This document shows, in pieces, positions 1-33,742 of a DNA stretch of 33,742 bases. Position 1 is the first letter of the stretch. Each line of letters starts with the position of its first letter. The translations under genes and the position numbers were made by a program. Where the stretch lies: positions 1 through 33,742 of IMG/VR virus record IMGVR_UViG_3300009108_000034; one strand, given 5' to 3'. The notes below the pieces were generated by a model that saw only the letters and a list, made by a program, of their open reading frames with translations, ran no database searches and was not told the origin of the DNA. The DNA comes from a virus.

Positions 1-347
1 ATTTAAAAAGGAAAAAAAAGATAACAACTGGGCAACTTTATAAATCTTTAAAATATAAAATAATACCAGATAAAAATTCTACTATTTTAAATTTTGAAAT
101 GGAAGATTATGGATTATTTGTAGACAAAGGGGTAAAAGGAAAAGACCCAAATGCTCTACCACCCAAAGCAAAATATTATGGAATACAAAAAGCACCCAAT
201 AGTCCATATCAATTTGGTGCTATGAAAAGCAGAGGATTAAGAAAGGCATTAAATAGATGGACTGTACAGAAAAATATAAAAGGAGTTAGAGATAAAAAGG
301 GTAGATTTTTACCTAGAAAGAGTATGCAATTTATGATGGCAAGAAGT
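1..347. repeat. Left copy of terminal redundancy
   Basis: Bases 1-347 align without gaps to 33396-33742. Bases 1-103 and 234-347 are identical between copies, while 104-233 carry about 38 substitutions. This is the usual sign of an assembly that ran once round a circular or concatemeric phage genome and slightly past its start. Confidence 0.93.
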
Positions 348-491
348 ATTTATTTATCAGGACTAGAAGCAACTATGTTTTTTACAGACCCATACAATAA
401 ATTAATAAAAGCATTTACAAGAAAGTTTTTTGATGCTTTTATAATAGATGTTGATGAAAAAATTATTCACAGTTTAAATGAAAAAAAATAA
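1..491 (+). CDS. Tail completion/neck protein, HK97 gp10-like (3' part)
   Basis: The frame is open from base 3, so the ATG at 99 is internal. The matching copy at the right edge shows the true start (33326), giving about 186 residues if the circle is joined. The protein is small and basic, with a central G-L-F-V-D-K-G-V-K-G stretch and a C-terminal R-x-F-L-P-R-K-S-M segment. The DxG...RPF/LPRKS pattern is typical of HK97 gp10-like proteins that join head and tail. It stops one base into the next gene (ATAATGG overlap), as expected in a late operon. The exact role (neck or tail completion) is inferred from family pattern and position. Confidence 0.7.
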   Translation, partial: LKRKKKITTGQLYKSLKYKIIPDKNSTILNFEMEDYGLFVDKGVKGKDPNALPPKAKYYGIQKAPNSPYQFGAMKSRGLRKALNRWTVQKNIKGVRDKKGRFLPRKSMQFMMARSIYLSGLEATMFFTDPYNKLIKAFTRKFFDAFIIDVDEKIIHSLNEKK

Positions 492-1492
492 TGGCAATAA
501 TACCTCTACGAAGTCCTAGATTTGAAATATTAACAACCCCAGCAACTGCTGTTTCTGCTAAATTAAAACTTACCATTGATGGCACATTACGATATGATAT
601 TGTAAAATCTTGTACAGCAACAGAAACTGTAACATTTGAGATAGCTGAATTATGTAGAGATTATATTGAACCTTTAATGTGGGAAGTTGGAGGCTATCCG
701 TATGGTAATTTGTCAAAAATAGATATTGGAAGGGAAATTATTTTTTATACTGGTGCAAATGCAACTGGAAGTGTTGTGGCTGGTGGAACAAGTGTTGATT
801 ATGATGGGTTTGATGGTTATGGAGATTATATGGAAGGAGCAAATTGGGAAATTCCTGACGGAGCAACTAATGCGTTTTTGTTAAGTAAAAATCCTAGTGA
901 TAGTTATGAGATATTTATTCCAGAAAATACTGCTGGATGGATTGTTGGTTTAAATACAAGTGAAGAAAAAGGTAGTGTTTCATTTTTGGCAGGAGACACA
1001 ACTGAAACATTCCGAAGTTCTACCTGTACAATTAATAGAGTAGCTTGTTCTAAATATACTCCGTCAAGAATATGGTTTGTTAATAAATTTGGAGCTATAC
1101 AAGAATTATATTTTTTTACTAAAGAAGTGGAGATATTAAAAACCAATAAAGAAAACTATCAAAGAAATACAATAGATACAAGTGAAGAAACCCCGAGTTA
1201 CTTTAGACCTAAATATTCTACTTATGATACTTTTCCACATCCAATTACTACGTTTTCAAAAAATGGAAGAAAGACTTATAAATTAAGTTCTGGGTATTAT
1301 CCTGAATGGGCAAACACTTATTTTGAGCAATTAATGTTATCGGAATATATATGGATATACAAAGATACTTGTCCAGTATCAGTTCAATTAAAGACAAGTA
1401 CAATGAGTTTTAAAACACAATTAAATGATAAACTTATTGAATATACTATGTCGTTTGAAGAAGCATTTGATACTATAAATAATGTCAGATAA
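491..1492 (+). CDS. Putative tail/baseplate virion protein
   Basis: A 333-residue protein of mostly beta-strand character starting I-I-P-L-R-S-P-R-F-E. It lies between the tail completion protein and a 702-residue tail protein that follows after zero intergenic bases. The opening resembles conserved structural proteins of flavobacterial phages, but I cannot assign a named family. There is no signal peptide or membrane segment. Acidic and aromatic residues are spread throughout. From its location two genes ahead of the tape measure it is probably part of the tail tip or baseplate; this is inference. Confidence 0.55.
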   Translation: MAIIPLRSPRFEILTTPATAVSAKLKLTIDGTLRYDIVKSCTATETVTFEIAELCRDYIEPLMWEVGGYPYGNLSKIDIGREIIFYTGANATGSVVAGGTSVDYDGFDGYGDYMEGANWEIPDGATNAFLLSKNPSDSYEIFIPENTAGWIVGLNTSEEKGSVSFLAGDTTETFRSSTCTINRVACSKYTPSRIWFVNKFGAIQELYFFTKEVEILKTNKENYQRNTIDTSEETPSYFRPKYSTYDTFPHPITTFSKNGRKTYKLSSGYYPEWANTYFEQLMLSEYIWIYKDTCPVSVQLKTSTMSFKTQLNDKLIEYTMSFEEAFDTINNVR

Positions 1493-3601
1493 ATGCAAAA
1501 ACTTCAACTCTATATTGATAGCACACCACTTGATGATAACCCAACCTATCTAAGAGTTGATTTATTTAAAGATGAATCAGTTTCAATTACTCAATCAATA
1601 AAAAATGTAAAAGATATATCTAAAGTATATACAGAATTTACACAAACCTTTACCATACCTGCATCTCAAACAAATAATAAACTTTTTAAACATTATTATA
1701 ATTTTGATATTGGAACAAATGCTATGCCTGGATTTGATGCAAGAAAAAAATTAAGGTCAGAAATTCAATTAAATGATATTCCTTTTAAGGATGGATATGT
1801 AAGACTAGAGGGAGTGGAATTAAAAAAAAATAAAGCATACGCATATAAAATTACCTTCTTTGGAAATACTGTAAACTTAAAAGATATTTTGGGAGAAAAT
1901 CAATTAGGTTCTTTGACTTCATTAAATTCAGAAAACTTAGATTATGATTATTCAACCGTAGCTTCAAGATTTTATAATGGAGACCCTGCAAGTGATACTA
2001 TTTTAGCACCTTTAGTAACGCATACAAGACAATTATATTATAATACTTCTGCTTTATCTGTAGGTGCAGGGAATTTATATAAACCATCAAGTGGATATTC
2101 CACTTCAGCTAATGGTGTTTACTGGTCAGACCTTAAATATGCACATAGATTATATGAAATAATTTTAGCAATAGAATCTACTTATGATATAAACTTTTCA
2201 ACTGATTTTTTTAATACAAGTAATCAAGATTTTTATGGATTATATATGTGGCTTCATAGAAAAAAAGGAGCAGTAGAACCTGCCACAGAAATAGATATAC
2301 AATATCAACAAGTAAGTGGGTTTTCAGCTTATAGTACTCCTAGTCCAGAAACAACTATGGTAACAGGGGCATTAATTATCCCCAGTTCATTAGTAAGTAC
2401 CCCTAATTATTTAAATAGTAATGATTTATCACTTTATACATCATCTACTGACCCTTATAATGTTAGAATATATAGAAACGGAAGTTTATTTTATCAAGCA
2501 GGTGGCTTAGTAGGAAATCAAGTATTGGGCTCATCTCAATTTGGTTTATTATCAGCAGGTAATTATACAGTTTCTGTGGCAGCAGAAACAGTTATTACAT
2601 TTGCAGTTGGGGATATTAGATGGCAAATATCAGGTCAAAAGGGAGAGGAAGTGAGTAGTTGGTCGGATGAATGGAGAAGTGATTATTCAACAAGTACCAG
2701 TTCAACTTTTGAATTTGTTATAACAGAACAAATACCTAAAATGAAAATCATAGATTTTTTAAGTGGGTTATTTAAATTATTTAATCTGACTGCTTATGTT
2801 GATATTACAGGAACAATAGTGGTAAGAACTTTAGATAGTTATTATGCAGATGAGAAAGCTGTTACTTGGACTTTGGATAATTATATAGATATTAAAAAAA
2901 GTAGTATAAATGTAGCACTACCTTTTAAACAAGTTGATTTTAAATATAAAGGATTGGGAACTTATTTAGCACAACAATATAATCAATTACAAGATTCAGG
3001 TTGGGGTTCTTTAAATTATAGTTTAGATGAGGCTATTTATGATGCACCTGAAAAAATTTATAAACTTGAAGTTCCTTTTGAACATCTACAATATGAAAGA
3101 TTATTTTCAGGCAGTACAGCAACAACAATTCAATATGGTTGGTGTGTAGATGATAATAAAGATTCATATATAGGTCAAGCAATTATTTTTTATGCTATTA
3201 GAGTTACAGGTGGTGATGCTGTATTATTTAAAGCATCAGAAAGTAGCAATACTGCTTTAAGTAATTATGTAATTCCATCTAACAGTCAATCCTTAACTGC
3301 TTCTACAGATTCTCAAAATATAAATTTTATGAATGAAAAAAATGAATATCGTGCTCAAGAATCTACAGCTAATGATTTTACTGATACTTTATTTGAAAAA
3401 TATTATAGCACTTACATTGTAAATATTTTTAATAATAAAAGAAGATTAACAAAGATAACTGCATACCTACCTTTAAAAATGATATATAATTTAGAATTAA
3501 ACGATAAAATTTCGTTAAATAATAAAACGTATCAGATTAATAGTGTTAAAACAAATCTTATAACTGGTAAAAGTAATTTTGAATTATTAAATGTAGTATG
3601 A
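1493..3601 (+). CDS. Large tail/baseplate hub-like virion protein
   Basis: A 702-residue protein. Residues 1-130 contain the segment F-T-Q-T-F-T-I-P-A-S and an N-F-D-I-G stretch. The C-terminal 60 residues (L-P-L-K-M-I-Y-N-L-E-L-N-D-K-I, then L-I-T-G-K-S) resemble the end of a recurrent large tail protein of Bacteroidota phages. No membrane segment or enzyme motif is visible. It begins on the base after the preceding stop and ends in an ATGA overlap with the next small gene. A tail hub or distal-tail role fits its size and position beside the tape measure, but the family cannot be named from sequence alone. Confidence 0.55.
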   Translation: MQKLQLYIDSTPLDDNPTYLRVDLFKDESVSITQSIKNVKDISKVYTEFTQTFTIPASQTNNKLFKHYYNFDIGTNAMPGFDARKKLRSEIQLNDIPFKDGYVRLEGVELKKNKAYAYKITFFGNTVNLKDILGENQLGSLTSLNSENLDYDYSTVASRFYNGDPASDTILAPLVTHTRQLYYNTSALSVGAGNLYKPSSGYSTSANGVYWSDLKYAHRLYEIILAIESTYDINFSTDFFNTSNQDFYGLYMWLHRKKGAVEPATEIDIQYQQVSGFSAYSTPSPETTMVTGALIIPSSLVSTPNYLNSNDLSLYTSSTDPYNVRIYRNGSLFYQAGGLVGNQVLGSSQFGLLSAGNYTVSVAAETVITFAVGDIRWQISGQKGEEVSSWSDEWRSDYSTSTSSTFEFVITEQIPKMKIIDFLSGLFKLFNLTAYVDITGTIVVRTLDSYYADEKAVTWTLDNYIDIKKSSINVALPFKQVDFKYKGLGTYLAQQYNQLQDSGWGSLNYSLDEAIYDAPEKIYKLEVPFEHLQYERLFSGSTATTIQYGWCVDDNKDSYIGQAIIFYAIRVTGGDAVLFKASESSNTALSNYVIPSNSQSLTASTDSQNINFMNEKNEYRAQESTANDFTDTLFEKYYSTYIVNIFNNKRRLTKITAYLPLKMIYNLELNDKISLNNKTYQINSVKTNLITGKSNFELLNVV

Positions 3602-3741
3602 TAAAAAATATAATAGACTTATTACAGGTTGCAAAAGGCGATACAGAAAATATTAAAATAGCACAAGGTAAATATGCGTTACCTACAAATTTTAAAAACG
3701 CATATAAACAAATTAAAAAAGAAATCCAATGGCTTCAGTAA
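3598..3741 (+). CDS. Small conserved-type tail-operon protein (47 aa)
   Basis: A 47-residue ORF that starts in an ATGA overlap with the upstream tail protein and runs 13 bases into the tape measure gene. It is amphipathic and lysine-rich (I-I-D-L-L-Q-V-A-K-G-D-T near the start, K-Q-I-K-K-E-I-Q-W-L-Q at the end). The double overlap supports real translation. It may also serve to couple ribosomes onto the tape measure start. Function unknown. Confidence 0.5.
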   Translation: MIKNIIDLLQVAKGDTENIKIAQGKYALPTNFKNAYKQIKKEIQWLQ

Positions 3742-5750
3742 TAAAAGAATATACTCTAAAAATTTCTACAAAAGAAGCACAAGCAGAGTTGAAAAAAACT
3801 ACAGATGCTTTAGAAATGCAAGATAATGCTATTATTAGAATCAAAGAGGATTTAGTTAAATATGAAAGGAAATTAAAAGAGGGGGTAAGTTGGAGACAGC
3901 AACAACACTTAAATGATGCTATAAAACGAACCAAAATAGAATTAAAAGAAGTTCTAACTGGTAGACAAAAATTAGCTAAACAAAGAACAAGAGATAATCA
4001 AAAATTAAGAGAAGCTAAAAAAAATGCTGCTGATTTTAGTGGAGCAATGGGAGTTTTAGATAGGGCAACTGGTGGGGCAGCATCCTCTATGACTAATTTG
4101 GTTGGGGGTATTGGAAAATCAACAAAAGGTTTTGGTAAGTTGAAAATTGCTATGATGGCAACTGGTTTTGGTGCTATTTTAATTGCTATAACTTCTATTA
4201 CTACAGCTCTAACATCAAACGAAGAAGGACAGGGAAAACTAATAAAAATGATGAATAGAGTAAAGGCTGTTGTTCAGACTGTTACTAATACATTAACAAA
4301 TTTTGGAAATACTTTATTGAGTGTAGGAAAATGGTTGGGTTCTAAATTTACAGGAGATACAGAAAAGGCGAATGAAGCATTAGGTGAAATGAAAGAGAAC
4401 TGGGATAAAACTACTGATAGTGTTAAAAATTTCGGAGAAGAAACAAGAAAAAATATAAAAATAGCAGATGAAATGAGTGCTTTACAAATTAAAAACAGTA
4501 AAGCAGAAAGAGAATTATTAGTTGAAAGAGCAGAAGCAAATGCAGAAGTTGCTAAATTAAGGGAAATTGCAGCAGATAAAGAAAATGTAAGTGTTGAAGA
4601 AAGAATCAGAGTATTAAAAAAGGCTGCATCTATTGAAGATGAGATTGCAGCAAAAGAATCCCAATTAGCAAAAGATAAATTAAAAGCACATCAGCTTGAA
4701 ATGTCAATGGGAGTTTCCAAAACAGAGGATTACTTGAAAGAAGCTGAATTGATTGCAGCAGTTTCTAAGATTGAAACAGATAGGGCAACGAAAAAAAGAA
4801 TGCTTATAAGAACTACAAGTGCAGCAGAAAGAGAAGCACAAGCAGAAATAGATGCAGCTAAAAAAGAAGCTGATGATAAACAAAAACAAGTTGATGCAGA
4901 TGAAGATACAAGAATAAAAGAACTTGCTGATTTAAAAAAGAATATTAGGGATGCAGAAGCAAATCAAAAAGATGAAGAAAGAGCATTAGAATTAATAAAA
5001 ATACAAGAGCATTATGATGCATTAATATTACTGGCAGATGAAAACAATTTAGTGACTGATGAATTAAAAGCAACAAGAGATGAAATGCTAGCAGAAAAAA
5101 AGGCTGAACACACACAGGAAGATTTGGATGAAAAACAAGCTGCAGCAGATGAAATAGAAAAAATAGAGAAACAAAAAAGAAAATCTGCAATGGCTACCTT
5201 AGATACTGCTGCAAGATTATTTGGGGAAGAAACTGCTATGGGAAAAGCTATGTTATTGGCGAAGCAAGTAATGTTAGTAAAACAATTAATAAATGATGCG
5301 AAGTCTCAAATATCAACAGGAACAAAAGCAGTTAATGAATCGGTAACTACTGGAGCAGGAGCAGGAACAGAAGTAGCAGGTTCAATAGCAAAAGGTACAA
5401 ATACAGCACCACCTCCTTTAAATGTTCCTTTTATTTTATCAGCAGTTGCCACAGGAATTGGAGTTATGGCATCAGTAAAATCTGCAATAAAAGCAACTAA
5501 GTCTGCTGCAAAAGGTGCAGGTAGACCCATACCCGCAATGGCTACACCAAGTGCTGCAATAAGTGCTGCCCCTACCTTAGACCCAATTATTCCAGATGCA
5601 CAAGGAGTTGGTGGGGGTGGGGTAAATCAATTAGCAGAAGCATTGGGTGGTCAAACCCAACCACCAATACAAGCATTTGTAGTAAGTAATGATGTTACTA
5701 GTGCTCAAAGTCTTGAAAGAAATATTGTAGATAGTGCCACATTAGGATAA
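3729..5750 (+). CDS. Tail tape measure protein
   Basis: A 673-residue protein with the classic tape-measure make-up. Long alanine-, lysine- and glutamate-rich coiled-coil stretches lie at about 10-100 and 235-500. A hydrophobic membrane-like segment sits at about 139-162 (A-M-M-A-T-G-F-G-A-I-L-I-A-I). A small-residue C-terminal region follows. Tape measure proteins set tail length and reach the host membrane during DNA entry. It is the only long coiled-coil protein in the tail block. It is preceded by two likely tail-tip proteins rather than by the tube protein, which is not the common order. The presence of a tape measure implies a long-tailed virion. Confidence 0.85.
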   Translation: MASVIKEYTLKISTKEAQAELKKTTDALEMQDNAIIRIKEDLVKYERKLKEGVSWRQQQHLNDAIKRTKIELKEVLTGRQKLAKQRTRDNQKLREAKKNAADFSGAMGVLDRATGGAASSMTNLVGGIGKSTKGFGKLKIAMMATGFGAILIAITSITTALTSNEEGQGKLIKMMNRVKAVVQTVTNTLTNFGNTLLSVGKWLGSKFTGDTEKANEALGEMKENWDKTTDSVKNFGEETRKNIKIADEMSALQIKNSKAERELLVERAEANAEVAKLREIAADKENVSVEERIRVLKKAASIEDEIAAKESQLAKDKLKAHQLEMSMGVSKTEDYLKEAELIAAVSKIETDRATKKRMLIRTTSAAEREAQAEIDAAKKEADDKQKQVDADEDTRIKELADLKKNIRDAEANQKDEERALELIKIQEHYDALILLADENNLVTDELKATRDEMLAEKKAEHTQEDLDEKQAAADEIEKIEKQKRKSAMATLDTAARLFGEETAMGKAMLLAKQVMLVKQLINDAKSQISTGTKAVNESVTTGAGAGTEVAGSIAKGTNTAPPPLNVPFILSAVATGIGVMASVKSAIKATKSAAKGAGRPIPAMATPSAAISAAPTLDPIIPDAQGVGGGGVNQLAEALGGQTQPPIQAFVVSNDVTSAQSLERNIVDSATLG

Positions 5751-5859
5751 ATACAAAATTGTTTAAGTAATTCGTTATGTATGTATATAAACAGAACCAA
5801 GTCTTTTAAGAGATATTTTAAAAAAATAACAAAACAAAGTTTTAAAAAAAGTTTTAAAA

Positions 5860-6438
5860 ATGAGAATTATAGAATTAATATTAGATGAGGCTCAAACACT
5901 AATGGGTATTGAAGCAATATCTATAGTGGAAAATCCTGCAATAGAAGAAAATTTTTTGGCTTTAAAGTCCGAAGAAATAAAATTAACAGAAGTTAATAAA
6001 GAAAAAAAGATTTTAATGGGTGCTTTGCTTGTACCTAATAAACCTATTTTTAGAACAAACGGAGAAGAAGATTACTATATTTATTTTTCAAAAGATACTG
6101 TATTAAAAGCATCTCAACTTTATTTAAAAAATGGTAATCAAAATAATTCAACACTAGAACATCAACACGAACTTAATGGACTTACTTTAGTTGAAAGTTG
6201 GATAGTTGAAGATACTAAATTTGACAAGTCAAGAAAATATGGTTTAAATGTACCAGTCGGAACTTGGATGGGTTCAGTAAAAGTTAATAATGATGATGTA
6301 TGGGATGAATATGTTAAAAGTGGTAAGGTAAGGGGTTTTAGTATAGAGGGATATTTTGTAGATAAAATGCAAAATAAAACAGAACAAAAGGCTCAAGCAC
6401 TTTTAAGTAAGATTAAAAATATTATTAAGGATAAATGA
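5860..6438 (+). CDS. Prohead protease, XkdF-like (S78-type)
   Basis: A 192-residue protein with the XkdF/S78 serine protease pattern. It has H101 and H103 in L-E-H-Q-H-E-L-N-G, the following V-E-S-W-I-V-E-D, and the likely nucleophile S161 in V-R-G-F-S-I-E-G. Such enzymes mature the capsid by cutting scaffold and capsid precursors. The position directly ahead of scaffold and capsid supports this. The start follows a TTTTAAAAATG context typical of the host group. The 109-bp upstream gap is AT-rich and holds a TCGTTATGTATG tract that may be a promoter. Confidence 0.8.
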   Translation: MRIIELILDEAQTLMGIEAISIVENPAIEENFLALKSEEIKLTEVNKEKKILMGALLVPNKPIFRTNGEEDYYIYFSKDTVLKASQLYLKNGNQNNSTLEHQHELNGLTLVESWIVEDTKFDKSRKYGLNVPVGTWMGSVKVNNDDVWDEYVKSGKVRGFSIEGYFVDKMQNKTEQKAQALLSKIKNIIKDK

Positions 6439-6596
6439 GACAAATGAGACAGAGTGAGACATTTATTCGTAGTAGAACAAGTCCTAAAAATAGTAGAAGG
6501 GGTTGTTTGTGTAAAGATACAAATACATACTCTAGAGAATGTTGCGATGGCTCATTATGGGCACAAGGCATTGGGGTAATTAGTAGAACTGCATAA
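6435..6596 (+). CDS. Cys-rich mini-protein (53 aa) between protease and scaffold
   Basis: The ORF starts in an ATGA overlap with the protease stop. It encodes 53 residues, basic at the N-terminus, with a compact motif G-C-L-C-K-D-T-N-T-Y-S-R-E-C-C-D-G-S followed by Q-G-I-G. The four cysteines are arranged CxC then CC, which suggests a metal site or disulfide knot. I have an impression that similar short peptides follow capsid proteases in other Bacteroidota phages, but cannot verify it. Function unknown; a minor virion component is possible. Confidence 0.6.
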   Translation: MRQMRQSETFIRSRTSPKNSRRGCLCKDTNTYSRECCDGSLWAQGIGVISRTA

Positions 6597-6639
6597 TGAA
6601 AATGCAAAATTAATTTTAATAATCGTTAAATAAATAATT

Positions 6640-7272
6640 ATGAAAAGTAGTGATATGATAAACAAAATTCGCACACTTCTTGATATTCAAGTTACGCTTG
6701 AACAAAGGAAGTTAGACAATGGTACTGTATTAGAAGCAGAATCATTTAGTAAGGGTAACGAGGTTTTCATCAAAACAGAAGATGAAAAGGTCGCTATGCC
6801 TATTGGAGAATATACTCTTGAAGATGGTCAAGTTTTACTTGTAAAAGAAGAAGGAGTTATTGCTGAACTTACATCAAAATCCAAAGAAGAAGAAGAAGAA
6901 GATGAAGATTTGAGAGATGATGGAAAAGAAGCTGCCGTAGATGATTGGGAGGGAATGGAAAAAAGAATTAAAAATCTTGAAGATGCCGTAGCTGATTTAA
7001 AAAAAGACAAAGAACCTCGTTCCGAAGAAGAAAAAGATGAAAAGGATATTGAGGTAGATGCTGAAAAAGAAAAACAAATAAAATCTCGAACTGTTAAAGA
7101 GGAATTTGTTAATTCAAAAGAAAAAAACAAGGAGAAACTTTCTGAACCTGCTGTACAACCAATTAAGCATAGTCCAGAAGGAAACTTTAAAAAGGAAACT
7201 GCATTTCAGTTTTCTAAAAAGAGACCAAGTTCAGTTTTAGATACTGTAATGGAACAAATAATTAATAACTAA
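6640..7272 (+). CDS. Capsid scaffolding protein
   Basis: A 210-residue, highly charged protein. Residues 20-78 form a small beta-rich domain (G-N-E-V-F-I-K-T-E-D-E-K-V-A-M-P-I-G-E-Y). A long Glu/Lys-rich, probably helical region with a poly-Glu stretch follows at about 83-170. The C-terminal tail is basic, as in scaffold proteins that bind capsid subunits. It lies between the protease and the major capsid gene, the normal place for a scaffold. The start at 6640 is preceded by a TCGTTAAATAAATAATT tract. Confidence 0.75.
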   Translation: MKSSDMINKIRTLLDIQVTLEQRKLDNGTVLEAESFSKGNEVFIKTEDEKVAMPIGEYTLEDGQVLLVKEEGVIAELTSKSKEEEEEDEDLRDDGKEAAVDDWEGMEKRIKNLEDAVADLKKDKEPRSEEEKDEKDIEVDAEKEKQIKSRTVKEEFVNSKEKNKEKLSEPAVQPIKHSPEGNFKKETAFQFSKKRPSSVLDTVMEQIINN

Positions 7273-7287
7273 TAAACAATTTTAAAA

Positions 7288-8208
7288 ATGGCTTTAAGTA
7301 TTACATCAACGTATGCAGGAGAATTTGCTGGAAAGTATATTGCTGCTGCATTATTATCAGGGGACACTATCGCTAAGGGCGGAATAGAAGTGAAACCAAA
7401 CATTAAGTACAAAGAAGTAATTAAAAAAGTTGCGACAGCTTCTTTAATTGCCAATGGTTCTTGTGATTTTACTAATGCAGGAGATGTCACTCTTACAGAG
7501 AGAATAATCCAGCCTGAAGAATTTCAAGTCAACCTAGAACTTTGTAAAACTCCATTTATATCTGACTGGGAAGCAGCACAAATGGGGTATTCAGCATTTG
7601 AAAAAATGCCACCTAAATTTTCTGACTTTTTAATTGGGCACGTTTCAGCAGAAGTGGCTCAAAAAACTGAACAAAATATTTGGAATGGTGTGAACGCAAC
7701 TGCAGGAGAATTTGACGGACTAATCACTTTAGCAAAAGCTGATACAGATGTTTCTGATATTTCAGGAACAGCTATTACTAATGCTAATGTAGTAGCAGAA
7801 ATGGCGAAAGTTATAGATGCTTGTCCATCTGCTCTTTATGGAAAAGAAGATTTGAAACTTTACGTTTCTCAAAATGTAGCGAAAGCATACATCAGAGCAT
7901 TGGGAGGATTTGCTAATGTAACAGGTGGGGTTGATAATCAATCTCAAATGTGGTATTCAGGTCAAGTATTATCATTTGATGGAGTTAATATATTCTTAGC
8001 AAATGGAATGGATGACAACCAAATGGTATTGGCTCAAAAATCTAATTTATATTTTGGAACTGGTTTAATGAATGACCTTAATTTAGTGAAAGTGCTAGAT
8101 ATGGCAGATTTGGATGGTTCGCAAAATGCTAGATTCATAATGAGATTTACAGCTACAGTTCAGTATGGTTACGGAAGCGAAATCGTACTTTACGACACAT
8201 CTGTATAA
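7288..8208 (+). CDS. Major capsid protein
   Basis: A 306-residue protein with the size and composition of an HK97-fold capsid subunit and features common in flavobacterial phages (an N-terminal A-G-E-F-A-G-K-Y-I-A-A-A-L-L-S-G segment and a C-terminal R-F-I-M-R-F-T-A-T-V-Q-Y-G-Y-G). It follows protease and scaffold genes and ends just before a strong hairpin terminator, as expected for a very abundant product. The ATG sits behind TTTTAAAA with no Shine-Dalgarno site. The capsid call rests on context and remembered family pattern. Confidence 0.82.
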   Translation: MALSITSTYAGEFAGKYIAAALLSGDTIAKGGIEVKPNIKYKEVIKKVATASLIANGSCDFTNAGDVTLTERIIQPEEFQVNLELCKTPFISDWEAAQMGYSAFEKMPPKFSDFLIGHVSAEVAQKTEQNIWNGVNATAGEFDGLITLAKADTDVSDISGTAITNANVVAEMAKVIDACPSALYGKEDLKLYVSQNVAKAYIRALGGFANVTGGVDNQSQMWYSGQVLSFDGVNIFLANGMDDNQMVLAQKSNLYFGTGLMNDLNLVKVLDMADLDGSQNARFIMRFTATVQYGYGSEIVLYDTSV

Positions 8209-8220
8209 TATATTTTAATA

Positions 8221-8258
8221 AGGGTAGGATAGGATAACTCCTACCTTACCCTTTTTTT
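8221..8258 (+). terminator. Intrinsic terminator after capsid gene
   Basis: A 14-position stem (AGGGTAGGATAGGA against TCCTACCTTACCCT, one G-T and one A-C mismatch) with a TAAC loop, followed by seven T. It lies 12 bases after the capsid stop and may end, or stabilise the 3' end of, the capsid mRNA. Confidence 0.88.
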
Positions 8259-8280
8259 ATAACTTTTAAAAAATAAAATT

Positions 8281-8796
8281 ATGGCTTGTGCATTAACAAC
8301 AGGAAGAAGTGTTCCTTGTAAAAAAGGATTCGGAGGTATTAAGACTGTATATATGGCTGATTTTCCAGTAGTTGCAACAGTCGATGCTGACCAAACGATA
8401 TCTGCTTTTACTGATACACCTACTTGGTATCAATGGGATGTCAAAGGAAATTCATCGCTAGAAGTTGCTATTACTAGTTCTCGTGAAAATGGAACTACTT
8501 TTTATACTCAAACACTTAATTTAACATTACCATATCTTGATAATGCTACTAAAAACGAAATACAGCTTATTGCTCACGCAAGACCTGCAGTAGTAGTAGA
8601 GGATTATTATGGGAATCAATTATTATGTGGGTATGAAAATGGATGTGAAGTTACTGGAGGAACAATAGTAACAGGAGCTGCAGCAGGAGATTTAACTGGA
8701 TTTACTTTAGTATTTGAGGGCATTGAAGAAACTGCTCCATACTTTGTAGACTCAGGAGTTGTCTCTGGAAATGCAACACAAATTGACCCAGCTTAA
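8281..8796 (+). CDS. Putative major tail tube protein
   Basis: A 171-residue protein beginning M-A-C-A-L-T-T-G-R-S-V-P-C-K-K. It has a central S-R-E-N-G-T-T-F-Y-T-Q-T-L-N-L-T-L stretch and a G-C-E-V-T-G-G-T-I-V-T-G turn-rich segment, all suggesting a compact beta-barrel. Its own flanking terminators on both sides suit a highly expressed structural protein. A gene of this type commonly follows the capsid gene in flavobacterial phages. I favour the tail tube, but a head decoration protein is possible. Confidence 0.55.
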   Translation: MACALTTGRSVPCKKGFGGIKTVYMADFPVVATVDADQTISAFTDTPTWYQWDVKGNSSLEVAITSSRENGTTFYTQTLNLTLPYLDNATKNEIQLIAHARPAVVVEDYYGNQLLCGYENGCEVTGGTIVTGAAAGDLTGFTLVFEGIEETAPYFVDSGVVSGNATQIDPA

Positions 8797-8825
8797 TATT
8801 AATCATTAATATTAATTTTCTAAAG

Positions 8826-8853
8826 AAGCACTCTTTTTAAGGGTGCTTTTTTT
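8826..8853 (+). terminator. Intrinsic terminator after putative tail tube gene
   Basis: An 8-bp stem AAGCACTC / GGGTGCTT (one T-G pair) with a TTTTTAA loop and a T-rich tail at 8847-8853. It lies 30 bases after the gene, so this gene is a separate transcription unit between two terminators. Confidence 0.87.
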
Positions 8854-8864
8854 ATTTCACAAAT

Positions 8865-8872
8865 TAACTTTG
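8865..8872 (+). promoter_or_regulatory. Candidate -7 promoter element TAACTTTG
   Basis: An exact match to the Bacteroidota -7 consensus TAnnTTTG directly after a terminator and 19 bases before the ATG at 8892. No clear -33 TTG is seen at the usual spacing. It would restart transcription for the portal operon. Confidence 0.5.
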
Positions 8873-8891
8873 ATTGTTCGTTATATATAAA

Positions 8892-9332
8892 ATGATTGTA
8901 TTAACGACCACAGCATCCCAGACTTTAAAGATAATACCAAGAGTATATCTTGGAACATTCTATACAAAGGTAAGAGATACAAGTTTAAATAAGACCTTTA
9001 GTTATTTTGTAGATTCAACCACAACGAGTGGAGATTATTTAACCTTTACAAATTCTTATGTAGATGCAAGTGATGATTCTATTTTTATAGAAAATAGGTT
9101 TTATGATTTGGATGTTTATGCAGATTTTAATTTTTGGAATACGAATTTAAGTTTGTGGGAAATGTATGATGAAATATGGCAAACAGATTCAAACCAAGAA
9201 TCAAGAGTTTATAAGGATAGAATTTTTTGTACTAATCAAGATATTGACCAAAATGATTATGATTATTACACTATTAACAAAGGACAATATGAGACCAACG
9301 ATTCATTTGATAATGAGTATATTGTAGTATGA
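8892..9332 (+). CDS. Conserved-type virion protein (146 aa)
   Basis: The ATG at 8892 is preferred over an in-frame TTG 18 bases upstream, because the TTG overlaps the presumed promoter region. The product has 146 residues, beginning M-I-V-L-T-T-T-A-S-Q-T-L-K-I-I-P-R, and ending with an I-F-C-T-N-Q-D-I-D-Q stretch and Y-T-I-N-K-G-Q-Y. The pattern recalls an unnamed virion protein that accompanies portal genes in marine Bacteroidota phages. It overlaps the portal start by four bases (ATGA), so the two are probably translationally coupled. Exact role unknown. Confidence 0.6.
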   Translation: MIVLTTTASQTLKIIPRVYLGTFYTKVRDTSLNKTFSYFVDSTTTSGDYLTFTNSYVDASDDSIFIENRFYDLDVYADFNFWNTNLSLWEMYDEIWQTDSNQESRVYKDRIFCTNQDIDQNDYDYYTINKGQYETNDSFDNEYIVV

Positions 9333-11218
9333 GAAATAAAAAAAGAAATAAAATAGGACAATTTATGAAAAAAACAAATCCCGAAATAAGTTTTGTTAAT
9401 TTAAGTACCTATACAAGTCCAGAGGTTAAAGAAGAACCTCATAAAGACTGGATTCAATATGGTAAGGATAATAATTATTTTCAATTTTTAATTGATAGAT
9501 ATAATGGTAGTCCAACAAATAATGCTGCAATAAATGGAATTTCACAACAAATTTATGGCAAAGGATTAAATGCCACAGATGCAAATAGAAAACCAAATGA
9601 GTATGCTCAAATGGTTACCTTATTTAATAAAGATATGGTAAGGAAATTGTGTTATGATTTAAAATTAATGGGTCAATGTGCTATTCAAGTAATTTATTCT
9701 AAAGATAGAAAAATTGCTAAATTAGAACATTTTCCTATTGAAACACTTAGAGCAGAAAAATGTAATGAAGATGGGGTTGTACCTGCTTATTATTATTTTA
9801 AAGATTGGTTAAATATTAAACCAAGTGAAGAACCTATTCGCATACCTGCTTTTGGTATGAGTAATCAATCTATTGAAATAATGTATATTCAACCATATAA
9901 GGCAGGATTTTATTATTATAGTCCAGTTGATTATCAGGGTGGTTTACAATATTGTGAGTTAGAAGAAGAAATATCTAATTATCATTTGAATAATATTATG
10001 AATGGACTTTCTCCATCAATGCTTATTAATTTCAATAATGGTATCCCTAATCAAGAAGAAAGACAATTAATTGAAAATAGAATAGCAGAAAAATTTAGTG
10101 GTTCAAGTAACTCTGGGAAATTTATACTCGCATTTAATGATACAAAAGATGCACAAGCTGAAATAACTCCAGTACAGTTAAGTGATGCACACCAACAATA
10201 TCAATTTCTTTCAGAAGAAAGCACAAAGAAAATTATGTTGGCTCACAGGGTTGTAAGTCCTATGTTATTAGGTATTAAAGATTCAACTGGCTTAGGCAAT
10301 AATGCTGATGAGATTAAGACAGCTTCTCTTTTAATGGATAATACTGTTATTAGACCGTTTCAAGAACTTTTAATAGATTCCTTTAATCTCCTACTAGCAG
10401 TTAATGATATTGCCTTAAACCTATACTTTACGACCTTACAACCACTAGAATTTACTGATGTTGACCCAGAAATTCAAGATGATGAAGAAATAGAGGAAGA
10501 AACAGGCGTAAAACAAGATGATTCAGTTGAACTTTCAGATGATGATTCAGTAAGATTTTTAGGTTTATTAAAAGAAAGTGCACACAAAATAGGAGATGAT
10601 TATGAGTTTGTTGCAGAAATGGATGAAAACGAAGATGTTGAGCCTGATGAATTTGCTAATTATTTAGTTGAAGAAAAAGAAAATACACTTTCAAAAATTA
10701 AAAAACTTGTAGGATTAAAAGTAGCAACAGAAGATAATGTAGGAAGTTTAAGAGATGGAAGTGCTTTTAGTTATTTAGATTCAAAAAATGGATTGTATAA
10801 AATTCGTTATAAGTATAATAGAGGAATGAAAAAAACAGGAGAATCAAGACCTTTTTGTAGAGAAATGATGAATTTATCAAATAGTGGTTTAGTATGGAGA
10901 ATAGAGGATATTGATAGGGCAAGTTATCCTTTTGAAAAAGACCCTCCAGTCAATGTTCAGTTCAGACATCGACCAGACTTGCCTTACGATATATTTAAAT
11001 TGAAAGGTGGTATTTATTGTCAGCATAAATGGGTTAGGGTTCTATATAGATTGAGAAAAAGAACAAAAGTAAAAAGTGAAAACTTGAATAATTATGTAAT
11101 TGCAAGAAATAAAAATGAAATACCTCAATATATGATAAATAAAAGACCTAGAGGAAGTAATCAAAGTGAAATACCAACTGATAAACAACTTCCAGGGAGA
11201 GGGGCATATCCTAAATAA
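9329..11218 (+). CDS. Portal protein with C-terminal extension
   Basis: A 629-residue protein. The first ~380 residues read as a phage portal: an early W-I-Q-Y-G-K-D-N-N-Y-F segment, a helical crown region, and L-S-E-E-S-T-K-K-I-M-L-A-H-R-V-V-S-P followed by a T-G-L-G-N-N-A-D-E-I loop. After an acidic linker (about 385-450) comes an extra C-terminal domain with R-Y-K-Y-N-R-G, S-R-P-F-C-R-E-M and K-G-G-I-Y-C-Q-H-K-W-V-R motifs, plus a basic tail. The portal is the DNA gate and head-tail connector base. It lies downstream of the capsid and after the tape measure, which is unusual. The extra domain may be a fused morphogenesis module. Confidence 0.8.
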   Translation: MRNKKRNKIGQFMKKTNPEISFVNLSTYTSPEVKEEPHKDWIQYGKDNNYFQFLIDRYNGSPTNNAAINGISQQIYGKGLNATDANRKPNEYAQMVTLFNKDMVRKLCYDLKLMGQCAIQVIYSKDRKIAKLEHFPIETLRAEKCNEDGVVPAYYYFKDWLNIKPSEEPIRIPAFGMSNQSIEIMYIQPYKAGFYYYSPVDYQGGLQYCELEEEISNYHLNNIMNGLSPSMLINFNNGIPNQEERQLIENRIAEKFSGSSNSGKFILAFNDTKDAQAEITPVQLSDAHQQYQFLSEESTKKIMLAHRVVSPMLLGIKDSTGLGNNADEIKTASLLMDNTVIRPFQELLIDSFNLLLAVNDIALNLYFTTLQPLEFTDVDPEIQDDEEIEEETGVKQDDSVELSDDDSVRFLGLLKESAHKIGDDYEFVAEMDENEDVEPDEFANYLVEEKENTLSKIKKLVGLKVATEDNVGSLRDGSAFSYLDSKNGLYKIRYKYNRGMKKTGESRPFCREMMNLSNSGLVWRIEDIDRASYPFEKDPPVNVQFRHRPDLPYDIFKLKGGIYCQHKWVRVLYRLRKRTKVKSENLNNYVIARNKNEIPQYMINKRPRGSNQSEIPTDKQLPGRGAYPK

Positions 11219-11224
11219 AATATT

Positions 11225-11737
11225 ATGGCAACAGCATTATTTATAAATCGTACAGACCTAGTAAGAAATTCCGTGATGGATGGGAATATCGATACGGATA
11301 AGTTTATTCAGTTTATTAAACTCGCACAAGAGATTCATATACAAAATTACACTGGGAGTGAGTTATATAATAAGATAAGTACGTTAATTACTGATGGAAC
11401 TATTGATGATGCAGAAAATGCTAAATATAAAACGTTATTAAACGATTATATTGCTCCTATGCTTATATGGTTTGCTCAAGTGGACTACATTCCATTCGCT
11501 GCATATCAAATAAGAAATGGTGGGATTTTTAAACATACATCAGAAACTGCTGAAACAGTTAGTAAAAATGAAGTTGATTATTTAGTAGAAAAAGCACGAA
11601 CTAATGCACAATGGTACACAAGAAGATTTATTGATTATATGAGTTTCAATAGCAATAATTTTTCTGAATATACGAGTAATACTAATGATGATATAAACCC
11701 AAGTCACGATGCGACTTTTAATGGTTGGGTATTATGA
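11225..11737 (+). CDS. Head-tail connector / head completion protein
   Basis: A 170-residue mostly helical protein with an N-terminal segment about binding along I-K-L-A-Q-E-I-H-I-Q-N-Y-T-G-S-E-L-Y. It continues with Y-I-A-P-M-L-I-W-F-A-Q-V-D-Y and ends with R-R-F-I-D-Y-M. Its shape and size match the gp6-like/DUF6712 head completion family of Bacteroidota phages. It follows the portal after six bases, the usual place for the connector. Confidence 0.65.
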   Translation: MATALFINRTDLVRNSVMDGNIDTDKFIQFIKLAQEIHIQNYTGSELYNKISTLITDGTIDDAENAKYKTLLNDYIAPMLIWFAQVDYIPFAAYQIRNGGIFKHTSETAETVSKNEVDYLVEKARTNAQWYTRRFIDYMSFNSNNFSEYTSNTNDDINPSHDATFNGWVL

Positions 11738-11832
11738 TATATAAACCAAAAAAATATAATATTGAAAAGTTAAAAATATTTTTAAAAAAATTAAACGATA
11801 AAAAAAACATAAAAGATGGCAAGTTTATTTAA
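11734..11832 (+). CDS. Possible small basic ORF (32 aa)
   Basis: A 32-residue, lysine-rich ORF starting in an ATGA overlap with the connector stop and running 17 bases into the fibre gene. The overlap at both ends favours it, but its composition is simply that of an AT-rich spacer, so it may not be a functional protein. Confidence 0.25.
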   Translation: MIYKPKKYNIEKLKIFLKKLNDKKNIKDGKFI

Positions 11833-14800
11833 TACAAAAATCAGTAATACTTATGTTGGATTATTAAAAACTGTAGATAATGCAGTTATTGGTGCTACTT
11901 TAAAAGAACTTACAGATGGTTTAGGAAATCAATCAGGATTATACTTAAATACAAGTGGGGATTTTAAAGCAACTGGAATTTTAGAGTGGGGTTCACTAAA
12001 GGATACAGGGGAAAGTATAACAATTACTAAGTTCGTAGATGAGGCAGATGGCATAGCTTCAAATGATAACGATACAACAATTCCAACAAGTGCTGCGATA
12101 GTGGATTATGTGGCTGCAAGAATAACTTTAGAGGACTTAGATTTTAGTGGAACAACAGGTACAGGTTCAGTTGATTTAGATAGTCAAGTTTTTGCTATTA
12201 CAGGAACAGCTAATCAAATAGAAACTACAGCTTCAAGTCAAAGTTTAACTTTAGCTTTTCCAAGTGCTGGAATAGTCTTACCAGATGGTTCTACAGCTAC
12301 AACTCAAAGTGCAGGAGATAATTCTACAAAAGTTGCTACCACAGCTTACGTTGAAACAGCAGTTGATACGGTAGATACTTTAGCTGAAATACTTGCTATT
12401 GGAAACACAACTGGAGTAACTAAAATTTCAGTTGATAATACGTCTAGTGGAATTGACTTAATTGATGATGCTAAAATAAGACTAGGAACAGGAAATGATT
12501 TTGAAATATACCACGATGGCTCAAATAGTTATATAAAAGATGTAGGTACTGGTAATTTAGAAATACAAGCAAGTGCTATTATTTTAAAAGATACAAGTTC
12601 TAATACATTAGGAACATTTTATAGTGGTGGAAAAAATGAGTTCTACTTTAATTCTTCAAAAAAGCTAGAGACAACTTCAGATGGAGCTACCGTTACAGGA
12701 GGACTAACAGCAACAGGGAGTTCTGTATTTACTGCTGCAAGTTTTAGTGGAACAATTACTGGAGATTTAACTGGAGATGTAACTGGTAACGTAACAGCAA
12801 CTTCTGTTTTAGCAGATGGGGTTACTGCTACAACTCAATCATCAAGTAACAATTCAACTAAGGTAGCTACAACTGCTTATGTAGATACTCAAGCAGGTTT
12901 AAGTGATACTCTTTCAGAAGTTCTTGCAATAGGTAATACTACAGGTGCTACAAAAATTTCAGTAGATAATACTTCAGGTGGAATAGATTTTATTGATAAC
13001 GCTAAGGTTAGATTTGGAACAGGAAACGACCTAGAAATCTATCACGATGCTTCTGATAGTTTCATAAAAGATGGTGGAGTAGGAGATTTATTAATTCAAG
13101 CTGATGACCTTATAATCAAATCAAGTGGAGGCACAGAAACAAAGGCAACTTTTGAAACAAATGGTGCAGTAGCACTTTATTATGATGATGCTTCTAAAAT
13201 ACAAACTACAAATACAGGAATAAATGTCACAGGAGGTATTACAACAAATGCAGCTTCAACTTTTTCATCTTCGTTAGATGTTACAGGAGCAATAACAGCA
13301 GACGGTGGTTTAAACCTTAATGATAATGATAAAATTAAACTTGGAACAAGTCAAGATTTAGAAATTTATCACGATGGTAGCAATAGTATTATAGAGGACA
13401 CAGGCACAGGAGATTTACACATTATTGGAGATAATGATATAGTATTTAAAGATGGTAGTGGAAATATTTTAGCTAATATGAATGCTATAAATTCTGTTGA
13501 ATTGAATTTTGCAGGAACAAATAAATTTGCTACTACAAATACAGGCGTTGATATTACAGGTGTTGCAAATGTATCAAGTGAGGTTTTTGTTGGTACAGCA
13601 AATTCAGTTTTTGGAGAAAATTTATTACGATTTAAGTCAGCAGGTACAGGATATTTTGACCATAATACAACCTCACAAAGTTTTATTTTTAGAACTTCAA
13701 ATTCAAGTAGTTTAGATACAACAGCTTTAACTATATCAGCAAATGGAGATTTATCTACAGGCAGGGATGTAACGATAGCAGGAGATTTAACCGTAAATGG
13801 CACGACAACTACAGTAAACACCGAACATTTTAATGTAGAAGATCCATTAATTTCTATGTCAAAAGACAACGCTGCAAACTCTGTGGATATTGGATTCTAT
13901 GGAAAATATAATGATGGAACAGCAAGGTATTTAGGTTTATTTTCAGATGCTTCTGATGCGAATAGATTTAAACTATTCAAAGGACTTACAGCAGAGCCAA
14001 CAACCACAGTAGATACATCAGGAACAGGATATGAATATGCAGACATATTATTAGCTTCTCTTGAATCAAGAGGAAATCTTACTATTAAACAACAAGATGA
14101 TTCAGGTTTTGATGGTGGTTTAATTATTACAAGAAGTGCTAATACTCAAAAACTTGTTATTGGTATGGATGGGGGTGCTGTTAATTTCAATAGTCCAGAT
14201 TCTTTGACTTATAAATTTAGAGCAAACGGAACAGAAAAAGCAAGTATAGATGGCTCAGGAAATACGACATTTGCAGGAGATTTAACTGTACAGGGAGGAG
14301 ATATTTTAAATTCTTCTGGTCATTTTACTATCACTTCTGCTGATGATTTTAATGTTGATGCTGCTGGTCAAATAAATTTAGACGCTGATGGCGGTAATAT
14401 TAGATTTAAAGATGCAGGAACTGAAATTGGTGCTTTAGACTTAACAGGTGGTTTAGCCTTAAAAAGTAGTGTTTCAGATGCAGACTTTTTTATACAAGGA
14501 AATGATGGGGGTTCAATTATTAATGCTTTACAAATTGATATGTCAAATGGTGGCTCTGCTACATTTAATAATGATGTTACTATTACAGGAACTACTTATG
14601 TTAATAATGTACAAGCAAGAACATCAGCAGGTCTTAAAGTAGGAAATGATGATTTTAGTGGTTTTGTACAAGTAGCAGATAATGGTCAAGTTAATTTTGA
14701 TTCAGGAAATTCAGAAATACACTTTTTAGGAAGTGGTACTACTTTTGGAAAAATATTTAAATCAAGTGATAATTTTTACATAAACAATCCAATTCAAGAC

Positions 14801-16597
14801 AAAGATATTATTTTTAGTGGGAATGATGGTGGAAGTTCTGTAACTGCTCTAACCTTAGATATGTCAAATGGTGGCTCTGCTACATTTTCAGATGATATTG
14901 ATTATGGTGGTAAATTAACACAAACAGGAACAGGTGCTAATACTTTTGCAGGTTCAGTAGGAATTGGTGTTGCTCCAGAAGAACTATTACATTTAAAATC
15001 CGATAATCCAAAGGTTTATTTAGAAGATGGAAACGCAGGAACAAATGAAAAAGTTTACTCAATATATCCAGCAGGAAGCCAATATGTATTACAAACACTT
15101 GCAGATGATTATGGAGCAGGACAACAAATATATGTAGTGGATAGAAATGGAACAACAGTAGATGGACAAAAATGGTATATAAATAATTCAGAAGCCTTAG
15201 TTTTAGATTCAAGTGGATACGTAGGAATTGGTATAACTGACCCAGATTCTTATTACGGAAAACAATTAGTAGTAGCAGCAGCCGATGAAAGTGGTATTAC
15301 CATTATGGGGACTGCCTCTAATCAAAAACAATATTTATGTTTTGCATCAAATTCTACAGGAGCAAATGCTTATGCAGGATATATGGCTTATGACCATAAT
15401 ACCAACGCATTATCCTTTGCTACTAATGGGGGAAGTAATGCTCTTACTTTAGATTCATCTCAAAACGCAACTTTTACAGGGAATGTAACTATATCAAATA
15501 GTTCAAATAGTTTTTTAAGACTTCAAAAGGTAATTAACGAATCTGCTTTACCAGATGTACCTGACGAACACGTTATTTCACTTTATCCACCTACAACAAC
15601 TGATTATTATGGTGGTGGAATATCTTGGAGTGAAGGCTCAAATACAGCAGCAAGTATAGGTGTTTATGATGCAGGCTCTGGTGGTGCTTTAGGAATGTAT
15701 TTAGCAACTGGTAATAATACAACTTTAACAAAAGCCCTAACAATAGATAATTCTCAAAACGCAACTTTTGCAGGAAATGTTACACTTGAACAAGATACAA
15801 GTACAGTTTATGATAGTACTGCAAATCAAACTGGTGGTTTATGGGTAAACAATATATATCACGAAGCATTAAATACATTTTCACAAATTAGATTAGGCGT
15901 TAGTGGAGCAAGTGGCGCATCAAGTGCAAGAATAGTTGGTATAGAAACAGGACAAGCTCAAAGTGATTTAGCTTTTGTTCTTAGAGATGGTTCAGGATAT
16001 AATGAAGTGGTAAGATTAAAAGGTTCAAATCAAAATGTAGGAATTGGAAACACGAGTGCCACTTATAGACTTACTGTTACTCACGATGTAGCTAACTATA
16101 TAGCAGCATTTCAAAATTCAGATGCTTCTACTGGATATGGGGTTTTGATAGATTCAACAGATGGAACTACTGGATATATTGCAGCAGGATTCAGAACAGC
16201 AGGAGGGGTTTATAAATGTCAGATTCTTGGTAATGGAGATATTGTAAATGTTAATAATTCTTACGGCACTTTATCAGATATTAAATTAAAAGAAAACATC
16301 AAAGATGCAACTCCAAAACTTGATGACCTTTGTAAATTACAAGTTAGAAATTTTGATTTAAAATCTACAGGAGAAAAACAAATTGGTTTTGTAGCGCAAG
16401 AAATGGAAAAAGTGTTTCCTACTTTAGTTTATGAAACAGATGATACACAAGATACAGAAGATGGAACTATTGAAAAAACAGGAGAAAAAACTAAGGCAAT
16501 AAAAACTTCCGTTTTAGTTCCTATGTTAGTCAAAGCTGTACAAGAACTTAAAGCAGAGGTAGATGAATTAAAGAAAAATTGTAATTGTCAAAAATAA
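11816..16597 (+). CDS. Tail fibre with C-terminal S74 self-cleaving chaperone
   Basis: A 1593-residue protein made of repeated beta-rich units. Three copies of a unit containing L-G-T-G-N-D-F-E-I-Y-H-D-G-S-N-S (about residues 190-255, 355-420, 500-550) follow repeats of N-S-T-K-V-A-T-T-A-Y-V. Residues 1487-1593 are an intramolecular chaperone of the S74 family. The catalytic pair is S1487 and K1492 in S-D-I-K-L-K-E-N-I, followed by Q-I-G-F-V-A-Q-E-M-E-K-V-F-P, and the domain ends in a coiled coil. The family trimerises fibres and then cuts itself off before the serine. This is the likely host receptor-binding fibre. Confidence 0.9.
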   Translation: MASLFNTKISNTYVGLLKTVDNAVIGATLKELTDGLGNQSGLYLNTSGDFKATGILEWGSLKDTGESITITKFVDEADGIASNDNDTTIPTSAAIVDYVAARITLEDLDFSGTTGTGSVDLDSQVFAITGTANQIETTASSQSLTLAFPSAGIVLPDGSTATTQSAGDNSTKVATTAYVETAVDTVDTLAEILAIGNTTGVTKISVDNTSSGIDLIDDAKIRLGTGNDFEIYHDGSNSYIKDVGTGNLEIQASAIILKDTSSNTLGTFYSGGKNEFYFNSSKKLETTSDGATVTGGLTATGSSVFTAASFSGTITGDLTGDVTGNVTATSVLADGVTATTQSSSNNSTKVATTAYVDTQAGLSDTLSEVLAIGNTTGATKISVDNTSGGIDFIDNAKVRFGTGNDLEIYHDASDSFIKDGGVGDLLIQADDLIIKSSGGTETKATFETNGAVALYYDDASKIQTTNTGINVTGGITTNAASTFSSSLDVTGAITADGGLNLNDNDKIKLGTSQDLEIYHDGSNSIIEDTGTGDLHIIGDNDIVFKDGSGNILANMNAINSVELNFAGTNKFATTNTGVDITGVANVSSEVFVGTANSVFGENLLRFKSAGTGYFDHNTTSQSFIFRTSNSSSLDTTALTISANGDLSTGRDVTIAGDLTVNGTTTTVNTEHFNVEDPLISMSKDNAANSVDIGFYGKYNDGTARYLGLFSDASDANRFKLFKGLTAEPTTTVDTSGTGYEYADILLASLESRGNLTIKQQDDSGFDGGLIITRSANTQKLVIGMDGGAVNFNSPDSLTYKFRANGTEKASIDGSGNTTFAGDLTVQGGDILNSSGHFTITSADDFNVDAAGQINLDADGGNIRFKDAGTEIGALDLTGGLALKSSVSDADFFIQGNDGGSIINALQIDMSNGGSATFNNDVTITGTTYVNNVQARTSAGLKVGNDDFSGFVQVADNGQVNFDSGNSEIHFLGSGTTFGKIFKSSDNFYINNPIQDKDIIFSGNDGGSSVTALTLDMSNGGSATFSDDIDYGGKLTQTGTGANTFAGSVGIGVAPEELLHLKSDNPKVYLEDGNAGTNEKVYSIYPAGSQYVLQTLADDYGAGQQIYVVDRNGTTVDGQKWYINNSEALVLDSSGYVGIGITDPDSYYGKQLVVAAADESGITIMGTASNQKQYLCFASNSTGANAYAGYMAYDHNTNALSFATNGGSNALTLDSSQNATFTGNVTISNSSNSFLRLQKVINESALPDVPDEHVISLYPPTTTDYYGGGISWSEGSNTAASIGVYDAGSGGALGMYLATGNNTTLTKALTIDNSQNATFAGNVTLEQDTSTVYDSTANQTGGLWVNNIYHEALNTFSQIRLGVSGASGASSARIVGIETGQAQSDLAFVLRDGSGYNEVVRLKGSNQNVGIGNTSATYRLTVTHDVANYIAAFQNSDASTGYGVLIDSTDGTTGYIAAGFRTAGGVYKCQILGNGDIVNVNNSYGTLSDIKLKENIKDATPKLDDLCKLQVRNFDLKSTGEKQIGFVAQEMEKVFPTLVYETDDTQDTEDGTIEKTGEKTKAIKTSVLVPMLVKAVQELKAEVDELKKNCNCQK
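14537..14566 (+). repeat. 30-bp direct repeat inside fibre gene, copy 1
   Basis: Identical over 30 bases to 14858-14887. It encodes D-M-S-N-G-G-S-A-T-F in both places. The identity includes third codon positions, so recent duplication or recombination is likely. Confidence 0.85.
14858..14887 (+). repeat. 30-bp direct repeat inside fibre gene, copy 2
   Basis: Second exact copy of the repeat at 14537-14566, 321 bases downstream and in the same reading frame (321 is a multiple of three). Recombination between the copies would delete 107 residues in frame. Confidence 0.85.
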
Positions 16598-16728
16598 TGG
16601 AAGAAGAAATTGAAGATTTAAAAGTTAAAGTTGATGATAGTTTAATTCCAGATGTGGAAATACTTAAACAAGAAATAGCAGTTTTAAAAAGAAATTGCAC
16701 ACGACAAAACAATGAAAGAGAAAAATAA
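16597..16728 (+). CDS. Coiled-coil mini-protein after fibre (43 aa)
   Basis: A 43-residue ORF that starts on the last base of the fibre stop (TAATG). Its end, I-L-K-Q-E-I-A-V-L-K-R-N-C-T-R-Q, echoes the fibre end E-L-K-A-E-V-D-E-L-K-K-N-C-N-C-Q-K, with the same heptad pattern and a cysteine at the same place. It may be a split-off or duplicated trimerisation coil that can pair with the chaperone domain. Function unproven. Confidence 0.55.
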   Translation: MEEEIEDLKVKVDDSLIPDVEILKQEIAVLKRNCTRQNNEREK

Positions 16729-16730
16729 AT

Positions 16731-16738
16731 TATATTTG
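16731..16738 (+). promoter_or_regulatory. Candidate -7 promoter element TATATTTG
   Basis: An exact TAnnTTTG match in the 35-bp gap between the coiled-coil ORF and the next gene (ATG at 16764). No good -33 TTG lies at normal spacing, so the call is tentative. Confidence 0.4.
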
Positions 16739-16763
16739 TTATTATTAACATAAATTTTAAAAA

Positions 16764-17015
16764 ATGAGTAAAGTAGAAAAAATTACAGAAGAAGAATTAA
16801 AAGAACTACAAGAACAAGAACAAAAAAAATCTGCAATCTTACACGACTTAGGTGTTTTAGAAACACAAAAACATAGTTTGTTGCACGTCTGGGCAGATAT
16901 AGTTACCCAACAAGAGGGTGCTAAAAAAGAATTGGAAGAAAAATACGGAAAAGTTAATATTGATTTGAAAACAGGCGAGTATAAAGAAATCAAAGAAGAT
17001 GAACCTAAAAAGTAA
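16764..17015 (+). CDS. Small charged coiled-coil protein (83 aa)
   Basis: An 83-residue, Glu/Lys-rich helical protein. The pattern I-T-E-E-E-L-K-E-L-Q-E-Q, then L-E-T-Q-K-H-S-L-L-H, then L-E-E-K-Y-G-K-V-N-I resembles a short protein often found after fibre genes in marine phages. It starts behind ATTTTAAAAA. Unnamed function, possibly a virion or fibre assembly accessory. Confidence 0.6.
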   Translation: MSKVEKITEEELKELQEQEQKKSAILHDLGVLETQKHSLLHVWADIVTQQEGAKKELEEKYGKVNIDLKTGEYKEIKEDEPKK

Positions 17016-17025
17016 TATATCTCTA

Positions 17026-17187
17026 ATGAGTGTAACTGATATAAAAATTTATTGTCTTAATTTGACAACATTAGGAATTAGTTTTACTCAAATAGATATA
17101 TTATTAAAAGTTATTTTAGTTGCAATTTCAATAGCTTATACTTTACATAAATGGTATTTATTATGGCAAAAACAAAAGCAAAAGTAA
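17026..17187 (+). CDS. Small membrane protein (53 aa), possible holin
   Basis: The start at 17026 is favoured over 16999, because it avoids overlap with the upstream gene. The protein has one hydrophobic helix (I-L-L-K-V-I-L-V-A-I-S-I-A-Y-T-L) and a Lys/Gln-rich C-terminus. It overlaps the M15 peptidase gene by 25 bases. The pairing of a small one-helix protein with an endopeptidase suggests a role in lysis. It could equally be a virion membrane accessory. Confidence 0.5.
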   Translation: MSVTDIKIYCLNLTTLGISFTQIDILLKVILVAISIAYTLHKWYLLWQKQKQK

Positions 17188-17645
17188 GTAAGGCAATAAG
17201 TGAAAATATTTCATTTAAAGAAGCTACATTTTCCAATACAGCTAAGAGGTTAAAAATAAAAAACGAACCTACGGAAACTCATATTAAAAATATGAAAACA
17301 ATAGCTGAAAAATGTTTCCAGCCTTTAAGAGAATGGGCAGACCATCCTATAGCAGTTAATTCAATGTATAGATGTTCTAAACTTTGTGAAGCCATAGGGT
17401 CAAGTAAAAACTCACAACACACTCAGGGTCAAGCACTTGACATATCAACCTTAGGAGAAAAAACAAATGGAGAATTATTTGAATGGATAAAAGAAAATTT
17501 AAAATTTGACCAACTTATTTGGGAGTTTGGCAATAATAATAATCCAAGATGGATTCATATATCGTATGTTAATCCTAAAAAAAACAGAAACCGAGTATTA
17601 AAAGCAAAAAAAAGAGGTAGCCAAATAACTTATTTTGTTATCTAA
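17163..17645 (+). CDS. M15-family peptidase (putative endolysin)
   Basis: The protein has 160 residues from 17163; an in-frame ATG at 17151 adds four. Zinc-binding residues of the M15 fold are visible: H86 and D93 in S-Q-H-T-Q-G-Q-A-L-D-I, E121 in I-W-E-F-G and H132 in W-I-H-I-S. R70 lies in S-M-Y-R, as in D-Ala-D-Ala-type enzymes. The family cuts peptidoglycan cross-links. There is no signal peptide, so it would need a holin for release. Several small membrane proteins encoded just upstream and downstream fit a lysis cassette. Confidence 0.87.
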   Translation: MAKTKAKVSKAISENISFKEATFSNTAKRLKIKNEPTETHIKNMKTIAEKCFQPLREWADHPIAVNSMYRCSKLCEAIGSSKNSQHTQGQALDISTLGEKTNGELFEWIKENLKFDQLIWEFGNNNNPRWIHISYVNPKKNRNRVLKAKKRGSQITYFVI

Positions 17646-17806
17646 TGTCGTTAAAAAGATATGAGGTTGCTATAATTGATAGGTCGTTAGATGGTTATCA
17701 ATTTATACTAGGAATTTCAATACATCCAAAAGATGATGAAAATGATTTTTTGGAAATTAATTTTTATTTTTTTTTTATAATATTACATATTAAATTATTT
17801 TATTAA
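17645..17806 (+). CDS. Small protein with hydrophobic C-terminus (53 aa)
   Basis: A 53-residue ORF starting on the last base of the M15 gene stop (TAATG). Its N-terminus, L-K-R-Y-E-V-A-I-I-D-R-S-L-D-G-Y-Q-F, looks like a folded beta domain. The last 15 residues are Phe/Ile-rich (Y-F-F-F-I-I-L-H-I-K-L-F-Y) and very AT-rich in DNA. It could be membrane-attached. Function unknown. Confidence 0.5.
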   Translation: MSLKRYEVAIIDRSLDGYQFILGISIHPKDDENDFLEINFYFFFIILHIKLFY

Positions 17807-17938
17807 ATGCCAATACCAAAAGTAAAACAGGGAGAAAAACAAAAAGATTTTATGCTAAGGTGTATTCCGCAGTTAATGAAATATCACGACAAAGAACAAG
17901 CAGTAGCTATATGCTACAAAACTTTTAAAGACAAATAA
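17807..17938 (+). CDS. Small conserved-type phage protein (43 aa, Cys motif)
   Basis: A 43-residue ORF directly abutting the previous stop. It reads M-P-I-P-K-V-K-Q-G-E-K-Q-K-D-F-M then R-C-I-P and A-V-A-I-C-Y-K-T-F. This M-P-I-P...G-E...R-C...V-A-I-C pattern resembles short peptides seen in many phages, sometimes near portal or protease genes. Role unknown. Confidence 0.65.
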   Translation: MPIPKVKQGEKQKDFMLRCIPQLMKYHDKEQAVAICYKTFKDK

Positions 17939-17939
17939 A

Positions 17940-18218
17940 ATGCCACTAGACAAAAAAATAGAGATAGATATAGATGGAGATAAAAAATCTGATATTAAAA
18001 TAGATTTTAAAACTCTAGCAATAGTAATTGGATTTTTAATTTCAGGGGGAATGAGTTATCAAAACTTAAAATCTGAAATAGAAATAGCAAAAGAATTACC
18101 CTTATATGAAATAAAACAAGATGAGGTTGTAAACCAAAAGATTGAATTTTTACAAAAGGAAATTGATAATTTACAAGAACAAGTAAAACAATTAGAAGAT
18201 AAGGTTTATAAAAGATGA
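17940..18218 (+). CDS. Membrane-anchored coiled-coil protein (92 aa), possible spanin-like
   Basis: A 92-residue protein with an acidic N-terminus, one membrane helix (L-A-I-V-I-G-F-L-I-S-G-G-M, about 26-39) and a coiled coil to the end (E-F-L-Q-K-E-I-D-N-L-Q-E-Q-V-K-Q). An inner-membrane anchor plus a periplasm-sized coil is the layout of an i-spanin, but no lipoprotein partner is seen. The placement next to the peptidase supports a lysis link. It overlaps the next gene by four bases. Confidence 0.5.
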   Translation: MPLDKKIEIDIDGDKKSDIKIDFKTLAIVIGFLISGGMSYQNLKSEIEIAKELPLYEIKQDEVVNQKIEFLQKEIDNLQEQVKQLEDKVYKR

Positions 18219-18301
18219 CAGAAAATCAAAGAAACAAAGGCAAACTTATAGCAATAATTATACTAGGAATAATTGTTTTATTAGGAATGTTAGGGGGATA
18301 A
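18215..18301 (+). CDS. Tiny membrane protein (28 aa)
   Basis: A 28-residue ORF in an ATGA overlap with the upstream gene: a short charged start, then a single helix (L-I-A-I-I-I-L-G-I-I-V-L-L-G). Tight chaining with its neighbours supports translation. Possible holin/antiholin component. Confidence 0.45.
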   Translation: MTENQRNKGKLIAIIILGIIVLLGMLGG

Positions 18302-18302
18302 T

Positions 18303-18383
18303 ATGATAACAGAATCAATATTAATTGTGATATGTGGTGCTTTAATTTTAGGAGCATTAATGCACTATTTAAAAGATGATTAA
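18303..18383 (+). CDS. Tiny membrane protein (26 aa)
   Basis: A 26-residue ORF one base after the previous stop, with one hydrophobic helix (I-L-I-V-I-C-G-A-L-I-L-G-A-L-M). Its TAATG junction gives the start of the holin gene. It may act in lysis or as a leader peptide coupling translation to the holin. Confidence 0.45.
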   Translation: MITESILIVICGALILGALMHYLKDD

Positions 18384-18781
18384 TGAGTAATATATTTTCT
18401 AAAATATTTGGTGGTGCTTTACAACAAGTTGTAGGAGCTGTAGACAAGTTTGTAATGACCAAAGAGGAGAAAGCAAAAGCAAAACAAGATTTAACTAATA
18501 TTCTTATTGCTGCTGAACAATCTGCTCAAAGTGAAGTAACGTCAAGATGGGAAAATGATATGAAATCAGATTCTTGGTTAAGTAAAAATATACGACCAAT
18601 GACTTTGATTTTTTTGACTTTCGTTTTTGTTATTATGAGTTTCTTTGATGGGAATATAGGAGAGTTTACAATTAATGAAGCATATAAACCTATTTATCAA
18701 ACTTTATTAATGGTAGTTTATTCTGCTTATTTTGTTGGTAGGAGTATTGAAAAAGCTAAGTCTATTAGTAAAGATGGCTAG
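18383..18781 (+). CDS. Holin, 3TM/GTA-type
   Basis: A 132-residue protein. The N-terminal part is amphipathic and charged (V-M-T-K-E-E-K-A-K-A-K-Q-D). S-R-W-E-N-D-M-K-S-D-S-W-L-S-K-N-I-R-P follows, then two strong membrane helices at about 73-92 and 107-125. The W-L-S-K-N-I-R-P motif before the first helix is a mark of the GTA-type 3TM holin family. Holins open the inner membrane to release the endolysin. It is the most confident member of the lysis group. Confidence 0.75.
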   Translation: MSNIFSKIFGGALQQVVGAVDKFVMTKEEKAKAKQDLTNILIAAEQSAQSEVTSRWENDMKSDSWLSKNIRPMTLIFLTFVFVIMSFFDGNIGEFTINEAYKPIYQTLLMVVYSAYFVGRSIEKAKSISKDG

Positions 18782-18914
18782 AAGATATATAACTCCAGCA
18801 TACATTTATAAACCGAAAAAAAAACGACCTGGAATACATTGTAAAAAAAGAAATACAAATAATAAAAATGGAAAATACTACACAGGAACAAAATACAGAG
18901 GGCAAGGAAGATAA
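18774..18914 (+). CDS. Small very basic protein (46 aa)
   Basis: The start at 18774 (ATGGCTAG, overlapping the holin stop by eight bases) gives 46 residues. They include P-A-Y-I-Y-K-P-K-K-K-R-P-G-I-H and end K-Y-R-G-Q-G-R. The composition suggests nucleic-acid or virion binding. The K-K-R-P-G-I-H...Y-R-G-Q-G-R pattern recalls short ORFs in other marine phages. Function unknown. Confidence 0.55.
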   Translation: MARRYITPAYIYKPKKKRPGIHCKKRNTNNKNGKYYTGTKYRGQGR

Positions 18915-19005
18915 TATATTTTTAGATATTAAGAATCGTAAGAAGTATGAAGAAAAAACTATCTGTAAATTAGATGATGAAGATTGTTTAAGTTGTGGTA
19001 GTTAA
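18868..19005 (+). CDS. Small acidic protein with CxxC end (45 aa)
   Basis: A 45-residue ORF overlapping the basic gene by 47 bases in another frame. It is acidic and ends D-D-E-D-C-L-S-C-G-S, with a further C at position 33, so a metal site is possible. It is the last gene before the 226-bp non-coding space. Confidence 0.4.
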   Translation: MENTTQEQNTEGKEDNIFLDIKNRKKYEEKTICKLDDEDCLSCGS

Positions 19006-19231
19006 CAAAACTTTATAAAACAAAATAGCAAATTAATAGTTTTTTTTATATATTTAAGACAATCAGTCGCAAATCTGAATAAGTTGCTAAACTTCAAGTA
19101 CTCACTCTTGTTGGAACAGATAAATTAAAATAAGGTCTTTTTCAGGGGGGATTTTTCTTTCTTTTTTCTTTGGCTACTTTCTTTTTTCTTTCTTTATTTA
19201 TAATTTATTATTTTTATATAAAATTTATATT
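19006..19231. other. Non-coding junction between lysis and early regions
   Basis: No ORF of note. The first half has a less AT-biased core with small potential hairpins: TCAG/CTGA around 19070, AAGTT-GCTA-AACTT at about 19080-19095, and TGTT-GG-AACA near 19112. The second half is a pyrimidine-rich tract with two copies of a TTTCTTTTTTCTTT unit and a run of six G. It probably holds regulatory elements, but I recognise no known RNA family. Confidence 0.4.
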
Positions 19232-19462
19232 ATGATATACACAGATGAATATGTTGACAAAGTAATTAATTACACTTATTCAACTAAAAAAAGGATAGAT
19301 ATACTACTTGCCTTAGATGCTAGTCAATATAGTAATTCAGGAATAGATGCAACAATAACAGAAAAACAAACCATCAAAAGAAATAGTAGGTATATTTATA
19401 GAGCAATAGCAAAATTAAACCCTGCTATGGGTAAAAACTTCTTACAAGCCCAAGATAAATAA
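19232..19462 (+). CDS. Conserved-type hypothetical protein (76 aa)
   Basis: A 76-residue protein with an N-terminal Y-T-D-E-Y-V-D-K-V-I-N and a central K-R-I-D-I-L-L-A-L-D-A-S-Q-Y. The C-terminal half is basic (K-R-N-S-R-Y-I-Y-R-A-I-A-K-L). It abuts the NinG-like gene with no spacing and is probably co-translated with it. Function not known; a DNA-recombination accessory role would fit the pairing. Confidence 0.6.
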   Translation: MIYTDEYVDKVINYTYSTKKRIDILLALDASQYSNSGIDATITEKQTIKRNSRYIYRAIAKLNPAMGKNFLQAQDK

Positions 19463-19855
19463 ATGCCTAAAAAACCAACAAGAAAACAAGTTGTTAAAAA
19501 ACTTGATAAAATCTTTAGTGAATATATTCGTAGGCGTTTTTCAGAAAACGAAATTTCCGAATGTTTTACTTGTAATAAAAAAGACCATTGGAAAAAATTA
19601 CAATGCGGACATTTTCAAAGTCGTAAACACTATTCAACTCGTTGGGATGAAATTAATTGTCAAACACAATGTGCAGGTTGTAACGTATTTAAATATGGAG
19701 AACAGTTTATTTTTGGACAACGCTTAAATGCTAAATATGGAGAAGGAACATCCGAAAAACTTTTACAAAAATCTAAACAAATATTGAAATTATCTACAGA
19801 TGATTTAAATTTATTAATAAATAAATATAAAGATTTGATAAATTTTAAAAAATAA
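19463..19855 (+). CDS. NinG-like zinc-finger recombination protein
   Basis: A 130-residue protein with cysteine pairs C34/C37 (C-F-T-C), C48-G-H50, and C66, C70, C73 (C-Q-T-Q-C-A-G-C). K-Y-G-E and A-K-Y-G-E-G follow. This arrangement matches the lambda NinG (Rap) family of Holliday-junction/recombination nucleases related to HNH proteins. It acts in phage recombination. Its place beside SSB and RecA-like genes is consistent. Confidence 0.8.
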   Translation: MPKKPTRKQVVKKLDKIFSEYIRRRFSENEISECFTCNKKDHWKKLQCGHFQSRKHYSTRWDEINCQTQCAGCNVFKYGEQFIFGQRLNAKYGEGTSEKLLQKSKQILKLSTDDLNLLINKYKDLINFKK

Positions 19856-19858
19856 TCA

Positions 19859-19930
19859 TATATTTGTGAAGTTCTGTTCATTTGTCTTTGTAGAAAGAGG
19901 GATAATTTTAATTAATTGTCCTTTTTTTTT
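19859..19930 (+). ncRNA. Candidate small RNA (promoter plus terminator)
   Basis: A TTTG at 19834-19837 and TATATTTG at 19859-19866 are spaced 21 bases apart, a good match to the Bacteroidota promoter layout. About 35 bases downstream is a hairpin GGATAATT/AATTGTCC (19900-19921, one T-G pair), followed by nine T (19922-19930). A transcript of about 60 bases would have no ORF. It could also simply be the end of the NinG-like transcript. Confidence 0.4.
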
Positions 19931-19962
19931 CTGTTATATTTTTTTTTATTAAATTTTTTGTT

Positions 19963-19970
19963 TATATTTG
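19963..19970 (+). promoter_or_regulatory. Early promoter element, motif TTGTTTATATTTG
   Basis: TATATTTG preceded directly by TTGTT, 25 bases before the ATG at 19996 and just after a terminator. The 12-base core TTGTTTATATTT recurs at 23679-23690 and 31363-31374, each ahead of a new gene block. Confidence 0.65.
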
Positions 19971-19995
19971 TACTAAGAAAATTAATATTATTATT

Positions 19996-20163
19996 ATGGA
20001 ATTAACAGAAATACTAAAAGACAGACCTTACAACTACGAATCTCTAATAAAAGAAGCAGAGTGGCAAGTTGAACATTATCAAAACGAAGTTCATAAAGCA
20101 AAACAGCAATTAAAATTGCGTGAAATGGCTTTACAACATTTACGAGAAAATAAATTCGTTTAA
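19996..20163 (+). CDS. Small helical protein (55 aa), first gene of replication operon
   Basis: A 55-residue, probably all-helical protein (E-I-L-K-D-R-P-Y-N-Y-E-S-L-I-K-E-A-E, then a Gln/Lys/Leu-rich coil). It begins behind the promoter at 19963 and joins the next gene through a TAATG overlap. No family recognised. Confidence 0.55.
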   Translation: MELTEILKDRPYNYESLIKEAEWQVEHYQNEVHKAKQQLKLREMALQHLRENKFV

Positions 20164-20324
20164 TGAAACACAATTATAATAACTTAATGGTAGATTATTA
20201 TAAAGCTAGAATTGATGGGATGAGTAATCACATTAAAAAACTTAATGGCAAAATAGAATGCCTTGAAGGACAAATACAAGTATGTAAAGAAGCACATTTT
20301 AAAGATTGGAAAATTAATACTTAA
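20163..20324 (+). CDS. Small helical protein (53 aa)
   Basis: A 53-residue ORF starting on the last base of the upstream stop. It is a charged coil with two cysteines (I-E-C-L-E-G-Q-I-Q-V-C-K-E). Its length and make-up resemble the preceding protein, so the two may form a pair. Function unknown. Confidence 0.5.
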   Translation: MKHNYNNLMVDYYKARIDGMSNHIKKLNGKIECLEGQIQVCKEAHFKDWKINT

Positions 20325-20327
20325 ATT

Positions 20328-20738
20328 ATGAACAAAGAAAAATTAAAAGAATTGTACGAAAAATATAACTTAGTTCTAAAATCAGATTTTTGGACTAAAA
20401 AAATGGGAGGTAAAACTTTCACTATTGTAACTAGAAGTGGCATAGAAAAGATACAAAACCAAGAACAAATAAATGTAAGTTACGAAGCAGTAGTTACAGA
20501 AAAAGACTTTGCAGTTGTAAAAGCAATAGCAAGTAGAGGAAACAAACAAATGGAAACTTATTCATCTGCATTAAAAGGAAGTGGTGGAAATTGCTTCACT
20601 TCTTATGTAGTTGAAATGGCAGAAAAAAGGGCGTTTGCCCGAGCAGTATTAAAGCTGACAGATTTTTACCAAGAAAATGTTTTTGGGGAAGATGAGTCAG
20701 ATGATTTTAAACAGAAAATTAATATAATAAAACAATAG
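20328..20738 (+). CDS. Replication/recombination-associated protein (possible ssDNA annealing)
   Basis: A 136-residue protein beginning with a helix (L-K-E-L-Y-E-K-Y-N-L-V). A beta segment follows (F-T-I-V-T-R-S-G-I-E-K-I-Q), then V-V-E-M-A-E-K-R-A-F-A-R-A-V-L-K-L-T and an acidic G-E-D-E-S-D-D-F. The Y-x-x-E-M-A-E-K-R-A-x-x-R-A helix resembles the core of phage Rad52/Erf-type annealing proteins, but the match is weak. It lies five bases ahead of the SSB gene. I hold the annealing role as a hypothesis only. Confidence 0.45.
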   Translation: MNKEKLKELYEKYNLVLKSDFWTKKMGGKTFTIVTRSGIEKIQNQEQINVSYEAVVTEKDFAVVKAIASRGNKQMETYSSALKGSGGNCFTSYVVEMAEKRAFARAVLKLTDFYQENVFGEDESDDFKQKINIIKQ

Positions 20739-20742
20739 AATT

Positions 20743-21045
20743 ATGAGTACACTTATAAATGCAAGTATTAGGGTTGATAAACTCCCAAAAGAAAAATTTA
20801 TCAAAGGAAAGGATGGAGCAGTCTATTATAATTTGACTGTATCTATTAAAGACATATCAAGATATGGAAACAATGTATCTATATTTGATTCACAAACAAA
20901 AGAAGAACGAGAAGCTAAAAAAAATAGAAATTATCTAGGTAATGGTAGAGTTCTTTGGACTGATGGAAACGTAGTCTTAGCAGAAAAAGAAGAAGAAGAA
21001 ATGGTTGAGGTTGTTGGAGAAAATGACAAGGATTTGCCATTTTAA
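20743..21045 (+). CDS. ssb: Single-stranded DNA-binding protein
   Basis: A 100-residue, short OB-fold-like protein. It opens with I-N-A-S-I-R-V-D-K-L-P, has a conserved-type turn (G-K-D-G-A-V-Y-Y-N-L-T-V-S) and a G-R-V-L-W segment. It ends in an acidic tip, D-K-D-L-P-F, the hallmark of bacterial SSB tails that recruit repair and replication partners. It lacks the usual long disordered linker. A hairpin terminator follows directly. Confidence 0.75.
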   Translation: MSTLINASIRVDKLPKEKFIKGKDGAVYYNLTVSIKDISRYGNNVSIFDSQTKEEREAKKNRNYLGNGRVLWTDGNVVLAEKEEEEMVEVVGENDKDLPF

Positions 21046-21068
21046 AATTGGTTTATTTCCAATAAATT

Positions 21069-21103
21069 AGAGGGTAATTATAAAATATTATCCTCTTTTT
21101 TTT
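21069..21103 (+). terminator. Intrinsic terminator after ssb
   Basis: A 10-bp stem AGAGGGTAAT/ATTATCCTCT (one G-T pair) with an 8-base loop, then eight T. A smaller hairpin ATTGG/CCAAT precedes it at 21047-21063. It separates ssb from the RecA-like gene. A TATATTTA element (21105-21112) five bases before the next ATG may restart transcription. Confidence 0.87.
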
Positions 21104-21116
21104 ATATATTTATTTA

Positions 21117-21953
21117 ATGCCAAAAACAAATAATGAACTAGAACTTAAAATGCAAATTATTGAAGATGAATGTTTAATCAAAACATCAGTTTCAATGGAT
21201 TATCCCCCAGTTGCATTATCATTGGGCGAAAAATTACTAAAATCATATAAAGGCGACCAGCTAGTTCCAATTCCAATAGGAACGTATGGTAATTTTAGCT
21301 TTATACAAGCACCACCCAAGACAAAGAAAACTTTTTTTATATCTTTGCTAGCAAGTGTATATTTATCCGACACAAATAATTTTGCAGGAAACATAAAAGG
21401 ACATAGGGAAGGAAGATGTTTATTACATTTTGATACAGAGCAAGGAAAATGGCACGCACAAAGGGTTTTTAAACGAACAATGGATATGGCTAATATGGAT
21501 GATAGTGAAAATGTTTGCTATTATACTTATGGTTTACGAACTTTAGGATTTAAATTAAGAATTGAATTTATTGAATATTGTTTAAGAAAAAAGGGAAACA
21601 CAGGATTTGTAGTGATAGATGGAATTGCAGACTTGGTTGGAGATGTAAATAACTTAGAGGAATCTAGTGCTTGTACTCAAAAATTAATGGAATGGAGTGC
21701 TAAGTATAATTGCCATATTCTATGCGTAATACATTCTAACTTTGGTTCAGACAAACCAACTGGGCATCTAGGGAGTTTCCTAGAAAAAAAATGTGAAACA
21801 CAAATACAACTTGAAGCGAACACAGTAAACAAAGAATGGGTAACAGTTAAATGTAAAAGAAGTAGAGGATATGCTTTTGAAACATTTAGTTTTGAGGTAA
21901 ATGAATTAGGACTACCAAATGTAGTTGGGGACTTATACGACCCCTTAACCTAA
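21117..21953 (+). CDS. RecA/RepA-like AAA ATPase with atypical Walker A
   Basis: A 278-residue protein of the RecA-like superfamily (RepA/AAA_25 type). The Walker A place is A65-P-P-K-T-K-K-T72 followed by a hydrophobic helix: both P-loop glycines are replaced, but the K71-T72 pair stays. H-F-D-T-E-Q (104-109), Walker B F-V-V-I-D-G-I-A-D (164-172) and a sensor-like C-V-I-H-S-N-F-G (203-210) are all present. Related proteins work as replicative helicase or recombination (Sak4-type) ATPases. With no other helicase in the genome, it may load on SSB-bound DNA. Confidence 0.75.
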   Translation: MPKTNNELELKMQIIEDECLIKTSVSMDYPPVALSLGEKLLKSYKGDQLVPIPIGTYGNFSFIQAPPKTKKTFFISLLASVYLSDTNNFAGNIKGHREGRCLLHFDTEQGKWHAQRVFKRTMDMANMDDSENVCYYTYGLRTLGFKLRIEFIEYCLRKKGNTGFVVIDGIADLVGDVNNLEESSACTQKLMEWSAKYNCHILCVIHSNFGSDKPTGHLGSFLEKKCETQIQLEANTVNKEWVTVKCKRSRGYAFETFSFEVNELGLPNVVGDLYDPLT

Positions 21954-21959
21954 TGAAAA

Positions 21960-22433
21960 ATGATAGAAAAACAAATGCAGTTGCTATTTAAAAAACATAG
22001 TGACTGGATTAAAATAGTAAATTCTTTTGGTTGTGAAAAACATCTTGCAGAAGATTTGGTTCAAGAAATGTACATTAAAATACAATTAAAACTTGAAAAA
22101 GGCTTAGATATTTCTTACGGAGATGAGGTAAATTATTATTATATTTTTAAAACTTTAAGAACTTTATTCCTAGATTTGATGAGAAAGGGAAAAAATATTA
22201 AAAGAGTACCGGTAGAAAATATCAAAGGAACAGATGATACTATTGATTATGAAAAGAAGTATCAAATCATTTTAGATGAACTTGAAAAATTATATTGGTA
22301 TGATAAAAAAGTATTTGAGTTGATAAATGCAGGAGAAAGTATTGCACAACTTTCAAGAAAAACAGGAATACAATATTACTCTCTTTATAATACTTATAAA
22401 AAAGTCAAAGAAAGATTAAAAAAATTATTATGA
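21960..22433 (+). CDS. Sigma-70-family-like factor
   Basis: A 157-residue protein. Residues 27-75 resemble sigma region 2, with A-E-D-L-V-Q-E-M-Y-I-K-I and Y-I-F-K-T-L-R-T-L-F-L-D-L-M-R-K. The C-terminus (110-157) has a region-4-like HTH (E-S-I-A-Q-L-S-R-K-T-G-I-Q-Y-Y-S-L-Y). This is the two-domain layout of small alternative sigma factors. It could redirect host RNA polymerase to phage middle or late promoters. It overlaps the next gene by four bases. Confidence 0.75.
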   Translation: MIEKQMQLLFKKHSDWIKIVNSFGCEKHLAEDLVQEMYIKIQLKLEKGLDISYGDEVNYYYIFKTLRTLFLDLMRKGKNIKRVPVENIKGTDDTIDYEKKYQIILDELEKLYWYDKKVFELINAGESIAQLSRKTGIQYYSLYNTYKKVKERLKKLL

Positions 22434-22744
22434 CACAAAAAGAATTTAATCAATTAACCGAAAAACTTAATAAATATTCATTAGAAATAATGAACTCTAA
22501 ACGACCTGAATATACTAATCAAGATTCAGATGTATTAAATAATTTTAAAAGTACAGCAAAAAGATTAGATGTTTCAGAAATGAAAGTATGGGCAACGTTT
22601 TTTGAAAAGCAAATACAAAGTGTTTATGCTCATATTAAAAATGCTAATTTAAAAAAGAGTGAACCTATCCAATCAAGATTTGCTGATATTATAAATTATT
22701 GTTATTTGGGATATGCTTTATTTAAAGAAAGAGATAAAAAATGA
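22430..22744 (+). CDS. Nucleotide-modification-associated (Nmad1/DUF1599-like) protein
   Basis: A 104-residue helical protein with the order seen in DUF1599-type proteins: E-I-M-N-S-K-R-P-E-Y-T, D-V-L-N-N-F-K, a helix with W-A-T-F-F-E-K-Q-I, then S-E-P-I-Q-S-R-F-A-D-I-I-N-Y-C-Y-L-G-Y-A-L. The family was linked by comparative genomics to phage nucleotide modification, though its biochemical role is open. Its presence here is of interest given the sugar island downstream. Start overlaps the sigma gene. Confidence 0.55.
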   Translation: MTQKEFNQLTEKLNKYSLEIMNSKRPEYTNQDSDVLNNFKSTAKRLDVSEMKVWATFFEKQIQSVYAHIKNANLKKSEPIQSRFADIINYCYLGYALFKERDKK

Positions 22745-22884
22745 TAAAATATATTAAGTGGTTATTGAGACCCAAGTGGTTATGGCTAAAAGTTCCAATG
22801 GAATATAAATCAGGCAAACAAAGAATCAAATGCTTAAAGGCAACTAGAAACGAAATATTAAAACATACTAAAATAATTAAATGA
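22741..22884 (+). CDS. Small basic protein (47 aa)
   Basis: A 47-residue ORF in ATGA overlap with the upstream gene. It is Trp- and Lys-rich at the N-terminus (I-K-Y-I-K-W-L-L-R-P-K-W-L-W-L-K-V-P) and basic to the end. It joins the next ORF by another ATGA. Function unknown. Confidence 0.5.
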   Translation: MIKYIKWLLRPKWLWLKVPMEYKSGKQRIKCLKATRNEILKHTKIIK

Positions 22885-23018
22885 AATTAGGGGATTTAAT
22901 AGAAACCATTACTACTTATACAGGAATCAAATGGCTTATTAAAAAAATATATGGAAATGAATGTGGGTGTGATGAGAGGAAAAAAAACCTAAATAATTTT
23001 AAAATAAAAAGATGGTAA
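22881..23018 (+). CDS. Small protein with ECGCDER motif (45 aa)
   Basis: A 45-residue ORF with a short amphipathic helix (T-Y-T-G-I-K-W-L-I-K-K-I-Y-G) followed by N-E-C-G-C-D-E-R-K-K-N-L-N. The G-x-E-C-G-C-x-x-R-K pattern resembles short ORFs of other Bacteroidota phages. It overlaps the next gene by seven bases. Possible metal or nucleic-acid binding; unassigned. Confidence 0.55.
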   Translation: MKLGDLIETITTYTGIKWLIKKIYGNECGCDERKKNLNNFKIKRW

Positions 23019-23224
23019 TTTTTGAAAAACAAGATAATGAAAAATGGTATAAATTTAGAATGGGAACAAAACAGCACCTATCACGAACAGAGTTTGAAAT
23101 GGTATGCCGACTGCACAGTAAATACTTCGGACATAAATATTATTTACCTTGCACGTGCTCACCAAAAACCATCAAACAATGGATAGCAGATTTGAATAAA
23201 ATTTGGGATAATGAAATTGGGTGA
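23012..23224 (+). CDS. Small hypothetical protein (70 aa)
   Basis: A 70-residue protein with a Trp/aromatic N-terminus (W-Y-K-F-R-M-G), a helix E-F-E-M-V-C-R-L-H-S-K-Y-F, then Y-L-P-C-T-C-S-P-K-T-I-K-Q-W-I. The CxC pair may bind metal. It overlaps the nuclease candidate by 14 bases. No known family. Confidence 0.55.
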   Translation: MVIFEKQDNEKWYKFRMGTKQHLSRTEFEMVCRLHSKYFGHKYYLPCTCSPKTIKQWIADLNKIWDNEIG

Positions 23225-23639
23225 GGTTCATAAATTGGAAAAGGCAGTTATTATGATTTTAAATTTTGATGGTTGGAATTTAGAATGGACTGGAAATACA
23301 TATAAACACTTTGATGCAAAAGGATATACATCTAAGGGATTTCCTTGTGTTATTGAAATGAAATTTAGGGATAAATATTATTCAGAAAAAATGTTGGAAA
23401 AATATAAATATGATGAATTAATGAAATTATCTGATGATTTTATAAAATTATATTTTATTAATGACCCAAAAGGAAATTTTATGTATTGGTTAAATAATTT
23501 AAAAATGCCAAAAATTCAACAACTCTATTGTCCTGATACTACAATGTGGACTAGAAAAAGAGTTAAAAAAGATGTCTATTTATTACAGGAAAATGAAGCA
23601 TCTATAATAAACCTCAATAATTCTTTTAACAAATTTTAA
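23211..23639 (+). CDS. PD-(D/E)XK-type nuclease candidate
   Basis: A 142-residue protein with a catalytic-like core. D35 lies in H-F-D-A-K-G, then a short hairpin, then E49-M-K51 in C-V-I-E-M-K-F-R-D, followed by a helix (Y-S-E-K-M-L-E-K-Y-K-Y-D-E-L). The D-x13-E-x-K spacing fits the PD-(D/E)XK fold shared by resolvases and restriction-like enzymes. It might resolve recombination junctions together with the NinG-like protein. The call is from motif only. Confidence 0.5.
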   Translation: MKLGEVHKLEKAVIMILNFDGWNLEWTGNTYKHFDAKGYTSKGFPCVIEMKFRDKYYSEKMLEKYKYDELMKLSDDFIKLYFINDPKGNFMYWLNNLKMPKIQQLYCPDTTMWTRKRVKKDVYLLQENEASIINLNNSFNKF

Positions 23640-23678
23640 CAAAATAAATCCCTAAATATTTTTATTTATGAACATTTT

Positions 23679-23690
23679 TGTTTATATTTA
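23679..23690 (+). promoter_or_regulatory. Promoter element TTGTTTATATTT
   Basis: Second copy of the 12-base motif, within ATTTTTGTTTATATTTACA, 21 bases before the ATG at 23711. It sits in the 71-bp gap after the nuclease candidate, the only sizeable gap in this part of the operon. Confidence 0.6.
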
Positions 23691-23710
23691 CATAATAAAT
23701 ATTTTATATA

Positions 23711-23815
23711 ATGAAAACAAAGACTAAAAAAATAATTATTCCTACTGAAAAAGAATATAAAGAATTACATAAGGAATGGTTGGAAAAATTGGAACAATAT
23801 AAAGATTTTATATAA
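23711..23815 (+). CDS. Tiny basic helical protein (34 aa)
   Basis: A 34-residue, Lys/Glu-rich ORF directly behind the promoter motif, joined to the next gene by TAATG. The sequence is a short helix with W-L-E-K-L-E-Q-Y. Function unknown; it may act as a leader for the next gene. Confidence 0.45.
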   Translation: MKTKTKKIIIPTEKEYKELHKEWLEKLEQYKDFI

Positions 23816-24060
23816 TGAAAAAAACAAAGATTAAAACAATAAATTTAGAAGTTGATGATGTTTGGGTAGATGTGGAATATGATTATACCCCTGCCGAAGC
23901 TGAAATTACTTATTATGGAGATGGTAGTGGGTATCCTGGTTGTGGTGCAAAGGTAGATATTTATGCAGTTAAAATTGGAAAAACTGATATATCAAATATT
24001 ATATCCGATTATGTTTTTGAGGAGTTAGAAAATCAAATTTATAAAGCATATGAGGATTAG
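23815..24060 (+). CDS. Conserved-type hypothetical protein (81 aa)
   Basis: An 81-residue acidic protein. It has V-E-Y-D-Y-T-P-A-E-A-E-I-T-Y-Y and a loop G-D-G-S-G-Y-P-G-C-G-A-K-V-D-I, then a helical end. The Y-x-Y-x-P...GYPG pattern is known from small phage early proteins with no assigned role. It overlaps the next ORF by 11 bases. Confidence 0.6.
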   Translation: MKKTKIKTINLEVDDVWVDVEYDYTPAEAEITYYGDGSGYPGCGAKVDIYAVKIGKTDISNIISDYVFEELENQIYKAYED

Positions 24061-24259
24061 ATTTAAAAAAATATTAACCTTTTATAACGAAACAACTCCT
24101 GAAGAAAAATGTCAATTATTAAATATGATGGCAAAAGATATTAGTGTTCCAGTAAAATATGAAGATGGCTTTCATTGTCTTAAATTGGATATTGAAAATC
24201 CTGTTTGTATGAATGGAACTTATTATCAATTAAATTTAGAAAATGAAAAAAATAATTAA
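24050..24259 (+). CDS. Small hypothetical protein (69 aa)
   Basis: A 69-residue protein, basic at the start, with T-P-E-E-K-C-Q-L-L-N-M-M-A-K-D and a beta-rich second half containing two cysteines. It overlaps genes on both sides. No family recognised. Confidence 0.5.
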   Translation: MRIRFKKILTFYNETTPEEKCQLLNMMAKDISVPVKYEDGFHCLKLDIENPVCMNGTYYQLNLENEKNN

Positions 24260-24335
24260 AATTATAGTAGACTTTTTATTTTTATTATTAGTATTTACGT
24301 TAGGGTGGTTTTCACTTGTAATATATTATGCCTAA
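24243..24335 (+). CDS. Tiny membrane protein (30 aa)
   Basis: A 30-residue ORF overlapping the upstream gene by 17 bases: a short basic start, then one long hydrophobic helix (I-V-D-F-L-F-L-L-L-V-F-T-L-G-W-F). It is the only membrane peptide of the early block besides the one at 24763. Role unknown, perhaps host takeover or exclusion. Confidence 0.45.
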   Translation: MKKIIKIIVDFLFLLLVFTLGWFSLVIYYA

Positions 24336-24336
24336 T

Positions 24337-24759
24337 ATGAATACAAGACAAACATCAATAGATTGCTATAACGAAATAAAAGCAAATGGTTTGCTATCAA
24401 AAACAAGATTACAGGTGTATTTAGCTATATTAAAAAATGCACCCTGTTCAAGTGGAGAAGCCTTTGCGACAATGACTACTAAAGAAAACCAAATCAGTCA
24501 ATCAAGAGCAAGATTTACAGAATTAAGGAGATTAGGTGTTATTTATGAAAAGGGTATTAGGAAATGTAGGGTTACAGGTAGGAATGTTATAGAATGGGAT
24601 TTAACAGATAGATTACCTATAAATTTTAAAAACAAGAATAAAACAAAAAAACAAAAAATTGATGATGCTATAAATTCCTTGCGTGAGTTATATAAAAATA
24701 AAAATAATAACACAAGTGAGGATTGGAAAATAGTTGCTGATTTAATTAAAATAATATAA
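24337..24759 (+). CDS. Winged-helix DNA-binding protein
   Basis: The start at 24337 (one base after the previous stop) is preferred to 24328. The product has 140 residues. A winged-helix fold is suggested by T-R-L-Q-V-Y-L-A-I-L-K, then Q-S-R-A-R-F-T-E-L-R-R-L-G-V-I-Y (recognition helix and wing), and R-N-V-I-E-W-D-L. A basic C-terminal tail (K-N-K-T-K-K-Q-K) follows. It may regulate transcription or start replication. Confidence 0.65.
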   Translation: MNTRQTSIDCYNEIKANGLLSKTRLQVYLAILKNAPCSSGEAFATMTTKENQISQSRARFTELRRLGVIYEKGIRKCRVTGRNVIEWDLTDRLPINFKNKNKTKKQKIDDAINSLRELYKNKNNNTSEDWKIVADLIKII

Positions 24760-24762
24760 AAT

Positions 24763-24858
24763 ATGAATAATAAAAAGATGGAAACAAAGTACAAGCTAAT
24801 AACTTGGTCACTAACAGGATTATTGATAACAACATTATATATTATTTTAAGCCAATGA
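24763..24858 (+). CDS. Tiny membrane protein (31 aa)
   Basis: A 31-residue ORF with a charged start (N-N-K-K-M-E-T-K-Y-K) and one helix (L-T-G-L-L-I-T-T-L-Y-I-I-L). Its stop overlaps the exonuclease ATG as ATGA, which also supports the start chosen for the exonuclease. Confidence 0.5.
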   Translation: MNNKKMETKYKLITWSLTGLLITTLYIILSQ

Positions 24859-25556
24859 TTTTACTTATAGATGCAGACAGTTTAGTATTTGCCAGTTGTT
24901 ACTCTAGAGGGGAGGAAAAATATTATACTAATTTAGAAGATTCTATAGCTAAATTTGATGAGCAAATGATGGCGATTGTAAATCATTTAGAGGAAAATTT
25001 TGAGGTTAAAGAAGTTATTACATTTAATGGATGTCGTGGTAATTTTAGAAAAAAAATTAATCCTACATATAAAGCAAACAGAAAAAAACAAGACCTACCC
25101 CCTTTGTTATTTGAGATGCACCAATACGTTAAAGACAATTATAATAGTATTTATGGATATGGACTTGAAACTGACGACTTGGTGGCTAGATATTGGAAAA
25201 ATTTATCAGATGAAATAGGTAGAGATAATGTAATGATTGTTTCACTTGACAAAGACTACAAACAATTTCCTGCACTTATTTACAATTACCATTACAAACA
25301 TAAATGTATTTATGATATCACAAAAGAAACAGCATTATATAATTTTTATGAGCAAATGATTATGGGAGACCAAGCTGATAATGTAAATTATTTTTATGGA
25401 AAGGGTAGAGCATTTGCAAAGAAGTATTATGTAGGATGTAAAACGAAATTTCAATATACCAAAAAATTGTTTAAATTGTTTAAACAACAATATAAAAGTA
25501 AAGCAAGAGAAAAATATATTGAATGCTATAACTTATTAAAATTAAGAACACAATGA
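24855..25556 (+). CDS. 5'-3' exonuclease, FEN/T5-type
   Basis: A 233-residue protein from 24855; an alternative upstream start would add 17 poorly conserved residues. Acidic metal-binding positions of the FEN family are present: D6 and D8 (L-L-I-D-A-D), E105-T-D107-D108, D132/D134 (S-L-D-K-D-Y-K-Q) and D172/D175 (M-G-D-Q-A-D-N-V). R-K-x-I-N-P-T-Y-K-A-N-R fits the helical arch. It removes 5' flaps and RNA primers or degrades DNA ends during replication and recombination. Confidence 0.85.
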   Translation: MILLIDADSLVFASCYSRGEEKYYTNLEDSIAKFDEQMMAIVNHLEENFEVKEVITFNGCRGNFRKKINPTYKANRKKQDLPPLLFEMHQYVKDNYNSIYGYGLETDDLVARYWKNLSDEIGRDNVMIVSLDKDYKQFPALIYNYHYKHKCIYDITKETALYNFYEQMIMGDQADNVNYFYGKGRAFAKKYYVGCKTKFQYTKKLFKLFKQQYKSKAREKYIECYNLLKLRTQ

Positions 25557-25927
25557 AAGATATAAAACCAATAGAGGTTGCTAATAAATTAAAAAATACT
25601 TCAAAGATAAATGTATTTGAAAACACAAGAAAAAAAGAGGTAGTTGAAATAAGAATGTTACTTTGTTATTTGTTAAGAGAAAAATTAGGAATGAGATGGA
25701 TTAATATTGCTAAATTTTTTAGTAATAATGGAAAAAATATGACACACGCAACAGCAATACATTCTTGTAATATGTATCCTGCTTATAAAAAAAACAATAA
25801 AAAACTTAAAGAATTTGAAAAAATATTTTCTTGGAAAAGTAATTTAACTTATGATGAAATTGATAAAATCCATTATCTTGAAAACCAAGTAAAAAATCTC
25901 AAAGAAAAATTAGAAAACTGTAATTAA
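25553..25927 (+). CDS. DnaA domain IV-like DNA-binding protein
   Basis: A 124-residue protein. Residues 27-75 resemble the DnaA C-terminal origin-binding domain: V-E-I-R-M-L-L-C-Y-L-L-R-E-K-L, I-A-K-F-F, then T-H-A-T-A-I-H-S-C at 64-72, in place of D-H-T-T-V-L-H-A. A short coiled coil ends the protein. It lacks the ATPase domain, so it could recognise DnaA-box-like sites in the phage origin or block host DnaA. It overlaps the exonuclease gene by four bases. Confidence 0.7.
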   Translation: MKDIKPIEVANKLKNTSKINVFENTRKKEVVEIRMLLCYLLREKLGMRWINIAKFFSNNGKNMTHATAIHSCNMYPAYKKNNKKLKEFEKIFSWKSNLTYDEIDKIHYLENQVKNLKEKLENCN

Positions 25928-25929
25928 AA

Positions 25930-26775
25930 ATGATAGGAATAATAGGCAGGGGTTTTGTTGGTAGTGCTGTTCAATTTGGATTTTCACCAAATGTTGGTTT
26001 TGATGAAAAAATTAGAATATATGACAAAGACCCAAGCAAAAGCATACACACATTAGAAGATGTAGTTAATAAAAGCAAAATTGTTTTTATAAGTATTCCA
26101 ACTCCATCTTATATAAATGGAGAAATAAATCTTGAATTAATTGATAATTGCTTAAATGATATTAATAATGTATCAAACAATCAAGCAATATTTTTGATAC
26201 GTTCTACAGTTATTCCTGGCACAACAAGAAAATTATCAGAAAAATATCCATCATTAAAATTAGTATTTAATCCAGAATTTTTAACAGAAAGAAGTGCTAA
26301 ACTTGATTTTATAAATCAATCAAGAGTTATATTGGGTGGTAATTTATATGAAGTTAACAAAGTGGCAGATTTATATATAAGAAGATTTGGTAAAAGTTTG
26401 CCAATAATTAGAACTAATTATGAATCCGCTGAATTAATTAAATATATGACTAATACTTTTTTGGCAACAAAAATTTCTTTTTTAAATGAAATGAAAATTT
26501 TATCAGAAAAATCAGGTTCTATATGGGAAGATGTAATTGATGGATTTATTCGTGATGGTAGAATTGGCAATTCGCATTTAAATATCCCTGGACCAGATGG
26601 AAAATTAGGTTTTGGTGGAAGCTGTTTTCCAAAAGATATACAAGCAATAATACATTATGCAGATAAATTAGGAATTAATATGTCTGTTTTAAAAGGGGCT
26701 TGGGAAACAAACTTAAAAATTAGACCAGAAAGAGATTGGGAAAATTTAGAAGGTAGAGCAATAACTAAAAAATAA
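25930..26775 (+). CDS. Nucleotide-sugar 6-dehydrogenase, C-terminally short
   Basis: A 281-residue member of the UDP-glucose/GDP-mannose dehydrogenase family. It has NAD-binding G-I-I-G-R-G-F-V-G-S (3-12), R-S-T-V-I-P-G-T-T (91-99), N-P-E-F-L-T-E (114-120) and the catalytic C232 in G-F-G-G-S-C-F-P-K-D. Full enzymes have about 390-450 residues, so the C-terminal sugar-nucleotide-binding domain is missing. The family oxidises C6 of the hexose to a uronate. This is the first gene of the sugar island. Activity of a shortened form is uncertain. Confidence 0.82.
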   Translation: MIGIIGRGFVGSAVQFGFSPNVGFDEKIRIYDKDPSKSIHTLEDVVNKSKIVFISIPTPSYINGEINLELIDNCLNDINNVSNNQAIFLIRSTVIPGTTRKLSEKYPSLKLVFNPEFLTERSAKLDFINQSRVILGGNLYEVNKVADLYIRRFGKSLPIIRTNYESAELIKYMTNTFLATKISFLNEMKILSEKSGSIWEDVIDGFIRDGRIGNSHLNIPGPDGKLGFGGSCFPKDIQAIIHYADKLGINMSVLKGAWETNLKIRPERDWENLEGRAITKK

Positions 26776-26778
26776 ATT

Positions 26779-27381
26779 ATGTTACAAAAAATAAAAATAA
26801 ATAAAATAAAAACAAACCCTAAAAATCCAAGAGTGATTAAGGATTATAAGTTTCATAAATTAGTAAATAGCATTAAACAATTTCCTCAAATGCTTAAAAT
26901 AAGACCTATTATAATAGATGAAAACAATATTATATTAGGCGGAAATATGCGATACAAAGCCTGTATTGAAGCAGGGTTAAATGAAATTTATATTTATAAA
27001 GAAAACCATTTAACTGAAAAACAAAAGCAGGAATTTATAGTAAAAGATAATGTAAATTTTGGAGATTGGGATTGGGATATACTTGGCAATGAATGGAAAA
27101 CAACAGAATTGGATGAGTGGGGTTTAGATGTTTGGCAAAATACAGATGATAATATTGAGCTAATAAATAAAGGAGATGAATTTTCTGAATGGGTAGGTAT
27201 GCCTGAATTTGAAGCAAGTGAAAAAGATATAAAAATTATAATTACATTTGATACAGAAGAAGCAAGAGAAAAATATGCTAATGAAAATAATATGCAATTT
27301 TCTGTAAAAGCACAAAAGGCTTGGAGTACATCATATCCATTTAAAAAAACCCAAGATTTAAAAAATCTAAAATATGAATAA
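26779..27381 (+). CDS. ParB-like N-terminal-domain protein
   Basis: A 200-residue protein. The ParB/Srx core spans about 1-100, with P-K-N-P-R, P-I-I-I-D-E-N-N-I-I-L-G and the motif G54-G-N-M-R-Y-K-A61. G-D-W-D-W-D-I-L-G-N-E-W then fits the linker common in ParB-methylase fusions. Here no methylase domain follows. Instead the C-terminus (I-I-I-T-F-D-T-E-E-A-R-E-K-Y) is a short beta-alpha domain. It overlaps the first glycosyltransferase by eight bases. ParB-like proteins of this type use NTP and often sit beside DNA-modifying genes. Confidence 0.78.
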   Translation: MLQKIKINKIKTNPKNPRVIKDYKFHKLVNSIKQFPQMLKIRPIIIDENNIILGGNMRYKACIEAGLNEIYIYKENHLTEKQKQEFIVKDNVNFGDWDWDILGNEWKTTELDEWGLDVWQNTDDNIELINKGDEFSEWVGMPEFEASEKDIKIIITFDTEEAREKYANENNMQFSVKAQKAWSTSYPFKKTQDLKNLKYE

Positions 27382-28135
27382 ACATCCTATTTTTATCCCA
27401 TCAAAGGGAAGATATGATAATTGTTTAACTGCTGATATGATGATAAAAGATAAAATGTTTTTTTTTATTGTTGTTGAACCACAGGAATATAAATTATATA
27501 ATAATAAATACGATAAAAAATATTTATTAAAATTACCATTTAGCAATTTAAACAAAGGTGTATATCCTGCAAGAAATTGGATAAAGGAATATTCAAATAA
27601 AAATGGTTATATATATCATTGGCAATTTGATGATGATATGAAATCATTGGCATATTATACAAATGGTAAGCAACACAAAAAACCATCTTCATATATTTTA
27701 CCATTAATTGAAAATTTTGTAGACAGATATAAAAATATAGGTGTGGCTTCTATAACCTCAAGTGCTTTTGCATTTAGCAAAAAAACCCCTTATGGTTTAA
27801 ATAAAATGATTTATGGTTGTTTTTTATATAAAAGTAATATGCCATATAAATTTAGATTAAAATTAGGTAATGATACAGATATGAGTTTACAAGTTTTAGA
27901 GGGGGGTTGGTGTACAGTTGCTATGTATGCGTTTGTTTTTAATACACAACCATTGGGTACAGGAAAGGGTGGTAATGATAGTATATATGCAGATAATGGT
28001 AGAGAAATAAGGGCAAATGCACTTAAAAATAATTTTCCACATTTACCTATAAAAGTTACTACAAGATTTGGTAGACCACATCACGATTTGTCGCAAGTTT
28101 GGAAAGGGTATAAACAACAATTAATAAAAAAGTGA
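27374..28135 (+). CDS. TET-associated-type glycosyltransferase (TAGT-like), copy 1
   Basis: A 253-residue GT-A-like enzyme. It has P-I-F-I-P-S-K-G-R (5-13), V-V-E-P-Q-E-Y (33-39), Y-P-A-R-N-W-I (64-70), an acidic H-W-Q-F-D-D-D (82-88) and G-N-D-T-D-M-S-L-Q-V-L (165-175). This order matches the glycosyltransferases that were described beside TET/JBP dioxygenases in phages. In those systems they place sugars on oxidised 5-methylcytosine. No dioxygenase is found here. It overlaps the second copy by four bases (GTGA). Confidence 0.72.
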   Translation: MNKHPIFIPSKGRYDNCLTADMMIKDKMFFFIVVEPQEYKLYNNKYDKKYLLKLPFSNLNKGVYPARNWIKEYSNKNGYIYHWQFDDDMKSLAYYTNGKQHKKPSSYILPLIENFVDRYKNIGVASITSSAFAFSKKTPYGLNKMIYGCFLYKSNMPYKFRLKLGNDTDMSLQVLEGGWCTVAMYAFVFNTQPLGTGKGGNDSIYADNGREIRANALKNNFPHLPIKVTTRFGRPHHDLSQVWKGYKQQLIKK

Positions 28136-29016
28136 ATAAATATCCAGTGTATATCGTATCAAAAGGTAGATGGAAAAATCCATTAACGGCTAATTTTTTT
28201 AAAAGAGATGGCGTTGATTTTAAAATAGTTGTAGAGCCAAAAGAATATAAAAATTATTGTAAAGCAATTGGTAAAAAATATGTTTTAAAATTATCCTTTG
28301 ATAATTTAGGAGTTGGTTCATATCCAGCTAGAAATTTTTGTTGGGAACATAGTAGTAAAAATAATCACGAAAGACATTGGGTCTTTGATGATAATATACA
28401 CAAGATACGAAGAATTACACAAGGTAAAAAAATAAAGTGTAATGCAAAAAAAGCATTAAAAATAGTAGAGGAATTTACAGACAGATATGAAAATATTGCA
28501 ATATCAGGATTTAACTATTCACAAAATGTTATTCCAGGTACATCTGATAATATTCCATTTCGTTTAAATGTTCACGTATATTCAGCAATGTTAATTAAAA
28601 ACAATATGCCTTATAAGTGGAGATTAAAATATAATGAAGATGTGGATATATGTTTACAAGTATTACATAATAAATTATGTGTTGTTTTATTTAATGCCTT
28701 TACAGTAGACAAAACAAGTACAATAGCAAAAATGAAAGGTGGTAATCAAACAGAACTCTATAAAAATAATGCGTATGAAAAAAAACTTTTAAAGACAAGA
28801 AGTTTAGAAGAAGTATGGCCGCAGTATGTTGAAACAAAGATTAGATATAATAGACCACATCATCTGATTAACTGGATGCAATTTAAACATCCATTAAAAA
28901 GAAGAAAGGATATTGACTGGGAAAATATAAAAAATAAAAAACATAATTTACAATTAAAAAAGATAGGCAAAATAAAAAATAAGGAATTAAATAAATTTTA
29001 TAATACATATAAATGA
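28132..29016 (+). CDS. TET-associated-type glycosyltransferase (TAGT-like), copy 2
   Basis: A 294-residue paralogue of the upstream protein, starting at GTG in an overlap with its stop. It shares P-V-Y-I-V-S-K-G-R, V-V-E-P-K-E-Y, Y-P-A-R-N-F and the acidic motif H-W-V-F-D-D-N (82-88, DDN in place of DDD). N-E-D-V-D-I-C-L-Q-V-L takes the place of the D-T-D-M segment. M-K-G-G-N-Q-T-E-L-Y and a basic C-terminal tail are added. The two copies differ enough to suggest distinct acceptors or sugars. They probably act in sequence or as a complex. Confidence 0.75.
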   Translation: MNKYPVYIVSKGRWKNPLTANFFKRDGVDFKIVVEPKEYKNYCKAIGKKYVLKLSFDNLGVGSYPARNFCWEHSSKNNHERHWVFDDNIHKIRRITQGKKIKCNAKKALKIVEEFTDRYENIAISGFNYSQNVIPGTSDNIPFRLNVHVYSAMLIKNNMPYKWRLKYNEDVDICLQVLHNKLCVVLFNAFTVDKTSTIAKMKGGNQTELYKNNAYEKKLLKTRSLEEVWPQYVETKIRYNRPHHLINWMQFKHPLKRRKDIDWENIKNKKHNLQLKKIGKIKNKELNKFYNTYK

Positions 29017-29843
29017 AAATTTTAGTAACGGGGGGAGCAGGTTATATAGGAAGCAATTTAATTAAATTTTTAAAAGAAAAATCATATGATAATATTACTT
29101 CAATAGACAACTATTTTACAGGCACAGAAAAAAATCATATTAAAGGAGTTATATATAGGGAAGCAAACACTTGGGATTTTGAAATAGAAAAGCAAGATAT
29201 TGTTTTTCATTTTGGAGAATATTCAAGAGTTGTGCCTTCTTTTAAAGATATAAAATATGTTATGAAAAGTAATTTATTAGGCACAAGTAGAGTAATTGAA
29301 TTATGTAAATCTTGGAATGCAAAACTTATTTATTCAGCTTCAAGTTCTAAGTTTGGTGGAAACGAAAATTTATCTCCTTATTCGTGGGTTAAATCAAAAA
29401 TGGTAGAGTTAATAAAAAACTATAAAAAATGGTTTAATTTACAATATGAAATTTGTTATTTCTATAATGTGTATGGAGAAAATCATATAACGTATGGAGA
29501 TTATGCTACAGTTATAGGGATTTTTGAAAAGCAATTAATGAATAATGAACCACTTACCATAGTAGGAGATGGAGAACAGACAAGACAGTTTACACATATA
29601 AACGATATAATAATTGCATTAAATAAAATAATGTATCAAAATAAAAATAAAGAATGGTATTTGAGTAGTGATAAAAATCATAAAATAATAGATGTTGCTA
29701 AAATGTTTAGTAATAATATTAGATTTATACCTAAAAGAAAAGGAGAAAGACACGAATCAATATCATTAATTAATGACACAAAAGAAATATTAAATTGGAA
29801 AACTAAATATAAGTTAAAAGAATATATTGATGGACAAAAGTAG
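29013..29843 (+). CDS. SDR-type nucleotide-sugar epimerase/dehydratase
   Basis: A 276-residue extended SDR protein: T-G-G-A-G-Y-I-G-S (6-14) for NAD, I-Y-S-A-S-S-S-K-F-G (106-115) and Y123-S-W-V-K127 as the YxxxK pair. V-G-D-G-E-Q-T-R-Q-F and H-I-N-D-I fit sugar-nucleotide epimerases of the GalE/WcaG group. It is in ATGA overlap with the second glycosyltransferase and overlaps the small terminase. It would convert or epimerise the activated sugar made in the pathway. The exact substrate cannot be read from the sequence. Confidence 0.82.
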   Translation: MKILVTGGAGYIGSNLIKFLKEKSYDNITSIDNYFTGTEKNHIKGVIYREANTWDFEIEKQDIVFHFGEYSRVVPSFKDIKYVMKSNLLGTSRVIELCKSWNAKLIYSASSSKFGGNENLSPYSWVKSKMVELIKNYKKWFNLQYEICYFYNVYGENHITYGDYATVIGIFEKQLMNNEPLTIVGDGEQTRQFTHINDIIIALNKIMYQNKNKEWYLSSDKNHKIIDVAKMFSNNIRFIPKRKGERHESISLINDTKEILNWKTKYKLKEYIDGQK

Positions 29844-30192
29844 ACATATAAAAAAGGAATCAATTTTAAAAGCACTTGAAAAGAGTTTAGGTATTGTTAC
29901 AGTAGCTTGTAAAAATGCAAATATTCCACGAAGCACATTTTATAAGTGGTTAAATGAAGATGAGGAATTTGCAAAACAAGTACAAGATATTGAAAATATT
30001 GCTTTAGACTTTGCAGAAAGCCATTTACATAAACAAATAAGAGACCATAATAGTACAGCAGCAACAATTTTTTATCTGAAAACAAAAGGCAAACACAGAG
30101 GTTATATTGAAAGGCAAGAAATAACTGGAGCAGATGGTATGCCAAATAATTTTCAAATTGAAATAATTGACAAAACAGAAGATACAGACTAA
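29830..30192 (+). CDS. terS: Terminase small subunit
   Basis: The ATG at 29830 is used rather than a TTG three bases before. The protein has 120 residues: an N-terminal helix-turn-helix (I-L-K-A-L-E-K-S-L-G-I-V-T-V-A-C, then N-I-P-R-S-T-F-Y-K-W-L-N) and a helical oligomerisation part (S-H-L-H-K-Q-I-R-D). T-A-A-T-I-F-Y-L-K-T-K-G-K-H-R-G is typical for TerS of this type. It binds phage DNA to start packaging. It overlaps both the epimerase and the large terminase genes. Confidence 0.82.
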   Translation: MDKSRHIKKESILKALEKSLGIVTVACKNANIPRSTFYKWLNEDEEFAKQVQDIENIALDFAESHLHKQIRDHNSTAATIFYLKTKGKHRGYIERQEITGADGMPNNFQIEIIDKTEDTD

Positions 30193-31330
30193 TGTCGTTT
30201 ATAAACATTTAGTTAAAAGCGATAAAAAAATAATAGTTGAGCAGGGTGGAACTCGGTCAGGTAAAACTTATAATATACTTCTTTGGATAATCTTTGAATA
30301 TTGTACTAAACATAAAAAGAAAGTTATTACTATTTGTCGTAAAACCTTTCCTAGTTTAAGGGCAACAGTATTAAGGGATTTTTTTGATATAATTAAAAGT
30401 CAAAATATATATAGTGAATTATTTCATAATAAATCAAACTCTGAATATAATTTATATGGAAATCTAGTAGAATTTATCTCACTTGACCAACCTCAAAAAA
30501 TTAGAGGTCGTAAAAGAGACCTATTATTTGTTAATGAAGCAAACGAATTATATTTTGAGGATTGGCAACAGCTTATATTTAGAACTCAAGAAAAAATAAT
30601 AATTGATTTTAACCCATCAGATGAATATCATTGGATATATGACAAAGTAATTCCTAGAAAGGACTGTGATTTTTTTAAAACAACTTACTTAGATAATCCT
30701 TTTATTGAAGATGTTATAAAAGAGGAAATTGAAAGACTTAAAAAAACAGATGAGCAGTATTGGCAAATTTATGGTTTAGGAGAAAGGGCAGCTAGTAGAA
30801 GTACAATTTTTAATTATGTAGAAATTAATAAAATTCCAGAAGAAGCAAAACTCCTTGCTTATGGAATGGATTTTGGTTATACGAATGACCCCAGTACCCT
30901 AGTGTCTGTTTATACTCAAGACCATAATTTATATATAAAGGAACATTTATATAAAACACAAATGACAACCTTAGATATACATAAATTTTTATTAGCAGAG
31001 AATCTTGAAAAAAATCCTATTTATGCTGATAGTGCAGAACCAAGATTAATTAATGAATTAAGAGTTATGGGACATCATATATTTCCAAGTATAAAAGGAA
31101 AGGATTCTGTTAATGCAGGAATTGATTTACTTAAAAGATATAAAATTTATATACTATCTAGTTCTAATAATGCAATACAAGAATTTAGAAACTATAAATG
31201 GACTGAAGATAAATCTGGTAGGCTTACTAATATTCCTATTGACAAAGATAATCATATAATTGACCCCTGTCGTTATGCTACTTATTCTATATTAAGCAGA
31301 CCTAATTTTGGAAAATATACCATACAATAA
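30167..31330 (+). CDS. terL: Terminase large subunit, PBSX-type (Terminase_3)
   Basis: A 387-residue protein starting at TTG (no ATG near), overlapping TerS by 26 bases. ATPase: Walker A G27-G-T-R-S-G-K-T34 and Walker B L-L-F-V-N-E124. Nuclease: M-D235-F-G, Y-A-D288-S-A-E-P and D366 in I-I-D-P-C-R-Y. All these match the PBSX/SPP1-type motor that pumps DNA into the capsid and cuts it. The gene directly follows the sugar island and ends a long + operon. Confidence 0.95.
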   Translation: MTKQKIQTNVVYKHLVKSDKKIIVEQGGTRSGKTYNILLWIIFEYCTKHKKKVITICRKTFPSLRATVLRDFFDIIKSQNIYSELFHNKSNSEYNLYGNLVEFISLDQPQKIRGRKRDLLFVNEANELYFEDWQQLIFRTQEKIIIDFNPSDEYHWIYDKVIPRKDCDFFKTTYLDNPFIEDVIKEEIERLKKTDEQYWQIYGLGERAASRSTIFNYVEINKIPEEAKLLAYGMDFGYTNDPSTLVSVYTQDHNLYIKEHLYKTQMTTLDIHKFLLAENLEKNPIYADSAEPRLINELRVMGHHIFPSIKGKDSVNAGIDLLKRYKIYILSSSNNAIQEFRNYKWTEDKSGRLTNIPIDKDNHIIDPCRYATYSILSRPNFGKYTIQ

Positions 31331-31362
31331 TTATTAACAAAAATTTTAATAAGTCACAAAAA

Positions 31363-31375
31363 TTGTTTATATTTA
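31363..31375 (+). promoter_or_regulatory. Promoter element TTGTTTATATTTA
   Basis: Third copy of TTGTTTATATTT, in the 49-bp gap after terL and only five bases before the ATG at 31380. If used as a -7 element, the mRNA would be nearly leaderless. Confidence 0.55.
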
Positions 31376-31379
31376 TACT

Positions 31380-31703
31380 ATGGAAAATACAAAAACAAAA
31401 CAGCTAGAGGTTGGAGACATACTTTACAGTTCGTGGGGATATGACCAAACCAATATAGATTTTTACAAGGTAAAAAGACTAGCAGGAAAAACAATGGTTG
31501 AACTTGTGCCTATTGAAAGCAAGTTAGCAGAAACATTACAAAACTCCCCCTATCAAGATATGGTAGTTCCATATCCTGCAAATGAGGGAAAACCTTTTCG
31601 TAGAAAAATTCAAGGGGATTATGTACGTTTAAACAGTTATTCAGGAGCATCACTTTGGGATGGTAAACCACTTGCTCAAACCAATTCTTATTACGGACAT
31701 TAA
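31380..31703 (+). CDS. Conserved-type hypothetical protein (107 aa)
   Basis: A 107-residue protein opening V-G-D-I-L-Y-S-S-W-G-Y-D-Q-T-N-I-D-F-Y-K-V, a strong signature of a small protein found on Bacteroidota plasmids and phages with no known function. The rest is beta-rich, with many aromatic residues and a Gly/Tyr-rich C-terminus. It begins five bases after a promoter-like motif and abuts the next gene without a gap. Its own promoter suggests early expression. Confidence 0.65.
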   Translation: MENTKTKQLEVGDILYSSWGYDQTNIDFYKVKRLAGKTMVELVPIESKLAETLQNSPYQDMVVPYPANEGKPFRRKIQGDYVRLNSYSGASLWDGKPLAQTNSYYGH

Positions 31704-31967
31704 ATGGATAAAATTCAAAATTTACACGACTTAGAATATTATGGAAATATTTTATTATCAACTGAATTGGTAAAAAGATGGATTAAACTTAAACCAAACA
31801 ACAAAGAATTAAAAAAATTAGGAGAAGCATTAATACAAATTTCTTTATATGTTGTACGCATACAAGATGATTTAAGTAAACACAAAGAAGCAATTAGTAA
31901 TTATAGGTATGATAAAAACAAAGCATTATTAGAACTACAAGAATTAAAAAGACAAAGCGAAATGTAA
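31704..31967 (+). CDS. Small helical protein (87 aa)
   Basis: An 87-residue, mostly helical Lys/Glu/Leu-rich protein. L-V-K-R-W-I-K-L-K-P-N-N-K-E-L-K-K-L-G-E-A-L comes first, and a coiled coil ends it (N-K-A-L-L-E-L-Q-E-L-K-R-Q). No signature identified. It starts directly after the upstream stop and is the last gene before the structured RNA region. Confidence 0.55.
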   Translation: MDKIQNLHDLEYYGNILLSTELVKRWIKLKPNNKELKKLGEALIQISLYVVRIQDDLSKHKEAISNYRYDKNKALLELQELKRQSEM

Positions 31968-31978
31968 TTTACTAGAAT

Positions 31979-32060
31979 TAGTTTTGTTTGGATGCCGAAA
32001 GGCATAGGGAGATTATCCAATAACAGTGATTCACAGTTAGGGTTTTCTCCCTTTTTTTTA
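31979..32060 (+). ncRNA. Candidate structured RNA ending in a terminator
   Basis: TAGTTTTG at 31979-31986 matches the TAnnTTTG promoter element. It is followed by a hairpin with a GNRA loop (ATGCC-GAAA-GGCAT, 31992-32005) and one long stem. In the stem, AGGGAGA pairs with TCTCCCT (32006-32012 with 32046-32052), then ATCC with GGGT, TAAC with GTTA, and GTG with CAC. The T-run at 32052-32059 ends it. It could be a terminator, a small RNA, or a leader that regulates the tail operon. It does not match a riboswitch I know. Confidence 0.55.
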
Positions 32061-32119
32061 TTCAAAAAATTCCTGTTACTTTGTCTTATAAAATTTATCA
32101 ATTAAATCGTTATACTATT

Positions 32120-32770
32120 ATGAACATTAAAATAAAAGTTCCAACTACATTAGATAATATTTCTTTAAGGTCTTATAAGGAATATATAAAACTAGCAAAT
32201 GAGATTAAAGATATAAAGCTATTAAAGGCACAAATGATTCATATTTTTTGTGATGTTAGTTTAGAAAGTGTATATAATATGAAATATAATGATTCAGAAG
32301 AACTGGTATCAACATTAAATAAATTATTTGATAGTAAACCAAAACTTGTAAATAAGTTTGTTTTAAATAAAGTTGAATATGGCTTTCATCCATCCTTAGA
32401 TGAAATGAGTTTAGGGGAATATATTGACTTAGACACATATATAGGAGATTGGGAAAATATAGAAAAAGCAATGAACGTTTTGTATAGACCTATTATAGCA
32501 AGATTAAAAGATAGATATTCAATAGATAAATATAAAATAGAAAATGCAGAATTTATTTTGGATATGCCAATGTCAGCAGTAACCAGTTCAGTTTTTTTTT
32601 TGCTGACTTTAGGGATAGACTTGTCAAAGACTATGAGGAACTATTTGGGGAAGGGTCAAGAGGCGGCCTTGACAGAGTATCTCAATTTGGAACCAAATGG
32701 GGTTGGTACAGCTCACTTTATGAACTCGCTAGAGGAGATGTTACACAACTTGAAAATATCACCGAATTAA
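32120..32770 (+). CDS. Tail assembly chaperone, short (0-frame) product
   Basis: The start at the ATG at 32120 (216 residues) is used; an in-frame TTG 39 bases earlier is less likely. Residues 1-155 are helical and acidic (L-D-N-I-S-L-R-S-Y-K-E-Y-I-K-L). After the ten-T run at 32592-32601 the 0-frame goes on for about 57 residues with N-Y-L-G-K-G-Q-E and ends H-F-M-N-S-L-E-E-M-L-H-N-L. Such proteins help build the tail around the tape measure. Position upstream of the tail genes fits. Confidence 0.7.
   Translation: MNIKIKVPTTLDNISLRSYKEYIKLANEIKDIKLLKAQMIHIFCDVSLESVYNMKYNDSEELVSTLNKLFDSKPKLVNKFVLNKVEYGFHPSLDEMSLGEYIDLDTYIGDWENIEKAMNVLYRPIIARLKDRYSIDKYKIENAEFILDMPMSAVTSSVFFLLTLGIDLSKTMRNYLGKGQEAALTEYLNLEPNGVGTAHFMNSLEEMLHNLKISPN
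32593..32599 (+). promoter_or_regulatory. Putative -1 ribosomal slippery site T_TTT_TTT
   Basis: Lies in a run of ten T (32592-32601), read in the 0-frame as GTT-TTT-TTT-TTG. Both T_TTT_TTT and the shifted T_TTT_TTG fit the X_XXY_YYZ rule. No strong downstream stem is obvious. Confidence 0.6.
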
Positions 32771-32859
32771 ATATGCACAAATGTTTTACAATGTTAAGTT
32801 TTATGAAAGAGAAAAACCAAATGGAATCAGCAGAAATAAAAAAAAGTTTTAAGAAATGA
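32599..32859 (+). CDS. -1 frameshift extension of tail assembly chaperone
   Basis: The -1 frame is open from the T-run to the TGA at 32857. It is clearly protein-like: A-D-F-R-D-R-L-V-K-D-Y-E-E-L-F-G, then Q-F-G-T-K-W-G-W-Y-S-S-L-Y-E-L-A-R-G-D-V and a T-E-L-N-M-H-K-C-F helix. The stop overlaps the next ATG as ATGA. The slippery heptamer TTTTTTT (32593-32599) is in the right phase. The fused product would have about 246 residues, as with lambda G/GT. A miscounted homopolymer in the assembly is the main alternative. Confidence 0.65.
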   Translation, partial: FADFRDRLVKDYEELFGEGSRGGLDRVSQFGTKWGWYSSLYELARGDVTQLENITELNMHKCFTMLSFMKEKNQMESAEIKKSFKK

Positions 32860-33326
32860 GCAATCAAGGAATAAGAGGATACTATTTAATTACTGAAACA
32901 ATAGAAACTGAATTATTAAAAGACCAAAATATTAGTACAGTTACTAGTGGAGATTTAAGTACAGTTAATTTAGGGAAACAAGATATTTTTCCACTAGGGC
33001 ATATCTTAGTTAATAGTGTAACAGTAGGAGACCAGACCTTAACTTTTAACTTGAATGTTCTTTCTATGGATATAGTAAATGAATCAAAAGAGGAAACAAG
33101 AGATTTTCAAACAGGAAATAGTAATGAGCAAGATGTTTTAAATACTCAACTTGGTGTTTTAAATAAATTAATACAAGTTTTAAAAAGAGGGGATTTATAT
33201 ACAGATAAATATCAAGTGGAGGGAGACCCAAGTTTAGAACCTTTTTATGATAGATTTGAAAATAATCTTGCAGGTTGGACTGCTTCAATAGACATTGTGA
33301 TTTATAACGATATAACAATTTGCTAA
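32856..33326 (+). CDS. Conserved-type virion protein, possible tail terminator
   Basis: A 156-residue protein starting in ATGA overlap with the chaperone extension. Pattern: I-R-G-Y-Y-L-I-T-E-T, then K-Q-D-I-F-P-L-G-H-I-L-V-N, a central D-V-L-N-T-Q-L, and P-F-Y-D-R-F-E-N-N-L-A-G-W near the end. Its size and place, just ahead of the gp10-like gene, are those of a tail terminator. The family is unnamed to me. Its stop overlaps the next ATG (TAATG). Confidence 0.55.
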   Translation: MSNQGIRGYYLITETIETELLKDQNISTVTSGDLSTVNLGKQDIFPLGHILVNSVTVGDQTLTFNLNVLSMDIVNESKEETRDFQTGNSNEQDVLNTQLGVLNKLIQVLKRGDLYTDKYQVEGDPSLEPFYDRFENNLAGWTASIDIVIYNDITIC

Positions 33327-33742
33327 TGACTTTTAAACAAATAGAAAATCAACTTAAAATATTTGCTGATGGTGTGATTGAATTGGCAAGAAAAAATTTA
33401 AAAAGGAAAAAAAAGATAACAACTGGGCAACTTTATAAATCTTTAAAATATAAAATAATACCAGATAAAAATTCTACTATTTTAAATTTTGAAATGGAGG
33501 ATTATGGTTTATTCGTTGATAAGGGTGTTAAGGGTGCAAACCCAAATGCTTTACCACAGGGAGCTAAATGGTATGGTAGGAATAGAGCACCCAATAGTCC
33601 TTATGCTTTTGGAGCAAATAAAAGTAATGGATTAAGAAAGGCATTAAATAGATGGACTGTACAGAAAAATATAAAAGGAGTTAGAGATAAAAAGGGTAGA
33701 TTTTTACCTAGAAAGAGTATGCAATTTATGATGGCAAGAAGT
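33326..33742 (+). CDS. Tail completion/neck protein, HK97 gp10-like (5' part)
   Basis: Begins on the last base of the upstream stop and runs off the window after 139 codons. The N-terminal 23 residues (F-K-Q-I-E-N-Q-L-K-I-F-A-D-G) are missing from the left-edge copy. The codons from 33396 on match the left-edge gene, apart from a 130-bp divergent block (33499-33628). There the protein changes at about 12 positions (for example P-Q-G-A-K-W-Y-G-R-N-R instead of P-P-K-A-K-Y-Y-G-I-Q-K). Both versions stay fully open. Confidence 0.7.
   Translation, partial: MTFKQIENQLKIFADGVIELARKNLKRKKKITTGQLYKSLKYKIIPDKNSTILNFEMEDYGLFVDKGVKGANPNALPQGAKWYGRNRAPNSPYAFGANKSNGLRKALNRWTVQKNIKGVRDKKGRFLPRKSMQFMMARS
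33396..33742. repeat. Right copy of terminal redundancy
   Basis: Aligns gap-free with bases 1-347. Identical at 33396-33498 and 33629-33742; the middle 33499-33628 is divergent, with roughly 38 of 130 positions changed. The implied unit length is 33,395 bp. Confidence 0.93.

What the first reader, a model, noticed from the sequence alone, without database searches (positions are those of the whole stretch)
25930..29843. Sugar-nucleotide plus twin TAGT-like glycosyltransferase island without a TET dioxygenase
Five chained genes (26775/26779 gap of 3 bases, then overlaps) encode a nucleotide-sugar dehydrogenase, a ParB-like protein, two TET-associated-type glycosyltransferases and an SDR epimerase. 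Known TAGT enzymes glycosylate oxidised 5-methylcytosine in phage DNA. The whole circle appears to be in view, yet I see no TET/JBP dioxygenase, no DNA methylase and no hydroxymethylase. The phage may therefore use a different acceptor: a base modified by the host, a base made by an unrecognised enzyme (the Nmad1-like gene at 22430 is a candidate), or a virion or cell-surface target. A phage that brings both the sugar maker and the transferase, joined to the packaging genes, would be a self-contained modification unit.
Basis: partly seen in the sequence, partly recalled or inferred. Interest (0 to 1): 0.85.

Follow-up and report, generated by a model that had tools for sequence, protein, structure and literature searches.

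The report
ParB-coupled phage DNA glycosylation module
A small marine phage carries, next to its DNA-packaging genes, a sugar-attaching enzyme that always travels with a previously unnamed partner domain and without any of the enzymes known to prepare DNA for sugar attachment, which suggests a widespread and still uncharacterised way of coating viral DNA with sugars.

Summary
The five-gene island is real. Both transferases are PF20691 (E 1e-36, 6e-41). No TET, cytosine methylase or thymidylate-synthase-type enzyme was found in the window.

A survey of about 250 related loci changes the picture. The slot between a ParB-like gene and the terminase is a swappable DNA-modification site. Relatives carry Mom, a ParB-fused methylase, a C5-methylase, a DpdA-like enzyme or a TET pair there.

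The window's second transferase (28132-29016) belongs to a separate TAGT clade (SH-aLRT 99) whose partner is the C-terminal domain (CTD) of the ParB-like protein (about residues 134-200). That domain occurs in 78/79 loci of this transferase, in 0/74 ParB loci with other cassettes, and in 78/78 evaluable loci seeded by the domain alone. It is fused to the transferase in cultured phages and has no Pfam or PHROG model.

TET, thymidylate synthase and C5-methylase are absent in all 24 clade records of at least 18 kb; TET is found in all five TET-type controls.

Best reading: ParB/CTD brings TAGT2 to phage DNA, TAGT2 adds the first sugar without a known hydroxylation step, and the other genes make or decorate the sugar. 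The acceptor base is unknown. New variant of a known kind.

The parts
25930..26775 (+). UDP-glucose-dehydrogenase-like protein, 281 aa, catalytic motif GGSCFPKD intact, C-terminal UDP-binding domain missing; optional accessory
   Evidence: Pfam PF00984 1e-24, PF03721 1e-17, no PF03720; PDB matches end before the C-terminal domain; found in only 3 of 18 clade records
26779..27381 (+). ParB-like partner protein, 200 aa: ParB/Srx-fold N-domain (about 1-120) plus TAGT2-partner C-terminal domain (CTD, about 134-200; window bases about 27178-27378)
   Evidence: ParB_N 1.2e-6; AlphaFold/Foldseek matches to CTP-bound ParB, Noc, Srx; CTD/TAGT2 association; CTD homologous to N-terminal domain of TAGTs in cultured phages
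27374..28135 (+). TAGT1, PF20691 glycosyltransferase, 253 aa; occupies a variable slot, probably second sugar or decoration
   Evidence: Pfam 1.2e-36; slot holds other GTs, FkbM methyltransferase or sulfotransferase in relatives
28132..29016 (+). TAGT2, PF20691 glycosyltransferase, 294 aa, core enzyme of the module, GT-A fold, invariant DDN motif at residues 86-88
   Evidence: Pfam 6.5e-41; clade with SH-aLRT 99; pLDDT 90 model, Foldseek; invariant columns
29013..29843 (+). extended SDR nucleotide-sugar enzyme (epimerase or decarboxylase class), 276 aa, optional accessory specific to TAGT2 modules
   Evidence: Pfam Epimerase 6e-32; nearest PDB UDP-glucose 4-epimerase and UDP-glucuronate decarboxylase; in 12/18 TAGT2 records, 0/12 others
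29827..30192 (+). terminase small subunit, downstream border of the slot
   Evidence: PHROGs terminase small subunit 1e-7
30167..31330 (+). terminase large subunit
   Evidence: PHROGs terminase large subunit 1.7e-41

Best explanation
The island is a DNA-glycosylation cassette in a terminase-adjacent slot that these phages use for interchangeable DNA-modification enzymes. Shown by sequence: the core is a pair, the CTD (here the tail of a ParB-like protein) and TAGT2. Inferred: the ParB/Srx N-domain engages DNA and the CTD docks TAGT2, bringing the transferase onto phage DNA near the time of packaging. TAGT2 attaches the first sugar to a base without a phage-encoded TET, hydroxymethylase or methylase step. 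UGD and SDR make a non-standard donor (a UDP-uronate or a UDP-pentose/epimer). TAGT1, or in relatives GT32, another GT, FkbM methylase or sulfotransferase, extends or caps the sugar. The product would shield DNA from restriction or CRISPR nucleases. The acceptor base is not identified.
For: Same ParB slot holds proven kinds of DNA-modifying enzyme: Mom 7e-53, ParB fused to N6_N4 methylase, Tet_JBP, C5 methylase 6e-47, DpdA-like; ParB-type domains are annotated as part of DNA methylases in many phage records. CTD/TAGT2: 78/79 against 0/74, 78/78 when seeded by the CTD alone. Fusions: CTD-TAGT in Vibrio, Aeromonas and Tenacibaculum phages, ParB-CTD-TAGT in L167. TAGT2 clade SH-aLRT 99 without TET. 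TET, TS, C5-MTase 0/24 with working controls. No universal companion gene other than ParB among 18 relatives. In Vibrio phage 1.124.O the CTD-TAGT gene lies among replication genes beside Dam. Literature: T6 TAGT acts on DNA (PMC13216743); DpdB and DndB are ParB-family partners of DNA modification (PMC12839542, PMC10853773, PMC6392294).
Against: No biochemistry. ParB as a DNA recruiter is inferred; its CTD is poorly modelled (pLDDT mostly under 65) and no complex was predicted. In Vibrio 1.076.O the gene sits between portal and head-morphogenesis genes, which also fits a virion target. Two clade members (L271, L244) do lie beside a TET. A very divergent oxidase could be missed by profile searches, and most IMG/VR records are of unknown completeness.
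Confidence: 0.66

Rival explanations
1. TAGT2 glycosylates a virion or packaging protein (capsid, portal, terminase), not DNA; the ParB-like partner only serves as an adaptor.
For: Adjacent to TerS/TerL in most loci; in Vibrio 1.076.O between portal and head-morphogenesis genes; GT32/capsule-type GTs and sulfotransferase in the same slot are known from cell-surface glycans.
Against: The same ParB slot otherwise carries DNA-modification enzymes; ParB fused to DNA methylases and to TAGT; the only biochemically known PF20691 member met in the papers read acts on DNA (PMC13216743); in 1.124.O the gene is among replication genes.
Confidence: 0.15
2. TAGT2 works on an oxidised or hydroxymethylated base made by an enzyme too divergent to recognise, encoded by the phage or already present in the host (a sub-variant of the best explanation, not exclusive of DNA as target).
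For: TAGT-type DNA transferases with known chemistry use a hydroxylated pyrimidine; two clade loci lie beside a TET; PTm1 has a second, weaker thymidylate-synthase-like match.
Against: 0/24 records have TET, TS family or C5-MTase; no gene other than ParB/TAGT and virion genes is shared across 18 divergent relatives; a Pfam census of 137 non-virion ORFs showed no oxidase among the 25 most frequent of 48 families; the pair occurs in (pro)phages of many phyla, so one host-made base is unlikely.
Confidence: 0.35
3. Host-takeover sugar island: UGD, SDR and the GTs remodel host surface glycans (superinfection exclusion), and the ParB neighbour is incidental.
For: UGD and SDR are common in surface polysaccharide pathways.
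Against: UGD is present in only 3/18 and SDR in 12/18 clade records while ParB-CTD and TAGT2 are constant; CTD/TAGT2 fusion and near-perfect co-occurrence.
Confidence: 0.04

Closest known systems
TET/JBP-TAGT base-modification modules (e.g. Nonlabens phage P12024L gp26-gp27)
   Same: PF20691 transferase in a small flavobacterial phage; relatives place TET+TAGT in the same ParB/terminase slot
   Different: No TET in the window or in 23 further clade records; different TAGT clade; different ParB C-terminal domain
T2/T6 beta-glucosyl-HMC-alpha-glucosyltransferase (TAGT of T-even phages)
   Same: Same Pfam family, GT-A fold
   Different: T6 enzyme extends glucosyl-hmC and depends on dCMP hydroxymethylase and alpha-GT, none of which is present here
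RB69/Mosigvirus arabinosyl-cytosine and Shewanella phage Thanatos pentose-cytosine systems
   Same: Phage makes its own unusual nucleotide sugar and transfers it to DNA
   Different: Different donor genes; those phages carry a TS-family precursor enzyme
Bacillus phage SP-15 (glucuronate-bearing hypermodified uracil)
   Same: Phage UGD in a DNA-hypermodification cluster; window UGD is 36% identical to it
   Different: SP-15 has a hydroxymethyl-dUMP synthase and a teichuronate-like cluster
DpdB/DpdA and DndB (ParB-family partners of DNA modification)
   Same: ParB-superfamily protein generally paired with a DNA-modifying enzyme; in mycobacteriophage CRB2 also near the terminase
   Different: Different enzyme chemistry; the CTD described here is specific to TAGT2
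'Solitary' TAGTs noted in 288 of 753 phage genomes (NAR 2026, gkag531)
   Same: TAGT without alpha/beta-GT, function unknown
   Different: The passages read report no partner domain or slot; here a partner, clade and context are given

Membership tests
PF20691 TAGT glycosyltransferase family | Profile match above curated cut-off | tested here: met
   127 and 141 bits against 27.5
PF20691 TAGT glycosyltransferase family | GT-A fold with acidic metal/donor motif | tested here: met
   pLDDT 90 model; Foldseek to GT-A enzymes and phage TAGTs; invariant D86-D87-N88
TET/JBP-TAGT modification system | TET/JBP dioxygenase in the genome | tested here: not met
   0/24 clade records including the window; 5/5 TET-type controls and P12024L positive
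TET/JBP-TAGT modification system | C5-cytosine methylase supplying 5mC | tested here: not met
   PF00145 0/30 records
T-even hmC glycosylation | dCMP hydroxymethylase (TS family) and alpha- or beta-GT | tested here: not met
   PF00303 0/24, T6 control rings; no PF11440/PF09198 hit in the window ORFs scanned
RB69/Mosigvirus arabinosylation | TS-family 5-hydroxy-dCMP synthase | tested here: not met
   No PF00303 match
ParB/Srx superfamily | ParB_N domain and fold | tested here: met
   29 bits against 26.3; Foldseek ParB/Noc/Srx
ParB partition proteins | ParA partner, central HTH and partition role | tested here: not met
   Only ParB_N plus CTD in 200 aa; no ParA-type hit among the ORFs scanned
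ParB-type partner of a DNA-modification enzyme (DpdB/DndB-like) | Consistent pairing with a DNA-modifying enzyme | tested here: met
ParB-type partner of a DNA-modification enzyme (DpdB/DndB-like) | NTPase activity required for modification | not testable with these tools
   Needs biochemistry
UDP-glucose dehydrogenase | Catalytic core with active-site Cys motif | tested here: met
   GGSCFPKD at 229, NPEF at 114
UDP-glucose dehydrogenase | C-terminal UDP-binding domain (PF03720) | tested here: not met
   Absent in the window protein and in the 274-aa relative
UDP-xylose synthase / UDP-glucuronate decarboxylase (for the SDR) | TSEVYG-type catalytic Glu motif | tested here: not met
   Window has SASSSKFG; a UXS-like TSEVYG motif is in relatives L263 and (TSEIYG) L310

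The most novel reading that the evidence does not exclude
TAGT2, docked by the ParB/CTD partner, glycosylates a canonical DNA base directly (for example an exocyclic amine), so that phages of many bacterial phyla carry sugar-coated DNA made without any hydroxylated-base precursor. Relatives then methylate, sulfate or extend that sugar.
Probability: 0.28. Interest if true: 0.92.

Novelty: new variant of a known kind. Interest (0 to 1): 0.68.

Why it matters
As far as I know, glycosylated phage DNA is known only where a hydroxylated base is made first. If this clade glycosylates DNA without that step, it is a new chemistry. If not, it points to an unrecognised base oxidase. The unnamed partner domain gives a marker to find such phages, explains part of the 'solitary TAGT' group, and links ParB-family proteins to a common terminase-adjacent slot where phages exchange DNA-protection chemistries. 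Cultured phages (Vibrio 1.124.O, 1.076.O) carry the fused form, so the question is directly testable.

Tried and rejected
Nmad1-like gene at 22430 as acceptor maker: below cut-off and not co-inherited. A C5-methylase or TET hidden in unassigned ORFs: none. UDP-arabinose/xylose route by sequence motif: the window SDR lacks the UXS glutamate motif, so donor identity stays open. tblastn of the 67-aa CTD against the phage collection found nothing at E 1e-3, so the test was done with the IMG/VR motif scan. A longer tree search did not finish; the quick tree is cited and long-branch rows (T6, L069, L027) are not placed reliably. AlphaFold of the ParB-like protein resolves only the N-domain. Two of 18 records seemed to lack ParB in the ORF set (G012, G023), but the corresponding loci L135 and L171 do carry it, so this comes from ORF filtering. 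One hmmscan call failed on wrong coordinates. The Iyer 2013 paper on base-modification systems was not in the library.
Full report
Observation. The window is a 33,742-base IMG/VR virus record, 29% G+C, whose last 349 bases match its first 347 at 89%, so it is close to a complete circle with two variants of one gene at the join. The five genes are as described. Pfam places them as UDP-glucose dehydrogenase-like, ParB_N, TAGT, TAGT and NAD-dependent epimerase. No TET/JBP, thymidylate-synthase-family enzyme or DNA methylase was found among the ORFs scanned or by six-frame searches of the record for three families.

The slot. Tblastn-confirmed relatives in IMG/VR were collected with TAGT2 and with the ParB protein. 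Their gene order is ParB, then a variable cassette, then TerS and TerL. The cassette holds a Mom protein (PF25680, 7e-53), a Tet_JBP protein with a TAGT-like or other GT, an ABC ATPase-GNAT fusion, or nothing more than a methylase fused to ParB (N6_N4_Mtase 5e-18); a C5 methylase (6e-47); or a DpdA-like transglycosylase (PHROG queuine tRNA-ribosyltransferase, 2e-30 and 4e-20). ParB-domain matches in GenBank phages are often annotated as adenine methylase or DNA modification methylase. This is a DNA-modification slot, which is the main reason to think DNA is the substrate here.

The partner domain. The ParB-like protein has a ParB/Srx N-domain (Foldseek to CTP-bound ParB, Noc and sulfiredoxin) and a C-terminal domain of about 67 residues, 'EWVGMPEF...W..YPF...LKYE'. 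Scored on 153 ParB loci, this CTD is present in 78 of 79 cassettes with TAGT2 and in 0 of 74 without it, including all TET (19) and Mom (13) cassettes (Fisher p about 1e-43, not corrected for shared ancestry). A scan seeded with the CTD motif alone gave 80 loci; all 78 in which the domain was re-detected have a TAGT just downstream. In about 25 of these the CTD is a free-standing ORF of about 80 residues. In cultured Vibrio 1.124.O and 1.076.O, Aeromonas phiAS5, Tenacibaculum PTm1 and Vibrio Kuja the same domain is fused to the N-terminus of the TAGT (hhalign probability 96.9% with the window-type CTD, 99.3% and 99.6% through the GTDB set). L167 has ParB-CTD-TAGT in one chain. Free-standing CTD ORFs match no Pfam or PHROG model.

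The clade. A quick maximum-likelihood tree puts 69 TAGT2 sequences and the six CTD-fused sequences of cultured phages in one group (SH-aLRT 99) apart from TET-paired TAGTs. TAGT1 of the window falls outside it. The TAGT2 model is confident (pLDDT 90) and has a GT-A fold whose best viral matches are phage TAGTs.

No base-preparing enzyme. TET, TS-family and C5-methylase profiles are absent from 24 clade records of 18-46 kb, while TET is found in five of five TET-type records and in P12024L. Among cultured clade phages, Vibrio 1.124.O and 1.076.O have neither TS-family nor TET; Kuja, henriette and phiAS5 have a single strong TS; PTm1 has a second weaker TS-like match; T6 rings for its hydroxymethylase. 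Comparing 18 clade records with 4 TET and 8 other ParB-slot records, TAGT and ParB are the only near-universal genes beyond virion and packaging genes; SDR is in 12/18 and in none of the others. A Pfam census of 137 non-virion ORFs of 11 clade records shows no recurrent oxidase in the 25 families listed of 48. In GTDB genomes the pair occurs in isolates of Chryseobacterium, Xenophilus and Acidobacteriaceae and on MAG contigs from Planctomycetes, Verrucomicrobia, FCB bacteria and a methanogen, often beside a terminase. One host-made modified base is therefore an unlikely acceptor.

Exceptions. L271 has a TET, a 374-aa protein and a P-loop kinase just upstream of CTD-TAGT2, resembling thymine hypermodification modules (by eye), and L244 has a TET with its own GT on the opposite strand. 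They show that the clade can share a phage with TET but does not need it.

Mechanism. Inferred: ParB N-domain on DNA, CTD as dock, TAGT2 adds the first sugar. The other cassette genes make or alter the sugar: UGD (3/18), SDR (12/18), UDP-xylose-synthase-like SDRs in L263 and L310 (by motif), a second GT (TAGT1, GT32 or another), FkbM methylase, sulfotransferase, class-I methylase. The window UGD keeps its catalytic core but lacks the UDP-binding domain, so its donor, or even whether it acts on a free nucleotide sugar, is open. Precedents read here: a UGD in the hypermodification cluster of SP-15, whose DNA bears glucuronate (PMC5977210); DpdB and DndB as ParB-family partners of DNA modification; T6 TAGT acting on DNA and the unexplained solitary TAGTs (PMC13216743); TS-family 5-hydroxy-dCMP synthase in the arabinosylating phages (PMC13390438).

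Limits. Profiles can miss remote oxidases. IMG/VR records vary in completeness. Scans return the best 80 loci only. Related loci are not independent. No result here shows chemistry.

Noticed in passing
window 1-347 and 33396-33742: The two ends overlap by about 349 bases at 89% identity, giving two variants of one virion gene at the join; the record is probably a complete circular map from a mixed population.
   Followed up: yes
L271:225-3982: TET, a 374-aa protein and a P-loop kinase directly upstream of a stand-alone CTD and TAGT2; looks like a thymine-hypermodification set combined with the TAGT2 pair.
   Followed up: partly
L024:2155-2781 and L171:5355-6005: A sulfotransferase (PF13469, 2e-12 for L024) sits between ParB-CTD and TAGT2; a sulfated sugar on DNA would be new.
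   Followed up: partly
L017, L123, L137, L145, L161, L317: FkbM-type methyltransferase between ParB-CTD and TAGT2, suggesting O-methylated sugars.
   Followed up: partly
L247:1541-2584: A radical SAM protein lies between ParB-CTD and TAGT2 on a contig binned as a Methanomicrobiales archaeon.
   Followed up: no
records G024-G028 and loci L045-L098 with TET: TET/ParB phages show no C5-cytosine methylase in the five records searched, so their TET may act on thymine (base-J-like) rather than on 5mC.
   Followed up: partly
L238 (Vibrio phage henriette 12B8, 20970-22270): CTD and TAGT are present but in different frames and unannotated; either two short ORFs or a frameshift.
   Followed up: no
L005:708-1532, L010:2523-3311, L013:7932-8756: Close relatives replace the window UGD by a paralogue only 45-48% identical, equally short and without the C-terminal domain, in the same place.
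   Followed up: partly
L097:1107-1991 and L060:4717-5610: DpdA-like transglycosylases in the ParB slot, matching the DpdA/DpdB pairing known elsewhere.
   Followed up: yes
L067, L039, L040, L084: A single protein fusing an ABC-type ATPase to a GNAT acyltransferase sits in the ParB slot; possibly another DNA-modification enzyme.
   Followed up: no
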